Positions 1 to 64,000 of a DNA stretch of 64,000 bases are shown here, one piece after another. How positions within the stretch are numbered: the stretch's first letter is position 1; each line of letters starts with the position of its first letter. The notes under the pieces are model-generated. The model was given only the letters and a program-made list of their open reading frames with translations, made no database searches and was not told where the DNA came from. Source of the stretch: Exiguobacterium sp. J17977 (GTDB taxonomy: Bacteria > Bacillota > Bacilli > Exiguobacteriales > Exiguobacteriaceae); NCBI RefSeq assembly GCF_018616375.1, contig NZ_JAEQBB010000002.1, positions 434,001-498,000 on the forward strand, in the 5' to 3' direction. A program made the translations under genes and the position numbers.

Positions 1-463
1 CTTTTAACACCGGTGCGAGCAAGATGTCCCCTTTTTTGGCGAGCGCCAAGATGATAGACTGCGTCTCTTTCGGATACTCGGAAAGATGGGTACCGGCTCG
101 AACGCCGTCCGGGAGCGTCTCGCCTTTAATCTCTTTGTCGTAGCTCACTTTCAGCGCTGCCGGTAGCATCGCGAGGAGTGCCGACGACCGGAAGCAGAGC
201 GTCGTCTCTTTGACGTGGGTCGACAAGTCGAGCAACTCGTCCGTCAGTGATGATTCTTCATCTAATAGGGCTTCGAGCGGTTTCAACCCTTCGCGCGTCC
301 CTTCTGAGACACCGGTGACGATTCCGAGCAGGCGTCGTGAGCCGAACGGGACCGAGACGCGCATGCCCGGTTCGATTAACGTCTCGAACTGGGGCGGCAC
401 TTCGTAATCGAACGGACGGTCAATCGTGATGACGGGCGCGTCGACATGGACGTGGGCAATCAT
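1..463 (-). CDS. priA: Primosomal protein N' (PriA helicase), N-terminal part only
   Basis: Partial gene: about 154 N-terminal residues are in the window and the rest lies beyond base 1. The translation begins MIAHVHVDAPVITIDRPFDY and continues with the VPPQFE...PGMRVSVPFGSRRLLGIV pattern typical of the PriA DNA-binding domain that recognises the 3' end of the leading strand at forks. PriA is a superfamily 2 helicase that restarts stalled replication forks; the helicase motifs would lie outside the window. The start ATG overlaps the coaBC stop codon by 4 bases (ATGA), so it is probably translationally coupled. The neighbour order gmk-rpoZ-coaBC-priA is that of Bacillus, which supports the call. 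Confidence 0.93.
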   Translation of the reverse strand, partial: MIAHVHVDAPVITIDRPFDYEVPPQFETLIEPGMRVSVPFGSRRLLGIVTGVSEGTREGLKPLEALLDEESSLTDELLDLSTHVKETTLCFRSSALLAMLPAALKVSYDKEIKGETLPDGVRAGTHLSEYPKETQSIILALAKKGDILLAPVLK

Positions 464-1650
464 CGCAAATCTTCCTTAAAATGTGTGAGCAACTCGACAG
501 CGAGTTCACGCTTGCTCTGTCGGGGTAAGCGGACGTGAGCCCCGTCCGCTCGGAACAACGTGACTTCGTTGTCATCGGCGCGGAATCCGATATCTGGTTT
601 GGACACATCGTTGGCGACGAGATAGTCGACTCGTTTGCGGGCGATTTTATCGCGGGCGTGTTGCTCGAGATTTTCCGTCTCGGCCGCAAAACCGACGAGG
701 AGCTGGTGCGTCTTCTTCTCCCCGAGCGTCTTCAAGATATCGGTCGTCTCTTCGAGTTCGATTGTCAACGGGCCGTGCACTTTTTTATGTTTCTCGCTAT
801 GGACCGTCTTCGGGCGATAGTCGGCGACGGCGGCCGATTTGATGACGAGGTCTTGGTCATCGAAACGGGCGAGCACCGTCTCGAGCATATCCGTGCCTGA
901 TTCGACAGCGATGGCGGTCACACCGTCCGGTACGGGTACTTGCAGCGGTCCGTGTACGAGCGTAACGTATGCGCCCATATCGCGGGCAGCCGCGGCGAGC
1001 GCGACGCCCATCTTGCCAGAGGAGTCGTTCGATAAAAAGCGGACCGGGTCGATGCGTTCGACCGTCGGACCGGCCGTGATCAGCACGCGTTTCCCGAGCA
1101 GATGTTTCGGGACGAACTGGCTCTCGACGATACGGACGAGGTCTTCCGGTTCCGGAAGGCGTCCGCCACCAATCCACCCGCACGCGAGATTTCCGACGCC
1201 CGGTTCGATGATTTGATAGCCGAACGTTTTGAGCGTCTCGATATTGCGGCGCGTGGCCGGATGTTCGAGCATATTGACGTTCATCGCCGGTGAGACGATG
1301 ACGGGGCACTTGGCCGCTAAAATCGAGGTCGTGATGAAGTCGTCGGCAATACCGGCTGCGAGTTTCGCAATCATATTCGCCGTGGCGGGTGCAACGACGA
1401 TTAAATCACTCGTATCGACGACGTCGATGTGGGCGATTTTAGTCGGATCGTGTTCCTCGAACACGTCGGTGTAAACCGGATTTCGGCTGAGCGCCTGAAA
1501 CGTCGCTTTGCCGACGAATTCTTCGGCTGACGCGGTCATCGCCACTCGAACGTTCGCACCGGCCTGGACGAGTTTCGATGTGAGCGCGCACGCCTTATAC
1601 GCCGCGATACCACCGCTCACACAAAGCAAGATATTCCGATCGTTCAACAT
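460..1650 (-). CDS. coaBC: Bifunctional phosphopantothenoylcysteine decarboxylase / phosphopantothenate-cysteine ligase
   Basis: 396 residues, usual length for the fused enzyme of coenzyme A synthesis. It joins cysteine to 4'-phosphopantothenate using CTP (CoaB, C-terminal half) and decarboxylates the product with FMN (CoaC, N-terminal half). In the CoaC half I see the flavoprotein motif VSGGIAAYK (residues 11-19), the active-site His74 in HIDV, the PAMNVNM motif (121-127) and the substrate-flap Cys157 in ACGW; the flap reads ACGWIGGGRLPEP, slightly unlike the common ACGYEGxGRL form. The CoaB half opens at LITAGPTVERIDPVRF. It lies after rpoZ and overlaps priA by 4 bases. Confidence 0.97.
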   Translation of the reverse strand: MLNDRNILLCVSGGIAAYKACALTSKLVQAGANVRVAMTASAEEFVGKATFQALSRNPVYTDVFEEHDPTKIAHIDVVDTSDLIVVAPATANMIAKLAAGIADDFITTSILAAKCPVIVSPAMNVNMLEHPATRRNIETLKTFGYQIIEPGVGNLACGWIGGGRLPEPEDLVRIVESQFVPKHLLGKRVLITAGPTVERIDPVRFLSNDSSGKMGVALAAAARDMGAYVTLVHGPLQVPVPDGVTAIAVESGTDMLETVLARFDDQDLVIKSAAVADYRPKTVHSEKHKKVHGPLTIELEETTDILKTLGEKKTHQLLVGFAAETENLEQHARDKIARKRVDYLVANDVSKPDIGFRADDNEVTLFRADGAHVRLPRQSKRELAVELLTHFKEDLR

Positions 1651-1678
1651 TCACAATTCTCCCCCTTATAGACAATGA

Positions 1679-1704
1679 GACCCAAGTCGCATCCGACTTG
1701 GGTC
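1679..1704 (-). terminator. Perfect 10-bp hairpin after rpoZ
   Basis: GACCCAAGTC and GACTTGGGTC pair perfectly around a 6-nt loop, 5 nt after the rpoZ stop. On the minus strand it is followed by TCATTG rather than a T-run, so it may be a weak terminator or an RNA-processing or stability hairpin between rpoZ and coaBC rather than an intrinsic terminator. Confidence 0.5.
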
Positions 1705-1709
1705 ACAAT

Positions 1710-1918
1710 TCATCCGTTGTTTTTTTCGTTCGTGATGATTGTCGTGTCACCCGAATACAATTCTTCTAGCGCTTGACCGACCGGCTTATACGATTTTGGC
1801 GCGGCGATTTTTGTTGCTTTTCCGTCCTGAATTTGGCGGGCCCGCTTCGCGGCCACCGTGACGATTGTGTATTTCGACGGGATGATACGTTGTAAGGCAT
1901 CAATCGAAGGGTATAACA

Positions 1919-1919
<1 letters not shown>
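1710..1919 (-). CDS. rpoZ: RNA polymerase omega subunit
   Basis: 69 residues, matching the family size. It begins MLYPSIDALQRIIPSKYTIV, with the conserved YPSID..L segment and the central VAAKRARQI helix that contacts the beta' subunit. Omega helps assemble and stabilise core RNA polymerase. Its start ATG overlaps the last base of the gmk stop codon (TAATG), so it is translated in a coupled pair with gmk, the same arrangement as in Bacillus and many other bacteria. Transcription probably comes from the promoter region upstream of gmk. Confidence 0.96.
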
Positions 1920-2697
<778 letters not shown>

Positions 2698-4386
2698 GTG
2701 GCATATGATGGATTAATGACATATCGTGTTGTAACAGAATTACAAGCGCTCGTCGGTGGGCGCATCAATCGCGTGCACCAACCGTATTCGCTCGATTTGA
2801 TGATTCAAGTCCGCTCGAACCGCCAAAGCGTCCAATTGCTCGTTTCGGCGAATGCGATGTACGCGCGGCTCCAACTGACTGATAACCCGACCAAGAACCC
2901 GCAAGAACCGCCAATGTTTTGTATGATGCTCCGCAAACACATCGAAGGTGGCTTCATCACGGCAATCGAACAAGTCGGACGTGACCGTGTCATCGTCCTG
3001 TCAATCCGTTCACGAAACGAGCTCGGCGACGAAGAGAATAAGAAAGTGTATATCGAACTGATGGGGCGCCACTCGAACGTCGTCTTGACGAACGAGGATG
3101 GCAAGATTTTAGACGCCATCAAACATCTCCCGCCGTCACAGAACACGTACCGGACGATCATGCCGGGCAGCGAGTACTTATTGCCACCGGCCCAAGACAA
3201 GTGTGATCCGTTGACGGAGCGTGAAGCCGGCTTGAAACGAATCGACTGGAACGCCGGCTCGCTCGACAAGCAGCTCGTGGCCAGTTTCGCTGGGCTGAGC
3301 CCGCAAATCGCCCAAGAGATTGTCCACCGGGCCAAACTCCCGAACCGGGCCAGCATCGAGGAGTCGTTCGTCAGCGTGATGAGCGACCTCGAAGGCCCTT
3401 ACGTCTTCCAACAGCTCGCGTCGGGCAAAGAGCGCTTCAGCCCGCTTGTGCTCACGTCCGGTGAGATCGCCTCTGAAGAGCGCTATGAGACGAGCAAAGA
3501 CGTGCTCGACCGTTTCTTCTATGAGAAAGCGAACCGCGACCGCGTCAAACAACAAGCCCACGATGTCGAGCGTCTGCTCAAGTCCGAGCTTGAGAAAAAC
3601 CTGTTGAAGCGCAAGCGACTGCTTGACGATTTGAAGGCGACGGAACGGTCCGACGAGCTTCAAAAATACGGGGAGCTGTTGACGACGTACTTGTTCCAGC
3701 TCGAGAAAGGCATGAGCGTCGCCCACGTCGTCGATTATTACGACGAGGAAGGCGGCATGATCGACATCCCGCTCAACAAGCTCAAAACACCGAACGAGAA
3801 CGCACAAGCGTACTACAAGAAATACAACAAGTTGAAAGTCGCCAAAGTCGAAGTGCAGAAACAAATCGAATTGAACGACGCCGAGATTGAGTATTTAGAG
3901 ACTCTCGTCGCCCAGCTCGACGTCGCCTCACCGGCCGATATCGTCGAGATTCGAGAAGAGTTGGCCGAAGGCGGCTACATGAAACAACGGAATCAAAAGA
4001 AGAAACAGACGAAGAAAATTTCGCTCGAAGCGTATACATCGTCAACGGGGACAGAGTTCTTCGTCGGGAAGAACAATACGCAAAACGATCATTTGACGTT
4101 CAAGTTCGCCCGTCGCGACGAGATTTGGCTCCATGTGAAAGATATACCCGGATCCCACGTCATCATCCGTTCGAGCGAACCCGATGAGACGACGTTGCTC
4201 GAGGCGGCGACCGTCGCCGCTTATTTCTCGAAGGCCCGTGCCTCGAGCGGCGTGCCGGTCGACTACACGAAAGCACGCTATGTGAAAAAACCGAGCGGTG
4301 CCAAGCCTGGATTCGTCATCTATACGGATCAACAGACGGTTTACGTCACGCCGGATGAGCGGCTTGTCAAATCACTCCAGCAATAA
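2698..4386 (+). CDS. rqcH: Rqc2/RqcH-type NFACT protein of ribosome-associated quality control
   Basis: RqcH binds the obstructed 50S subunit carrying peptidyl-tRNA, recruits tRNA-Ala and adds C-terminal alanine tails that mark nascent chains for degradation. The protein has an NFACT-N domain beginning MAYDGLMTY, an Asp-Arg pair at residues 96-97 (VGRDRV) matching the catalytically important DR pair of bacterial homologues, a central coiled coil rich in K/E/L (about 275-400) and a C-terminal NFACT-R domain (FKFARRDEIWLHVKDIPGSH). I chose the GTG at 2698 because AAAGGTG stands 9 nt upstream and homologues begin M-x-F/Y-DG; earlier in-frame starts GTG 2686 and ATG 2689 overlap that ribosome site. 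The product is 562 residues. A terminator follows 8 nt downstream. Older names are YloA and FbpA. Confidence 0.94.
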   Translation: MAYDGLMTYRVVTELQALVGGRINRVHQPYSLDLMIQVRSNRQSVQLLVSANAMYARLQLTDNPTKNPQEPPMFCMMLRKHIEGGFITAIEQVGRDRVIVLSIRSRNELGDEENKKVYIELMGRHSNVVLTNEDGKILDAIKHLPPSQNTYRTIMPGSEYLLPPAQDKCDPLTEREAGLKRIDWNAGSLDKQLVASFAGLSPQIAQEIVHRAKLPNRASIEESFVSVMSDLEGPYVFQQLASGKERFSPLVLTSGEIASEERYETSKDVLDRFFYEKANRDRVKQQAHDVERLLKSELEKNLLKRKRLLDDLKATERSDELQKYGELLTTYLFQLEKGMSVAHVVDYYDEEGGMIDIPLNKLKTPNENAQAYYKKYNKLKVAKVEVQKQIELNDAEIEYLETLVAQLDVASPADIVEIREELAEGGYMKQRNQKKKQTKKISLEAYTSSTGTEFFVGKNNTQNDHLTFKFARRDEIWLHVKDIPGSHVIIRSSEPDETTLLEAATVAAYFSKARASSGVPVDYTKARYVKKPSGAKPGFVIYTDQQTVYVTPDERLVKSLQQ

Positions 4387-4393
4387 GTTCAGG

Positions 4394-4418
4394 CCACGTC
4401 ACATGACGTGGTCTTTTT
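4394..4418 (+). terminator. Intrinsic terminator of rqcH
   Basis: CCACGTCA and TGACGTGG form an 8-bp stem with a 2-base apex (4-base effective loop), followed by TCTTTTTTT. It lies 8 nt past the rqcH stop. Confidence 0.9.
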
Positions 4419-4446
4419 TTGTTAGTCCATGGTAACTCGTCCTCTC

Positions 4447-4545
4447 GGCGCCCACGCTTTCCGCAGGCAACCCCGGAGCCGCATCGCGACTCAATGTCGC
4501 TGCTGGGTCTCCGTTGGGTTGCTTTCCTGCAGGAGTCGGGGCGCC
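4447..4545 (+). repeat. 99-nt imperfect palindromic element, copy A
   Basis: Bounded by GGCGCC at 4447-4452 and 4540-4545. Inside, further pairings are nested: GGCAACCC (4476-4483 region) with GGGTTGC (4516-4522), GGAG with CTCC, and an apical GCGAC-tcaat-GTCGC hairpin (4486-4500). Unpaired purine/pyrimidine blocks TTTCCGCAGG and CTGCAGGAGTC flank the stems. No coding potential is visible. The layout resembles GC-rich intergenic repeats seen in Bacillales genomes (TTTCCGC..., GGGTCTC..., GCAGGAGTC blocks); that resemblance is from memory and unverified. Copy B lies 50 nt downstream in the opposite orientation. Confidence 0.7.
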
Positions 4546-4595
4546 GACGGACGGTGCACGTCTGATTGACAGCCGAGCAGACACATGCCAAGGGC

Positions 4596-4694
4596 GGCAC
4601 CCGAACTCCTAGGGGACAGCGATGCAAGGATGACCCCGTAAAGTGCGGCACGCACTGCGGAGGCAGCCGCATCGCCCCAGGAACGGAGGGTGCC
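4596..4694 (-). repeat. 99-nt imperfect palindromic element, copy B (inverted relative to A)
   Basis: Bounded by GGCACCC (4596-4602) and GGGTGCC (4688-4694), exactly the same length as copy A. Read on the minus strand it shows the same succession of blocks as A: a CGTTCC/TTTCC-like block, an inner stem GCGATGC with GCATCGC, an apical AGTGCG-tgc-CGCACT hairpin, a CGGGGTC block and a final AGGAGT block before the closing stem. Base changes between A and B largely keep the stems paired. Together A and B form an inverted pair in a 386-nt gap without genes; the stretch between them (4546-4595) shows nothing recognisable. Confidence 0.65.
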
Positions 4695-4743
4695 GGCTAA
4701 AGCATGTGTAAATATGACATTTCCACTTATACTGGCAACAAGT

Positions 4744-4768
4744 AAAGGCCCCGTCGCTAAACGGGGCC
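4744..4768 (-). terminator. Intrinsic terminator of the ArAE-like permease gene
   Basis: GGCCCCGT and ACGGGGCC pair around a 6-nt loop; on the minus strand the stem is followed by TTTACTTGTT. It lies 5 nt past the stop of the permease gene. Confidence 0.8.
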
Positions 4769-4773
4769 TTGCT

Positions 4774-5709
4774 TCATTTCGGATTATGTTTGAACGCTTC
4801 GAGCTGTTCATGATAGTCGAGCAAGTGCCCGTGTAAGATTTCAGAAACGGATAAATCCTCATGCGGCAACGTGAACAGCGCATGCGGCTTGTCACACGTA
4901 TAAAGGATATCGTGGTGATGCGCGAGCAGGTATAAAAACTCGGACTCGAACGCCCGGCGCTCTTCCTCGTCCATGACCAACAGCGCCTCCCGGTGTTCAG
5001 CGAGACTCTCGAGCAACAAGACGAGCTTGTCCTCAAGGTGAATCAACAACCGGTACTGCTTCATCGTCAAATGCTTCAATTTCACGTTCGTCACTTTCAT
5101 ATCCTCTTGCAGCATCATGTGCAGCTCCTGATGGCCGAGGATGCGGGCCCGTGTCTCGAGAAGCTCGGACGGCGAACCAACGAGCTCGCGCCAGTGCTGG
5201 AACATGTACGCCGATGTCTTCCGAATCTCACTGAGCAACCGCTCCTCGTAACGAGGCGGCATGAACGCATAGTTGACACCGAGCGAGACAAAGACACCGA
5301 CGGCCGTCAACAGTGAACGGGTCCAAGCATAGTGGAAGAAGTCGGTCGTCGGGTTCTCGAGCATGAGCACGATTGCGAACGCCGCATACGTCGACATGTG
5401 CGTCTTATCGAACGTCGTATTGAGCGTGAGCGCGACGATGACGGCGAGCCCGATTGAAATCGGGTTGACCCCGAACGCATAGACAATCAGGAGACCGCAC
5501 ATGAGCCCGACCATCGTTCCGAAGATGCGACTGAAGACGATTTTTGATGACCGTTTCACGGTCGGTTGCATCGCGACGACGGCCGCGATGGCCCCCATGC
5601 CTGAATAGATGCCGAACACGTACCAGGACAAGGCAATCGTGATGGCAACGGCGATGCCGGTCTTCAAAGTTCGAAGTCCGACTTTTGGGATGTAACGTTT
5701 GTTCATCAT
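4774..5709 (-). CDS. Aromatic acid exporter family (ArAE/FUSC-like) membrane protein
   Basis: 311 residues. The N-terminal half (about 15-150) holds some five to six predicted membrane segments, including ITIALSWYVFGIYSGMGAIA and VGLMCGLLIVYAFG, with the MQPTVKRSS loop typical of the ArAE_1 (DUF939) group; the C-terminal half is soluble, helical and charged, ending in a His/Glu-rich tail. Members of this fold export aromatic carboxylates or are of unknown substrate; no substrate can be read here. The start ATGATG overlaps the stop of the upstream DUF4097-like gene by 4 bases (or abuts it if the second ATG is used), so the two are co-translated. A terminator follows. Confidence 0.8.
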   Translation of the reverse strand: MMNKRYIPKVGLRTLKTGIAVAITIALSWYVFGIYSGMGAIAAVVAMQPTVKRSSKIVFSRIFGTMVGLMCGLLIVYAFGVNPISIGLAVIVALTLNTTFDKTHMSTYAAFAIVLMLENPTTDFFHYAWTRSLLTAVGVFVSLGVNYAFMPPRYEERLLSEIRKTSAYMFQHWRELVGSPSELLETRARILGHQELHMMLQEDMKVTNVKLKHLTMKQYRLLIHLEDKLVLLLESLAEHREALLVMDEEERRAFESEFLYLLAHHHDILYTCDKPHALFTLPHEDLSVSEILHGHLLDYHEQLEAFKHNPK

Positions 5710-6536
5710 TTCAGCTCGACCTTTCCTGTCTCGGAAATGAGTTCGATGTTTGGTCGGTTCGAGTTCGACAGATGGTACACGCCGCCCCCGATTTCATTGA
5801 ACCGTTCCGACGCCGTCACATTACCCGTCGTCGTGACGTTCACTTGTCCGGTCGCATTACGCGGCGCGTACGCGAGCGTCCCCGCCTCCGTTTGAATCGT
5901 CATGCTTTGATTGACGACGATGTCGCTCACCGTCGCATTTCGATACGAGCGGATATCGCCTGTGACGACACGGACGGTCTCAAGCGTCGTATCACTACGC
6001 GTCTCGACACGAAGTCGATCACTTTCGAGTTTTTTTACATTGACGGCGTTCGCCTCCAAGACGATTGTCTTGGCAATGAGTCCTTGGCCGGTCACTTGCT
6101 CGGCCTCGACTTCAATCGATGTCATCGAGCTCGGCAAAGCGACTCGGATTTTATAACGAGACGGTTCATCGCTCGCTCGACTGCCAAATTGACTGAATTG
6201 GCCGTATCGTTCGACGACCGAAATCGTATCGCCGACCGATTTGACTTTGATGCGACGCTCTTTAGAGTTCGTCTGTAACACATCAATGTGGACTTTCTCA
6301 TTTGTGCTGCGAACGAACTCGACATTTCCGTGCGCCGTCTCGAGCCGAAGTTTCTTCATTTGATAGCGGTCCTCGTACGTGTCCCCAAGTGCCAACACGT
6401 GACTGAATATGAATAAATTCAAGAAGAAAATGAGGGGCAAGACGGTGAGGACGAGTCCGAACGCAAGTTTACGATGTTTCGGGATCGCTTGAAAACGGAC
6501 TTTCAAGGATTTTCCCTTCATTCTAGAATACGCCAT
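5706..6536 (-). CDS. Membrane-anchored DUF4097-like beta-repeat protein
   Basis: 276 residues of unknown function. After a short basic N-terminus there is one membrane segment (about 25-47, FGLVLTVLPLIFFLNLFIFS), then an extracellular region made of short repeated strands of the DUF4097 / putative-adhesin beta-helix type (ETAHGNVEFVR, EAEQVTGQG, TVRVVTGDIRS, VNVTTTGNVTA). I chose ATG 6536: AAAGGAG lies 6 nt upstream, whereas an ATG six bases earlier is too close to it. It is translationally coupled to the downstream ArAE-like permease, hinting at a shared envelope task, possibly stress-responsive; that is inference. Confidence 0.75.
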   Translation of the reverse strand: MAYSRMKGKSLKVRFQAIPKHRKLAFGLVLTVLPLIFFLNLFIFSHVLALGDTYEDRYQMKKLRLETAHGNVEFVRSTNEKVHIDVLQTNSKERRIKVKSVGDTISVVERYGQFSQFGSRASDEPSRYKIRVALPSSMTSIEVEAEQVTGQGLIAKTIVLEANAVNVKKLESDRLRVETRSDTTLETVRVVTGDIRSYRNATVSDIVVNQSMTIQTEAGTLAYAPRNATGQVNVTTTGNVTASERFNEIGGGVYHLSNSNRPNIELISETGKVELK

Positions 6537-6599
6537 ACACATCTCCTTTGTTGACTGCTTTCCCTATTCTAACATGTTCAGTATGCCATGTACCGAATA

Positions 6600-6628
6600 G
6601 AAAAAGAATCCGCCCGGAGGTGGATTCT
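6600..6628 (-). terminator. Intrinsic terminator of the pyr operon (after pyrE)
   Basis: AGAATCC and GGATTCT form the stem around a GC-rich loop, followed on the minus strand by TTTTTCTATT. It lies 10 nt past the pyrE stop and ends the ten-gene operon. Confidence 0.8.
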
Positions 6629-6637
6629 CGTTGCAGG

Positions 6638-7250
6638 TTATGAAGATAAGACACGTTCACTCCAACCGGTCGGATCGTTTCGCCAATCGTGTAAGGATGC
6701 AACTTCTTCTTTACTGATAATTCGCTTCTTGACGGCAACGTCGAGCACATCCGAAAGTGTAATCAGTGCATGCGCCGTGAAGCCCGAGTCCAACAGATTG
6801 ATGTGGAGACGGCTCAGACTGTAGGAGAAAATGGCTTGAATTTTGACGACTTCCCCGCCCGCTTCCTGAATCGCTTTGGCGGCCTCGATGCTCGATGATC
6901 CGGTCGACAACAAGTCTTCAATCACGACGACACGGGCCCCCGGTTCAAACCGACCCTCGATTTGATTCCCTTTCCCATGTCCTTTCGCACTTGAACGGAC
7001 GTAGACGAGCGGCATCCCGAGCCGATCGGCGACAAGCGTCGCATGGGGAATCCCCGCTGTCGCTGTCCCGGCGATGACGTCGACGTCGAGCGGGCGGACC
7101 GCCTCGACGAGCGCATCGATGATGAGATTGCGGACGTCAGGATAGCTGAGCGTCAAGCGATTGTCACAATAAATCGGACTCTTCATCCCGCTCGACCACG
7201 TATACGGCTTTTCCGGTGACAGCGTCACGGCCTCAATCTGTAGTAAAGCT

Positions 7251-7267
<17 letters not shown>
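6638..7267 (-). CDS. pyrE: Orotate phosphoribosyltransferase
   Basis: Converts orotate and PRPP to orotidine 5'-phosphate. The PRPP-binding motif VVVIEDLLSTGSS is at residues 113-125 and the catalytic-loop signature RSSAKGHGKG at 91-100. 209 residues from the ATG at 7267, which begins MRQIAEALLQIEAV as in relatives and has a GGAG site upstream; the open frame extends further upstream to 7369, but only as a shadow of pyrF. It overlaps the end of pyrF by 17 bases, so coupling is likely. It is the last gene of the operon, before a terminator. Confidence 0.96.
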
Positions 7268-9568
<2,301 letters not shown>

Positions 9569-9572
<4 letters not shown>

Positions 9573-12500
9573 ACGGTCACCCCGAACGTCGTGAACGCCG
9601 GTAAACTCGTCGTTTGGAACGACAGGCTCTCGATGACTTGGAGCAGCGCCTTGACCGTGTCGAGCGACGTCAGGCAGAGCACTCCTTGCTCGGCCGCGGC
9701 CCGGCGGATGATGAACCCGTCTTTCGTCGCCAGGGCGTCCCGCGTCGTCGTGTTCAAGACGATATCGACTTCCCCGCGCTCGATGACGCTCAGCATCGTC
9801 TCACCGGCCTCATTGATTTTCCCGACCGGGTGGACCGGCAAGCCATCAGCCGCGAGCGCCTGCGCCGTACCGGACGTGGCCATGAGGCGGAATCCGAGTC
9901 GGTTGAAGCGGCGGGCGATGTCGAGCGCCTCATCTTTATCTTGGTCGGCGACCGTCAACAGGACGTTCCCTTTCAAGGCAATCGTCATGCCGGCGGCGAC
10001 GAGTCCTTTATACAGTGCTTTTTCGAGCGTGCGGTCGGTCGCCATGACTTCACCGGTCGATTTCATCTCCGGTCCGAGCGATGGGTCGACTTCTTTCAGT
10101 TTCGCGAAACTGAACACCGGTACTTTGACCGAGATGGCGTCCGCTTCCGGATGCAAGCCGGTCCCTAATCCGAGGTCTTTCAAACTCGTCCCAAGAATCG
10201 TCTGCGTGGCGATGCGTGCGACCGGCAACCCCGTCACTTTCGAGATGAATGGCACGGTCCGGCTCGCCCGCGGGTTGACCTCGATGACGTATAAGTCGTC
10301 CGCGTAGACGAACTGGATATTGAGCAACCCTTTAATATTGAACGCCTTGGCGAGTTTGATCGTGTAATCGACGACTTTCTGTTTCAATGCTTCGCTTAAC
10401 CGTTGCGGCGGGTACACGGCGATCGAGTCACCCGAGTGGACTCCGGCTCGTTCAATATGTTCCATGATGCCTGGGATGTAGACGTCTGTCCCGTCACAGA
10501 TGGCGTCGACTTCAATCTCAATGCCCGTCAAGTAGCGGTCAATCAGGACAGGACGGTCTTTCGAGGCGACGACGGCGTGGCGCATGTACCGCTCGAGTTC
10601 CGAGCGCTCATAGACGATTTCCATCGCCCGGCCGCCGAGGACGTATGACGGGCGGACGAGCACCGGATAGCCGAGCATGTCGGCGCAGGCGACGGCCTCT
10701 TCGACCGTGACCGCCGTCTTGCCTGGTGGTTGGGCGAGTCGTTCGGCCGAGAGCGTCGCTTCGAACGCTTTCCGATCTTCGGCGCGGTCGATGTCTTCGA
10801 GCGACGTCCCTAAAATCCGGACCCCTTCCGCTTCGAGCGAGGCCGCCAAGTTGATGGCCGTCTGGCCGCCGAACTGGACGATGACACCGAGCGGCTGTTC
10901 ATTGCGGATGACCTCGAGCACGTCCTCAGTCGTGAGCGGTTCGAAGTAGAGCCGGTCCGAGATGGAGAAGTCGGTCGACACCGTCTCCGGGTTGTTGTTG
11001 ATGATGATCGCTTCATAACCTGCGTCACGAATCGTCTGAATCGAGTGGACGGTCGCGTAGTCGAACTCGACACCTTGGCCGATGCGGATTGGGCCCGATC
11101 CGAGGACGAGAATCGACGGCTTGTCCGTCTTCACAGCCTCGTTCTCAACTTCGTACGTCCCGTAAAAGTATGGTGTCTCCGAGGCGAACTCAGCCGCACA
11201 CGTGTCGACCATCTTGTACACAGGACGGATGCCCCAGTCGTTCCGAAGCGTCGTCACCGTCTCCACATTCTCGTTTACGATGCGGGCGATCATCTTATCG
11301 CTGAACCCGAGACGCTTCGTTTCGACGAGTCGTTCTTTCGTGAGCGGCTCAAGCCGAAGCGTCTCTTCATGTTGCCAAATCCGTGCGAGTTTCGATAGGA
11401 AGAAACGGTCGATTTTCGTCAGCTCATGCAACTGTTCCGTCGAATAACCGCGACGGAGTGCCTCATAAAGCATCCAGAGTCGCTCATCCGTCGGCGTCGT
11501 CAACTCGCGATCGAGCTCATCCGTCGTCAATTGTGCGAGCCGTGGTACGGCCAAGTCTTCTGTCCCGAGTTCAAGCGAACGGACAGCCTTAAGGAGCGCT
11601 TCCTCCAAGTTGCGGCCGATCGCCATCACTTCCCCGGTCGCTTTCATCTGAGTGCCGAGCCGGCGGTCAGCCGTCTCGAACTTATCGAAAGCGAAGCGCG
11701 GAATTTTAGCGACGACATAGTCGAGCGCCGGTTCGAACGAGGCGTAACTTGTCTCCGTCACCGGGTTCTTCAATTCTGACAACTTGTATCCGACCGCTAC
11801 TTTCGCAGCCAACTTGGCAATCGGGTATCCCGTCGCTTTCGAGGCGAGCGCCGAACTGCGCGAGACACGCGGGTTGACCTCGATAACGTAGTACGTGAAG
11901 CTGTCTGGGTCGAGGGCGAACTGGATGTTGCATCCCCCTTCGATGCCGAGGGCGCGGATGATGTCGAGCGAGACGCTGCGGAGCATCTGATAGTCGCGGT
12001 CCGACAGGGTCTGCGTCGGGGCGAAGACGATCGAGTCGCCCGTATGGACCCCGACCGGATCAAAGTTTTCCATCGCACAGACGATGATGGCCTGGTCGCT
12101 CGAGTCGCGCATCACTTCATATTCGACTTCTTTCATGCCGGCAATCGATTTTTCGAGCAACACTTGTGTCACCGGGCTCGCTTTCAGTCCTGATTCGACG
12201 AACTGTTCGAATTCATTCCGGTCATGGGCAATCCCGCCACCGGTTCCTCCGAGCGTGTACGCCGGACGGATGATAATCGGATAGCCGATCCGGTCGGCAA
12301 AGCCCCAAGCCGATTCGAGCGACTGCACGATTTCGCTTTCCGGTACCCCGTGGCCGAGCTTATACATGAGGTCGCGGAACTGTTCCCGATCCTCGGCCTG
12401 TTCGATGGCCGACAATTTCGTTCCGAGCAATTCGACGCCGCAATCTTCAAGCACGCCGCGGCGATCGAGTTCCATCGCCAAGTTGAGGCCGGTCTGGCCG

Positions 12501-12772
12501 CCGAGTGTGGCGAGGAGCGCGTCCGGTCGCTCTTGACGGATAATCCGTTCGACGAACTCCGGTTCGAGCGGTTCGATATAGACACGGTCCGCCGTCGTCG
12601 GGTCGGTCATGATTGTCGCCGGGTTCGAGTTGACGAGGATGACTTCATATCCTTCTTCTTTCAAGGCAAGACACGCCTGGGTACCAGCATAGTCAAATTC
12701 TGCCGCCTGTCCTATGACGATTGGGCCGGATCCGATTACAAGGATTTTCTGAATATCTGGTCGTTTTGGCAT
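9569..12772 (-). CDS. carB: Carbamoyl-phosphate synthase large chain (pyrimidine-type)
   Basis: 1067 residues with the two homologous ATP-grasp halves, each opening with a similar dinucleotide-like motif: [20 protein letters not shown] near residue 10 and [19 protein letters not shown] near 555. The C-terminal MGS-like allosteric domain (about 930-1067) contains [17 protein letters not shown]. It takes ammonia from CarA and makes carbamoyl phosphate from bicarbonate and two ATP. It begins one base after the carA stop. Its place in the pyr operon marks it as the UMP-synthesis isozyme (PyrAB). Confidence 0.97.
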
Positions 12773-12773
12773 G

Positions 12774-13856
12774 TCACATTCCTACTTTCTGTTTGTTTTC
12801 TTGAACGAGTTGCATGAAACGGTCAAATAAATCGTTGGCGTCGTATGGACCCGGTGCCGCCTCGGGATGGTATTGGACCGAGAACGTCGGATGATGCAGA
12901 TGCTTCACACCTTCGACCGTGCCATCGTTGACGGCGCGATGCGTGACGACGAGCCCTGTCGTCGCGAGTGATGCTTCATCGACTGCGTAGCCGTGGTTTT
13001 GTGACGTGATCGTCACCGCTCCGGTCTCAAGTTCGACCACGGGATGGTTGGCACCGCGATGACCGAACGGGAGTTTGAACGTGTTGGCACCGCTCGCGAG
13101 TGCGATCAACTGATGGCCGAGACAGATTCCGAAAATCGGGAGTGTCGGCATGAGGCGCTCGATGAGCGGTAACGCCGTCGGGACGTCTTTCGGGTCCCCC
13201 GGTCCGTTCGACAACATGACGCCGTCCGGCTCATAGCGCATCACTTCTTCTGCCGTCACGTCGTGCGGCAAGACGACGACTTCACAGTCGCGCTTCACGA
13301 GTTCACGCATGATGCCGAGCTTCGCGCCGAAATCGATGAGGGCGATCCGGGGGCCGCTGCCGGTGCTGACGTACGCCCGCTTCGTCGAGACACGCTCGAC
13401 TTGATTGGTCGGCTGGAGAACATCGAAGCGGTGTTTGACCGTCTCCCACGTCGAATCGCCGTCGACCATGACACCGCGCATGACGCCAAGTGAGCGCAAG
13501 TGACGCGTCAACATACGTGTGTCGACTCCTGCCAACCCTGGGATGTTGAACCGTTTGAGCGTGTCATGAAGCGTCGCGGTCGAGCGGAAATTCGACGGTG
13601 CGTCGCACACTTCTTTGACGATAAGCCCTTTCGCCATCGGGACGGTCGTCTCGAAATCTTCGCGGTTGACGCCATAGTTCCCAATCAACGGATTTGTCAA
13701 CACGATAAGTTGGTCACAGTAAGACGGGTCGGATAACATCTCTTGATACCCGGTCATCCCGGTCTGGAAGACGACTTCCCCGATCGTCTCCACACTTGCA
13801 CCAAACGCTGTTCCTACAAATGAAGTACCGTCCTCAAGCCATAATGTTCGTTTCAT
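12774..13856 (-). CDS. carA: Carbamoyl-phosphate synthase small chain (glutaminase)
   Basis: Class I glutamine amidotransferase that feeds ammonia to CarB. Catalytic Cys245 sits in [10 protein letters not shown] and His330 and Glu332 in [11 protein letters not shown]; the N-terminal CPSase domain begins with [14 protein letters not shown]. 360 residues, full length. The start overlaps pyrC by 23 bases. PyrAA in Bacillus terms. Confidence 0.97.
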
Positions 13857-15114
13857 CGAATCTCCCCTTATATACGATTTTTCCAGCCACGATGGTCATT
13901 ACCGGCCAGCCAACTAATTTCTTCCCAGCGAACGGTGTGTTCTTCCCTTTCGAGCGGAACGTCGTCGGATCGACAATCCGCTCCGTCTCCGGGTCGATGA
14001 GGGCGAAGTCCGCCGCCCGGCCGACTTCAATCACACCGTACGGCAATCCGAACACGTCGCTCGGTCGTTTCGTCATCCACTCGATGAGCGCCGCCTCTTC
14101 CATCTGTCCCGTTTTGACAAACGTCGTGTACAGGAGTGGAAACGCCGTCTCGAAACCGGTAATCCCGAACGGGGCCCGTTCCATACCGGCCGCCTTTTCC
14201 TCGGCCGTGTGCGGGGCGTGGTCGGTCGCGATCATATCGATCGTGCCATCGAACAAACCTTCGAGTAACGCCTCCCGGTCGTCCGCGCTCCGGAGCGGCG
14301 GGTTCATTTTAAAGTTCGGGTCGAGGCCCGGGATGTCTTCTTCACAGAGGACGAGGTGATGCGGTGTCACTTCGGCCGTGACCCGGATACCGGCTCGTTT
14401 GGCGTCGCGGATGACGCGCACCGACTGTCGGGACGAGACGTGGCAGACGTGATAGTGACAGCCTGTCTCTTCGGCGATCAAGACGTCGCGAGCGATATGG
14501 ATGCTCTCAGCGAGGCTCGGGATGCCTTGGATGCCATGTTCTTCACTGAACCGGCCTTCGTGGACCGAACCGGCCTTGAGCGTATTGTCCTCGCAGTGAG
14601 CAACGATTGCCTTGTCGAGTCGTTTCGCTTCCCGCATCGCCGCGCGCATCATCGCCGCCGATTGGACGCCGACCCCGTCATCGGTGAAAGCGAACGAATC
14701 GGCGAGCGAGGCCATGTCGACTTGCTCGATGCCGAGCTGTCGTTTCGTGATGGCGGCGTATGGCAGGACCCGCACGATGGCGTCTTGCTCGATTTTAGCC
14801 AACAGTTGGTCCATCGTGGCGCGGTCGTCTGGGACCGGACGCGTGTTCGGCATCGCACAGATGGTGGTGAATCCACCGGCCGCGGCTGCCTCAGTGCCGG
14901 TCTTAATCGTCTCTTTCTTCTCCCCTCCTGGCTCGCGCAAGTGGACGTGAACATCGACGAGTCCCGGGATGAGTAGCATCCCTGTCGCATCGATCACGTC
15001 GTGTCCTTCAGCCGTGCCGTGATAGTCGACCGAGCGAATCTCGCCGTCTTCAATCAATAGTGTCGTCGTCCGTTTCGTGTTCCCGTCATACCAAGTTGCG
15101 TGTTGAAGTATCAT
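13834..15114 (-). CDS. pyrC: Dihydroorotase
   Basis: Zinc amidohydrolase that cyclises carbamoyl aspartate to dihydroorotate. Zinc ligands His56 and His58 lie in [11 protein letters not shown], and the C-terminal [12 protein letters not shown] motif supplies the catalytic aspartate. 426 residues, type I (Bacillus-like). The start overlaps the pyrB stop by 4 bases and the end overlaps carA by 23. Confidence 0.97.
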
Positions 15115-16016
15115 AATTGTCCCCCTAATGCTCGATTTAAGATGGCCATCCGGGCGTAAACGCCGTTCGTCATCTGTGGAAAGATGCGTGACTGCGGATG
15201 TTCGATTAAACTACCGGCAATCTCGACGTCCCGATTGACCGGGGCCGGATGCATGATGATGGCGTGTGGCTTCATCCGCTCGACGCGGGCCGGCGTCAAG
15301 CCGTAGCGCACATGATAATCTTCTTTCGAGAAGATATCGCCCATGATGTGACGTTCGTGCTGAACGCGTAGCAACATGATGACGTCACAGTCGGCCAACA
15401 CGTCGTCGAGGTCGCGATGCTCGAGCCCCATCGACTCGTCCCACCAGGAAGCGGGACTGCAGCCGACGACGTTCGCGCCGAGCCGCTTGAGCACCGAGGC
15501 GTTCGAGCGGGCGACACGGCTATGGACGAGGTCACCGCAGATGGCGATATTCAAGCCCTCGAACGTCTTGAACTCTTCAAAGATTGTGACGAGGTCGAGG
15601 AGTGACTGGGATGGGTGTTCCCCGCTCCCGTCCCCGCCGTTCAACACCGGGATATTCAATTTTTCGACGAGTTCATGGTAGTATCCCGACTCCGGATGGC
15701 GGATGACGAGGGCGTCGACCCCGATCGCCTCGAGCGTCTTGCACGTGTCGTAGAGCGTCTCCCCTTTCGTCACCGATGACGTTGCCACGTCGAACGGGAT
15801 TTCCTGGACTTTCAAGTGCCGTTCGGCCATTTGAAACGAGTTTTTCGTACGCGTCGAGTTTTCAAAGAACAGGTTCGCGACCGTCTTCCCGTCGAACAGC
15901 GGAGGCATGTTGCCTTGTTTATAGCGGAGCGACTCCTCAATCAAGCCCATAATCTCGTCGAGGGATAGCGTGTCCAGGCTGACAAAATGCTTCGGTTGTT
16001 GTTTGATGATGTTCAT
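15111..16016 (-). CDS. pyrB: Aspartate carbamoyltransferase catalytic subunit
   Basis: Joins carbamoyl phosphate and aspartate, the committed step of pyrimidine synthesis. The carbamoyl-phosphate loop [12 protein letters not shown] holds Ser54, Thr55 and Arg56; [11 protein letters not shown] near 265 belongs to the aspartate domain. 301 residues, similar to the trimeric Bacillus enzyme; no regulatory pyrI follows, as expected for Gram-positives. A GGAGGAG site precedes the ATG. It follows a PyrR attenuator in the pyrP-pyrB gap. Confidence 0.97.
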
Positions 16017-16046
16017 GTTCGTCTCCTCCTTTTATATGAAGGCAAA

Positions 16047-16086
16047 GAGAAAAGGCGCCTCTTCACCTACGTGAAGGGACGCCTTT
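16047..16086 (-). terminator. Intrinsic terminator of the pyrB attenuator
   Basis: AAAGGCG.C.CTTCAC and GTGAAG.G.CGCCTTT form a long stem (16051-16086) followed on the minus strand by TTTTCTCTTT. A GTGAAGG sequence nearer the PyrR site (about 16116-16125) can pair with CCTTCAC of this stem, giving an antiterminator. It stands between the PyrR-binding loop and pyrB. Confidence 0.85.
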
Positions 16087-16127
16087 ATCTGGGCAGAACA
16101 CACCCAAATAAACGAGCCTTCACTTTG

Positions 16128-16144
16128 CCGACCTCACGGGATCG
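16128..16144 (-). promoter_or_regulatory. PyrR-binding loop of the pyrP-pyrB leader
   Basis: On the minus strand CGATC-CCGTGA-GGTCG fits the Bacillus PyrR consensus (ARUC-CNGNGA-GGYU): a stem closing a CNGNGA hexaloop. It begins three bases after the pyrP stop. With UMP or UTP bound, PyrR would hold this hairpin, block the antiterminator and let the downstream terminator form. Confidence 0.85.
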
Positions 16145-16146
16145 AA

Positions 16147-17448
16147 TTAAAAGTTACTTGCTTGTCGTGTGTCTTCAGTTGTTTCGGCAGCAGGTTCTTC
16201 CACGCTCTCCGCTTTTGGCAAGAAGGCGTTCAAGAGAATCCCGACGACCGTTGCGAGCGCCATCCCTTGGACCGGGAAGCTACCGAGTTGGACCATCGCC
16301 CCACCGAGTCCGATGACGAGGATGACCGAGGCAATGATGAGGTTACGTTTCTCGGCAAGGTCGACGTTGCTCTCGACCATCGTCCGGAGACCGTTCGAGG
16401 CGATGACCCCGAACAAGAGGATTGAGATGCCGCCCTTGACCGGGTTCGGGATTGTCGAGATGAACGCTTCGACGTGTCCGAGGAATCCGAAGCTGATGGC
16501 CATGAGTGCAGCTCCGGCGATTACGTAGACGCTATATACTTTCGTGATGGCCATGACCCCGTTGTTCTCACCGTATGTCGTACATGGTGGACCACCGAGC
16601 GCCGAGGCGACCGCTTTCCCGACCCCGTCACCGAGGAGTGTCCGATGGAGACCTGGGTCTTTCATCGTCTCACGTCCGATGATTTTCGACGTGACCATCT
16701 GGTCGCCGATATGTTCCGTCATCGTGACAAGGGCGACCGGGACGATGGCGAGCAATGCCCCGACCTGCCACATTGGCATGTAGTCGACGAACACCATCGT
16801 AAAGTCAGGCAGTTGGAACAAGCTCGCTTGACCGATTGCCGAGTAGTCGATGATGCCGAACAGCGCGGCGATAAGGTAGCCGCCGATGATGCCGAACAAG
16901 ATCGGCACGGCGCCCCAGACACCTTTGAGCGTCGTCATGGCGAGAATCGTGATACCGAGCGTGAGAAGCGCGATCGTGATGAACGTGCCGTTGTAAGCCC
17001 CATCCTTATTCATCGACATGTCGATGGCGACCGGCGCGAGCGATAAACCGATGACCATGATGACCGGACCGACGACGACCGGCGGCAACAAACGCAGCAA
17101 CCAGTTCACGCCTGTCTTATAGATGATGAGCGAGACGACACCGTAGACGGCACCGGCGATGATGCCTCCGAACAAGGCGGCTTCGACACCCCACTGTTGA
17201 CTGACGGCGATAATCGGCGCGATGTACGCGAAGCTCGATCCGAGATACGTTGGGACTTTGAATCGTGTGATGGCTAGGAATGAGAGCGTGGCCACACCGG
17301 AAGCGACGAGGGCGACGGACGTGTTCAACCCCGTCAAAATCGGGACTAAAATCGTCGCTCCGAACATGGCGAAGACGTGTTGCAGGCTGAAGAGCAGCCA
17401 TTGCGGTAAGTGAGCGGGACGCTCGTGGATGTTGAGGATGGGTTTCAT
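16147..17448 (-). CDS. pyrP: Uracil permease (NCS2 / UraA family)
   Basis: Uracil-proton symporter in the cytoplasmic membrane with about 14 hydrophobic segments. It begins MKPILNIHERPAHLPQWLLF and contains LQHVFAMFGATILVP and the GGPPCTTYGENNGVMA motif found in UraA-type carriers, where substrate-binding glutamates lie. The start ATG at 17448 has GGAG 8 nt upstream; a longer frame opens at 17481 but includes the ribosome site. 433 residues. The RBS sits directly beside a PyrR-binding hairpin without a terminator (see the separate entry). Confidence 0.95.
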   Translation of the reverse strand: MKPILNIHERPAHLPQWLLFSLQHVFAMFGATILVPILTGLNTSVALVASGVATLSFLAITRFKVPTYLGSSFAYIAPIIAVSQQWGVEAALFGGIIAGAVYGVVSLIIYKTGVNWLLRLLPPVVVGPVIMVIGLSLAPVAIDMSMNKDGAYNGTFITIALLTLGITILAMTTLKGVWGAVPILFGIIGGYLIAALFGIIDYSAIGQASLFQLPDFTMVFVDYMPMWQVGALLAIVPVALVTMTEHIGDQMVTSKIIGRETMKDPGLHRTLLGDGVGKAVASALGGPPCTTYGENNGVMAITKVYSVYVIAGAALMAISFGFLGHVEAFISTIPNPVKGGISILLFGVIASNGLRTMVESNVDLAEKRNLIIASVILVIGLGGAMVQLGSFPVQGMALATVVGILLNAFLPKAESVEEPAAETTEDTRQASNF

Positions 17449-17457
17449 ATGTGGTTC

Positions 17458-17496
17458 TCCTTCCTGGCCTCTCTGGACCACCTTAAAGGTTTTTTA
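17458..17496 (-). promoter_or_regulatory. PyrR-binding hairpin overlapping the pyrP ribosome-binding site
   Basis: The 50-nt pyrR-pyrP gap contains GGTC-CAGAGA-GGCC, an exact match to the PyrR hexaloop and its closing stem. The lower stem can extend with CCTT (upstream) to AAGG of the AAGGAG ribosome site, and a second pairing GTGGT/ACCAC encloses the site entirely. No terminator stem or T-run fits in the gap. The geometry implies that PyrR binding hides the pyrP Shine-Dalgarno sequence. Confidence 0.8.
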
Positions 17497-17498
17497 GG

Positions 17499-18192
<694 letters not shown>

Positions 18193-18207
18193 TGTTATGC
18201 TTCCTAG

Positions 18208-18236
18208 ACTATAAATCGGAATCGGTTGAAAGTCAA
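18208..18236 (-). promoter_or_regulatory. Sigma-A promoter of the pyr operon
   Basis: TTGACT (18231-18236), 17-nt spacer, TATAGT (18208-18213) on the minus strand. The -35 box contains the TGA stop codon of rluD (18233-18235), so rluD translation ends inside the promoter. Confidence 0.88.
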
Positions 18237-19144
18237 CGCGTTTTCTCGATTTTGTCTAATTTCGCAAGCTCCGCCTCGAAGTCGGCCGGGAGTTTCGCCT
18301 CGAATTCAAGCCATTCGTTCGTGCGCGGATGGAAGAAACCGAGCGTCGCCGCGTGGAGCGCCTGACCGTTCAATTGAATCGTGCGGCGCGGACCGTATTT
18401 CGGGTCTCCAGCCAGCGGATGGCCGATATAACGCATATGAACGCGGATTTGGTGCGTCCGTCCCGTCTCCAATTTACACTCGACGAGCGTGAAGTCTTTA
18501 TACCGCTCGAGCAGACGGAAGTGTGTGATCGCTTCTTTCGCGTTCTTGTCCGTTACCGTCATCCGTTGACGGTCGTTCGTGTCACGCCCGATTGGCGCCT
18601 CGATTGTCCCGAGTTCATGGGCGACTTCGCCGTGGACGAGGGCGATATATTCACGCTTGATTTTACGATCCTTTAACTGGTTCGCGAGCGATTCGTGGGC
18701 CACATCGTTTTTCGCGATCATGAGCAGACCTGTCGTATCCTTGTCGATGCGATGGACGATACCTGGGCGTTTGACACCATTGATGCCTGACAAATCGTCA
18801 CAGTGGTAGAGGAGCGCGTTGACGAGCGTCCCTGACGTATGGCCGGCCGCCGGATGGACGACCATGCCGCGGGCCTTGTTGACGACGATGACATCCTCGT
18901 CCTCATAGACGACGTCGAGCGGGATATTCTCAGGTAATACTTCAAGCTCGACGGCATCCGGTACCGTCACGACGATTTCGTCGCCTTCTTGCAGCTTATA
19001 GTTCGGCTTGACGACCTTCCCGTTGACGAGCAGATCTCCCGCCTTGATCCAGTCTTGGATTTGCGAACGTGACCAGTCACTTTGTTCGCTCATCCATTTA
19101 TCGATACGAGCCTTTTCTTCGGCGACAAATGTGTAAGTTTCCAT
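18233..19144 (-). CDS. rluD: RluA-family 23S rRNA pseudouridine synthase
   Basis: 303 residues: an N-terminal S4 RNA-binding domain (about 12-60, RIDKWMSEQSDWSRSQIQDW) and a pseudouridine synthase domain with the catalytic Asp134 in GIVHRIDKDTTGL. By place, directly after lspA and before pyrR, it is the YlyB/RluD type that modifies the helix 69 region of 23S rRNA; exact target residues cannot be read from sequence. It overlaps the lspA stop by one base. Its own stop codon lies in the -35 box of the pyr promoter. Confidence 0.93.
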   Translation of the reverse strand: METYTFVAEEKARIDKWMSEQSDWSRSQIQDWIKAGDLLVNGKVVKPNYKLQEGDEIVVTVPDAVELEVLPENIPLDVVYEDEDVIVVNKARGMVVHPAAGHTSGTLVNALLYHCDDLSGINGVKRPGIVHRIDKDTTGLLMIAKNDVAHESLANQLKDRKIKREYIALVHGEVAHELGTIEAPIGRDTNDRQRMTVTDKNAKEAITHFRLLERYKDFTLVECKLETGRTHQIRVHMRYIGHPLAGDPKYGPRRTIQLNGQALHAATLGFFHPRTNEWLEFEAKLPADFEAELAKLDKIEKTR

Positions 19145-19617
19145 TACGATTGTCCCCTTTCTTTGTTTAATTTTTCTTCGAACAAGACGCCGATAATCAT
19201 AAAGATGACACCGAACGTGAGCGCCATATCGGCGACGTTAAAGATGGGGAAATTGTATCCGAACGGATATGTGTCAACAAAGTCGACGACTTCTCCGCGG
19301 AAGAGACGGTCGATAAAGTTCCCGATGGCACCGGCGAGCAGTAACCCGACGCTATAACCGAGCAGATCGAACCCGTTCACTTCTTTGTGCAGGAAGTAAA
19401 TCAATCCGACGACGACGATGGCCGTGACGATGAAGAAAAACACCATCTGCCCTTCGAGCATGCCCCAAGCCGCACCTTTATTGCGGTAAGACGTCAAGTA
19501 CAGCAACCCAGGGATGAGTTCAATCGACTGTCCGATTGTCATCGTCTGGACGACGATCCATTTGGTCACTTGGTCGAGCAAAATGAGGAAAAGTGCTAAT
19601 CCGTAGTAACGTTTCAT
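19144..19617 (-). CDS. lspA: Lipoprotein signal peptidase (signal peptidase II)
   Basis: 157 residues with four membrane segments. The two catalytic aspartates are Asp103 in GNFIDRLFRG and Asp130 in FNVADM, both conserved. It cleaves prolipoproteins, such as the CtaC prolipoprotein in this window, before the diacylated cysteine. It lies between the ileS terminator and rluD; transcription presumably reads through from ileS because no clear promoter is visible in the 58-nt gap. A GGAG site precedes the ATG. Confidence 0.96.
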   Translation of the reverse strand: MKRYYGLALFLILLDQVTKWIVVQTMTIGQSIELIPGLLYLTSYRNKGAAWGMLEGQMVFFFIVTAIVVVGLIYFLHKEVNGFDLLGYSVGLLLAGAIGNFIDRLFRGEVVDFVDTYPFGYNFPIFNVADMALTFGVIFMIIGVLFEEKLNKERGQS

Positions 19618-19639
19618 CAGATTCTCCTTTCAAGTCATA

Positions 19640-19670
19640 AGAAACCGGAGTGGACGATCGCCACTCCGGT
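19640..19670 (-). terminator. Hairpin terminator after ileS
   Basis: ACCGGAGTGG and CCACTCCGGT form a perfect 10-bp stem with a 7-nt loop, followed on the minus strand by TTCTTATG. The T-run is short, so partial readthrough into lspA is likely. Confidence 0.7.
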
Positions 19671-19675
19671 CCGGC

Positions 19676-22402
19676 TTATGCGATGACTTCTGTACAACGC
19701 GGGCAAAGCTCTGGGTGCTGTTCGTCTTGACCGAGTTCGGTCGAGTACGTCCAGCAGCGGGCACAAGGGGCACCGTCAGCTTTCAAGACGCTGATTTCGG
19801 CTGTCGCATAATCGACATCCGCCGAGTCGACGTAATCGAGCTGTGACACTTGCAACAATTGGCGCACGTTGTCGATCGTCTCGAGCAACTGCTTCGTCTC
19901 ACCTTTCGGCGCGACGAGCAACTTCGCTTCGAGCGGTTTCCCGATCAATTTCTCACCTCGGGCGATCTCGATCGCTTTCAAGACGTCATCCCGGAACGTG
20001 AGGAATTTCGACCATTTCGCGAGCAACGCCTTCTCGTCTTCCGACAATGCCGCTACTTCGTCTAGGTCCGTCAAGAAGACGCTATCCGCTTGTTTCGCCG
20101 GCACTTCTTGCCATACCTCATCCGCCGTGTGCGGAAGGATTGGAGCGAGCAATTTCGTGAGCGTGACGACCGTGTCATACATGACCGTTTGAACCGCACG
20201 ACGACGCGCGTCATCTTCGCGCTCGATATACAGGATATCTTTCGTGAAGTCGAGATAGAATGACGACAACTCGTTGACACAGAAGTTATGGCTCAAGTGA
20301 TAGACGGCCATGAAGTCGAACGTGTCGTACGCTTTGACGACTTTCGCTTGAAGCTGTTTGAGTTTTGTCGCCATGAAGCGGTCCGCTTCCGGCATGTCTT
20401 CGAACGCGACACGCATCGACGGGTCGAAGCCGTTCAAGTTACCGAGCAAGAAGCGTAACGTGTTGCGGATTTTCCGGTATACTTCCGACACTTGTTTAAA
20501 GTTATCGTGTGACGCGCGGACATCTGACTGATAGTCGACCGACGACACCCAAAGACGGACGATTTCTGCTCCGTACTGTTTGACGAGGTCGTTCGGTGCA
20601 ATCGTGTTACCGAGCGACTTCGACATCTTGCGTCCGTCTCCATCGAGGACGAAACCGTGACTGAGCACGTTGCGATACGGCGCTTTGCCAGTCGTCGCGA
20701 CAGCCGTCGAGAGTGACGAGTTGAACCAGCCGCGGTATTGGTCCGATCCTTCGAGGTACAGGTCGGCCGGGCGGCGCAAGTTGTCGCGCTGTTCGAGTAC
20801 GCCCGCATGTGACGAACCTGAGTCGAACCAGACGTCCATGATGTCGAGTTCTTTACGGAACTCGCCGTTCGGGCTGTTCGGATGCGTGAAGCCTGCTGGC
20901 AACAAGTCTTTCGCCTCGCGCTCATACCAGACGTTCGAGCCGTGCTCGTGGAACAAGTTGGCGATATGGTCGATCGTCTCATTCGTGATGATCTCTGTGC
21001 CGTCTTCGGCATAGAAGATTGGGATTGGGACGCCCCAAGCGCGTTGTCGGCTGATGACCCAGTCCCCACGGTCACGGACCATGTTGTAAAGGCGCGTCAT
21101 GCCCCACTCCGGCACCCAGTTCACTTCTTTGATTTCACGGAGCATGTCGTCCCGGAAATCTTTGATGGACGCGAACCATTGCGGTGTCGCACGGAAGATG
21201 ACCGGTTTCTTCGTACGCCAGTCGTGCGGGTACGAGTGTTTGATGAATTTCAAGTTGAGAAGATAGCCGTTCTCTTCTAGTTTCATCCCGATTTGTTTGT
21301 TCGCGTCTTCATAGAACAAGCCTTCGAAACCTGGCGCCTCATCCGTCATATAACCACGGTCATCGACCGGGCAGAGGACGTCGAGTCCGTATGCTTGTCC
21401 GACACGATAGTCGTCTTCCCCGTGTCCAGGTGCCGTATGGACGAGACCTGTCGCGTCAGCCGTGACGTGATCACCGATCATGACGAGCGACGTCCGGTCG
21501 TAGAGCGGGTGTTGTGCCGTCATGTGTTCGAACTCACGTCCGTTCCAAGAACCGCTCACCGTGTAATCCGTCCACTTGAGTGCCGTCGTCACTTCTTCGA
21601 CGAGCGATTCGGCGACGATATAACCTTTGCCGTCATGCTCGATGCGCGTATACGTCAACTCGTCGCTGACCGCAATCCCGAGGTTGGCTGGGATTGTCCA
21701 TGGTGTCGTCGTCCAGATGACGAAATGGTCGGTCGTCTGCAGGACGTCTTTCCCGTCGACGACTTGGAACGCCACGTAGATGGCCGGTGACTTCTTGTCA
21801 TAGTATTCGATTTCAGCCTCAGCAAGCGCCGATTCAGAAGACGGTGACCAATAGACCGGTTTCTTCCCTTTATAGATGTAGCCTTTTTCAGCCATCGTTC
21901 CGAAGAGACGGATTTGAGCCGCTTCGTATTCTGGGAGGAGCGTGATATACGGGTTGTCAAAGTCAGCGAGCAATCCGAGACGTTTGAACTGTTCACGTTG
22001 CGAGTTCACTTGTTCCATCGCATACGCCGCACACTTCTCACGGAACTCGGCGACCGTCATTTCTTTGCGGTTGACGCCCGCTTTTTGGAGCGCGTTCTCG
22101 ATCGGGAGACCGTGCGTGTCCCAGCCCGGGATCATCGGTGACTGGTAGCCGTTCAATGATTTGAAACGGACGATGATGTCTTTCAACACTTTGTTGAGCG
22201 CATGGCCCATATGGATGTCACCGTTCGCGTACGGAGGTCCGTCGTGAAGGATATATTGCGGTTTCCCGGCGTTTTTCGCTTGGACGCGGTTGTAGAGGTC
22301 CATTTGTTCCCAAGCCTCATGCATCGCTGGCTCACGTTTTGGCAGATTTCCGCGCATCGCGAACTCTGTGTCAGGCATCAATAGTGTGTCTTTGTAGTTC
22401 AT
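19676..22402 (-). CDS. ileS: Isoleucyl-tRNA synthetase
   Basis: 908 residues, class I synthetase. HMGH (64-67) is the HIGH motif, KMSKSLGN the KMSKS motif, and a C-terminal zinc ribbon uses cysteines of CARCW and CPRC; the editing CP1 domain lies between about 200 and 400. I chose the ATG at 22402 because GGAGGAG stands 5 nt upstream and the protein then begins [20 protein letters not shown]. Upstream lies an Ile T-box. Neighbour order divIVA-ileS-lspA is usual in Bacillales. Confidence 0.97.
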
Positions 22403-22433
22403 TGAAACTCCTCCTGCATCTTTTTTTGACAAC

Positions 22434-22461
22434 AAAAAAACCCGCCCCTAATAGGGACGAG
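22434..22461 (-). terminator. T-box terminator before ileS
   Basis: CTCGTCCC and GGGGCGGG pair (with G-U pairs), loop TATTA, followed by seven Ts on the minus strand. The alternative antiterminator uses the T-box bases just upstream. Confidence 0.88.
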
Positions 22462-22660
22462 TTGGTCGACTCGCGGTACCACCCTACTAATCTCAAGGAA
22501 ACCCCTGAGACCGCTCTTGGTAACCGATAACGAGGTCAGGCGGTCGCGCTTACTAACTTCAGCCCGACACTCATAGGGGATACCGATAAAGTCTTTCTCT
22601 TAGGCTTGCACCTTCCCTAAGTCGCTTCGTAGGTATGACTTTATCGACGTGTCCTAATCG
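22434..22660 (-). promoter_or_regulatory. T-box riboswitch for isoleucine tRNA, controls ileS
   Basis: The T-box sequence AGGGTGGTACCGCG is complete at 22472-22485 (minus strand). Stem I closes with GGACAC (22649-22654) to GTGTC (22566-22570), contains the helix GATAAAGTC/GACTTTATC and a distal CTTAGG...CCTAAG hairpin. The specifier loop right after GACTTTATC reads GGT-ATC-CCC, with the isoleucine codon ATC at 22579-22581, agreeing with the gene downstream. Uncharged tRNA-Ile would pair with the specifier and with the T-box, preventing the terminator. Confidence 0.93.
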
Positions 22661-22672
22661 ACGTATTGTGTA

Positions 22673-23218
22673 TTATCCGTGATGTTTTGTTGGTATGACT
22701 TCGTCGTCATTATACGCAAGTTCAGTCGTATCGTCAAGAACCGTCTGGACCGGGGGCTCCCCGACAATCGTGTCCCATTCCGTGCTGTTCAAGAGCTCCA
22801 TCTGAGCATCGACGAGGACGCGGAACCGGGTCCGGTACAATTCGACTTTCTTGAGCATTTGAATGACTTCACGTTCGGCGAGTTGCTCTTTGCGCGACGC
22901 TTCTTCCTCACGGGCGAGCGCCTCGCGTTCGGCTTGCTTCAAAATGAGACTCGCTTCCTTGGCCGCGTTCGTCTTCACTTCTTCTGCTGCCTCTTGGGCG
23001 ACGATAATCGATTTGTTCAACGTGTCTTCCATCGAAGAGAAGTAGTCGATACGGGCTTGCATATCGTTGACGAGTTCTTCGTACCTTCTATTCTCACGAA
23101 TCAATAGTTCAAATTCTTTGATGATTTGATCTAAAAATTCATTGACCTCATCGATATCGTACCCGCGAAAACGAGTCGAGAACTCTTTATTATGAATATC
23201 AATCGGTGTCAACGCCAT
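22673..23218 (-). CDS. divIVA: Cell-division initiation protein DivIVA
   Basis: 181 residues. The N-terminal lipid-binding domain is conserved (MALTPIDIHNKEFSTRFRGYD, with the exposed F/R insertion tip), followed by a long coiled coil (about 35-130). It marks negatively curved membrane at septa and poles and recruits partners such as the Min proteins. The C-terminal tail ends in an acidic stretch and KHHG. The 3' end of the gene also carries the ileS promoter, so the last 20 codons serve two purposes. The gene follows ylmH. Confidence 0.95.
   Translation of the reverse strand: MALTPIDIHNKEFSTRFRGYDIDEVNEFLDQIIKEFELLIRENRRYEELVNDMQARIDYFSSMEDTLNKSIIVAQEAAEEVKTNAAKEASLILKQAEREALAREEEASRKEQLAEREVIQMLKKVELYRTRFRVLVDAQMELLNSTEWDTIVGEPPVQTVLDDTTELAYNDDEVIPTKHHG
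22709..22737 (-). promoter_or_regulatory. Sigma-A promoter of ileS, inside divIVA
   Basis: TTGACG (22732-22737), 17-nt spacer, TATAAT (22709-22714) on the minus strand, within the divIVA coding sequence and about 50 nt upstream of T-box Stem I. Confidence 0.88.
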
Positions 23219-23236
23219 TCGACTTTCCTCCTAAGT

Positions 23237-24007
23237 TCAACGTATGATGCCATACTGGATTTTTATTTTCTCACGCTTTGTCGAGCCGAGAATCGCCGTC
23301 AGTTTGACACGGCCATACCCTCGGATCGAGACCAAATCGTCTGGTTCAAGGATGAAGCTCGGATCATCGATCGGTTTATGGTTCACTTTACAGTCTCCAT
23401 GTTTGACGAGCGCCTGCGCTTTTTGCCGGGACAACCCGATCACTTCGCTGACGACCGTGTCAAACCGGAGTGATGAGACGATGCCGAACTCATCGCTCCA
23501 TTTGACTTCAGGTACGACGAGCACCGCCTCAGGCGCCACTTCGGAGATGCGAATCCGAGCCTTGCCGACCCGGTCGACGTTCATCTCGATGAAACTAGCC
23601 GCGTCACGCGTCGTGGCGAACTGGGCGATGCCATCGTCGAGAACGACGTCGCCAAACTTCTGCCGCTTCAACCCGGCGTTCAAGAGCGTTCCCGTCACTT
23701 GACGGTGCGTCAATTCGACGAACTTGGTTGGATAGTCGATTTGACGAATCGCAATCTCGAAATCGTTCGGGTCGAGCTCGTAATAATCCGGGGCCAAGAT
23801 GAGGCGACGCCGTTCCGCGCCGACAAATCCGCCATCCTCGTAAATCGCGAGCTGCTTGCCGACGAGTTGCCGGACGATTTGTTGCTCGCGCGGATCTAAA
23901 AAGTCCGTCACTTTCAACATATAGTTGTCCTCGACTTGTTGAACCCAATCGAGCACTTGCTCGATAAATGCCCGTTCATTCGGTCGATAATGATCGAAGA
24001 CGCTCAT
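23237..24007 (-). CDS. ylmH: S4-domain RNA-binding protein YlmH
   Basis: 256 residues. The C-terminal S4 domain (about 180-240, GLSRQKAQALVKHGDCKVNH) binds RNA; homologues have been linked to rescue of stalled 50S subunits in parallel with RqcH and to division. The N-terminal part has the YlmH fold with RPNERAFIEQVLDW. It abuts ylmG without a gap and precedes divIVA by 18 nt. Interesting context: rqcH, a gene of the same quality-control theme, is in the same window but 19 kb away. Confidence 0.93.
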   Translation of the reverse strand: MSVFDHYRPNERAFIEQVLDWVQQVEDNYMLKVTDFLDPREQQIVRQLVGKQLAIYEDGGFVGAERRRLILAPDYYELDPNDFEIAIRQIDYPTKFVELTHRQVTGTLLNAGLKRQKFGDVVLDDGIAQFATTRDAASFIEMNVDRVGKARIRISEVAPEAVLVVPEVKWSDEFGIVSSLRFDTVVSEVIGLSRQKAQALVKHGDCKVNHKPIDDPSFILEPDDLVSIRGYGRVKLTAILGSTKREKIKIQYGIIR

Positions 24008-24280
24008 TTAAATACCGAAAATCGCACGCACTCCAAATTGCGCCATCCGTAGCACAAATAAAGCGACGATTGGGGAGATGTCGAGCATCCCGCCGATTGG
24101 TGGGATGATGCGACGAAACGGATTCAAAAACGGTTCGCACAGATACGACAAGATTTGACCAAACTTCGATTCACGCGCATTCGGGAACCATGATAATAAA
24201 ATATAGGCAATCAAGACCCAACTATAATATCCAAGTAATGTAACGATCGTGTTGCCTAACGCAGGTATAGCATTTTCCAT
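24008..24280 (-). CDS. ylmG: YggT-family membrane protein YlmG
   Basis: 90 residues with two membrane segments (about 8-30 and 66-88) and the YggT hallmark PFLNPFRRIIPPIGG in the linker. The family sits next to division genes in many bacteria and chloroplasts, with roles in nucleoid or plastid division and membrane protein placement; the molecular function is unclear. It lies 4 nt after the sepF stop and abuts ylmH. Confidence 0.92.
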   Translation of the reverse strand: MENAIPALGNTIVTLLGYYSWVLIAYILLSWFPNARESKFGQILSYLCEPFLNPFRRIIPPIGGMLDISPIVALFVLRMAQFGVRAIFGI

Positions 24281-24284
24281 TCAG

Positions 24285-24752
24285 TTACCACCCTTTACTA
24301 TTGAGTTCGTCCTCCGAAATCAAATTCGAGATCGACCCCGTCAACTCGATGTTGTTCGGAGTACATAGAATCGTGTTATGTCCAATCGACGTCATCGTCC
24401 CTTCTAACGCATAGACGACACCTGACAAGAAGTTGACGACTTGACGAGACTGCTCTTTCGACATCCGTTGAAGGTTGACGATGACGGCCCGGTTTTCTTT
24501 CAATTGGTCGCTGATGTCTTGAGCTTCGGCGAATACACGCGGCTCGGCCAAGACGACTTTTGAACGTTCTTTCTTCTTCGTGTTCAACGCGACGATATTG
24601 TTCGATGCTTTCGGACGGTCCTCCGCTTTGACGATTGCCTCCGTCATCGGTTGTGTCTTCGTTTCGGCGACAGCATACTCGTCTCCTTCGAACTGGTTGT
24701 TCGGATCTTCCTCGAGTCCAAAGAAGTCCTTCATTTTGTTTTTGATTGACAT
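24285..24752 (-). CDS. sepF: Cell division protein SepF
   Basis: 155 residues. An N-terminal amphipathic membrane-binding helix (MSIKNKMKDFFGL), a variable acidic linker, and a C-terminal SepF domain (about 65-150) with the VNLQRMSKEQSRQVVNFLSG segment that polymerises into rings and bundles FtsZ. I chose the ATG at 24752, preceded by GGAGG; the frame remains open upstream to 24872 but only through the 3' end of ylmE on the same strand. It belongs to the ylmDE-sepF-ylmGH-divIVA cluster. Confidence 0.95.
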   Translation of the reverse strand: MSIKNKMKDFFGLEEDPNNQFEGDEYAVAETKTQPMTEAIVKAEDRPKASNNIVALNTKKKERSKVVLAEPRVFAEAQDISDQLKENRAVIVNLQRMSKEQSRQVVNFLSGVVYALEGTMTSIGHNTILCTPNNIELTGSISNLISEDELNSKGW

Positions 24753-24775
24753 AACGGATTCCTCCTTAAAATATA

Positions 24776-25429
24776 TTATTGCACAAGTACGGTTCCAATA
24801 CGAACAAACGATGCGCCTTCTTCGATTGCCAACGTGTAGTCGTTCGACATCCCCATTGACAGTTCGGTACACGGTGCATGCGGATAGGCATGACGCGCGA
24901 CGTCATCGCGCAATTGTCTCAAGTTTCGGAACGTCTCCCGAATCACCGTCTCGTCCTCTGTGAACGGGGCCATCGTCATCAAGCCGATGATCCGTACGTG
25001 AGGATACTGTTTACAGTTCTCGATGAACGGGATGACTTCCTCTTTTTCGAGACCATGTTTTGACGCTTCGCCCGATACGTTCACTTGCACGAAACAATCG
25101 ATCACGCCTTGGGCGCGTTTATCGATCTCTTCGGCGAGCGAGAGGCGGTCGAGCGAATGAATCGCTGCCACATGGTCGATAATTTGTCTCACTTTACGTG
25201 TCTGCAGGCTACCGATGAAATGAAACTTGGCATCAGCCGGCAACTGCTCGACTTTTTCAAGCAAACCTTCGGGACGATTTTCGCCGAAGTCGCGGATGCC
25301 TTCTGCATAGAGGGCGTTCGCCACGTCGGGGCCGACCGATTTCGTGACCGCGATGAGCGTCACCGCTTGCTCGGTCCGATGCGCGTCGATTGTCTGTCTG
25401 ACTTGATTCACATTATTGGCTATACTCAC
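24776..25429 (-). CDS. ylmE: Pyridoxal-phosphate homeostasis protein (YggS/PROSC family)
   Basis: 217 residues, a single TIM-barrel domain resembling the N-terminal domain of alanine racemase. The cofactor lysine is Lys30 in LIAVTKSV; the DFGENRPEGL and HFIGSLQTRK motifs are family hallmarks, as is LSMGMSNDY near the phosphate site. The family binds PLP and keeps its free pool in balance rather than catalysing a known reaction. The start overlaps the pgeF stop by 4 bases. Confidence 0.95.
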   Translation of the reverse strand: MSIANNVNQVRQTIDAHRTEQAVTLIAVTKSVGPDVANALYAEGIRDFGENRPEGLLEKVEQLPADAKFHFIGSLQTRKVRQIIDHVAAIHSLDRLSLAEEIDKRAQGVIDCFVQVNVSGEASKHGLEKEEVIPFIENCKQYPHVRIIGLMTMAPFTEDETVIRETFRNLRQLRDDVARHAYPHAPCTELSMGMSNDYTLAIEEGASFVRIGTVLVQ

Positions 25430-26187
25430 GATTTCTTCTCCTTGACGAGGACGGCCGCAAAGCGACGCTTGGCGTCACCGTTTCGATACGAGAAAAAGGT
25501 TTGATCAGAAACGGTCGACAAGTTCGATTGGGTGACCTCGATATTTCGTTCCAGAGCGAGCGTCTCATTTACTTGTTGGAGTGATAGACGGGCGTGGCCC
25601 GCTCGTTCGTCCATGACCGATGATGCATATGCAGCCGGTGAGACCGCTTCGACCGCATCCAAGACGCGGCGGTCGACCTCATAATGCTCGGCTGTGATGG
25701 CCGGCCCGACAAACATGTCAATCGCGTCGGCCGGAACACCGAGTGTGGCGAACGCATCCGTCATCGCGGCGACGATATTCCCGACCGTCCCTTTCCAGCC
25801 GGCATGTGCCACACCGATGACGCCATAGTCCTCGGCACAGAAGAAGAGCGGGACGCAGTCGGCAAAGACGAGGGCGAGTGGCAACGCGTCGGCCGTGGTG
25901 ATGAGGCCGTCCGTCGCCGGTATCGTCTCGTCATAGCGATAGGCGCCTTTGCCGCGGTCGGCGTCGCCGACGACTTCGACGTTCGTCTGATGGACTTGAT
26001 CGGCCCAGACCGAATCCGCGAGGGCAAGACCCGCCACGTCAAAGAAGTACTTCCGATTGGCGACGACCTGCTCTGCGTCATCGCCGACGTGGAGTCCGAC
26101 GTTGCCTTCATTATGTCCGTCCGTCCGGGTCGTCACATAAGCCTGATAGCGATACGTTTCGGTTTCCCATGTATGTAACAGTCGCAT
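25426..26187 (-). CDS. pgeF: Purine nucleoside phosphorylase / peptidoglycan editing factor family (YlmD, multicopper-oxidase-like fold)
   Basis: 253 residues of the YfiH/YlmD family, once called polyphenol oxidase. Conserved metal and substrate residues appear in WADQVHQT, ALVFADCVPLFF, GVAHAGWKGTVG (Cys, His zinc ligands) and VGPAI. Homologues cleave purine nucleosides by phosphorolysis or hydrolyse mis-incorporated L-Ser in peptidoglycan precursors; which applies here is not decidable from sequence. It lies after the ftsZ terminator and is coupled to ylmE. Confidence 0.92.
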   Translation of the reverse strand: MRLLHTWETETYRYQAYVTTRTDGHNEGNVGLHVGDDAEQVVANRKYFFDVAGLALADSVWADQVHQTNVEVVGDADRGKGAYRYDETIPATDGLITTADALPLALVFADCVPLFFCAEDYGVIGVAHAGWKGTVGNIVAAMTDAFATLGVPADAIDMFVGPAITAEHYEVDRRVLDAVEAVSPAAYASSVMDERAGHARLSLQQVNETLALERNIEVTQSNLSTVSDQTFFSYRNGDAKRRFAAVLVKEKKS

Positions 26188-26204
26188 ATGATTCTCCTTT
26201 TTTA

Positions 26205-26234
26205 GAAAAAGGGGATGCCGAGAACCGGCACCCC
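26205..26234 (-). terminator. Intrinsic terminator of ftsZ
   Basis: GGGGTGCCGG and CGGCATCCCC pair around GTTCT-type loop bases (26211-26234), followed by TTTTTCT on the minus strand, 8 nt past the ftsZ stop. Confidence 0.85.
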
Positions 26235-26241
26235 CTGTTGT

Positions 26242-27387
26242 TTAGTTACGGCGTTGTCTTACGAACGCTGGGATGTTGATCGTCTCGTCTGGGACGTCCC
26301 CACCATAGACCGGTCTATGGAAGTTCCCTTCATCTTGTGGCGCAGCTTCTTGCGCTTTCGGTTGAGCCTCACGGTTCACTTCAGCTTCCGGTTGTTTCTT
26401 CGGTTGTTGAAGGAACGGGTTCGTCCCTTGCGCTTCTTCTGCGAATTCAGTTGCAATCACGGTAACGATAATCTCGTCGTTCAAGTTTTCGTTGATGACC
26501 GAACCGAAAATCAAGTTCACTTCTTCATCAGCGGCACTTTGAACGATTTGAGCAGCTTCCGTGACTTCGTACAAGCTGAGGCTAAGTCCGCCTGTGATGT
26601 TCATCAAGACACCTTTCGCACCTTCGATTGAAGACTCGAGAAGTGGAGATGAGATGGCTTTCTTCGCTGCTTCGACGGCACGGTTCTCGCCAGTGGCGAC
26701 ACCGACACCCATGAGCGCCGAACCTTTTTCGGTCATGATCGTCTTGACGTCAGCGAAGTCAAGGTTGATGAGACCAGGAATGGCGATCAAGTCCGTGATT
26801 CCTTGGACACCTTGGCGAAGGACGTTATCCGCTTCGCGGAACGCTTCGATCATCGGCGTGTTGCGCTCGACGATTTCAAGCAACTTGTCGTTTGGAATGA
26901 CGATGAGTGTATCGACTTTTTCTTTGAACGCTTGAATCCCGTGTTGGGCGTGTTGCATGCGTTTGCGTCCTTCGAACATGAACGGTTTCGTGACGACACC
27001 GACCGTGAGCGCTCCGATTTCTTTTGAAATCTCGGCGATGACAGGTGCTGCCCCCGTTCCGGTTCCTCCGCCCATACCTGCTGTGACGAAGACCATATCC
27101 GCGCCATCGAGCGCTTCAATCAACTGCTCGCGGCTCTCTTCTGCTGCTTTTTTACCGATATCCGGATTCGCGCCGGCACCGAGGCCACGCGTCAATTTCG
27201 CTCCGAGTTGAAGCTTAACGTCCGCTTTCGACATGTTGAGTGCTTGCGCGTCCGTGTTGACGGCGATGAACTCGACACCTTGTACTCCGTGCTCGATCAT
27301 GCGGTTGACAGCGTTTGAACCGCCGCCCCCGACTCCAATTACTTTAATTTTTGCTACGGCGTCAATCGCCTCATCAAAGTACATCAT
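26242..27387 (-). CDS. ftsZ: Cell division GTPase FtsZ
   Basis: 381 residues, tubulin-like. The GTP-binding tubulin signature [10 protein letters not shown] lies near residue 107, [15 protein letters not shown] at 18-32 forms the first glycine loop, and the synergy loop [11 protein letters not shown] with the catalytic aspartate near 208 is intact. A variable Q/E/P-rich linker (about 318-362) leads to the C-terminal partner-binding peptide [14 protein letters not shown]. It forms the Z-ring, to which FtsA and SepF of this cluster attach. It follows ftsA by 48 nt. Confidence 0.97.
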
Positions 27388-27435
27388 TTCAGGTATCCCC
27401 CTACGTAATTTCCAATTGTTAACACAACGTCAAAT

Positions 27436-28725
27436 TTACACGCCAAATAATTTTTCCATTAATCGACCGAAACCGTTTTTCGTCTCGCGATCTTCCCGGT
27501 CCACCTCTTCTTCGTGGTCAGGCACTCGCTGCGCCGCACCGTCTGTTTTCGAGACGGCGACAGGCTCGTCTGGTCTCTCAAGTCGTGATTTCGAGACGTG
27601 ATGATCGCTCATAAGCACGTACTTGAGGACGCCGACCGCGGTCGCGTATTTCGGATGTCTGACGCCAATCGACGATGGCTGATACAGTCTCGTCTTTTGA
27701 CCCATGACACGAGTCGCTAGTTCTTGGATGCCAGGTAAAGCAGCGGCCCCACCACAGAGGAGATAACCTCCGCTGAGCGTTGGAACGCCTACCTTTTGCA
27801 CTCTATTCAACACAAGCGTGAACATTTCCTCTATTCTTGCCTCTAAAACGTAACTAATTTCTGATTGCGGTTCGAATGTGACTTCGCCGTTGATGTTCGT
27901 GAACGAGAACCCTTCTGAGGCGTCCGCCATCTCTTCGAGGGCAAGTCCGTATTCTTCTTTCGCCACTTTGGCGTCTTGGTACTTACAATTGAGCTTGTAC
28001 ACCAAGTCGCGCGTCATATGATCGCCTCCGACAGGAAGGATATATGAGTAGACGAGGTCGCCACGATAGAAGACCGAGACGGTCGTTTTTTCATGACCGA
28101 TATCGACCAAGCCGATACCGAGATCGATTTCATCGACTGATGCCGCACTCATGCCGAGCGCCAAGTTGCCGAGGACGAAACCTTCTAGTTTCAATCCTGC
28201 CCGTTCGATGGAACGACGAATGCTATGTAAAATCGTCTTCGAACCAGTCACCATCTTGCCGTGCATCTCTAAGCGGTAACCGAGCATTCCGCGGGGATCG
28301 ACGACACCTGTCTGTTGATCGACCGTGAAGGAAGAAGGAATCACATCGATGACGCTCATCTCATCCGGCAAGCGCATGACTTGCGCCGAGTTGATGACTT
28401 CGATGACGTCCGTGTCCGTGATTTCTTGGTCTTCTCGTTTGACCGATGCAATTCCATGACATGGGGCGATTTGGATATGTTCCCCTTCGATGGCAACGTA
28501 TACCGACCGAATTTGATCACCGAGCGCCGCTTCGGCATGTTCGACGGCTTGTTTGATGGCTTGAACCGTCTTATCGATGTCGACGACGGCGCCACGTTTT
28601 ACTCCTGCAGACGGGGCACACCCCTCCGCCAAAATGTTAAGCGTTCCCCCGAGTAATTCACCCACGACGAGCTTAATTTCTGACGTTCCTATATCCAATG
28701 CGGCCACATAACCATTCGCTTCCAA
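27436..28725 (-). CDS. ftsA: Cell division protein FtsA
   Basis: 429 residues, actin-like ATPase fold. ALDIGTSEIKLVVGE (9-23) is the phosphate-1 motif and the subdomain 1C insertion lies around 85-165; a C-terminal amphipathic helix (NGFGRLMEKLFGV) tethers it and the Z-ring to the membrane. The start is TTG at 28725, with GGAGGTG 8 nt upstream. A terminator separates it from divIB, so it needs its own promoter in the 227-nt gap. Confidence 0.96.
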   Translation of the reverse strand: MEANGYVAALDIGTSEIKLVVGELLGGTLNILAEGCAPSAGVKRGAVVDIDKTVQAIKQAVEHAEAALGDQIRSVYVAIEGEHIQIAPCHGIASVKREDQEITDTDVIEVINSAQVMRLPDEMSVIDVIPSSFTVDQQTGVVDPRGMLGYRLEMHGKMVTGSKTILHSIRRSIERAGLKLEGFVLGNLALGMSAASVDEIDLGIGLVDIGHEKTTVSVFYRGDLVYSYILPVGGDHMTRDLVYKLNCKYQDAKVAKEEYGLALEEMADASEGFSFTNINGEVTFEPQSEISYVLEARIEEMFTLVLNRVQKVGVPTLSGGYLLCGGAAALPGIQELATRVMGQKTRLYQPSSIGVRHPKYATAVGVLKYVLMSDHHVSKSRLERPDEPVAVSKTDGAAQRVPDHEEEVDREDRETKNGFGRLMEKLFGV

Positions 28726-28909
28726 AAGGGAAACACCTCCGCGCTTTAATTTCTGTGCTTGAATTCCGTTACATTGTTACAGATATCCAAAAATATTGTT
28801 AGGTCCGGCAAGATATCTCACGTCTAAGTTTACAACAAATAAGATAGTGAGAAAAGGTAGAATCCTACAAATTACGCGGTTTTGGGGTGTCAATTCGATT
28901 ACAATCGAT
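28726..28909 (-). promoter_or_regulatory. Upstream region of ftsA with candidate promoters
   Basis: After the divIB terminator the ftsAZ unit must have its own promoter. Candidates on the minus strand: TTGTTG (28833-28838), 17 nt, TATCTT (28810-28815); and a perfect TTGACA (28889-28894) lacking a good -10 at 17-18 nt. The leader is long (about 80-140 nt) and AT-rich. Nothing else is recognised in the gap. Confidence 0.4.
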
Positions 28910-28941
28910 AAAAAAACAGCCCTTATGTGTCTAAGGGCTGT
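28910..28941 (-). terminator. Intrinsic terminator after divIB
   Basis: ACAGCCCTTA and TAAGGGCTGT form a perfect 10-bp stem, followed by seven Ts on the minus strand, 11 nt past the divIB stop. It ends the rsmH-to-divIB transcript. Confidence 0.93.
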
Positions 28942-28952
28942 AAAAATTCAGA

Positions 28953-29723
28953 TTATTCTTTCGGTTTTTCGTACGGGACGAAATAATATCCGCCATCCAT
29001 GACGACGGTTCCCCGTTGTCCTTTCGGGATGTTCTCGTAGATTTCACCGTATTTGGATACCGTTTGACTGAGCTTGAACGTCGGCGTCTGAATCGTGTTG
29101 CCGTCGTTCATATAAATCTCATATCGCGTCGGTTCGCCTTTCTGTTTCGAGAAGACGATTTCTGACATCCTGGCCCGCATCGCATCGTCGACTTGCTCGA
29201 GCTCGCTCGCGATTTTCTCGAGTTCCGCCGCATCCGTGAATTCACGCAACAACGGACCGTCTTTTAATTTCGCTGGATCCGTGATGGACCCGGTCGGATG
29301 CAACGAACCGTCAGCGAGGACGACGACTTCCTGTTCGTCCGTTCGTGAATAGGCAATCATCTTCTCTTCCTCGACGTCAATCGTCACGACGTTATACCAA
29401 GAGCGATCGACGTTCACGTCTTTCACGCCAGGCACTTTACGAAGTTCCCGCTCAATTCCGTTCGGCGAGACTTGAACGATTTTCGTGGATGTGTCGATGT
29501 CCGTCTCGGCAAGCACATACGCTTCTGTCAACCAAGACAGGCCGTTCACGTTCACCGCTTTCACGTCAGACACCGATGTCTGCATATATACGACGAGCGC
29601 AATCAATACCGCGAACAATAACAGGATGGTCGACAACCGTCGGTTCGCTTTCTTACGGCGTTGATCTTTCATATACGGGATTCGGTCTTCCAAACTACGA
29701 ACGGTATTCTGACGTGTCTCCAT
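28953..29723 (-). CDS. divIB: Cell division protein DivIB/FtsQ
   Basis: 256 residues. A basic cytoplasmic N-terminus (about 1-28), one membrane segment (29-48, LSTILLLFAVLIALVVYMQT), then a POTRA domain (about 50-120, VKAVNVNGLSWLTEAYVLAE) and the beta domain. It binds DivIC and FtsL and helps septal peptidoglycan synthases at midcell. It follows murG by 13 nt; murB, often found between them in Bacillus, is absent. A terminator follows. Confidence 0.93.
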   Translation of the reverse strand: METRQNTVRSLEDRIPYMKDQRRKKANRRLSTILLLFAVLIALVVYMQTSVSDVKAVNVNGLSWLTEAYVLAETDIDTSTKIVQVSPNGIERELRKVPGVKDVNVDRSWYNVVTIDVEEEKMIAYSRTDEQEVVVLADGSLHPTGSITDPAKLKDGPLLREFTDAAELEKIASELEQVDDAMRARMSEIVFSKQKGEPTRYEIYMNDGNTIQTPTFKLSQTVSKYGEIYENIPKGQRGTVVMDGGYYFVPYEKPKE

Positions 29724-29736
29724 GGCTACTCTCCTT

Positions 29737-30813
29737 TTATGCGCGGACTTCTTCGACGAGGTCGGCGAGCGATTCTGCGGCGTGCGGGAATCCTAACCGT
29801 TTCGAGGCTGCGGCCATCTCATCATGATGGGCCAATACGTGTCGGATCGAGCGGACGAGCGTCTCGCCCGACAAGTCCCCTTCTTTAATCAGTTCGGCCG
29901 CGCCGCTTTCGACGAGCGCCGAGGCGTTTTTCGTCTGATGGTCGGCCGTCACGTACGGACTCGGAATCAAGATGCTCGCCAAACCGAGCGCCGTCAATTC
30001 CGAGATGGTCGAGGCACCGGCCCGGGACACGACGAGACTCGCACACGCGAGCAGTTCGGGCATGTCGTAGACGTATGGCAACACATGGACGTTATCGGCT
30101 TTCGGCGCCTTCGCCACGACGTTGTCATAATGGACGTTCCCGGTCACGTAAAGCACGTTCACCGGTTCGGTCGCAAGTTCCGGGATGGCCTCGATGACGG
30201 CCCGGTTGATTGCCTCGGCTCCACGGCTTCCGCCGTAAATCAAGACAATCGGACGTTCATCGATGTCATATTTGGCCCGGACGGCCGCTTCGTTCACCGT
30301 CGTCTTCAACACTTCACTCCCGCGCGGGTTACCGATGACACGGACGTTCGCATCCGGGAACTGTGATTCTGAACCGGCGAACGACAACGCGACCCGGTCG
30401 GCTTTCTTCGACAAGAACTTGTTCGTCAAACCCGGGATACTGTTCTGTTCATGCAGAATCGTCGGGATGCCGAGCTGTTGCGCCGTGAAGACGACCGGAC
30501 CTGAGACGAATCCGCCCGTGCCGATGACGACGTCCGGACGGAACGTCTTCATCTCTTTACGCAACGTCAACACCGATTGCACAAACCAATAGGCCGTCTT
30601 GACGTTGTCGAGCGATAACGACCGTTTGAGACCGGCGATTCGAATCGATTTGAACGGCACACCGGCGCGTGGGACGAGGTCGGCCTCGAGACCGTTCTCA
30701 GTACCGATATAGAGCACCTCGAGGTTCGGATGGCGCTGTTTGAGCGTATCAAGGAGAGCGAGTGCCGGGTAGATATGGCCACCCGTTCCTCCACCAGAAA
30801 TCATGATTTTCAT
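29737..30813 (-). CDS. murG: UDP-GlcNAc:lipid I GlcNAc transferase
   Basis: 358 residues, GT28 family. It adds GlcNAc to lipid I, giving lipid II, on the inner face of the membrane. The N-terminal glycine loop GGGTGGHIYPALAL is at 7-20, the acceptor-side loop GTGGFVSGPV near 100, HEQNSIPGLTNK near 124-135, and the UDP-GlcNAc site includes GGSRGAEAIN and SRAGASTISELTALG. It overlaps the murD stop by 4 bases and precedes divIB. Confidence 0.97.
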   Translation of the reverse strand: MKIMISGGGTGGHIYPALALLDTLKQRHPNLEVLYIGTENGLEADLVPRAGVPFKSIRIAGLKRSLSLDNVKTAYWFVQSVLTLRKEMKTFRPDVVIGTGGFVSGPVVFTAQQLGIPTILHEQNSIPGLTNKFLSKKADRVALSFAGSESQFPDANVRVIGNPRGSEVLKTTVNEAAVRAKYDIDERPIVLIYGGSRGAEAINRAVIEAIPELATEPVNVLYVTGNVHYDNVVAKAPKADNVHVLPYVYDMPELLACASLVVSRAGASTISELTALGLASILIPSPYVTADHQTKNASALVESGAAELIKEGDLSGETLVRSIRHVLAHHDEMAAASKRLGFPHAAESLADLVEEVRA

Positions 30814-32159
30814 CGATTGGCCTCCTCATATGCATGGACGAGGCGGACGAAATGTTCGCCGCGCTCTTCAAACGTCTTATATTGGTCCCAGCTCGCACAG
30901 GCGGGTGACAATAAAATCACGTCGTCTGGGGCCGACTGTTCAAATGCGAGCGGGACGGCCGCGTCGAGCGTATCGACCGCGAACGATGGAATCTGCTCCG
31001 CTTCACCGAGTGCTTTTAAACGTCCTGCCGTCTCACCGTACGAGACGATGGCTTTGACGCGTCCGAGCGCCGGGATGAGTGAATCCAATTCGGCGCCACG
31101 TTCAAGTCCCCCGCACACCCAAACGATCGGGGCATCGAATCCGCTCAATGCCGCTTCCGCCGCCACGTTGTTCGTCGCTTTCGAGTCGTTATAAACCCGG
31201 CGTCCGAGCACTTGGCCGAGACTTTCCGTCCGGTGGGCCACACCGCCGAACGTGCGCAACACATGATCGATATGGGCTGCCGGAATATCGAACGGTTCGA
31301 CGAGCAACAAGGCCGCCAACACGTTCTCGACGTTATGGGCCCCGCCGAGGGCGAGATCCTCGACCCGGATGACCGGCTTGCCGTGGAGCGTGACCCAGCC
31401 ATCGGTGACGTGAGCGTCTCCGCTGTCGTAGCCGAACGTCGAAGCATCGAGACCGGTCGGGACGCGTTTCATCACTTCGGTGTCACTGCCCTTGACGACG
31501 ACACGGTCTGATGCCGTCATATTCCGGAACAAGTTCCCTTTGGCGTCCGCATACGACTCGAAGTCGCCGTGATAATCCAAATGTGCCGGCGATAAGTTCA
31601 ACAGCGCCGCCGCTTGCGGATGGAACTGTTCGACGCCCATCAGTTGGAAGCTCGATAGTTCGATGACGATGACGTCGCCCTGCTTCGCTTTCGAAGCGAC
31701 TTCGATCGCCGGGAAACCGATGTTCCCTGCCACATGGACAGGACGACTCCCCCCTTTGAGCAATTCATGGACGAGCGTGGTCGTCGTCGTCTTTCCGTTC
31801 GAGCCGGTGATTGCGACGAACGTGGCATCGGTCGCCAAGTAGGCAAGTTCGACTTCTGTATAAATCGGGATCTTCCGCTCAAGCGCTGCTTGAAGGAGCG
31901 GGATGTGATACGGGATGCCCGGGTTTTTGACGATCATGTCCGTCGTGTCTAGCAATTCGAGCGGATGGGCTCCGAAAACGCCGTTGATTCCGAGCGCTTC
32001 GATTTTCATCCGTTCTTCCGTTGACGGTTCGCTCCCGGTGTTGATGGTCACGTCCGCGCCGACATTTCTTAAGTAAGCGGCTGCGGCGATGCCGCTCCGT
32101 GCCGCGCCGAGTACGAGGACTCGTTTATCGTTCCACTGTTGTTGCATGTCTTCCACCAT
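30810..32159 (-). CDS. murD: UDP-N-acetylmuramoyl-L-alanine:D-glutamate ligase
   Basis: 449 residues if started at ATG 32159, 445 from ATG 32147. The P-loop GSNGKTTTTTLVHE lies near 117 and the N-terminal domain has VLVLGAARSGIAAA. It adds D-Glu to UDP-MurNAc-L-Ala. The start is uncertain: the second ATG has GGTGG five bases before it, while the first follows the mraY stop by 3 nt with no clear ribosome site, so coupling could serve. It overlaps murG by 4 bases. Confidence 0.95.
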   Translation of the reverse strand: MVEDMQQQWNDKRVLVLGAARSGIAAAAYLRNVGADVTINTGSEPSTEERMKIEALGINGVFGAHPLELLDTTDMIVKNPGIPYHIPLLQAALERKIPIYTEVELAYLATDATFVAITGSNGKTTTTTLVHELLKGGSRPVHVAGNIGFPAIEVASKAKQGDVIVIELSSFQLMGVEQFHPQAAALLNLSPAHLDYHGDFESYADAKGNLFRNMTASDRVVVKGSDTEVMKRVPTGLDASTFGYDSGDAHVTDGWVTLHGKPVIRVEDLALGGAHNVENVLAALLLVEPFDIPAAHIDHVLRTFGGVAHRTESLGQVLGRRVYNDSKATNNVAAEAALSGFDAPIVWVCGGLERGAELDSLIPALGRVKAIVSYGETAGRLKALGEAEQIPSFAVDTLDAAVPLAFEQSAPDDVILLSPACASWDQYKTFEERGEHFVRLVHAYEEANR

Positions 32160-32162
32160 CCA

Positions 32163-33122
32163 TTACATGAGTAGTAACGACAAGACTGCCGTGATCAAAC
32201 TAATTCCACCGAACGTCAAGACGATGCGCCATTCTGACCAACCGACCATTTCGAAATGGTGATGAATCGGGCTCATCTTAAAGATTCGTTTGCCCGTCGT
32301 CTTGAACGAGAGCACTTGCAAGATGACGCTGAGCGTCTCGATGACAAAAATGATGCCGACGAAGACGAGCAACAGCTCAAGCTTGAGCATGAGGGCAAGG
32401 CCGGCGACCGCACCACCAAGGGCGAGCGAGCCCGTGTCCCCCATAAAGATTTTCGCCGGGTATTTATTGAAGACGAGGAATCCGAGCAAGGCACCGACCG
32501 CACTGAAGGCGAACCAAGCGATGCCCGCTTCATCTTGTCCAAGCGCATAGATGCCGAAGAACGCGAATGTCGGGATGGCCGAGAACGAGACGAGACCGTC
32601 GAGGCCGTCCGTCAAGTTGACCGCGTTCGAGAAACCGACGAGCCAGAAGATGACGATGGCGACATACAACCAGCCCGTATCAAACGCGATCGAAGTGAAC
32701 GGGATTTGAATCGTCGTATCGAGTGCCCCACCGAGGGAGAGGAACCAGACGAACAAGACCGAGACGACGATTTGACCGATCAATTTCTGAAGCGACGTCA
32801 AACCGAGGTTGCGTTTGTTGACGACTTTGATGTAGTCGTCAAGGAAGCCGATCACCCCGAAGGCGAGGGTCACGAACAAGAGCGTGCCGAACCCGGCGAC
32901 GGCTTCACCGAAGACGACCGAGACGAGGAAGCCGATGATGAGGGCGAGCAAGATGACGATTCCGCCCATCGTCGGCGTACCTGATTTCTTTTGATGCCAA
33001 CCTGGACCTTCGTCACGGATTTCTTGGCCAAACTTTAAGTTACGCAGTGCGGGGATGGCCCGCGGCATGACGACCAATACGGTCAATAATGAACTGATTA
33101 AGACGATTAAACTGATTAACAT
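32163..33122 (-). CDS. mraY: Phospho-MurNAc-pentapeptide translocase
   Basis: 319 residues with about ten membrane segments. It links phospho-MurNAc-pentapeptide to undecaprenyl phosphate, giving lipid I. Conserved catalytic aspartates lie in [21 protein letters not shown] and [11 protein letters not shown]; the histidine cluster SPIHHHFE is near the end. The product begins [15 protein letters not shown]. It lies between murF and murD; the 21-nt gap to murF carries only a ribosome site. Confidence 0.97.
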
Positions 33123-33143
33123 GTTCGTACCTCACTACTCTGT

Positions 33144-34451
33144 TTATTGAACTAGACGCTCGAGCGCCAGTCCTCGCGATGCTTTTAACAATATCACAGT
33201 CTGGGGGCGTTGATAACTGCCGAGGAGGACTTTCGCTTCCTCGACTGTCGGCACCATTGTCACGTTCACACGCGGGTCCGTGATGCCTGCCGCAATCCAT
33301 TTTGCTTTCTCTCCGATGAGCACACAATCCGTGACCGGTGCCGTGATGGCTTGGCCGACTTTTTCGTGCTGGGCGACCTCGTCCGTCCCGAGTTCATACA
33401 TGTCCCCGAGGACGAGGACGCGGCGAGAAAACCCTTCTAACGTTTTAATCGTCTCGACGGCGGCAATCATCGAGGTCGGGCTCGCGTTATAGGCGTCATT
33501 GACCAAGTGGGCATCGCCGAACATCCGTTTTTCCATCCGCATCGACGTTAACTGGACGCGGTCGAGACCTCGTTGAATCGTGTCATGTCCTAATCCGAAC
33601 TTGAGGCCGCAGGCGATCGCATAGGCGGCGTTGCGTATTTGGTGGGCCCCGAGTACTTTCAATTCATACAGCTCGTTATTGTAGCGGAAAATCGAGGCGT
33701 CAAACGTCGCTTCCACGACTTCGAGCTTACCGTCCGCGGTCGAGTCGTATCCGACGCGGTACCCGCCTGCCTCATTGAGGAGCGGCTCGTCGGCATCGAC
33801 GATTAAGACGCCGTCCGGTTTCAATCCTGCTTTAATCTCGAGCTTCGCCTTGGCGATGCCCTCGCGCCCTCCGACTTGTTCGCCGTGTGACTCGCCGATG
33901 TTCGTGACGAAGGCGATGTCCGGTTTGGCGAGTTTCGATAACAGTTCGATTTGTCCGAATCCGTTCATGCCCATCTCGAGCACAGCGACTTCGGTGTCTC
34001 GTGGCATCCGCAGCACAGTGAGCGGCAATCCGACGTCCGAATTGAAGTTCCCAGCCGTCTTGTGCGTCTTGAACGTCTCACCGAGCACGACGGCAATCAT
34101 GTCTTTCGTTGACGTCTTCCCGTTCGAGCCAGTGATGGCGACGACCTTCGGATTGATTTCCGCCAAATAGCGGGCCGCCGCTTCTTGGAGCGCTGTTAAC
34201 GGCGATGCGACCGGGATGGCGATAATCCCTTCCGGCAACGGACGGTCTTGTTCCCAAAACGTCACGATCGCCCCTTGCTTGATGGCAGCCTCGATGTAAT
34301 CATGCCCATCGACGCGTGCCCCGATAATCGGGACGAACAAGCCGTCGGCATTGTCGTCTCGCGAGTCGGTCGCGACGTGGCGTACCTCACGCGAATCCTG
34401 TATTTCCATCCCAAACCAAGATGCGAGTGTTTGAATCGTCAACTGTTCCAT
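33144..34451 (-). CDS. murF: UDP-MurNAc-tripeptide:D-alanyl-D-alanine ligase
   Basis: 435 residues from ATG 34451, which has GGAGG 8 nt upstream; an ATG six bases earlier is too close. It adds D-Ala-D-Ala to the tripeptide precursor. ATP site AITGSNGKTSTKDM near residue 107; the GNFNSDVGLPLTVLRM segment is typical of MurF and distinguishes it from MurE. It occupies the place where murE stands in the Bacillus dcw cluster (between pbpB and mraY). In B. subtilis murF is elsewhere, beside ddl. No murE is found in the window. Confidence 0.93.
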   Translation of the reverse strand: MEQLTIQTLASWFGMEIQDSREVRHVATDSRDDNADGLFVPIIGARVDGHDYIEAAIKQGAIVTFWEQDRPLPEGIIAIPVASPLTALQEAAARYLAEINPKVVAITGSNGKTSTKDMIAVVLGETFKTHKTAGNFNSDVGLPLTVLRMPRDTEVAVLEMGMNGFGQIELLSKLAKPDIAFVTNIGESHGEQVGGREGIAKAKLEIKAGLKPDGVLIVDADEPLLNEAGGYRVGYDSTADGKLEVVEATFDASIFRYNNELYELKVLGAHQIRNAAYAIACGLKFGLGHDTIQRGLDRVQLTSMRMEKRMFGDAHLVNDAYNASPTSMIAAVETIKTLEGFSRRVLVLGDMYELGTDEVAQHEKVGQAITAPVTDCVLIGEKAKWIAAGITDPRVNVTMVPTVEEAKVLLGSYQRPQTVILLKASRGLALERLVQ

Positions 34452-34473
34452 AACCATTTCCTCCTGTGACAAA

Positions 34474-34500
34474 GGAAAAGAGAGCCGAGGCCCTCTTCAT
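34474..34500 (-). terminator. Weak hairpin between pbpB and murF
   Basis: AGAGGGCC and GGCTCTCT pair around TC, then TTTTCCTTT on the minus strand, 9-35 nt past the pbpB stop. It may partly terminate or act as a stability boundary; murF has no separate promoter that I can see. Confidence 0.55.
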
Positions 34501-34509
34501 CCCTTTGCG

Positions 34510-36657
34510 TTAGTTCGACGGTGACGCGAGCCTCACTTTGAGTGTCGCTCCCGTCTTGACGGGCTTGCCTTTCCCAATCGATTGGGACGTGACGAAGCCG
34601 GTGCCGTCTATTTCTAAATTCAATTGATACAGCGTCGCGAGACGTTTCACGTCACGAAGTGACCAGCCCTTGAGCGTCGGCATCGTGAACGAGTCCGCCG
34701 TCTTTAACAGCAACCGCTCACCGACGACGTACGGTTGGCCTTCGACCGGACTTTGCGCCGTGACCGTCTCCCCGTTGCCGAGTGCCAGCGGTGTGAACGC
34801 GGCCGCTTTGGCTTCTTTCACTGCGGCATCACGACCTTGGTCGACGAACGATGCCGTCGTTTTCGTCGAGGCGTCAATCGATTTCGCTTGCTTGTCTGGC
34901 TCGACGCTCCGGTAGCGGAGCGCGACGTCCATCACATCTTTGAACAGCGGTGCCATGATGCGTGGTCCCGTCGTCGACGAGTCACTGTTCGGACGGTCGA
35001 CGGCGATATACATGACGAGTTCCGGGTCGTCCTCCGGCGCCATGCCGACGAACGAGTGGATATATTGTCCACTCAAATACTTCCCGTTCTCGGCGATTTG
35101 CGCCGTTCCGGTCTTCCCGATGACGCGATAGTTGTCAAGGGCGTACAGTTGCCCCGTCCCGACATCGCTGTTGACGACGCCGTCGAGCGCTTCCCGCGTC
35201 TGTTTGGCCGCCTCGGCCGTAATCGGTTGGCCGACGACTTTCGGATTCGTCGTCCGAATCGTCTCACCGGTCTCCCGGTTGACGACTTTCTTGATGACGT
35301 GCGGTTGCTTCATCGTCCCATCGGTCGCGATGGCCGACGTCGCTTGTAAAATCTGCATCGGCGTGACGGCCGTCGATTGGCCCCATGCCGTGATCAAGAC
35401 GTTCAACGGGCTCTCGAAGTCGAATTGACTGTTGACCTCGCCCGGTAAATCGACGCCCGTACGTTGATCGAATTTGAAGGCGTTGAAATAATCTTCATAG
35501 CGGCTCAGGCCGAGACGCTCGTTCGCAAGAATCGAGAACGCGACGTTCGACGAGTGCCAGACGCCTTCTACCATAGGAATCGTACCCCATCCGGTAATGT
35601 TGTAATCATTGAATACGGTCTTGCCATACTTATATGAACCCGATTTATACAGTTCATTCGGATTATAGACACCCTCGTTGATGGCGGCGGCCAACGTGAA
35701 GATTTTCATCGTCGACCCTGGCTCGAAACGAGACGACACCGAGAAGTTGCTATACGAGCTGATTTCGCGCGTGTTCGGGTCGAACGAAGGACGGTCCGAC
35801 AAGGCGATGATTTCACCGGTCTTCGGGTCCATGATAATCGCCGTCGCATTCTTCGGCTTGTATTCTTGATACAGCTCCTCCATTTTCGTATCGAGCAGCT
35901 GTTGAATCCGGTGGTCGAGCGTGAGTTGCACGTCGGCCCCGTCTTCCGGGTCGATTTTCAATTGCTCGTCGCTCGAGACGATTTGGCGTCCGGCCAAGTC
36001 TTTCTCGAACCGGTACAACCCGTATGACTCACTCAAGACATCGTTGAGTGATTTTTCGATGCCGAGCTCCCCGACGAGTTCGATGCGCCCGTTCTGGTCG
36101 ATTTTCTGGGCGTAGCCGACGACGCTCGACGCGAACACTTTGTTCGGATAGTAGCGCTTCGGCTCTTCCACGAACGTGACCCCTGGAATCTCGAACGCTT
36201 CAATCTCTTCTTTTTGCTCGACCGTCAAATCGCGGCCTGGTACGCCGAACTCGATTTGACCGCGATCTTTGTTCTGCTCGAGCCGTTTCAAAATGTCGGC
36301 CTCAGTCATCGGAATGACGGTCGCGAGCTGCTTGGCGGCCTCGGCGAACTCATCAGGCATGAGCGTCTTGTTCTCGACCCGCTCGCCGCCGAGTTTTAGG
36401 ACGGCCACGATGCGATACGACGGGATATTGATGGCGATCGGCTGTCCGAACCGGTCATAAATCTCGCCCCGCTCCGCTTTTAGCGTACTGACCGCTTTCC
36501 AGCGCTCTTCCTCGGCGAACGCGAGCATGTTCTCTCCTTTGTACGTCTGGAAGACGGACAAATAGAAGAACCAACCGACAAAAAATAAAAAGAGCGGTGT
36601 GAAGCAAACAATCGCCACCCACGCCACTCTTTTTTTACTCTGTTGTAGAGAATTCAT
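34510..36657 (-). CDS. pbpB: Septal penicillin-binding protein 2B type transpeptidase with PASTA domains
   Basis: 715 residues, nearly the length of B. subtilis PbpB (716). One membrane anchor (about 12-35), a dimerisation domain, and a class B transpeptidase domain with catalytic Ser315 in STMK (315-318), SSN (369-371) and KTGT (515-518). The C-terminus holds two PASTA repeats (about 590-715, the second with MPTLKGWSLRDVKRLA). It cross-links peptidoglycan at the septum with FtsW. Starts one base overlapping the ftsL stop. No second transpeptidase of SpoVD type follows, in keeping with a non-sporulating genus. Confidence 0.95.
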   Translation of the reverse strand: MNSLQQSKKRVAWVAIVCFTPLFLFFVGWFFYLSVFQTYKGENMLAFAEEERWKAVSTLKAERGEIYDRFGQPIAINIPSYRIVAVLKLGGERVENKTLMPDEFAEAAKQLATVIPMTEADILKRLEQNKDRGQIEFGVPGRDLTVEQKEEIEAFEIPGVTFVEEPKRYYPNKVFASSVVGYAQKIDQNGRIELVGELGIEKSLNDVLSESYGLYRFEKDLAGRQIVSSDEQLKIDPEDGADVQLTLDHRIQQLLDTKMEELYQEYKPKNATAIIMDPKTGEIIALSDRPSFDPNTREISSYSNFSVSSRFEPGSTMKIFTLAAAINEGVYNPNELYKSGSYKYGKTVFNDYNITGWGTIPMVEGVWHSSNVAFSILANERLGLSRYEDYFNAFKFDQRTGVDLPGEVNSQFDFESPLNVLITAWGQSTAVTPMQILQATSAIATDGTMKQPHVIKKVVNRETGETIRTTNPKVVGQPITAEAAKQTREALDGVVNSDVGTGQLYALDNYRVIGKTGTAQIAENGKYLSGQYIHSFVGMAPEDDPELVMYIAVDRPNSDSSTTGPRIMAPLFKDVMDVALRYRSVEPDKQAKSIDASTKTTASFVDQGRDAAVKEAKAAAFTPLALGNGETVTAQSPVEGQPYVVGERLLLKTADSFTMPTLKGWSLRDVKRLATLYQLNLEIDGTGFVTSQSIGKGKPVKTGATLKVRLASPSN

Positions 36658-37019
36658 CAGTCAATCACCTTGACGTTGTTCTCATTGAATTGCATTCCGA
36701 GCTTTTCAGCAATCGCATAGATTCTCTCAGGTGAGCTTAGTTGGGCGATCTCATACTTCAATTCTTCATTCTCTTTGGCAATCGTGTTCGTCTCTTGTGT
36801 GATCAGAGCCGTATCGCGCATGATGTTGTACGCTTCATTATGTTTCGATACCGTGATGCCACCGAACAGGACAACTGAACAGATCATGGTCGGGTACAGG
36901 ATGGATTCGAACAAAGTCAACGTACGTCGTTTTGGAGCTGGTATTGGTCGTTCTTGCGGAATCGGATTTCGATTCGGCGTAACTTGAGGCTGCAGAGCCT
37001 TGCGAGCAGCTTCTGGCAT
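36657..37019 (-). CDS. ftsL: Cell division protein FtsL
   Basis: 120 residues. A proline/arginine-rich cytoplasmic tail (1-32), one membrane segment (about 35-58, LFESILYPTMICSVVLFGGI) and a short leucine-zipper-like coiled coil (60-100, IAKENEELKYEIAQLSSP). It pairs with DivIC and DivIB in the divisome. Position between rsmH and pbpB is standard for ftsL and is the main support, as the family is weakly conserved. It ends overlapping pbpB by one base. Confidence 0.9.
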   Translation of the reverse strand: MPEAARKALQPQVTPNRNPIPQERPIPAPKRRTLTLFESILYPTMICSVVLFGGITVSKHNEAYNIMRDTALITQETNTIAKENEELKYEIAQLSSPERIYAIAEKLGMQFNENNVKVID

Positions 37020-37042
37020 CAGGTATCCCTCCTACGTACAGT

Positions 37043-37975
37043 CTATTTTTGTTTTTCTGCGACCCGGAGTTTGGCAGAACGGGCCCGGCGGTTGCCTTCG
37101 AGCTCGTCGTCCCCGGCTGTGATCGGCTTGCGCGTGATCAATTTCAGTTCGGGTTCAAACTCTTTCGGGATGACCGGCAATCCGGGCGGTAACGGCGGAT
37201 GCTGGCTTTTCTCTTTAAACACTTGTTTACAAATTCGATCTTCTAACGAGTGGAACGTGATGACACAAATGCGTCCGTTGATGGCAAGCATGTCGATCGC
37301 GTCTTGGACGGCACGGTCGAACACGTTCAACTCGTCGTTGACGGCGATGCGGATGGCTTGGAACGTCCGCTTCGCAGGATGACCGCCTTTTCGTCGGGCC
37401 GGCGCCGGAATCGCGTCTTTAATCAATTCGACGAGTTCGAACGTCGTCTCGATCGGTTTGACGGCACGGGCCTGCTCGATCTTGCGCGCAATCTGTTTGG
37501 AGAATTTTTCTTCCCCGTATGTAAAGAAGATGCGGGCAAGATCTCCGAACGGCCATTCGTTGACGACGTGATACGCGGACAGCTCGCGTGAACGGTCCAT
37601 ACGCATATCGAGCGGTGCGTCGTAATTGTAGCTAAAGCCACGTTCGGCCTCATCGAGCTGCGGCGAGGACACGCCAAGGTCGAACAATACCCCATCGACC
37701 TGAGTGATTCCCCGCGCCAACAGTTCGTCTTTCAAATGGACGAAGTTGCTTTTAATGAACGTAACCCGGTCCTCATATGGAGCCAGCCGCTCACTCGCGT
37801 GCTTGAGCGCGACGTCGTCTTGGTCGAAGGCGTATAGATGGCCTGTCGTCAAACGCTTGACGATTTCTTCGCTGTGACCGGCTCCTCCTAACGTACAATC
37901 GACATAAATCCCGTCTGGCTTAATATTTAATCCCTCAATGGACTCCATTTTTAATACCGTTTCATGCTCAAACAT
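37043..37975 (-). CDS. rsmH: 16S rRNA (cytosine(1402)-N4)-methyltransferase
   Basis: 310 residues, SAM-dependent. The SAM-binding loop [15 protein letters not shown] is near residue 24, [20 protein letters not shown] near 100-119 and the C-terminal [13 protein letters not shown] near 236 are family signatures. It methylates C1402 in the ribosomal P site. It heads this dcw cluster. mraZ, which normally precedes it, is missing: only 168 nt separate it from bshC. Confidence 0.97.
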
Positions 37976-38085
37976 ACAAAAACCCTCTCAACCTACATTT
38001 TTCAACTATTTTATTACGTTTACTTTATCATAAAAATGTCAAGCGCCGCATAGCTTTTTAGCGAAAAGAGGAAACAAAAAGGTAA
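37976..38085 (-). promoter_or_regulatory. Promoter region of the dcw operon (before rsmH)
   Basis: AT-rich. A perfect TTGACA is present on the minus strand at 38037-38042, but no good -10 stands at 17 nt; TAATAA at 38011-38016 would need a 20-nt spacer. No mraZ gene and no repeated TGGGN boxes of MraZ operators are visible. Confidence 0.4.
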
Positions 38086-38088
38086 CAA

Positions 38089-38123
38089 ACAAAAAATGGT
38101 TCCCACAAATTTCTGGGAACCAT
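38089..38123 (-). terminator. Intrinsic terminator of bshC
   Basis: ATGGTTCCCA and TGGGAACCAT pair (38096-38105 with 38114-38123), followed by TTTTTTG on the minus strand, about 20 nt past the bshC stop. Confidence 0.92.
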
Positions 38124-38143
38124 CTCCATCGAGCTCATTTCGG

Positions 38144-39700
38144 TTACAATTTGACCAAACATCGCTCAAAATCGGCTTGTTCATAAGACTGGCGCAAGCG
38201 CTCGAACATATCGAGACCGTGACGGTTCAACAACGGGACCATTGACCAAATCCGTTCTTGCGGGGCATCCATCGGCAAGAGCCTTGTCGATAGATGGATC
38301 CGTCGACTGTTCAAGCGGTATTGGTCGCGTTTCGCTTCGGCTCGCATCTCGTCGCCGAGACGCTCGAGCACATGGCGGGCCTTCGCATCAAACCGGTGTC
38401 CGTGTTTGCCTGCCTCGCGTCCGATCGCTTCCGTGAGCGTCCGGTACGCGTACAGGTTTTGGTCGAACGCTTCGTCGTCGAACGTGTGGTCCGGTAACGG
38501 GTCCGCCAAATAGTCGACGAGCGTCACGCCTTCTTGGGCGAGCTTCTTCTCATCGTTCGCCGAGACGAGCACGGCCCCGAGCCGTGGAATCAACAGCGGC
38601 ATCTTCCACTCGAAGACATGGAACAAGGGCCGAAGTTGAAGCCAGTAGGCGATTTCACCGGGACCGGCGATATAGGCGAGCGTTGGGAACAAGTGGTCCT
38701 GCATGAGCGGACGGGACACGACGTTGTTCGAGAACCGCTCCGGATGCGTGTCCACTTGTTGGATCAGCTCGGCCTCCGTGAAGCGATGCCCCCTTTTCGT
38801 CGTGAAGAACCCGTCCTGTTTCGTCAACAGTTCGCGCGTCCCGTCGTGATAGAACAGATGGGCCGCGTCCCGATTCAACTCGACGGTCGGCATCCCGTCC
38901 TCGAACGAATCGTGCAACGCCGCATGCAAGCGGTCATGTTCCGTAATCAACCGTTTGAACGCGTCGCGCTCGAGGGCCCGGACTTCCGGCTGGTGCGGGT
39001 CGAACAGGATAAAGTCTTTGCCGACAAACCGGCGCATCATCTGCCCGAAGAATTGGGCGAACGAACGGCTCGCTTGGATCACTTCGACGAGCTCATGATA
39101 GAGCGTCGTCGTATAACGCGTCTCCGTCTCGGATAACAAGAGGCGTTGCAACATTTGTACGAGTTCGATTTTAAGGCGATCGAACTCCAATTCCCCGACC
39201 GACGCCTTTCCGGCGAGCGGGACGGTCGAAAGCGCCTCTTTGCGCAGTTGACGCGACATTGACTGGCTCACGAAGACGTGGTTGATTTCCGCATAGTCGT
39301 GATCCTCCGTCGCCATCCAAAAAATCGGGAGGACCGGTTTGTTCAATTTCGCTTCCGCCTGTTTGGCCTTCTTCAGCACGGTCAACAGCTTATACACCGC
39401 GAACAACGGACCGCCGAACACCCCGACTTGTTGCCCGGTCACCATCGTGAACGCCTCACCGGCTGCCAACGCTTCGAGTTTTGATTCGAGCGCCGGAGAA
39501 ATCGGACCGTGGACGGTTTGTTGGTCTCGCAAAATGTCGACGAGCGCGGGCAAATGCGTAAACGGACGGTTCATCAGTTCGTCCGCCCTCACCTCGAGCT
39601 CATCCATCCCTGTATAGTCCAGCCATTTCGAATAGCCCGTCTCCACTTGCATCATCGGAGACGACGGGGCGTACATGGCGTCTAGCGACTCTATCCTCAC
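38144..39700 (-). CDS. bshC: Bacillithiol synthase, putative cysteine ligase BshC
   Basis: 518 residues. It catalyses the last step of bacillithiol synthesis, adding cysteine to glucosaminyl-malate. Conserved segments include TMVTGQQVGVFGGPLFAVYK near 83-102, PIFWMATEDHDYAEINHVF near 125-143 and the C-terminal helical hairpin. The fold resembles a nucleotidyl-transferase core with a coiled coil (about 400-470). It is the third gene after panE and a DUF3397 gene, 24 nt downstream of the latter. The presence of bshC implies low-molecular-weight thiol chemistry of the Bacillus kind. Confidence 0.95.
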   Translation of the reverse strand: MRIESLDAMYAPSSPMMQVETGYSKWLDYTGMDELEVRADELMNRPFTHLPALVDILRDQQTVHGPISPALESKLEALAAGEAFTMVTGQQVGVFGGPLFAVYKLLTVLKKAKQAEAKLNKPVLPIFWMATEDHDYAEINHVFVSQSMSRQLRKEALSTVPLAGKASVGELEFDRLKIELVQMLQRLLLSETETRYTTTLYHELVEVIQASRSFAQFFGQMMRRFVGKDFILFDPHQPEVRALERDAFKRLITEHDRLHAALHDSFEDGMPTVELNRDAAHLFYHDGTRELLTKQDGFFTTKRGHRFTEAELIQQVDTHPERFSNNVVSRPLMQDHLFPTLAYIAGPGEIAYWLQLRPLFHVFEWKMPLLIPRLGAVLVSANDEKKLAQEGVTLVDYLADPLPDHTFDDEAFDQNLYAYRTLTEAIGREAGKHGHRFDAKARHVLERLGDEMRAEAKRDQYRLNSRRIHLSTRLLPMDAPQERIWSMVPLLNRHGLDMFERLRQSYEQADFERCLVKL

Positions 39701-39724
39701 GTATAACGACTTCCTTTCAAACGA

Positions 39725-40084
39725 TTAATACATCATCTCTCGTGCGATGCCGATCGTAAACAAGACGATATGGGTCGGGACGAGCAGCAAAAACAATAAG
39801 CGCCACCCGTGCACGAACATCTTCGTAAAGACGACATCCTCATGGCGAATCCGTTGCCAAATCGCGTTGGCCGGGAAGATGGCGGCACAGACCGCAAGCA
39901 ACAGCCAGATCAAATCGATTCCGACAATCGCTTCGAGCAGAACCGCACATGCATAAAACCAAAGAATCACGCCGGCATCACAGGCGAGTTTGAACGTATT
40001 AACCGATTTCGGCATAATTTTTCTAAGTACCATATACACCATAAACCAAATGACGAGTGGAAATGAAACGATATACACTAGCAC
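39725..40084 (-). CDS. DUF3397-family membrane protein
   Basis: 119 residues with four predicted membrane segments (about 3-22, 33-55, 58-75, 92-113) and a basic cytosolic loop. It fits DUF3397, a small Bacillales family found beside bshC and panE; no function is known. The start overlaps the panE stop by 7 bases, so it is co-translated. The final residues are REMMY. Confidence 0.75.
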   Translation of the reverse strand: MLVYIVSFPLVIWFMVYMVLRKIMPKSVNTFKLACDAGVILWFYACAVLLEAIVGIDLIWLLLAVCAAIFPANAIWQRIRHEDVVFTKMFVHGWRLLFLLLVPTHIVLFTIGIAREMMY

Positions 40085-40917
40085 GATACGCTCGCTCCTA
40101 AAATTAATTTTTGCATGACCGGAATGACGGTCAATGTGACGCCTCGTTCGTCGGCCCGTTTCAAGAGCGGCGTCAAGATCGCATCGACCTCAGTCTGACG
40201 CCCCGCCTCGATGTCACGCAACATCGAAGAACGATTGTGCGCCGTCTTGTCGATGATCGTGTCGATATATGTATACGGGACGTGGCGGTCGAACAACGTC
40301 GTCAGTTCTTCATAAATCGCCGTCGCGACATCACGGCAAGGCGGAACGGCGACCGCACCGTTCTCGACACGGCAGAGCGCCGTGATCGGATTGATGATGG
40401 CGTTGGCGAATAGTTTCTCGGTGACGACTTGCTCGATATCCGCTTCCCAGACGACAGCAAGCGGTGACGCACTGAACGACATCGCCTCGAGCGAGTCGAG
40501 ACTGCCGATGCGGATGCGCCCAAGCCCGGTATGGTGAAGCCGATTGCCCTCGCGACTCACGCCATGTTCGACGACACCGAGATGAAACCCGCGCTCCCGT
40601 GCATAGTCGAGATGGGCGATTCCGTTCGAACAGATGAATACGGGCACCTCGCCGGACAATCGTTCGGTCGCCGCCTCGACCTGATGCGCTTTCGTCGTCA
40701 CAAAGAACACGTCCTGCTCTGTCTCGTCGAGTGTCGACACTGGAACGAGGCGCACGTCGGCCGTCCCGCTCGTGACGCCGGTGCGGTCAATCGTCACGGT
40801 CGACGCCTCGTCGACACGCCCATAAAGCGTCACCGTATAGTCCGGTCCGAAGAGCGAAGCCATCAGCATGCCGACGGCCCCGTTCCCGATAATCCCAATT
40901 CGTTTAATCGGCTTCAT
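40078..40917 (-). CDS. panE: 2-dehydropantoate 2-reductase
   Basis: 279 residues. NADPH-dependent reduction of ketopantoate to pantoate in coenzyme A synthesis. The Rossmann glycine motif GNGAVG is at 11-16, and the NAIINPITALCR segment near 170 carries the conserved Lys/Asn region of the C-terminal domain. It is somewhat short (family 290-310). It may be an isozyme of the apbA/panE group whose physiological substrate should be considered unproven. A GGAGG site precedes the ATG. Confidence 0.88.
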   Translation of the reverse strand: MKPIKRIGIIGNGAVGMLMASLFGPDYTVTLYGRVDEASTVTIDRTGVTSGTADVRLVPVSTLDETEQDVFFVTTKAHQVEAATERLSGEVPVFICSNGIAHLDYARERGFHLGVVEHGVSREGNRLHHTGLGRIRIGSLDSLEAMSFSASPLAVVWEADIEQVVTEKLFANAIINPITALCRVENGAVAVPPCRDVATAIYEELTTLFDRHVPYTYIDTIIDKTAHNRSSMLRDIEAGRQTEVDAILTPLLKRADERGVTLTVIPVMQKLILGASVSC

Positions 40918-40951
40918 CTAGCCATCCCTCCACGTCTAGTCTGCACTGAAA

Positions 40952-40981
40952 AGTTTACCACAATCTTTTGCCACGACCCAA
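40952..40981 (-). promoter_or_regulatory. Candidate promoter of panE-DUF3397-bshC
   Basis: TTGGGT (40976-40981), 18-nt spacer, TAAACT (40952-40957) on the minus strand, just past the rpmF terminator. Match is moderate. Confidence 0.35.
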
Positions 40982-40984
40982 AAA

Positions 40985-41020
40985 ATAAAAAAGAAGCGAC
41001 CTCCGAGGAGACCGCTTCTT
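40985..41020 (-). terminator. Intrinsic terminator of rpmF
   Basis: GAAGCG...CTCC and GGAG...CGCTTC pair, followed on the minus strand by TTCTTTTTTATTTTT, 8 nt past the rpmF stop. Confidence 0.88.
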
Positions 41021-41027
41021 TCCGCAA

Positions 41028-41201
41028 TTATTTGCTTGTTACTTCTTTACCGTTGTAGTGTCCGCAAGATTTGCATACACGGTGAGAAAGCTTCATTTCG
41101 CCACAGTTCGGGCACTCGTTCATACCAGGTACGTTGAGTTTGAAGTGAGTACGACGAAGACGTTTGCGAGTTTTCGACGTTCTACGGAATGGTACTGCCA
41201 T
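41028..41201 (-). CDS. rpmF: 50S ribosomal protein L32
   Basis: 57 residues, [20 protein letters not shown] then a zinc-ribbon with CPNC (30-33) and CKSC (43-46), so the cysteine-bearing (C+) paralogue rather than a zinc-independent form. An AAGGAGG site lies 8 nt upstream of the ATG. It follows the DUF177 gene by 22 nt, the classic yceD-rpmF pairing. Confidence 0.97.
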
Positions 41202-41223
41202 CGTTGTCCACCTCCTTGAAAAG

Positions 41224-41751
41224 TTAGCCGTTCTCGTCCTCTTTTTTAGAGAACAAGTCAGCGAGCCCCGCGAGGCGCGGGTCAATTTTTGGTTGGTCGT
41301 CCGGCTGCTCGTCAATGACGGACCAGCCTTCCCCTTCAACCTGAGTTTTGTCTGTTTCGTTCCCAAAGATTTGCATCGGGACGTCTAACATGATGAGCTC
41401 TTTTACGATCGGTCGCAGATCAATCGTATTTCCTTCTGGCAAATTGACATCATCGAATTGCTCCGTATAACGCCCATTCTCCAAAAAGAAAGGCTCGAGC
41501 GATTCAATATCGAATTCATAAATGACATCATCCAACGTACGCGCATCTGGCAACGTCAGGTCACCTTGAACCTTCAAATTGAATGTAACTTGATTAGATG
41601 TGAACGACGCATCCCCGTGCACATGCACCGGACGAATCGAACGGATATCCGGATGGAGCTGAGTAAGCTCTGGTAGTTCGACCATCTCATCGATGGTAAA
41701 ACTGTCACCCTGGTTTCGTAGCTTAAGTAGCTGTGCAATAGACCACTTCAT
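41224..41751 (-). CDS. DUF177 protein (YceD/YlbN family)
   Basis: 175 residues; acidic. DUF177 members are linked to 23S rRNA accumulation or processing and always accompany rpmF; plant homologues act in plastid 23S rRNA maturation. The sequence shows the characteristic core [20 protein letters not shown] and [10 protein letters not shown], and an acidic tail [18 protein letters not shown]. The start at 41751 has GAGGTGAT 4-9 nt upstream. A strong promoter stands just upstream. Confidence 0.9.
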
Positions 41752-41779
41752 CCGAATCACCTCAATTGCAACAATATGA

Positions 41780-41808
41780 ATTATAGATAGGCCAACTTGT
41801 TTTGTCAA
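41780..41808 (-). promoter_or_regulatory. Sigma-A promoter of DUF177-rpmF
   Basis: Perfect TTGACA (41803-41808), 17-nt spacer, perfect TATAAT (41780-41785) on the minus strand, 29 nt before the start codon. One of the best promoters in the window, as expected for a ribosomal-protein unit. Confidence 0.93.
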
Positions 41809-41834
41809 TGTTTTTTCTTTACACTAAAATCAGT

Positions 41835-41875
41835 TGACGACGGCGCTTTGCCAAAGCGTACTTATCCATCTTACA
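41835..41875 (+). promoter_or_regulatory. Candidate promoter and palindrome before tmcAL
   Basis: TTGACG near 41833-41838 is followed by a palindrome CGCTTTGCCAAAGCG (41844-41858) and a weak TACTTA about 19 nt on. The palindrome would lie between the promoter boxes and could be an operator; low confidence. Confidence 0.3.
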
Positions 41876-41908
41876 CCAATCCAATCGACAATGCAAAGGA
41901 GTAATTTT

Positions 41909-43017
41909 ATGCGAAAAACGGCCATCATTGCCGAGTACAATCCGTTCCATAACGGGCACCTACATCAGGCGGAACGCGCCCGGATCGAAACCGATGCTGA
42001 CGCCGTCATCGCCGTCATGAGTGCCCAGTTCACTCAGCGCGGCGAGCCGGCAGCTTTCGATAAGTGGAGCCGCGCCCGTGCCGCCGTCCAAACGGGTGCC
42101 ATCGACCTCGTCATCGAACTGCCGACCCGTTTCGGCGTGCACCGGGCCGACCGGTTCGCGAGCGCCGCGGTCGCCATCGCCGAACGTGTGCGTTGTCAAA
42201 CGCTGTCCTTCGGTAGCGAGAGCGGCGACATCAGCGCCGTGACCCGGGCCGCGGCAGCCAACATCGAAGCGACCCCGGCCTATCAGACGGCGTTAAAAGA
42301 AGCGTTGGACAAAGGACGTTCTTCGGCCAAGGCGTCGAGTGAGGCGTTCGGGTCGCTCTATCCCGATTTCGATTTGACGTTGCCGAACAATATCCTCGCC
42401 TATCACTACGCGAAAGCGGCGACGTCCATCGAGCTACACACGATCCGCCGTCTCGGGGCCGGCTATCATGACCCGAGTGTCTCAGACGTCATGTCGGCCA
42501 CGGGCGTGCGCGCCCACTACTTAGAGTCCGGAACGGTCCGGGCCGTCCCTGACGCCACGAGAGCGTTGTTTCAAGCCAATCCGATGGCCCATTGGTCGCT
42601 CTATTGGCCCGTCCTTCAATATAAGTTGCGTACGACGCCGAAAGATGTTCTTGAACAACTCGTCGGCATCGACAGCTCGCTGTCGCCCCGCCTGATTCAA
42701 GCCGGGCTCGAGCCGACGTTCGAGCAGGCGCTCGCCCGCCTGCTGACGAGACGGTATACCCGGACGTCCATCCAACGCGCGCTCGTCGCCATCCTCATCC
42801 ATTGGCGGCAGGACGAGTTGCCGGAGCGGTTCGACGACGTGCCGTATATCCGACCGCTCGCATTCAACACAATCGGGCGCACCGTGTTAAACGACATAAA
42901 AAAAGATGTACCGCTCATGAGCAAGTATCATCCTGACCTGGCGTTCGAGGCTCGAGTGACCGAGGCGTATCGCCTTCCGCTTGGAAATCGGTCACTCGTC
43001 GAACATATGCAAACCCC

Positions 43018-43039
<22 letters not shown>
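41909..43039 (+). CDS. tmcAL: tRNA(Met) cytidine acetate ligase
   Basis: 376 residues, YlbM type. It makes N4-acetylcytidine at the wobble base of elongator tRNA-Met using acetate and ATP. The nucleotidyl-transferase motif HNGHLHQA is at 15-22 after AIIAEYNPF, and FGSESGDI and LPNNILAYHYAKA are family segments. I chose the ATG at 41909 with AAAGGAG 7 nt upstream; an open frame begins earlier (41834) without homology. Its 3' end overlaps the convergent ylbL gene by 22 bases. Confidence 0.94.
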
Positions 43040-45075
<2,036 letters not shown>

Positions 45076-45094
45076 ATCCGTTCTCCTTCACCAC

Positions 45095-45122
45095 AAAAGA
45101 TGAAGGCGGTGCCGCCTTCATC
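45095..45122 (-). terminator. Intrinsic terminator of ylbF-ylbG
   Basis: GATGAAGGCGG and CCGCCTTCATC form a perfect 11-bp stem (45099-45109 with 45112-45122), followed by TTTTGTGG on the minus strand. Confidence 0.85.
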
Positions 45123-45128
45123 TCTGTG

Positions 45129-45392
45129 TTATTTCTGCTTCGATTCGTACGTCTCCGCGACGAACGGCCGCTCACTGCGGACGACCGCTTCGACGAACGG
45201 CAACGCGCTCACTTGTTCGAGAATCGCCTCATGCCCATCGAGGTCAGTATAGAGGAAGGCATACTTCTCCCGCTTGGACACGTAATACAGGTTCGCATAA
45301 CGACGCAACGCCTTCACTTGCTTCAACGATTGGACGTAAACGACGAACCCGATTCGACCATTTAATTCAAACGACTCAGATGGCACATCCAC
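45129..45392 (-). CDS. ylbG: DUF2129 protein YlbG
   Basis: About 87 residues of unknown function in a small Bacillales family (UPF0298/DUF2129). The core IGFVVYVQSLKQVKALRRYA and YYVSKREKYAFLYTD are typical. The start lies inside the end of ylbF: I favour GTG 45392, which has GGAGG 8 nt upstream, over GTG 45386. It then overlaps ylbF by 17 bases, so that the glycine/cysteine tail of ylbF carries the ylbG ribosome site. A terminator follows. Confidence 0.85.
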   Translation of the reverse strand: MDVPSESFELNGRIGFVVYVQSLKQVKALRRYANLYYVSKREKYAFLYTDLDGHEAILEQVSALPFVEAVVRSERPFVAETYESKQK

Positions 45393-45822
45393 AGCTTCCG
45401 CCTCCACAACTTCCCCCGCCTGAACATCCGCCTTCGTCGAAGAACGGGTTTCCGGTCGGGACTTTGATTTTTGGAGAAACCGAGAAGGCCAACAGCTCAC
45501 TCACTTCCCCGAGCAGTTTATCCAAACTGCGTTCCGCTTTTTTAAACGCGGCCACTTCCGGCTGGACATCGAGACGCCGTTTGACGAGGTGCATCTCTTT
45601 TTTAATGCGATCGTGGTCCGGATGATGTTTCCCGAACCGCTGTACGTACTCGTAATCTTCTTTCATCCGCAAGAACTCACGTTCCACGAGGCGCGCTTCC
45701 TCTGATTGGGCTCGCGCTTGTTTCGTGGCGATATATGTTTGGAACGACTCGCTCGCTTCAATCAAATCGGCTAACGATTCCGTTTGATCGAGCAGGGCGA
45801 TCGTCTGTTCAGTAATAATCAT
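45376..45822 (-). CDS. ricF: YlbF/RicF, subunit of the Fe-S RicAFT (Y) complex
   Basis: 148 residues. In Bacillus RicF works with RicA and RicT to aid RNase Y maturation of mRNAs, biofilm formation and competence; the complex carries [4Fe-4S] clusters. The helical YlbF/YmcA core (about 5-115) is followed by a C-terminal tail GGCSGGGSCGGGSCGCAI holding four cysteines within 17 residues, consistent with cluster binding. I chose ATG 45822 with AAAGGGTG upstream; the longer frame to 45876 lacks a ribosome site. Confidence 0.9.
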   Translation of the reverse strand: MIITEQTIALLDQTESLADLIEASESFQTYIATKQARAQSEEARLVEREFLRMKEDYEYVQRFGKHHPDHDRIKKEMHLVKRRLDVQPEVAAFKKAERSLDKLLGEVSELLAFSVSPKIKVPTGNPFFDEGGCSGGGSCGGGSCGCAI

Positions 45823-45860
45823 GGCTTTCACCCTTTCTGCCATGATTTTAACACATTTGA

Positions 45861-45889
45861 TTCCCTCTGTAAGCAATCGGCTTTATAAT
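45861..45889 (+). promoter_or_regulatory. Candidate promoter of the ATP-grasp gene
   Basis: A perfect TATAAT (45884-45889) is preceded at 17 nt by TTCCCT (45861-45866), a poor -35 box. The distance to the coding start is about 63 nt. Confidence 0.4.
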
Positions 45890-45932
45890 TGAACGTGACT
45901 GTCAAGCGTCCAATCAGAAAGGAAGTGAACAG

Positions 45933-45956
45933 GTGCGCACTTGCACCTCGTTATGA
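45933..45956 (+). CDS. Possible 7-codon minicistron before the ATP-grasp gene
   Basis: GTG 45933 has AAGGAAG 7 nt upstream and opens a frame for MRTCTSL that ends with TGA overlapping the ATG of the next gene (ATGA at 45953-45956). The ribosome site fits this start better than the ATP-grasp ATG, which has none of its own. GGTGC/GCACC within it can form a hairpin. It may be a coupling leader, or chance; no homology can be judged at this size. Confidence 0.3.
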   Translation: MRTCTSL

Positions 45957-46708
45957 AAAAAGTCTCATTCAATATGATTCGCTCGGCCGGCATCAAGACC
46001 GACTATGCGAAAGCTGAATATTATTACGACCAGCTCGATAAAGTAAGAGCAGCCGACCTCGTCCTGTTCCCCGAATATTGGATGGTCAACTCGATTATCT
46101 ACGGACTCAACAAACCGATTTTCCCGTCTCCGGCGACGTACCATCTCGGCCACGATAAAATCGAGATGACGCGTGCCTTCAAGGCGACGTTCCCGCACCG
46201 AATCCCGAAGACGCTCATCTACGGGAAGAATCCGTATACGATTGAGCGTGTCTTGGAAGAGTTCGAGTATCCGTTCGTCGCCAAGACGGCCAAGTCGTCG
46301 ATGGGACAAGGCGTCTGGCTCATCAAACATGAACAGGATTGGCTTGAGTACGTCGACAAGCACGACACGTTCTACGTCCAACAATACATCCCGAACGAGC
46401 GCGACCTGCGGATCATCGTCATCGGTGAAGAAGTCGTCGGTTCATATTGGCGTGTCAGCGAGGCGTTCTTGAACAACGTCGCCCAAGGCGCCCAGTTCTC
46501 ATATGACGATATCCCGGAAGACGTCGTCGCGGAAGTGCTCGACATCGCCAAGACGCTCCACATCAATCACGCGGCCTTCGACGTCATCGTCGCCGACGGT
46601 GAATTTTACATTTTAGAGTTTAACGTCTTCTTCGGCTCAGAGGGACTCATGCCGCTCGGTGTGAGGCTTTCGGACAAAATCGCCCATTACCTCGACACCC
46701 GGGCTTGA
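45953..46708 (+). CDS. ATP-grasp (RimK-like) ligase family protein
   Basis: About 251 residues. It contains an ATP-grasp fold: YPFVAKTAKSSMGQGVWLI (about 98-116) is the nucleotide-binding lysine and glycine loop, FYVQQYIPNERDLRIIVIG the strand region, and AAFDVIVADGEFYILEFNV near the end holds the metal-binding Asp and Glu-Phe-Asn. Enzymes of this kind join a carboxylate to an amine; substrates cannot be inferred. The start could also be TTG 45941, giving MHLVMKKV. No operon partners: convergent side is free and yugN-like follows with its own promoter. Confidence 0.75.
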   Translation: MKKVSFNMIRSAGIKTDYAKAEYYYDQLDKVRAADLVLFPEYWMVNSIIYGLNKPIFPSPATYHLGHDKIEMTRAFKATFPHRIPKTLIYGKNPYTIERVLEEFEYPFVAKTAKSSMGQGVWLIKHEQDWLEYVDKHDTFYVQQYIPNERDLRIIVIGEEVVGSYWRVSEAFLNNVAQGAQFSYDDIPEDVVAEVLDIAKTLHINHAAFDVIVADGEFYILEFNVFFGSEGLMPLGVRLSDKIAHYLDTRA

Positions 46709-46757
46709 GGCGTTCATCTTTTTTTCACAATTTGAACACACGTTATTCCAAGAACGT

Positions 46758-46788
46758 TTTCGAATATGATATGATGACATATGAGGTT
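46758..46788 (+). promoter_or_regulatory. Candidate promoter of the yugN-like gene
   Basis: TTCCAA, an 18-nt spacer and TATGAT, within about 46746-46781, upstream of a GGGGG ribosome site. No terminator of the ATP-grasp gene is visible in the gap (46709-46808) apart from a T-rich stretch at 46719-46726. Confidence 0.35.
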
Positions 46789-46808
46789 TATTAGGGAAAA
46801 GGGGGATT

Positions 46809-47174
46809 ATGATGAAATTTGAGCAGTTCCACATCGAGGGAAAAGAAATCCGCTTCGGTTTGCTCGAGACGATCATGGATCATCATCATTTCATCCGTGA
46901 AGGCGCTTGGGACTATGAGCGTGCAACGTATGACATGAAGTACGAGAAACAATCGACGGGCGAGACGTTCTACCTTCGCTTACCGGTATATGCAATCGAA
47001 GGCCAAATCGAGGACCGTCATGCGGTCGTCAAAATGTTGACACCGATTCTCGGAAAACATTACTACCCGCACGGCGTCGAGTACGACGAAGAGTTCCCAG
47101 AAGAAATCGTCCGTGATTGCGAGCGTCGTCTAGCCGCACTCGCTGAGACACTCGAAGTAAAACCCCTTGCATAA
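46809..47174 (+). CDS. YugN-like family protein
   Basis: 121 residues of unknown function. The motif EGAWDYERATYDMKY followed by YLRLPVYAIEG and AVVKMLTPILGKHYYPHG matches the Bacillales YugN-like family. The start ATGATG follows AAAGGGGG by about 5 nt; either ATG is possible. The intrinsic terminator begins inside the last four codons, so the stop codon lies in the hairpin loop. Confidence 0.8.
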   Translation: MMKFEQFHIEGKEIRFGLLETIMDHHHFIREGAWDYERATYDMKYEKQSTGETFYLRLPVYAIEGQIEDRHAVVKMLTPILGKHYYPHGVEYDEEFPEEIVRDCERRLAALAETLEVKPLA

Positions 47175-47190
47175 GCGAAGGGGTTTTTCT
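47161..47190 (+). terminator. Intrinsic terminator overlapping the yugN-like stop codon
   Basis: AACCCCTT (47161-47168) and AAGGGGTT (47178-47185) pair; the loop GCATAAGCG contains the TAA stop codon. Followed by TTTCTTTT. Confidence 0.85.
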
Positions 47191-47231
47191 TTTGGTTTCT
47201 CATGAGCAGAGATATACGTTGACCCAACAGC

Positions 47232-47723
47232 TTACGCCGACAAGTCCTCTGATCGGATGATGGTGCAGCCTTTGCCCTCGTAATACGCAATCATGTCGTC
47301 AATTTTCTTCAAGTCATAGCTCGTGATACAATCCGACAGGACGCTGACCGTATAGTCGGATTTCCGCAGATTGTAGCACGTCGACTTCACACAGGCGGTC
47401 GCATCGGCCCCGGTGACATAGAACGTGTCGATGCCATGCTGTTCAATGAACGCCGCGAACGCCTCGCTCGTCAAGGCGTTACCTTTGTATTTGGTGAACA
47501 CGTGATCAGACACGATTTTCAAATCTGGGGCTAATTCCGCACCGCGCGTCCCTGTTTTGAACGTTCTCGTCCCCGCGGATAAGTTCTCATGCCGAATGTA
47601 GACGACGTGAATCCCCTTGTCGACCGCCCAATCGATGGATGTGTTGATGTTGTCGATGACCGCTTTGTAATTTTTCGTGATGTCATTCTGAATGTCGATG
47701 ACGACCAATGCTTGCTGTTGCAT
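47232..47723 (-). CDS. Isochorismatase-family cysteine hydrolase
   Basis: 163 residues. Triad residues of the family are present: Asp10 in VVIDIQNDI, a lysine at 78 or 80 in FTKYKGNAL and Cys111 in TGADATACVKST. Such enzymes hydrolyse nicotinamide, other amides or vinyl ethers; the substrate cannot be told. Shorter than nicotinamidase (180-200), so I do not call pncA. It follows a terminator and an intergenic gap of 133 nt. It has a GAGGGGG site upstream. Confidence 0.85.
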   Translation of the reverse strand: MQQQALVVIDIQNDITKNYKAVIDNINTSIDWAVDKGIHVVYIRHENLSAGTRTFKTGTRGAELAPDLKIVSDHVFTKYKGNALTSEAFAAFIEQHGIDTFYVTGADATACVKSTCYNLRKSDYTVSVLSDCITSYDLKKIDDMIAYYEGKGCTIIRSEDLSA

Positions 47724-47821
47724 CTGATTTCCCCCTCGATGAGTCGTGTACCGTAACTACTCTTTTCATCTTACCAGAGTTGAATCTTGGAAAATATAGA
47801 CAAAATGAATCATCCACATAC

Positions 47822-47857
47822 AAAAAAGGGAGGACCCGCCGAGGGTCTCCCTTTTGT
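47822..47857 (-). terminator. Intrinsic terminator of the Sco-side operon
   Basis: AAAGGGAGACCC and GGGTCCTCCCTTT pair with one mismatch around TCGGC, followed by TTTTTTG on the minus strand. It overlaps the end of the small unknown gene. Confidence 0.88.
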
Positions 47858-48129
47858 CATGTCGCGATGACGTTGAGCGTCACATCGACTTGTCCGAGCA
47901 ACAAGTCGAACTGGTCGCGCACGTACCGATATAAGCGTTCAGCCTCAACGAGTGAGACGGGTGCAACGATTTGATAATCGTATCGCTCTTTCGAGACGGA
48001 CACGACCTTCACTTCACGCAATCCGAATTCGATTGCGCTGCAAGCAATCAAATCCTCGATAGCCCGTTCAGCGATCGTCACATCTCCATAGGAATAATCA
48101 TTTCCGATGACAGCCATCGTATCATTCAT
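47857..48129 (-). CDS. Small protein of unknown function, weakly Asp23/Gls24-like
   Basis: 90 residues. The order GDVTIAERAIEDLIACSAIE, GLREVKVVSVSKERYDYQIVAPV, then a helix and VDVTLNVIA recalls the strand-helix pattern of Asp23/Gls24 envelope-stress proteins (G-V-I...AIE-IA...V-V...V-V-V), but the conserved glycine-rich centre is missing, so this is only a guess. The start ATG 48129 has GGAG 8 nt upstream; GTG 48138 overlaps the site. It is 5 nt after the Sco gene, so part of that operon. Confidence 0.6.
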   Translation of the reverse strand: MNDTMAVIGNDYSYGDVTIAERAIEDLIACSAIEFGLREVKVVSVSKERYDYQIVAPVSLVEAERLYRYVRDQFDLLLGQVDVTLNVIAT

Positions 48130-48134
48130 CTTCT

Positions 48135-48749
48135 TCACTCCTTTTCTGCCGCGAGTACTAACACGTCCTCCATAATGGTTTCGATATCGACAGGTTTTTC
48201 TCCTGCCGTGGCCATTTGGGCGACCGCACGGACGTCATGGTGACGGTCGATGATATACATCGTCGTCGCATGCGTGACGAGTCCGCTGTTCGCTTTCGAA
48301 TAGTAGAACTGAAGCTGACGCGTGATGCGGTCGATATCGGCCTGGTCACCGGTCAACATCTTCCAGCCCGTCGGTTCGGCTTGGAACGCCTCCCCGTAAT
48401 TCTCGAGGACCGGCACCGTATCGACGTCAGGGTCGACCGTGATGGCGACGAGCTCGACGTCCGTCCCATACAGGTCTTCCGCTTTCAACTCTTGCTCGAG
48501 CTTCATGAAATCACGCAACGTGAGCGGGCAGATGTCCGGACAGTTCGTATAAAAGAACGTGACGATTTTAACTTTGTCATTGTCCGAATTGTACGACTGA
48601 CCGTCGAGCGCATTCGTCAACGTGAACGGGGTCGGCTCTTGGATGACGGGCAAGTCCTCTTCTTTAATGAATAAGAAGTACGAGGCCACGCCGATCGCCA
48701 CCAGTATGGCGACCGTCAAGCCGACCGTCATATAGCTATTCCGTTTCAT
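48135..48749 (-). CDS. SCO1/SenC-family copper chaperone for cytochrome oxidase
   Basis: 204 residues. An N-terminal membrane anchor (about 6-27), then a thioredoxin-like domain with the copper-binding CPDIC (70-74) after FFYTN and the distal histidine in LVTHATTMYIID near 160. Sco delivers copper to the CuA centre of CtaC. I chose ATG 48749 with AGGGGG 6 nt upstream. It lies downstream of ctaG and DUF420 genes, and its neighbours agree with oxidase assembly. No lipobox cysteine is seen, unlike the B. subtilis lipoprotein YpmQ. Confidence 0.92.
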   Translation of the reverse strand: MKRNSYMTVGLTVAILVAIGVASYFLFIKEEDLPVIQEPTPFTLTNALDGQSYNSDNDKVKIVTFFYTNCPDICPLTLRDFMKLEQELKAEDLYGTDVELVAITVDPDVDTVPVLENYGEAFQAEPTGWKMLTGDQADIDRITRQLQFYYSKANSGLVTHATTMYIIDRHHDVRAVAQMATAGEKPVDIETIMEDVLVLAAEKE

Positions 48750-48769
48750 CCTCATCCCCCTCTCTCGAT

Positions 48770-49231
48770 TCACCCACCGATAATGGCACGGAAGACGTTC
48801 GTCGTCTCACCCGGGTCATAGGCGACATAAAGGAGGACGTATACCGTCACGCCGGTAATCGCTGTGAAAAACCAGACGACCGAGGCTTTCGGTCCGATTT
48901 TACGGTGTTTCTCGACTTTATTTTTATAGCCGAGGTAAAGCGTGATCAATCCGAGCACCCCACCCGTCGTCGCGAGCAGGATATGGAAAATCATGAACGC
49001 CAAATAGTAAGGCTTCACGGAATCTGGTCCCCCGAAGGCGGTGTTGCCGACGAAAATCGTCCGTGAGACGTAGAGAATGAAGAATGTCGTCGCGGCGATG
49101 GCCGCGGCCGTCATGACTTTCTTATGTTTGTCGACGTTGCGGCGATCGCGCGCAATAATCGTCCATCCGATCGCGACTAAAATAGCACTGATGACAATGA
49201 ATGTCACACTGATCAAGGCAAGATAGTTCAT
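48770..49231 (-). CDS. DUF420 membrane protein (YozB/CtaM type)
   Basis: 153 residues with four membrane segments. The motif KHKKVMTAAAIAATTFFILY and the conserved histidines (FHILLATTGG, KHRKIG) are those of DUF420; a member in Staphylococcus aureus (CtaM) is needed for assembly of heme-copper oxidases. The position between ctaG and Sco agrees. 20 nt separate it from Sco. Confidence 0.85.
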   Translation of the reverse strand: MNYLALISVTFIVISAILVAIGWTIIARDRRNVDKHKKVMTAAAIAATTFFILYVSRTIFVGNTAFGGPDSVKPYYLAFMIFHILLATTGGVLGLITLYLGYKNKVEKHRKIGPKASVVWFFTAITGVTVYVLLYVAYDPGETTNVFRAIIGG

Positions 49232-49254
49232 CGTAGTTTCCCCTTTGATTTAGT

Positions 49255-50178
49255 TCATTTTTTCTCTGTTGGTTCTTGCGGTGTGAATGACATGCCTTCG
49301 TCAAGCGCAAGCGATTTCGTCCGGCGCACCCAACCGAAGAACGTCCAGCCGAAGAAGAAACCGTAGACAACTTCTTGACCGAGCTTCATGAGAACTCCGC
49401 CGAAGCGTTGGTCTTCAAGCGCGCTGTTCGTCGCCCCCATGAGGGCATTCAAATCGAGACCTGATACGTCGCCGTTCGGCATACAGTAGCCGAGCACCGT
49501 TGCGAACGTCTCAGCGTCCGTATAGGCGTCATAAAGAATGCCTTGACTGAAGATAATAAGGGCACAGGCCGGTGTCAACAACACGCCGTTCGCGATGATG
49601 TACACCATCCGTCGCAAATCCGACATCCCTTCCTCTTCCTCTGAGAGGAACGGTGCGATGACCGGATACCACATCGTCAAACTGAAGACGACGAGGGCGC
49701 CGTGGAAAATGCGATGCACTTCATAGTTCGTCAAGACGTAGTCAAAGATGAATGGCATGTGATACAAGGTGAACAATGCATTAAACAGTACGAGGGCAAT
49801 TAAAGGTTTTGTCATAAATCTGAGCGTTGGCCCAATCACCTTATAGCTAAATAATTTTTCGAACACCCAATATGGCATCCCGTACACGACAAGCGCCGGT
49901 GCGAGCACATAGACGAGCACCATCTGGAACATGTGCACCGAGAAGATGATGTGTGCGAGCACATCGACCGGACTTCCGAAACCGATATAATACAATACAA
50001 TGGCGAATAACATGCTGAACTTTTGTAACAACGTGGTCGACTCGTACCCTCGCTTCGCCATTTTCTCTGTGACGACCGCATAGAGGACGTACAACCCTAC
50101 CATCAACAATCCGAACCAAGGACTCCAAAGTGTCATCCAATCGAACTGTTTGAGTAGCTCTGATGTATTCCAGAGCAT
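49255..50178 (-). CDS. ctaG: Cytochrome c oxidase assembly factor CtaG (Bacillus type)
   Basis: 307 residues with seven membrane segments. Histidines conserved in the caa3-type CtaG family are visible in FSVHMFQMVLVYVLAP and LYHMPFIFDYV, HRIFHGALV. It is needed for the copper centres of caa3 oxidase in B. subtilis and is unrelated to the proteobacterial Cox11. I chose ATG 50178 with GGGGTG upstream. A terminator separates it from ctaF, so it starts a second unit with DUF420 and Sco; any promoter in 50179-50262 is weak. Confidence 0.93.
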   Translation of the reverse strand: MLWNTSELLKQFDWMTLWSPWFGLLMVGLYVLYAVVTEKMAKRGYESTTLLQKFSMLFAIVLYYIGFGSPVDVLAHIIFSVHMFQMVLVYVLAPALVVYGMPYWVFEKLFSYKVIGPTLRFMTKPLIALVLFNALFTLYHMPFIFDYVLTNYEVHRIFHGALVVFSLTMWYPVIAPFLSEEEEGMSDLRRMVYIIANGVLLTPACALIIFSQGILYDAYTDAETFATVLGYCMPNGDVSGLDLNALMGATNSALEDQRFGGVLMKLGQEVVYGFFFGWTFFGWVRRTKSLALDEGMSFTPQEPTEKK

Positions 50179-50257
50179 CCCTTCACCCCTTTTCTTTCTC
50201 TCCCAAACCAATGAAACCGTTCACTTCAAGATTACTATTCCTTTATTTTTGAAGTAA

Positions 50258-50306
50258 AGCAAAAAGGACTGAATCATCTATGTTTCCACAGATGTTCAAT
50301 CCTTTG
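50258..50306 (-). terminator. Intrinsic terminator after ctaF
   Basis: AAAGGA.TGAACATCT and AGATGATTCA.TCCTTT form a stem of about 16 bp around a 10-nt loop, followed by TTGCTTT on the minus strand. It ends the ctaCDEF transcript. Confidence 0.8.
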
Positions 50307-50312
50307 TCACAT

Positions 50313-50642
50313 TTACCAAATGAGCAAGCGAAGTGCAGCGACTGTGATGATGGCGACGAAGATACCAAGCCACATCATTCCGACGATCCACGTGTTGCCA
50401 CGGTTGTTCATATGCATGAAGATATAAAGCTGCAAGAACACTTGGATGATGGCGAGGATGATTAAGAAACCACCTGCCGCCCACACCGGCATGAGTTCAG
50501 CGTATACGGCGCCGAACGCGACGAATGTGAGCAAAATCATCATCGCGAAACTGATCAACTGGAGTTGATACTCGCGGCGCGACTCGGCTTTGACTTCAAG
50601 CTCTAACTGCTTGTGTGATTCGTTGATTGGTTGTTTTTCCAT
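50313..50642 (-). CDS. ctaF: Cytochrome c oxidase subunit IV
   Basis: 109 residues with three membrane segments (about 30-50, 56-77, 84-106) and the QLYIFMHMNNRG loop typical of COX4B proteins. It is the smallest subunit of the caa3 oxidase, assisting assembly or stability. It begins one base after the ctaE stop. Confidence 0.95.
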   Translation of the reverse strand: MEKQPINESHKQLELEVKAESRREYQLQLISFAMMILLTFVAFGAVYAELMPVWAAGGFLIILAIIQVFLQLYIFMHMNNRGNTWIVGMMWLGIFVAIITVAALRLLIW

Positions 50643-50643
50643 G

Positions 50644-51270
50644 TTAGCTCACCATCCCTAAGAGGTAGACGATTGAGAAGATGAAAACCCAGACGACGTC
50701 GATAAAGTGCCAGTACAGGCTCGACACGTAGAACTTCGGTGCGTTGTAGACATCGATTGGACGGTTCCAGTTGCGAATCAACAACGTCGTGATCCAAAGA
50801 AGACCGAACGTGACGTGCGCGCCGTGGAAACCGACAAGCGTGTAGAACGCCGATCCGAACGCGCTCGATGTGAACGTGTGACCGATATGGTAGTAGTGGA
50901 TGAACTCGTAAATCTCAGCTCCGAGGAATCCTGCCCCGAGGAGAAGCGTGATCACCAACCAAAACTTCATGCGGCCTGGATTGTTCGCTTTCATGTTCAT
51001 CATGGCGAGAACACTTGTGAGCGAACTTGTGAGGAGGAGCATCGTCATTAAGAAGACGAGCCCCATCTCAAAGATATTGTACGAACGAAGTTCCTCTGGC
51101 GCACCAGAGTTGAGTAGACCGACATACGTTCCGAAGAGCGAGGCGAAGAGAACGGTCTCTCCACCGAGGAAGAACCAGAAGGCTACATATTTATTTTTCC
51201 CTTCCAGCGTGGCTTTCTCTGGATTGGCCGGAATTCCGGTCACCGGGTGTTTTTCGACTGCATGTGCCAT
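50644..51270 (-). CDS. ctaE: Cytochrome c oxidase subunit III
   Basis: 208 residues, with five membrane segments as in Bacillus. VAFWFFLGGETVLFASLFGTY near 30, the glutamate in EIYEFIHYYH, and GFHGAHVTFGLLWI are family segments. It abuts the ctaD stop. The short form, without the first two helices, is usual for Bacillales. Confidence 0.96.
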   Translation of the reverse strand: MAHAVEKHPVTGIPANPEKATLEGKNKYVAFWFFLGGETVLFASLFGTYVGLLNSGAPEELRSYNIFEMGLVFLMTMLLLTSSLTSVLAMMNMKANNPGRMKFWLVITLLLGAGFLGAEIYEFIHYYHIGHTFTSSAFGSAFYTLVGFHGAHVTFGLLWITTLLIRNWNRPIDVYNAPKFYVSSLYWHFIDVVWVFIFSIVYLLGMVS

Positions 51271-53157
51271 TTATTGGTCTCCTTTCTCACGAATCGCTTT
51301 CAAATCCGCTTCGATTTTCGATTTTGGAATGTAGAAGCCATGGTCGTCAATCCATGAACGGAGGAACATCGACACGAATGTGATGAGCAATCCGACCACG
51401 ATGAGTGACCAACCGACAACCGCGTTATCCATTTGGAAAATCGCTCCGAGTCCGGCGATGAACAAGCCGAGTGACATGAAGAACGGGATAATCGAGTTGT
51501 TCGGCATGTGGATGTCTGCTACTGGTTCAGCGACAGATACCCGTTTGTTGCCCGCCATCTTCTCGAGCCAGAACGTATCGAGACCTTTGACGAGCGGTGT
51601 TTGTGCAAAGTTGTACTCTGGTGTCGGTACAGGAAGCGTCCACTCCAATGTACGACCATCTTCCCAATGGTCAGGCTTGACGCGTTGTTTTGACAAGAAT
51701 GCTTTCACAACAGCGACGAGCAAGACGATCGTCGACACACCCATGAAGAAGGCACCGATTGTCGACAGCAAGTTCATCGTCTCAAACCCTTGGTTCGGAA
51801 GGTATGTGAAGACGCGGCGTGGCATCCCGAACAATCCGAGGAAATGTTGCGGGAAGAACGTCAAGTGGAACCCGATGAAGAACAACCAGAACTGCCAGTA
51901 GCCAAGCTTCTCAGAGAGCGCTTTGCCGAACATGAGCGGGAACCAGTAGTAAAGTCCTGCAAATAGACCGTAAACGACCCCACCTACGATTACGTAGTGG
52001 AAGTGAGCGACAACGAAGTAACTATCGTGGTACTGATAGTCGGCCGGTGCGACCGAAAGCATGACCCCTGTCATCCCCCCGACGAGGAATGATGGAATGA
52101 ATGCGACCGAGTAGAGCATCGCGACGTTGAACTTGATTTGTCCGCCCCATAGCGTGAACAACCAGTTGAAGATCTTGACCCCTGTCGGCACGGCGATCGC
52201 CATTGTTGCGACAGCGAAGATCGAGTTGGCGACCGGTCCAAGACCGACCGTGAACATGTGGTGGACCCAAACCATGAATCCGAGGAAACCGATGAGCATC
52301 GTTGCGAAGACCATCGTTGTGTAACCGAATAGGCGTTTACGAGCGAATGTCGGAATAATTTCCGAGAAAATACCGAACGCCGGTAAAATCAAGATATATA
52401 CTTCCGGGTGTCCGAAGATCCAGAAGAGGTGTTCCCAGATGATGACGTTACCACCCATTGCCGGGTCGAAGTAGACGGCCCCGAACAAGCGCTCGAACAT
52501 CAACATGAACAAACCGACTGTGAGCGGCGGGAACGCGAAGACGATCAACGCCGAAGCGACGAACGTCGTCCACGTGAAGAGCGGCATCCGCATGAGTTTC
52601 ATACCTGGAGCACGCATGTTCAAAATCGTGACGAGGAAGTTAATCCCGGCCATGAGTGAACCGAAACCTGAAATTTGAAGACCGAGGGCGTAGAAATCGA
52701 CCCCTGATGCTTCCGGTTGTGTCGAGAGCGGCGCGTACGCCGTCCAGCCTGCGTTCGGTGCAGCGCCGAAGAACCAGCTAAGGTTCAACATGACACCACC
52801 GAAGAAGAACAACCAGAAACCGAGCGAGTTAATGAACGGGAACGCGACATCGCGTGCCCCGATTTGAAGCGGTACGACGGCGTTCATGAATCCGAATAAC
52901 ATCGGCATGGCCGCTAGGAAGATCATCGTCGTCCCGTGCATCGTAATCAATTGGTTGAACGTTTCGCCGCTGACGAAGTCGTTCATCGGACGAACGAGTT
53001 GCCAGCGAATAAGTAATGCTTCAATTCCACCGAGAAGGAGGAAGAAGATTCCTGAGAACAAATACAAAATACCGATTTTTTTGTGGTCAACCGTCGTAAC
53101 CCAATCCATGATGCCATTGTATTTACGCGGTTGCTGCAATGCAGTGGTCTGTGCCAC
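51271..53157 (-). CDS. ctaD: Cytochrome c oxidase subunit I (caa3 type)
   Basis: 628 residues, the heme-copper catalytic subunit. The HPEVY pair in WIFGHPEVYILILPAFGI gives the His-Tyr crosslink and the D-channel glutamate (A1-type); two CuB histidines are in VWVHHMFTVG, and the heme-binding histidines in FVVAHFHYVIVGG. An extra C-terminal region (about 555-628) holds two more membrane segments, as in Bacillus CtaD. It reduces oxygen to water and pumps protons. Located 20 nt after ctaC. Confidence 0.97.
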   Translation of the reverse strand: MAQTTALQQPRKYNGIMDWVTTVDHKKIGILYLFSGIFFLLLGGIEALLIRWQLVRPMNDFVSGETFNQLITMHGTTMIFLAAMPMLFGFMNAVVPLQIGARDVAFPFINSLGFWLFFFGGVMLNLSWFFGAAPNAGWTAYAPLSTQPEASGVDFYALGLQISGFGSLMAGINFLVTILNMRAPGMKLMRMPLFTWTTFVASALIVFAFPPLTVGLFMLMFERLFGAVYFDPAMGGNVIIWEHLFWIFGHPEVYILILPAFGIFSEIIPTFARKRLFGYTTMVFATMLIGFLGFMVWVHHMFTVGLGPVANSIFAVATMAIAVPTGVKIFNWLFTLWGGQIKFNVAMLYSVAFIPSFLVGGMTGVMLSVAPADYQYHDSYFVVAHFHYVIVGGVVYGLFAGLYYWFPLMFGKALSEKLGYWQFWLFFIGFHLTFFPQHFLGLFGMPRRVFTYLPNQGFETMNLLSTIGAFFMGVSTIVLLVAVVKAFLSKQRVKPDHWEDGRTLEWTLPVPTPEYNFAQTPLVKGLDTFWLEKMAGNKRVSVAEPVADIHMPNNSIIPFFMSLGLFIAGLGAIFQMDNAVVGWSLIVVGLLITFVSMFLRSWIDDHGFYIPKSKIEADLKAIREKGDQ

Positions 53158-53177
53158 GTGAAATCCCCCTTTTCCCG

Positions 53178-54194
53178 TTAGTCAATCTTCTGATCGTACA
53201 AGAAGTCAACGAGTGCATCTAACTCTTCATCACTGATTTGGCCTTCACTGAAGCCAGGCATGAGCGCGCCCTCTTTCAATTCTTGTGGATCACGAATCCA
53301 TTTTTTCAAGTCGTCCTCGTTGTTTTCGAGGTAACCGATCAACCATTCGCGATCACCAAAGTTCGTCAAGCTAGGCGCGACTTTCCCGCCACCGTGACAG
53401 CTCAAGCAGCTCTCGACGTACACGGCCTCACCTGTCGTCAAGTTTTGGTTATCTGCAACAAGGTTTTCTGTGTTCGCGTCTTGCTGAGCTTTCATGTCTT
53501 CGAGCCATTGGTCGTAATCTTCTTGCTCGAGCGCGATGACTTTGAAGTCCATGAGCGCGTGAGACGGTCCGCAAAGCTCGGCACATTTCCCGAAGAACGT
53601 ACCTGGTTCATTTGCATGCAACCACATTTCGTTATCAAGGCCTGGGTTCGTATCCGTTTTACCAGATAAAGCCGGTACCCAGAACGAGTGGATGACGTCT
53701 TTCGATGTCAAGTTGATCCCGACGCGTTTACCGACCGGGATGACAAGTTCTTGTCCCGTGACGACGCCTGCGTTCGGATATTCAAACTCCCACCAGTACA
53801 AGTTAGCCGTAACATTGATTTCTTCTTCTTTTTTCGCTTCTTTCGCTTTCGCGAGTTCGACAGTCGTCGTGATTGTCGGTACAGCGAGAATGATGAGCAA
53901 GATGATTGGCACGACTGTCCAAATCATCTCGAGCGTGCTGCTTCCTTCGACTTGCTTCGGAATCGAATCGTCTTTACGACGGAACTTCATAAGCACGTAA
54001 ACGTAAATGATCGATACGATGACGAGTACGAAGAGCATAAGTACCAAACTGATGATAATGATCCGGAGCTGAATTTCAGCGCCTTCTCCCATCGGCTTCA
54101 ATGCAGACAATCCCTCAACGCCGCACCCTGACAATAGCAGTGCGAACATCATCATCGGGACGATGCCAAACAGAAGCTTTTTAAATGATTTCAC
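53178..54194 (-). CDS. ctaC: Cytochrome c oxidase subunit II with fused cytochrome c domain
   Basis: 338 residues. A lipoprotein signal with lipobox LLSGC (Cys24), two membrane helices, a CuA domain with CAELCGPSHALM carrying the two cysteines, histidine and methionine, and a C-terminal cytochrome c domain with CLSCH near residue 270 and its axial Met in LMPGFSEGQ. The fusion makes it a caa3 oxidase. I chose GTG 54194, with GGGG 6 nt upstream, over the GTG at 54206. LspA in this window would process the precursor. Confidence 0.95.
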   Translation of the reverse strand: MKSFKKLLFGIVPMMMFALLLSGCGVEGLSALKPMGEGAEIQLRIIIISLVLMLFVLVIVSIIYVYVLMKFRRKDDSIPKQVEGSSTLEMIWTVVPIILLIILAVPTITTTVELAKAKEAKKEEEINVTANLYWWEFEYPNAGVVTGQELVIPVGKRVGINLTSKDVIHSFWVPALSGKTDTNPGLDNEMWLHANEPGTFFGKCAELCGPSHALMDFKVIALEQEDYDQWLEDMKAQQDANTENLVADNQNLTTGEAVYVESCLSCHGGGKVAPSLTNFGDREWLIGYLENNEDDLKKWIRDPQELKEGALMPGFSEGQISDEELDALVDFLYDQKID

Positions 54195-54251
54195 AACAAT
54201 CCCCACTTTCTCCCAAAATGATGTGTAATGGTTTCTATATAGTGAGTGTGA

Positions 54252-55178
54252 TTACGCTAATGCTGCCGTCAAAATCAGCGCGACAATCCACACGACTAAA
54301 TAAATTAATGAATAAAAGAACATTTTGTTTGCCCACTTGATTTCATCCTCAGCTTTAAAACCTTTCAAACCGAGGTATAACCAGTAGCCCCCAAGACCGG
54401 CTGCAATGATTACGTAGACTAACCCGTAATGCATGAACAAGAGCGATGCTGGAATCAGCGTCGCAATCCACCAGATGATTTGACGCTTCGTAATCGCAAA
54501 ACCGTTGACGACCGGTAGCATCGGAATGCCGGCCGCTCGATACTCCTCGGTACGTCGCATGGCGAGCGCGAGGAAGTGTGGCGGTTGCCACAAGAACATG
54601 ACGAGGAACATGAGCCACGCGTCGATATGAAGCGCGGGATCGATGGCTGCCCACCCGATGAGCGGCGGTACCGCTCCGGAGATGCTGCCGACGACCGTGT
54701 TCAACGTGTGCGTCCGTTTAAGCCACATCGTATAAATGACGACATAAAAAAATGCCCCGATTAAACCGAAGACTGCTGCCACATACGAGACGATCAATAA
54801 GAGCAATGTCCCGATCGCAAGCTGCGCTAATCCAAGGAGCAAAATCCGCTCTCCCGAAATTTTACCGGTGACACTCGGCCGATTGTCTGTACGTCCCATC
54901 AAGTAATCGATATCACGGTCCACGAAGTTGTTTAGGTAACAACTCCCGGAGATGACGAGTGCGCTTCCTAACATCGTTAATAAGAGCTGCGGCCAAACCT
55001 CAAATAAATAAAAGACTGGCGTATCACTCTGATACGTTGCTGCTACAAAGAAACCGGCGAAGACCAACAACAAGTTGGCACGGACGATTCCCATTTTTGC
55101 CAGAGCAACATAGTCGCGGAACGAGGCGGATTCTGTATATTCTACTTCTGCCATTGTCCCTGGGTTGACTTTTGTCAT
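54252..55178 (-). CDS. ctaB: Protoheme IX farnesyltransferase (heme O synthase)
   Basis: 308 residues with about nine membrane segments. The prenyltransferase motifs NNFVDRDIDYLMGRTDNRP (Asp-rich, about 87-105) and the second motif with the Y-x-x-W-LKR loop are present. It adds a farnesyl group to heme b, giving heme O for CtaA. I chose ATG 55178 with GGGGGG 5 nt upstream. It is 57 nt upstream of ctaC and may lead the oxidase operon; it is divergent from ctaA. Confidence 0.96.
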   Translation of the reverse strand: MTKVNPGTMAEVEYTESASFRDYVALAKMGIVRANLLLVFAGFFVAATYQSDTPVFYLFEVWPQLLLTMLGSALVISGSCYLNNFVDRDIDYLMGRTDNRPSVTGKISGERILLLGLAQLAIGTLLLLIVSYVAAVFGLIGAFFYVVIYTMWLKRTHTLNTVVGSISGAVPPLIGWAAIDPALHIDAWLMFLVMFLWQPPHFLALAMRRTEEYRAAGIPMLPVVNGFAITKRQIIWWIATLIPASLLFMHYGLVYVIIAAGLGGYWLYLGLKGFKAEDEIKWANKMFFYSLIYLVVWIVALILTAALA

Positions 55179-55508
55179 ACTGACCCCCCTACTAATCACG
55201 AAATCCACGTATTCTTTTCACAGAAAAAACACAATATGAACAAAGTTCACCTAACTCATAACAAAGATACCATATTTTCAAAAAGAATACGTCGTTTATG
55301 CTTGTAAAATAGCTAGTTTTTTGTGACAAACGTGTGATAATTGTCACACTAAAAACGCCATGTTAATACTAGAATAACGATTTTGATAGCGATTGCAAGC
55401 TTTTCCGTTTCGTTTTTACGACGTAAAGCCGTATAATAAGTATGGCGAAAAAAATATAAACTTACAAGGTACAATTCTAGTGATTTTCTCAAAAGCAGGT
55501 GGAAACGA
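55179..55508. promoter_or_regulatory. ctaB-ctaA divergent control region
   Basis: 330-nt AT-rich gap between divergent heme genes. Contents: a TGTGA-N6-TCACA palindrome at 55333-55348; a perfect TATAAT for ctaA at about 55431-55436 with only a weak TTCGTT -35; for ctaB possible TTGAAA...TATGAG boxes near 55265-55290 (minus) with a short spacer. The rest of the gap shows nothing recognisable, and no small gene. Confidence 0.5.
55332..55349. promoter_or_regulatory. Crp/Fnr- or Rex-like operator
   Basis: GTGTGATAATTGTCACAC: arms GTGTGA and TCACAC around six bases. The TGTGA-N6-TCACA core equals the consensus of Crp/Fnr-family sites and is also close to that of Rex (TTGTGA-N6-TCACAA). A further TTGTGACAAA half-site stands just upstream. 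The position, about 85-100 nt before the ctaA -10, would suit control of ctaB or both genes. Confidence 0.55.
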
Positions 55509-56411
55509 ATGCATAAAAAACTCGCACTATTTTCAGCGCTCGTCACGCTCGGGATGATGCTCGTCCTGATCATGGGTGGAACCGTGACAAAGACGGACTC
55601 CGGCGACGGGTGCGGAACGGATTGGCCGCTCTGCCACGGGAAACTGATCCCGACCAATCCGAGCGTCGAAACGATGATCGAATACAGTCACCGTGTCGTC
55701 TCGGGCATCGAGGGACTGCTCATCATCGCCTTGACGATTTGGACGTTCGCGGTCGTCAAGAACCGGTATGATGTCAAAGTGTTCGCGTTCCTCGCGTTCA
55801 TTTTCATGCTCATCCAATCGATTATCGGTGCCGGTGCCGTCATCTGGCAACAGTCGGACGCGATTCTAGCGCTCCACTTCGGCATCTCGCTCGTCTCGTT
55901 CGCATCGCTGCTCATCTTGACGATTCTCTTGTTCGAAGGGGAACGCGTGCATCGGGCCGTCTCCGAACGGTTGAAGATTCATCTGTACGGCTTGACGATT
56001 TATACGATGGTCGTCGTCTATACGGGCGCTTACGTCCGTCACCTCGGCGCGACGTACGCCTGTGTCGGTTGGCCGATTTGTGACCAGAACGTGTGGACGT
56101 TCGAGTCGTACGTCCAAATGGGGCACCGCATCATGGCCGGCCTGCTCGTCTTCTATACGTTATACGTCCTCTACTTGGCGCGTCGGGAGACGAACCGACT
56201 CGTCGAGACTGGCATGTGGGCCTCACTGTTCTTCATCCTGCTTCAAGTCGGCACGGGTGCGTGGATCGTCCTTGGGGGACACGCCACGTACGTCCCGCTT
56301 CTCCACGCCTTCTTGATTACCTGCTATTTCGGGATTATCTCGTACTTGGCATATCATGCGTATCGGAGCCAGAAGCAGACGACCGAGGCCGCGCGACAAC
56401 AATCCATTTAA
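55509..56411 (+). CDS. ctaA: Heme A synthase
   Basis: 300 residues with eight membrane segments in two four-helix halves. Histidines for heme binding appear in EYSHRVVSGIEGL, ALHFGISLVSF, QMGHRIMAGLLV and LLHAFLITC, and the cysteine pair in CGTDWPLCHGK and CVGWPICDQN is that of the Bacillus-type enzyme. It oxidises heme O to heme A for CtaD. It is divergent from ctaB and shares a bidirectional terminator with phr. Confidence 0.96.
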   Translation: MHKKLALFSALVTLGMMLVLIMGGTVTKTDSGDGCGTDWPLCHGKLIPTNPSVETMIEYSHRVVSGIEGLLIIALTIWTFAVVKNRYDVKVFAFLAFIFMLIQSIIGAGAVIWQQSDAILALHFGISLVSFASLLILTILLFEGERVHRAVSERLKIHLYGLTIYTMVVVYTGAYVRHLGATYACVGWPICDQNVWTFESYVQMGHRIMAGLLVFYTLYVLYLARRETNRLVETGMWASLFFILLQVGTGAWIVLGGHATYVPLLHAFLITCYFGIISYLAYHAYRSQKQTTEAARQQSI

Positions 56412-56420
56412 GCACGCACA

Positions 56421-56453
56421 CAAAAAGGAGCGACCGCATCGCTCCTTTTTTTG
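56421..56453. terminator. Bidirectional terminator between ctaA and phr
   Basis: GGAGCGA and TCGCTCC pair around CCGCA (56427-56445), with a T-run on the plus side (56446-56452) and an A-run before it (56422-56426) that serves phr on the minus strand. Confidence 0.88.
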
Positions 56454-56461
56454 ATGCCTAG

Positions 56462-57817
56462 TTATTGCGCGTCCTTGAACCGCTCGAGTGCCCGGGCCCG
56501 TGCTTCCTTGTGGTCGACAATCGGGTCGACGTATCCGTCCCGCTCGGTCAAGTCAGGGAAGTGAATCGCTTTGTTGTCAAGATCGGCGAGTTCGGGCACA
56601 TACTTCCGGATGAACGTCCCGTCCCCATCGAACTTCTCGGACTGTGTCGTCGGATTGAAGATACGGAAGTATGGCACCGCATCTGTCCCGACCGATGCCG
56701 CCCATTGCCATCCCCCGATATTCGAGGCCGCCTCATAGTCGATCAGTTTCTGTTCGAAATAGCGCTCCCCTTTCCGCCAGTCGATCATCAGATGCTTCGA
56801 CAAGAACGAGGCGACAATCATGCGAAGCCGGTTATGCATCCAGCCCGTCTCGTTCAATTGCCGCATCGCCGCGTCGACGATCGGATAGCCCGTCTTCCCG
56901 TCACACCACGCCTGGAAGTTCGCGTCGTCGTTCTCCCAATCAAGATGCTTATACTTGTCGTTGAACGGACGGTCTTTCAGTCCCGGGAATTGGACCATGA
57001 TCATATAGTAGAATTCGCGCCATAACAGCTCGTCGTAATATGTGTCGCGTCCGCTCGATTTCGGCGCCTGTAACACCGCTTCCGTCACCGTCCGAATAGA
57101 CAGCACCCCGGTCCGAAGATATGGCGACAGCCGGCTCGTCCCGGCGATGGCTGGGATGTCACGGTCCTCATCGTACGCATCGATTCGGTTCGCGACAAAG
57201 TCGCTCAAACGACGTTTCGCGGCCGCTTCGCCGAGTGCTTTCCACGAACGCTCACAGCGGTCGAACTGACGTTTCAAGTCAGATGGGACTTCATGCCCCG
57301 TCGTCACGTGACGCTTCAACGCATTCACGTCGACCTCATACGGAGCGGGCGGTGTCTCGGCATAGGCTGCTTTTTTAAATGGCGTATATACTTTATACGG
57401 ATCGCCGTCTTTTTTTGTGAACGCGTTCGGGGCGAACAAATGGCGGTCGAGCAGGCGGATGACTTTGACACCTTCCCCGAGCGCCTTGATGACGGCGTCG
57501 TCCCGCTGTTTGAACGGTTCGACATATTCGGCGTTGAAATAGAGAACATCGAGCTCACCGAGTGCTTTGACGAACTGTTCGGCCGTATCGGCCACGATGA
57601 CACGAAGTCCGAGTTCACGTTCGTCTAACTCGTCCATGAACTGACGCATCGTCGCGAAAAAGTAATCGTGGCGCGTCTCGAACGGTTCGCAATACTTAGG
57701 GTTGAGCCAAAAGACGAACTCCATCTCATCGTCGGAATCAGCGTCTTTCAAAGCTCGGTGTAACATATGATTATCTGTCAATCGAAAATCTGATCGAAAC
57801 CAACATACTCGTCTCAT
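56462..57817 (-). CDS. phr: Deoxyribodipyrimidine photolyase
   Basis: 451 residues. Light-driven repair of cyclobutane pyrimidine dimers. An N-terminal antenna domain (WFRSDFRLTDNHML) and a C-terminal FAD domain with TSRLSPYLRTGVLSIR, ELLWREFYY, GYPIVDAAMRQLNETGWMHN and the WQWAASVGTDAVPYFR segment; DxxYYDEL... and the tryptophan-rich electron path are present. I chose ATG 57817 with AGGAG 8 nt upstream. It stands alone between two terminators. Confidence 0.94.
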   Translation of the reverse strand: MRRVCWFRSDFRLTDNHMLHRALKDADSDDEMEFVFWLNPKYCEPFETRHDYFFATMRQFMDELDERELGLRVIVADTAEQFVKALGELDVLYFNAEYVEPFKQRDDAVIKALGEGVKVIRLLDRHLFAPNAFTKKDGDPYKVYTPFKKAAYAETPPAPYEVDVNALKRHVTTGHEVPSDLKRQFDRCERSWKALGEAAAKRRLSDFVANRIDAYDEDRDIPAIAGTSRLSPYLRTGVLSIRTVTEAVLQAPKSSGRDTYYDELLWREFYYMIMVQFPGLKDRPFNDKYKHLDWENDDANFQAWCDGKTGYPIVDAAMRQLNETGWMHNRLRMIVASFLSKHLMIDWRKGERYFEQKLIDYEAASNIGGWQWAASVGTDAVPYFRIFNPTTQSEKFDGDGTFIRKYVPELADLDNKAIHFPDLTERDGYVDPIVDHKEARARALERFKDAQ

Positions 57818-57834
57818 CTCTCCCACTCCTATCT

Positions 57835-57863
57835 AAAAAAGAAGCATAGCCGCGCTATGCTTC
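57835..57863 (-). terminator. Intrinsic terminator of pyc
   Basis: GAAGCATAGC and GCTATGCTTC form a perfect 10-bp stem with CGC or GCG loop, followed on the minus strand by TTTTTTAGAT; it also has TTTT on the plus side. Confidence 0.92.
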
Positions 57864-57869
57864 TTTTCA

Positions 57870-60800
57870 TTATACAAACTCAATCAACAAGTCGTCACTT
57901 TGGATTGTGTCGCCTTCTTTAATATGGACCGCTTTGACTTCCCCGTCTTGTGCGGCTTGGACCGTCGTCTCCATCTTCATCGCTTCCGTGACGAGGAGCT
58001 GTTCCCCGCGGTGGACACGGCTACCTGGTTCGACGAGCACTTTCAACACCGATCCCGGCATCGAAGCCCCGACTTGTTTCGGGTTCGCTCGGTCGACTTT
58101 CGGACGGCTCGTCGTCGCCGACTTCACGTTCACGTCTTTAATCTCGATTTCACGCGGGACACCGTTCATCTCGTACGAGACGAGACGGATGCCGTCCTCG
58201 TTCGCGGCACTGATTTGAACGAGTTTGATGATGAGCGTCTTCCCGGTCTCAATCTCGACTTGAATCGTCTCCCCGACGTTCAATCCGTAGAAGAACGTCA
58301 ACGTGTCGAGCACCGATACATCCCCGTACGTAGTCGAATGCGTGACGTAATCCTCGAACACTTTCGGATACAACGCGTTCGAGAGCAATTCGAAGTCCGT
58401 CACCGGACGATCGAGTTTCTCGAACAGTTTCGACTGGGCCGCCTCAAAGTCATACGGCTCAATCAACTTGCCTGGACGTACGTCAAGCGGCTTCTCACCT
58501 TTTAGAATCGCTTGCTGGACATCGGTCGGGAATCCTCCTGGAGGCGTCCCGAGTTCGCCGCGCATCATCTCGACGACCGAATCCGGGAAGTCGAGTTGGT
58601 GACCGCGGTCAATCACATCTTGTTCGCTCAAGTTATGTTGGACCATGAACAGCGCCATGTCGCCGACGACTTTCGACGACGGTGTCACTTTGACGATATC
58701 TCCGAACAACATGTTGACGCGGGCATACATCGCCTTCACTTCGCTCCAACGGTCACCCAATCCGACCGCTTTCGCTTGTTGCTGCAAGTTCGAGTACTGT
58801 CCGCCCGGCATCTCGTGCTCATATACCGACGGGTTCGAAGCGCGCATGTCGCTCTCGAACGGCTCGTAGTTATGACGCACATCTTGCCAGTAGTCGCTGA
58901 TGACCTCGTAATGCTTCGCATCGATTTTCGGTTGACGTGCGTGATGGTCAAGCGCATAAATCAAGCTGCCGCCTGAAGGCTGCGACGTCATTCCTGACAT
59001 CGAGCTCGCCGCCACGTCGACGATATCGACGCCCGCATCGGTCGCCCGGGCGTACGTGAAGATTCCATTGCCCGAAGCGTCATGCGTATGCAAGTGGATC
59101 GGCAAGTCGACGGCATCTTTCAATGCCGAGACGAGCGCATACGCCGATTCCGGTTTGAGCAGGCCGGCCATGTCCTTGATGGCAAGGATGTGGGCCCCGC
59201 TCGCTTCGAGTTTCTTCGCCAAGTCGACGTAATACGGCAAGTGATATTTCGGACGGCTGCCGTCGTATAGGTCACCCGTATAACAAACTGCTGCCTCGGC
59301 GACTTTGCCGGTCGGTAACGTCGCGTCAATCGCGAGTTGAATCGACTCAAGGTTGTTCAAGCTGTCAAAGATCCGGAACACGTCGACGCCGGCATAGGCC
59401 GCCTCGTGCACGAACTTCTCGATGACGTTGTCGGCATAGTTCTTATACCCGACGGCGTTGGCACCGCGGAGCAACATTTGAATCAACACGTTCGGCATCT
59501 TCTCACGGAGACGCATGAGGCGTACCCACGGGTCTTCCGAGAGGAAGCGATAGGCGACGTCGAACGTGGCCCCGCCCCACGCCTCGACCGAGAACAGCTC
59601 CGGCATGAGTTTGCTCGTCGGTTCAGCGATATTGATGATGTCTTGCGTCCGCATCCGTGTCGCGAGCAGCGATTGGTGGGCGTCGCGCATCGTCGTATCC
59701 GTCAATAACAGTTCGGGCTGGCGCTTAATCCAGTCGGCGAGGCCGTCCGGACCGAGTTCCGTCAAAATCTGTTTCGTGCCCGGTTTGGCTTCGGCCGGCA
59801 AGTCGTGCGGAATCCGGACCGAACGGCTGATCGGCTTGTCTTTCAACCCGACGCCCGGGAATCCGTTCACCGTGACGTCACCGATATAGTTGAGCAATTT
59901 CGTCCCGCGGTCTTTCCGTTTCGGGAAGACGAACAGTTCCGGCGTCTCATCGATGAACGACGTGTTATAGTCGCCGCTGATGAAGTTCTGATGCTTCATC
60001 ACGTTGATTAGGAACGGGATGTTCGTCTTGATGCCACGGATCCGGAACTCGTTCAAGTTACGGACCATCTTCGAAGCGGCTTGTTCGAACGTCATGCCGT
60101 GTGTCGACAGCTTCACGAGGAGCGAGTCGTAATACGGCGAAATCTCGGCACCGACGTAGGCGTTCCCACCGTCGAGTCGGACCCCGAAGCCGCCCGGCGA
60201 GCGGTAGGCCATGATTTTACCGGTATCCGGCATGAAGTTGTTGGCCGGGTCTTCCGACGTGACACGCGATTGGATGGCGTAACCGAGCAATTTGATATCC
60301 TCTTGTTTCGGCATGTGGATGACGTCGCCGTGGAGCGACTCCCCTTGCGCGATCATGAGTTGCGTCTGGACGATATCGAATCCGGTCACCATCTCGGTGA
60401 TCGTATGCTCGACTTGGATACGCGGGTTGACTTCGATGAAGTAGAATGACTCGTCTTCCGTGACGAGAAATTCGACCGTACCGGCATTGATATAGCCGAC
60501 GTGGCGCATCAGTTTCACGGCTGCGTCACAGATGGCTTGACGCGACGCATCCGATAACGTCACACAAGGTGCGACTTCGACGACTTTTTGGTGACGGCGC
60601 TGCACCGAGCAATCGCGTTCGAACAAGTGAATGATGTTCCCATGGTCATCCCCGAGGATTTGGACCTCGATATGTTTCGGGCGTTCCACTAGTTTTTCTA
60701 TGTACACTTCGTCTGAACCGAACGCTTGCTTCGCTTCTGACTTGGCACGTTCAATCAAATCTTTCATCTCGGCTTCCGTACGGATGACACGCATCCCACG

Positions 60801-61307
60801 GCCGCCTCCGCCCATCGCGGCTTTGACCATGAGCGGGAAACCGTGCTCGTTCGCAAAGTCTAAAGCGTCCTCATAAGACGTGAGCGGTCCGTTCGAACCT
60901 GGAATGACCGGGAGTCCGGCTGCGATCGCATTTTGACGGGCCCGAACTTTATCCCCGAACGCATGAAGGTGCGCTTCGTTCGGTCCGACGAAGATGATGC
61001 CTTCTTCGCGGCAACGACGTGCGAGTTCGATATTCTCAGACAAGAAACCGTAACCTGGATGGATCGCGTCAGCCCCCGACTGTTTCGCGATGCGGATCAC
61101 GTCCTCGATATCGAGATAGGCGTCAATCGGTTTTTTATCGAGACCAATCAAGTAAGCCTCATCCGCTTTAAAGCGGTGTAACGAGCCGCTGTCTTCTTGA
61201 GAATAGACGGCGACCGTGCGCATCCCTAATTCAGTGGCGGCACGGAACACGCGGATGGCGATTTCACCACGGTTGGCTACGAGTAATTTGCTAATTGATT
61301 TCAACAT
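57870..61307 (-). CDS. pyc: Pyruvate carboxylase
   Basis: 1145 residues, the single-chain form. Biotin carboxylase domain (about 5-460) with ATP-grasp glycine loop GGGGRGM; carboxyltransferase domain (about 535-800) with DTTMRDAHQSLLATRMRT metal-binding region and the carboxylated-lysine segment KDMAGLL; C-terminal biotin carrier with EAMKMET near residue 1110. It makes oxaloacetate for the TCA cycle. I chose ATG 61307, with GGGGGG before it. Order ylaN-ftsW-pyc as in Bacillus. Confidence 0.97.
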   Translation of the reverse strand: MLKSISKLLVANRGEIAIRVFRAATELGMRTVAVYSQEDSGSLHRFKADEAYLIGLDKKPIDAYLDIEDVIRIAKQSGADAIHPGYGFLSENIELARRCREEGIIFVGPNEAHLHAFGDKVRARQNAIAAGLPVIPGSNGPLTSYEDALDFANEHGFPLMVKAAMGGGGRGMRVIRTEAEMKDLIERAKSEAKQAFGSDEVYIEKLVERPKHIEVQILGDDHGNIIHLFERDCSVQRRHQKVVEVAPCVTLSDASRQAICDAAVKLMRHVGYINAGTVEFLVTEDESFYFIEVNPRIQVEHTITEMVTGFDIVQTQLMIAQGESLHGDVIHMPKQEDIKLLGYAIQSRVTSEDPANNFMPDTGKIMAYRSPGGFGVRLDGGNAYVGAEISPYYDSLLVKLSTHGMTFEQAASKMVRNLNEFRIRGIKTNIPFLINVMKHQNFISGDYNTSFIDETPELFVFPKRKDRGTKLLNYIGDVTVNGFPGVGLKDKPISRSVRIPHDLPAEAKPGTKQILTELGPDGLADWIKRQPELLLTDTTMRDAHQSLLATRMRTQDIINIAEPTSKLMPELFSVEAWGGATFDVAYRFLSEDPWVRLMRLREKMPNVLIQMLLRGANAVGYKNYADNVIEKFVHEAAYAGVDVFRIFDSLNNLESIQLAIDATLPTGKVAEAAVCYTGDLYDGSRPKYHLPYYVDLAKKLEASGAHILAIKDMAGLLKPESAYALVSALKDAVDLPIHLHTHDASGNGIFTYARATDAGVDIVDVAASSMSGMTSQPSGGSLIYALDHHARQPKIDAKHYEVISDYWQDVRHNYEPFESDMRASNPSVYEHEMPGGQYSNLQQQAKAVGLGDRWSEVKAMYARVNMLFGDIVKVTPSSKVVGDMALFMVQHNLSEQDVIDRGHQLDFPDSVVEMMRGELGTPPGGFPTDVQQAILKGEKPLDVRPGKLIEPYDFEAAQSKLFEKLDRPVTDFELLSNALYPKVFEDYVTHSTTYGDVSVLDTLTFFYGLNVGETIQVEIETGKTLIIKLVQISAANEDGIRLVSYEMNGVPREIEIKDVNVKSATTSRPKVDRANPKQVGASMPGSVLKVLVEPGSRVHRGEQLLVTEAMKMETTVQAAQDGEVKAVHIKEGDTIQSDDLLIEFV

Positions 61308-61338
61308 AAATCCCCCCATTTAAGTAGTTCAATCTTTT

Positions 61339-62574
61339 TTACCTTACAACATGCAATGACGAACTTTGAACGTTTTCTGCGGATTTCTCCCGGATTTCGG
61401 CTCGTTTCGTCGCTTCCCGATGCCGATTTCGCATCGAGATGCTACTGAGCACACCGAGAATCCCCATCGTCATGATGAGTGACGTCCCGCCGTAACTGAC
61501 GAGCGGGAGCGTGACACCTGTACCCGGGAACCAACCGGACATGGCACCGATATTGATTCCGGTTTGGACCATGATTTGAGCGGCGATGCCGAACGAGACG
61601 AACATCGCAAAATGGTTGTCGCTATGGTTGGCGATATTGACGGCCCGGAAAGCGATGAAGAACAGCAAGGCGAGGACGACGACGACCCCGATAAAGCCGA
61701 GCTCCTCGGCGATGATGGACATGATATAGTCCGTCTCCGGTTCCGGCAAGTATCCGTACTTCTGATAACTGTTCCCGAGACCGACGCCGGTCAAGCCCCC
61801 ATGTACGATCGAGATGATCGACATGAGCAATTGGTGCCCATAGCCTTCCGGGTCCATGAATGGATTGAAGACGACTTCGATGCGGCTGCGCTGGTTCTCC
61901 GAGAAGATTGTCGTGAACATCAAATAGACAAGTCCCAATCCGGCGAGCACGGCAGGCACGATGATCCGAAGCGGCGCCCCGACGGCGAGCCACATGAGGA
62001 ACATGATGGCCCCGAGGACGAACAAGCCCCCCATATCCGGTTGACCGTTGATGGCGATGGCGTAAGGGAAAAAGAAGTAGATGACCGGTATCATGAAGAA
62101 GGCACCGAACTGAGCCCGGATTCCTTTTTTCATGATAGCGGCTCGCCCTAGTCGACCAGGCAACCCTTTCAGTTCCCCATTCCACAACTGGTGATAATAG
62201 TTGGCGAGCAATAGAATCAATACGAATTTCGCGACCTCGACCGGTTGCATCGTAAAGCCGCCGATGATGAGCCAGGCGCGCGCCCCGTTAAGAGCCGGCA
62301 TCGCCCACGTGATGAACAACAGCATGACCGATACGAGATAGAGGCCGTACAAAATATTAGGTTTTCTAAAGTTCTCATAGCGGAACATCGTCGCAATGAA
62401 ATAGACGACAATACCGATTCCTGCATAGACGAGTTGACGATAGAACAGACTGCTGTTCGCGTAATCCCCGCGATTCCACACGCTCGCACTATAAATCATG
62501 ATCGAACTGATTCCGACGAGCATGAGCACTGCAATGAACAACGAGAAATCAAAATACCGAAACCGTGTTTTCAT
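61339..62574 (-). CDS. ftsW: SEDS-family peptidoglycan glycosyltransferase FtsW
   Basis: 411 residues with ten membrane segments. SEDS signatures seen: NGARAWLIIGGFTMQPVE (about 97-114), a long extracellular loop with SIVHGGLTGVGLGNSYQKYG and EAEEL-type EELGFIG, and PGTGVTLPLVSYGGTS near the end. It polymerises glycan at the septum with PbpB of this window. Its place between ylaN and pyc is the location of ftsW in Bacillus rather than the dcw cluster, so I prefer ftsW to rodA. Confidence 0.9.
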   Translation of the reverse strand: MKTRFRYFDFSLFIAVLMLVGISSIMIYSASVWNRGDYANSSLFYRQLVYAGIGIVVYFIATMFRYENFRKPNILYGLYLVSVMLLFITWAMPALNGARAWLIIGGFTMQPVEVAKFVLILLLANYYHQLWNGELKGLPGRLGRAAIMKKGIRAQFGAFFMIPVIYFFFPYAIAINGQPDMGGLFVLGAIMFLMWLAVGAPLRIIVPAVLAGLGLVYLMFTTIFSENQRSRIEVVFNPFMDPEGYGHQLLMSIISIVHGGLTGVGLGNSYQKYGYLPEPETDYIMSIIAEELGFIGVVVVLALLFFIAFRAVNIANHSDNHFAMFVSFGIAAQIMVQTGINIGAMSGWFPGTGVTLPLVSYGGTSLIMTMGILGVLSSISMRNRHREATKRAEIREKSAENVQSSSLHVVR

Positions 62575-62611
62575 GTTTTCACTTCCTTATGTACAACAAT
62601 CACTGACCCAT

Positions 62612-62655
62612 TATAAAAAAATACTCAAACAGCGCCGCTTGCACAGTTTGAGTAT
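62612..62655 (-). terminator. Intrinsic terminator of ylaN
   Basis: ATACTCAAAC and GTTTGAGTAT form a perfect 10-bp stem around a 15-nt GC-rich loop, followed by TTTTTTTATAA on the minus strand, 5 nt past the ylaN stop. ftsW lies 40 nt further, so ftsW may depend on readthrough. Confidence 0.9.
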
Positions 62656-62660
62656 AAGGT

Positions 62661-62939
62661 TCATAAATCTGAAGCTTCCGCGAGGGCGGACAACTTTTGT
62701 TCCAATGAATCGAGCAGTCCTTTACCTTCAATGTCTGAAATGAGTCCAAGACGGACCGCAAAATCAATTTGGCGTGATAGACCGAACATATGTGTATCAA
62801 GCACCTCTTCATAAAGCGGGCACTTCGGCATTTTTAGGTTTTCTAACTGCACTTCAATCAAACAACGGATTTTTTCAGCATCGGCCTCTAATAGTTGAAG
62901 CGCTTGCTCCCGTTGGACTGCAGCCAAATTTGTCGCCAC
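62661..62939 (-). CDS. ylaN: YlaN family (DUF1507) protein
   Basis: 92 residues, all-helical. [24 protein letters not shown] and FAVRLGLI match the family closely. YlaN is essential in some Bacillales at low iron; it has been described as an iron-binding partner of Fur. I chose GTG 62939, with AGGAGG 7 nt upstream, giving the usual family length; the frame opens earlier, to 62978, but includes this site. It lies divergent from the next plus-strand gene. Confidence 0.93.
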
Positions 62940-62984
62940 TACGACCCCTCCTCCGTACAATGACAGACTGTTTGTCATAACTCA

Positions 62985-63002
62985 ACTGTACATTATATTT
63001 CA
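62985..63002 (-). promoter_or_regulatory. Candidate promoter of ylaN
   Basis: On the minus strand TATAAT (62992-62997) is followed by GTACAGT; TGTTCA stands about 16 nt upstream as a weak -35. The 13-mer TATAATGTACAGT is repeated in the divergent promoter. Confidence 0.55.
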
Positions 63003-63047
63003 TCATAATTCAATGAACAGTCTAGATTCAGGGCGAGTTTCTCGCAG

Positions 63048-63085
63048 GTTCCCTTTTTCTGAGAAAGAGCTGTATAATGTACAGT
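63048..63085 (+). promoter_or_regulatory. Candidate promoter of the plus-strand unknown gene
   Basis: TATAAT (63073-63078) followed by GTACAGT, with TTCCCT about 18 nt upstream as a poor -35. It mirrors the ylaN promoter; both contain TATAATGTACAGT. Confidence 0.55.
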
Positions 63086-63111
63086 GTATTGTGAATAAAG
63101 GGGGCGTATCC

Positions 63112-63579
63112 ATGATTTTTCCACTAGACGGAGCGGTTCGTCACGCGCTGACAATCGACCCGACCGTATGGATTTTTGATGACCGCAAGCGAAACGTCGA
63201 GGACCTCGACCGCGCGGTAGAAAGTGATAACGACGCATACTATGCCAAGATGGGGAAGGCATGGGATGACGGTTTGACGCAAGGGTCACGCGTCGACCAT
63301 AACAAGCCGATGTCTCGAGCCGATAAGGATGCGGCGCTGCGCGACTCGTTCGCGATGCCGTTCGCGCCATTCCTTCAAAACGCCGAACCGATCGCCACGG
63401 CGACGCACGTCAGTTTTTATGGGGAGACGGTGCTCACGTTGCCAATCGATGAGGCGCAAAGCGTTTACTTACAGTTCTCTCAGGACGGAAAAGTACTCGC
63501 AGACGGCCCAGTGTATGTCTTGCACGATCAACAAGTATGGCGTGGTGTCCATCACATCGCCGTACGTACAGAAGGATGA
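63112..63579 (+). CDS. Conserved protein of unknown function (DPTVWIFDDRK type)
   Basis: 155 residues. It begins MIFPLDGAVRHALTIDPTVW and has a conserved-looking IDPTVWIFDDRKR motif at about 18-30, a charged central segment, and a hydrophobic, strand-rich C-terminal half (THVSFYGETVLTLPID, VYLQFSQDGKVLADGPVYVL). I recall similar Bacillales proteins beside ylaN but do not know a function. I chose ATG 63112 because GGGGG lies 7 nt upstream; an open frame begins at 63013. No signal peptide or membrane segment. Confidence 0.7.
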   Translation: MIFPLDGAVRHALTIDPTVWIFDDRKRNVEDLDRAVESDNDAYYAKMGKAWDDGLTQGSRVDHNKPMSRADKDAALRDSFAMPFAPFLQNAEPIATATHVSFYGETVLTLPIDEAQSVYLQFSQDGKVLADGPVYVLHDQQVWRGVHHIAVRTEG

Positions 63580-63608
63580 CGGAGAAGGCACAGCGCCTTC
63601 TCTTTTTT
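63580..63608 (+). terminator. Intrinsic terminator of the unknown gene
   Basis: GAGAAGGC (63582-63589) and GCCTTCTC (63595-63602) pair, followed by six Ts. It starts 2 nt after the stop. Confidence 0.9.
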
Positions 63609-63636
63609 GGACTTTTTACTTCACAAAGTGTAACAT
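63607..63636 (+). promoter_or_regulatory. Candidate promoter of the MFS gene
   Basis: TTGGAC (63607-63612), 18-nt spacer, TAACAT (63631-63636). The -35 box overlaps the end of the previous terminator's T-run. Confidence 0.35.
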
Positions 63637-63670
63637 ATAGGGTATCGAAAAACTTAAAGCTCGAAAGGTC

Positions 63671-64000
63671 GTGACGCTTACGTACCCTTTATGGAAAAAA
63701 AACCTAATCATCGTCTGGATCGGTAGTTTTTTGACGGCGGCCTCGATGAGTCTTGTCCTGCCGTTCCTCCCCTTGTTCATCGAAGAGCTCGGGGTCACCG
63801 ATCCCGACCACGTCGTCACGTGGTCCGCGGTCGCTTTCGGCGCCACTTTCCTCGTGGCTGCCATCGTCTCCCCGCTGTGGGGACGTCTCGCTGACCAAAA
63901 AGGCCGCAAACTGATGCTCGTCCGTGCCAGCCTCGGTATGGCCGCCGTCATGACGCTCATCAGTTTCGTCCAAGACGTATATCAGCTCGTCGGCTTACGG
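63671..64000 (+). CDS. MFS drug-efflux-type transporter, N-terminal part
   Basis: 110 residues in the window, running off the end. The first membrane segments are visible (NLIIVWIGSFLTAASMSLVL, then WSAVAFGATFLVAAIVSPL) and the MFS loop-2/3 signature GRLADQKGRKLML follows, as in DHA1 proton antiporters such as MdtG or NorA relatives. The only in-frame start is GTG 63671; AAAGG lies just 2 nt before it, unusually close, so initiation may be weak or the start non-standard. Substrate unknown. Confidence 0.85.
   Translation, partial: MTLTYPLWKKNLIIVWIGSFLTAASMSLVLPFLPLFIEELGVTDPDHVVTWSAVAFGATFLVAAIVSPLWGRLADQKGRKLMLVRASLGMAAVMTLISFVQDVYQLVGLR

What the first reader, a model, noticed from the sequence alone, without database searches (positions are those of the whole stretch)
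4447..4694. Two 99-nt structured elements facing each other in a gene-free gap
Seen: copies A (4447-4545) and B (4596-4694) are each exactly 99 nt, each closes on itself with GC-rich ends (GGCGCC; GGCACCC/GGGTGCC), and B on the opposite strand has the same order of blocks as A. Stems differ in sequence but stay paired, which looks like compensatory change. They sit between the rqcH terminator and the terminator of the convergent permease gene. From memory, similar GC-rich repeats occur between genes in other Bacillales. Inference: a non-autonomous mobile element or a structured RNA with selection for shape. The inverted pairing could also make a larger cruciform.
Basis: partly seen in the sequence, partly recalled or inferred. 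Interest (0 to 1): 0.75.

Follow-up and report, generated by a model that had tools for sequence, protein, structure and literature searches.

The report
Decayed two-headed transposon in a terminator
The two facing hairpins are most likely the remains of a small jumping DNA element, built from left ends of bacterial IS1182 transposons, that landed in the terminator shared by two genes and left a copy of that terminator on each side.

Summary
In detail: two 99-nt hairpins, A (4447-4545, +) and B (4596-4694, -), related to each other and facing across 50 nt. They do not look like an RNA gene. A-type hairpins lie between the left end and the transposase gene of three IS1182-family insertion sequences in this genus. 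Intact relatives sit in intrinsic terminators and duplicate the whole hairpin: 20 of 23 distinct elements scored (18-33 bp), and 5 of 5 copies at this genome's assembly gaps (18-32 bp). The window copy is a decayed derivative with two facing heads. Five of 19 genomes of the genus lack it and have one terminator between the genes, so the two terminators here (17/24 identical) are best read as a diverged duplication. The hairpin family occurs in 98 of 398 genomes of the class. Its pairing covaries strongly; outside three conserved U·G columns, G·U is avoided as much as A·C, unlike tRNAs, which points to DNA-level pairing. Whole-stem-loop duplication was drawn as a hypothetical route in the IS1272 paper PMC5678879. 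Verdict: real, largely explained, a new variant of a known kind.

The parts
4391..4420 (+). Intrinsic terminator of the NFACT/RqcH-type gene (stem 4391-4414 plus T run); left copy of the presumed duplicated target
   Evidence: scan; 17/24 identical to the terminator at 4745-4770, 27 of 6216 random terminator pairs as similar; 5 of 19 genomes have a single terminator and no element
4421..4446 (+). Decayed left-end remnant: the inner part (..AACTCGTCC..) still matches the left end of intact relatives, the outermost 27 bp with the terminal repeat do not
   Evidence: match of the 559-bp relative to the window covers query 28-146; sequences
4447..4545 (+). Hairpin A: IS1182 group I-type left-end (subterminal) hairpin, 99 nt
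4546..4595 (.). Spacer between the two facing hairpins; 63 nt in three genomes with the same arrangement
4596..4694 (-). Hairpin B: second, diverged head of the element, 99 nt, facing A
4695..4744 (.). Decayed right-end remnant; GCATGTGT at 4702-4709 can pair with ACACATGC at 4581-4588, lengthening the B stem
4745..4770 (-). Terminator of the convergent ArAE_1/FUSC-type exporter gene (4774-5709, -); right copy of the presumed duplicated target

Best explanation
The pair is the decayed body of a non-autonomous transposable element derived from IS1182-family insertion sequences. Shown: in this genus three different IS1182 groups carry an A-type hairpin between their left terminal repeat and the transposase gene; intact copies, and a 559-bp derivative made of a group I left end facing a group II left end, sit in intrinsic terminators and mostly have the entire terminator hairpin (18-33 bp) on both sides. 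Inferred: the transposase recognises the palindromic terminator as a folded or foldable target, joins the two element ends at the two 5' feet of the stem, and gap repair duplicates the whole stem-loop, so the neighbouring gene or genes keep a terminator and the insertion is nearly harmless. At this locus a two-headed element (hairpins A and B facing) entered the single bidirectional terminator between two convergent genes; the terminal repeats have since decayed and the two terminator copies diverged. Inferred and less certain: the left-end hairpin works as DNA (cruciform or single-strand hairpin), as a cis-acting site for transposition, which would explain why small derivatives keep two hairpin-bearing ends.
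For: A-type hairpin between left terminal repeat and IS1182 transposase gene in groups I, II and III; NF033551 490 bits for group II and 337 for group III, cut-off 270, and 183 + 247 bits for the two halves of group I. Whole-terminator duplications in 20 of 23 distinct elements and 5 of 5 in the own genome, exact over 18-32 bp. The 559-bp derivative has a group I left end at one end and an inverted group II left end at the other. 5 of 19 orthologous sites are empty with one terminator. B hairpins: 21 of 30 loci have an A-type hairpin facing within about 200 bp (two of them fused with B), none in another orientation (many of these loci are orthologous, so not independent). Facing pairs 12 of 18 close neighbours in 80 named loci, almost all from other genera (binomial p 2e-4 against 1/4). 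A transposase fragment begins 85-138 bp downstream on the same strand in 4 of those 80 loci. Hairpins between convergent ORFs 27 of 72, against 29 of 236 other gaps. DNA-type covariation.
Against: The window copy has no intact terminal repeat and its two terminators are only 17/24 identical. No autonomous element with a B hairpin was seen in the 30 B loci. The own genome shows no IS1182 transposase in its 27 contigs, though the gaps explain it. Outside the genus no target duplication was detectable: 0 of 11 pairs and 3 of 73 solo hairpins above the null 99%, the three not terminator-like. Exceptions inside the genus: L061, L112, L116 and L117. Only 4 of 80 hairpins outside the genus have a transposase fragment beside them. 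The forms at the orthologous sites conflict with the gene tree, so the history of this locus is not one clean insertion. Another IS1182 member, ISCaa15, is tabulated with 4-bp direct repeats (PMC3196728, passages), so long duplications are not a rule of the family.
Confidence: 0.86

Rival explanations
1. The hairpins are a structured RNA or transcript-end device (insulator, backup terminator) of the two convergent genes, kept by selection on the RNA.
For: Strong covariation, 25 of 36 pairs with changes on both sides, 619 cells against 200 in shuffles. Two U·G columns are conserved in 104 and 102 of 106 sequences and a third in 83; with them the G·U ratio is 0.67 against 0.29 for A·C. A 0-2 and B 2-5 differences in 99 nt between the window and three genomes whose rqcH 4-fold sites differ by 8-26%. 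Each hairpin is in sense orientation to the gene before it here.
Against: No Rfam family above gathering score except two PyrR leaders elsewhere in the window and nothing convincing below it. In the variable columns G·U and A·C are equally depleted while tRNAs tolerate G·U only. No clear orientation preference elsewhere, 40 vs 32. Low divergence holds for the spacer too in three of the four genomes (0-2 of 63), so it mostly reflects allele exchange or youth; only the own-genome lineage shows faster spacer change.
Confidence: 0.09
2. A REPIN/REP element mobilised by a RAYT (Y1 tyrosine) transposase.
For: Two inverted palindromic heads with a short spacer, many copies.
Against: Heads are 99 nt, not the 20-40 bp given for REPs (PMC3733652, abstract start in the listing); Y1_Tnp genes occur in 9 of 19 genomes and in neither the own genome nor G016, which has 19 hairpins; intact copies have DDE IS1182 transposases and long target duplications.
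Confidence: 0.02
3. The covariation arises without selection, by template-switch repair that keeps making imperfect palindromes perfect; the hairpins are inert relics.
For: Symmetric depletion of G·U and A·C in the variable columns is what a DNA copying process would give; most copies outside the genus have no transposase beside them.
Against: Two U·G columns are nearly invariant and a third common (104, 102 and 83 of 106), which such repair would erase; the hairpin is kept in three diverged IS groups.
Confidence: 0.25
4. The two terminators flanking the pair are unrelated and each gene always had its own; no insertion into a shared terminator took place here.
For: Identity is only 17 of 24.
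Against: 27 of 6216 pairs among 112 de-duplicated terminators are as similar. Ten orthologous sites with element sequence were read: nine show a left terminator G(G/A)CCACGTC.. and ten a right one GGC(C/T)C(C/T)GTC.., while the empty site in G006 has one terminator GGCCACGTCATGCGACGTGGCC for both genes.
Confidence: 0.1

Closest known systems
IS1272 / TnSha1 of staphylococci (IS1182 family; PMC4923244 and PMC5678879, passages read)
   Same: IS1182-family element; targets are hairpins, often terminators, without a sequence consensus; insertions in both orientations at one target.
   Different: IS1272 is reported to delete or replace the target stem-loop and to leave no target duplication; here the whole stem-loop is duplicated. 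PMC5678879 draws such duplication only as a possible 'pathway b'. Here there is also a ~99-nt left-end hairpin and, in group I, a transposase in two frames.
IS1182 family at large
   Same: NF033551 transposase, terminal inverted repeats, palindromic targets (stated for some members by Siguier et al., as cited in the two papers above).
   Different: Group I has a conserved A_AAA_AAG slip site between two reading frames; long palindromic duplications, while ISCaa15 is tabulated with 4-bp repeats (PMC3196728, passages). From memory, ISfinder lists variable and sometimes long direct repeats for IS1182, so part of this may be known to specialists.
Bhal-1 stem-loop family of Bacillus halodurans (PMC2267715, passages read)
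   Same: Multi-copy (36 copies), 74 bp, folding, type I in their table, in a Bacillales species.
   Different: Its sequence is not in the passages I saw, so identity is untested; the words 'IS1182' and 'transpos' have no occurrence in that main text.
REPINs (PMC3116915, search listing only)
   Same: Two facing palindromes forming one mobile non-autonomous unit (recalled).
   Different: Different transposase class, size and target behaviour (recalled for REPINs).

Membership tests
IS1182-family insertion sequence (the autonomous relatives) | Transposase matching the IS1182 model | tested here: met
   NF033551 490 bits (group II) and 337 bits (group III), cut-off 270; group I halves 183 and 247 bits, each below the full-length cut-off because the gene is split
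IS1182-family insertion sequence (the autonomous relatives) | Terminal inverted repeats | tested here: met
   CAGACTGTAGACAAA.. / ..TTTGTCTACAATCTG and CAGCTTGTTGAC.. / ..GTCAACAGCCTG
IS1182-family insertion sequence (the autonomous relatives) | Palindromic (hairpin) target | tested here: met
   terminator hairpins flank 20 of 23 elements as near-perfect duplicates
Miniature derivative (MITE) of IS1182: window copy | Short, no transposase gene | tested here: met
   324 bp between terminators; the two minus-strand ORFs across it (101 and 181 aa) match no Pfam or NCBIfam family at E<=0.001
Miniature derivative (MITE) of IS1182: window copy | Terminal inverted repeats of the IS | tested here: not met
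   outermost 27 bp of the relative's left end do not match the window; met in the 559-bp relatives. The window copy is therefore filed as a decayed relic, not as a MITE in good standing
Miniature derivative (MITE) of IS1182: window copy | Target site duplication | tested here: inconclusive
   flanking terminators 17/24 identical, 0.43% of random terminator pairs as high
IS1272-type stem-loop replacement | Target stem-loop removed, no duplication | tested here: not met
   whole stem-loop present on both sides in 20 of 23 and 5 of 5
REPIN / RAYT | Y1 (RAYT) transposase in the genome | tested here: not met
   0 matches to PF01797 in the own genome and in G016
Structured non-coding RNA | RNA-type pairing (G·U tolerated, A·C not) | tested here: not met
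   observed/expected 0.30 and 0.29 outside three conserved U·G columns, 0.67 and 0.29 with them; tRNA control 0.58 and 0.00
Structured non-coding RNA | Expression as an RNA | not testable with these tools
   no RNA-seq held

The most novel reading that the evidence does not exclude
These IS1182 transposases read DNA shape twice: they choose folded palindromes (terminators) as targets and duplicate them whole, and they also need a folded ~99-nt hairpin at their own left end. Because the hairpin-bearing end is the indispensable one, chimeric elements made of two left ends, even of two different insertion sequences, become mobile and have seeded the GC-rich hairpins found between genes across the Bacilli.
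Probability: 0.28. Interest if true: 0.8.

Novelty: new variant of a known kind. Interest (0 to 1): 0.6.

Why it matters
It gives an origin for a GC-rich hairpin family found in 98 of 398 sampled genomes of the class, 63 of 360 outside the own order, and without a match in Rfam. It supplies natural cases of a target outcome, duplication of an entire terminator, that the IS1272 paper drew as a possibility, and thus an element that can enter gene ends without removing termination. It makes shape-directed DDE transposition directly testable in laboratory bacteria.

Tried and rejected
IS200/RAYT link: Y1_Tnp in 9 of 19 genomes with no evident relation to hairpin number; dropped. Rfam: two PyrR leaders only; sub-threshold hits in 4380-4780 judged chance. 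Simple inversion of one element at the rqcH site: the A-B and B-A arrangements (hybrids and one remnant assigned by orientation) are interspersed on the rqcH tree, at least 5 changes, but the spacers do not align (31 of 62 differ) and A differs at 12 of 97 sites, so re-insertion or exchange of alleles fits better than flipping in place. Strong hairpin conservation (A 0-2 of 99 against 8-26% at rqcH 4-fold sites) first looked like selection on A; the all-pairs comparison weakened it, because in three genomes the spacer is as conserved. Target duplications around hairpins outside the genus: not found. Group IV IS1182 elements with ends GAGGCTGGGACATAAC have no A hairpin to the eye and no duplication of 13 bp or more in the 7 loci examined. 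A first terminator-similarity test had only 6 terminators and was replaced. The tRNA control failed on the session's own loci and was done after fetching phage T5: of the 25 tRNAs 23 are T5's, 2 from other loci; ARAGORN itself favours paired stems, so that control is generous to the RNA pattern. Leaving out the three U·G columns was decided.

Rows left out: three pairs of rows are the same element (26 rows, 23 elements); L056 and L060, and L061 and L112, may each be one old insertion in two species; L058, with a changed left end, and L117, with two different terminators, were not in that script, nor was the single group III element L139, whose duplication I read by eye. Of 116 loci only 80 were analysed. 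In one search genes were ORFs of at least 90 aa by a simple rule; 72 of 106 hairpins could be placed between two ORFs, 4 lay inside a long ORF, 30 could not be placed. In one search, 4 of 6 group I elements were parsed. One search scored at most 10 candidates per genome; listings were cut short.

Full report
What is there. A and B fold far better than shuffles, align to each other, and are the only strong matches of a covariance model in the window (both were in its seed).

Where else. In the own genome A has nine matches at E<=1 and B three. A further A-B pair lies on contig 12 in the same facing arrangement. Five matches to A are contig ends that stop 32-36 nt into the hairpin and share an outer flank beginning TCAGCTTGTTGAC next to a terminator-like hairpin. 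In the genus 18 of 19 genomes match A (E<=0.01) and 13 of 19 match B (E<=0.001). The model of A, B and related hairpins matches 18 of 19 genomes of the genus and 37 of 38 held of the order (E<=0.001), and 98 of 398 sampled genomes of the class in 32 of 145 genera (E<=1e-4); outside the own order it is 63 of 360. That the class is Bacilli is inferred from these names.

What carries it. Aligning ten copies from G016 and G002 showed a unit of about 560-590 bp with imperfect terminal repeats, an A hairpin at the left, an inverted A-like hairpin at the right, and in most copies the same terminator hairpin on both sides. Searching with it led to full insertion sequences. Group I (about 1.76 kb): left end, A hairpin, transposase in two frames. 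Group II (about 1.70 kb): left end, A-like hairpin, one 467-aa transposase. Group III: the same order with other ends, read in one locus. The proteins match NF033551, the IS1182 transposase, and Pfam DDE domains. Group I's frames meet at GGAAAAAAGC in the phase of a -1 slip site in 4 of 4 parsed elements (of 6), giving 487-537 aa if fused. The 559-bp unit is a group I left end, with a stretch of its transposase gene, joined to an inverted group II left end: a chimera with two left ends. B has an A-type hairpin facing it in 21 of 30 loci (two fused with B; many loci orthologous), stands alone in 9, and in none of the 30 is it the left-end hairpin of a transposase gene (the transposase in L153 belongs to a neighbouring group II element).

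Target. Of 23 distinct elements scored, 20 are flanked by near-perfect duplicates of 18-33 bp that contain a whole palindromic terminator; L061, L112 and L116 are not, nor is L117, which was not in that script. For the own genome, a query of the five terminators at contig ends found a partner at another contig end for 5 of 5; all five partners carry the group I right end ..GTTCGTCAACAGCCTGA, and the duplications are exact over 32, 32, 24, 23 and 18 bp. So the own genome very likely holds five recent group I copies in its assembly gaps, which explains why no IS1182 transposase is seen in its contigs.

The rqcH site. In 19 genomes, own included, by my reading of the sequences: no element and one terminator in 5 (G002, G003, G006, G012, G016); A-B as in the window in 4; B-A in 2, and B with an A remnant in G005; fused A/B hairpins in 3; a B remnant in G018; an A remnant in G001; group I remnants in 2 (G010, G013). 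The window's two terminators are 17/24 identical; 27 of 6216 random pairs are as similar. I read them as a diverged duplication. The forms do not follow the rqcH tree and the A-B and B-A forms are different alleles, so the site has been hit or exchanged repeatedly.

DNA or RNA. On 106 matches from 80 loci of mostly other genera, 25 of 36 pairs show changes on both sides, 619 cells against 200 in shuffles and 90-142 in slid structures (the alignment is fitted to the model, and the shuffles ignore relatedness). Excluding three conserved U·G columns (104, 102 and 83 of 106), G·U cells are 77 against 260.6 expected and A·C 65 against 222.2; with those columns G·U is 366 against 549.9. In 25 tRNAs, 23 of them from phage T5, G·U is 31 against 53.2 and A·C 0 against 34.8. 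RNA-level selection would spare G·U; the variable columns do not. Pairing is therefore probably kept, or made, at the DNA level, while the three U·G columns are conserved for a reason this test cannot tell. Hairpins lie between convergent ORFs in 27 of 72 cases, against 29 of 236 other gaps, with no clear bias in sense to the upstream ORF, 40 to 32. In the 80 loci 12 of 18 close neighbours face each other, and a transposase fragment starts 85-138 bp downstream on the same strand in 4; a fifth locus has an unrelated fragment 7 kb away.

How it most likely works. Shown: linkage of the hairpin to IS1182 left ends, insertion in terminators, whole-hairpin duplication, a two-left-end derivative with several copies. 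Inferred: strand transfer at the two 5' feet of the stem, then gap repair, which is the 'pathway b' drawn as a possibility in the IS1272 paper (PMC5678879, passages); that paper and PMC4923244 (passages) report deletion or replacement of the stem-loop and no duplication for IS1272. Inferred with less confidence: a cis-acting DNA role of the hairpin, and that the window's B head is also an IS1182 left end.

Novelty. My ten paper searches showed no paper, in the listings and passages I saw, that describes this hairpin family as an IS1182 end or whole-terminator duplication in nature; the library lacks most subscription papers and ISfinder, so this is weak evidence of novelty. PMC2267715 lists a 74-bp family Bhal-1 in B. 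halodurans that may be the same (passages). I rate it a new variant of a known kind.

Noticed in passing
own genome, contig ends C12/C2, C22/C26, C1/C21, C21/C2, C1/C24: Five assembly gaps are bounded by matching terminator duplications and the two ends of one insertion sequence, so the contigs can be ordered across them.
   Followed up: yes
L094, L097, L098, L099 (group I insertion sequences): A shared A_AAA_AAG slip site joins two frames of an IS1182 transposase, suggesting programmed -1 frameshifting.
   Followed up: partly
L118, L119, L120, L129, L130, L137, L138: A fourth IS1182 group with ends GAGGCTGGGACATAAC/GTTATGTCCCAGCCTC, without the A hairpin and without a long target duplication; it may use the stem-loop-replacing mode of IS1272.
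   Followed up: partly
L084, L077, L085 (orthologous rqcH gaps): Fused hairpins made of parts of A and B, apparently by deletion at a short sequence shared by both.
   Followed up: no
L116 and L117: Group II copies with different terminators at their two ends, as expected after recombination between copies; L117 also lacks its left hairpin.
   Followed up: no
window 16048-16158 and 18061-18196, - strand: Two PyrR-binding leaders (RF00515) just above the gathering score; ordinary.
   Followed up: no
L240: The hairpin in a record labelled Arthrobacter beigongshangensis, the only non-Firmicutes name among the 80 listed; contamination or transfer not tested.
   Followed up: no
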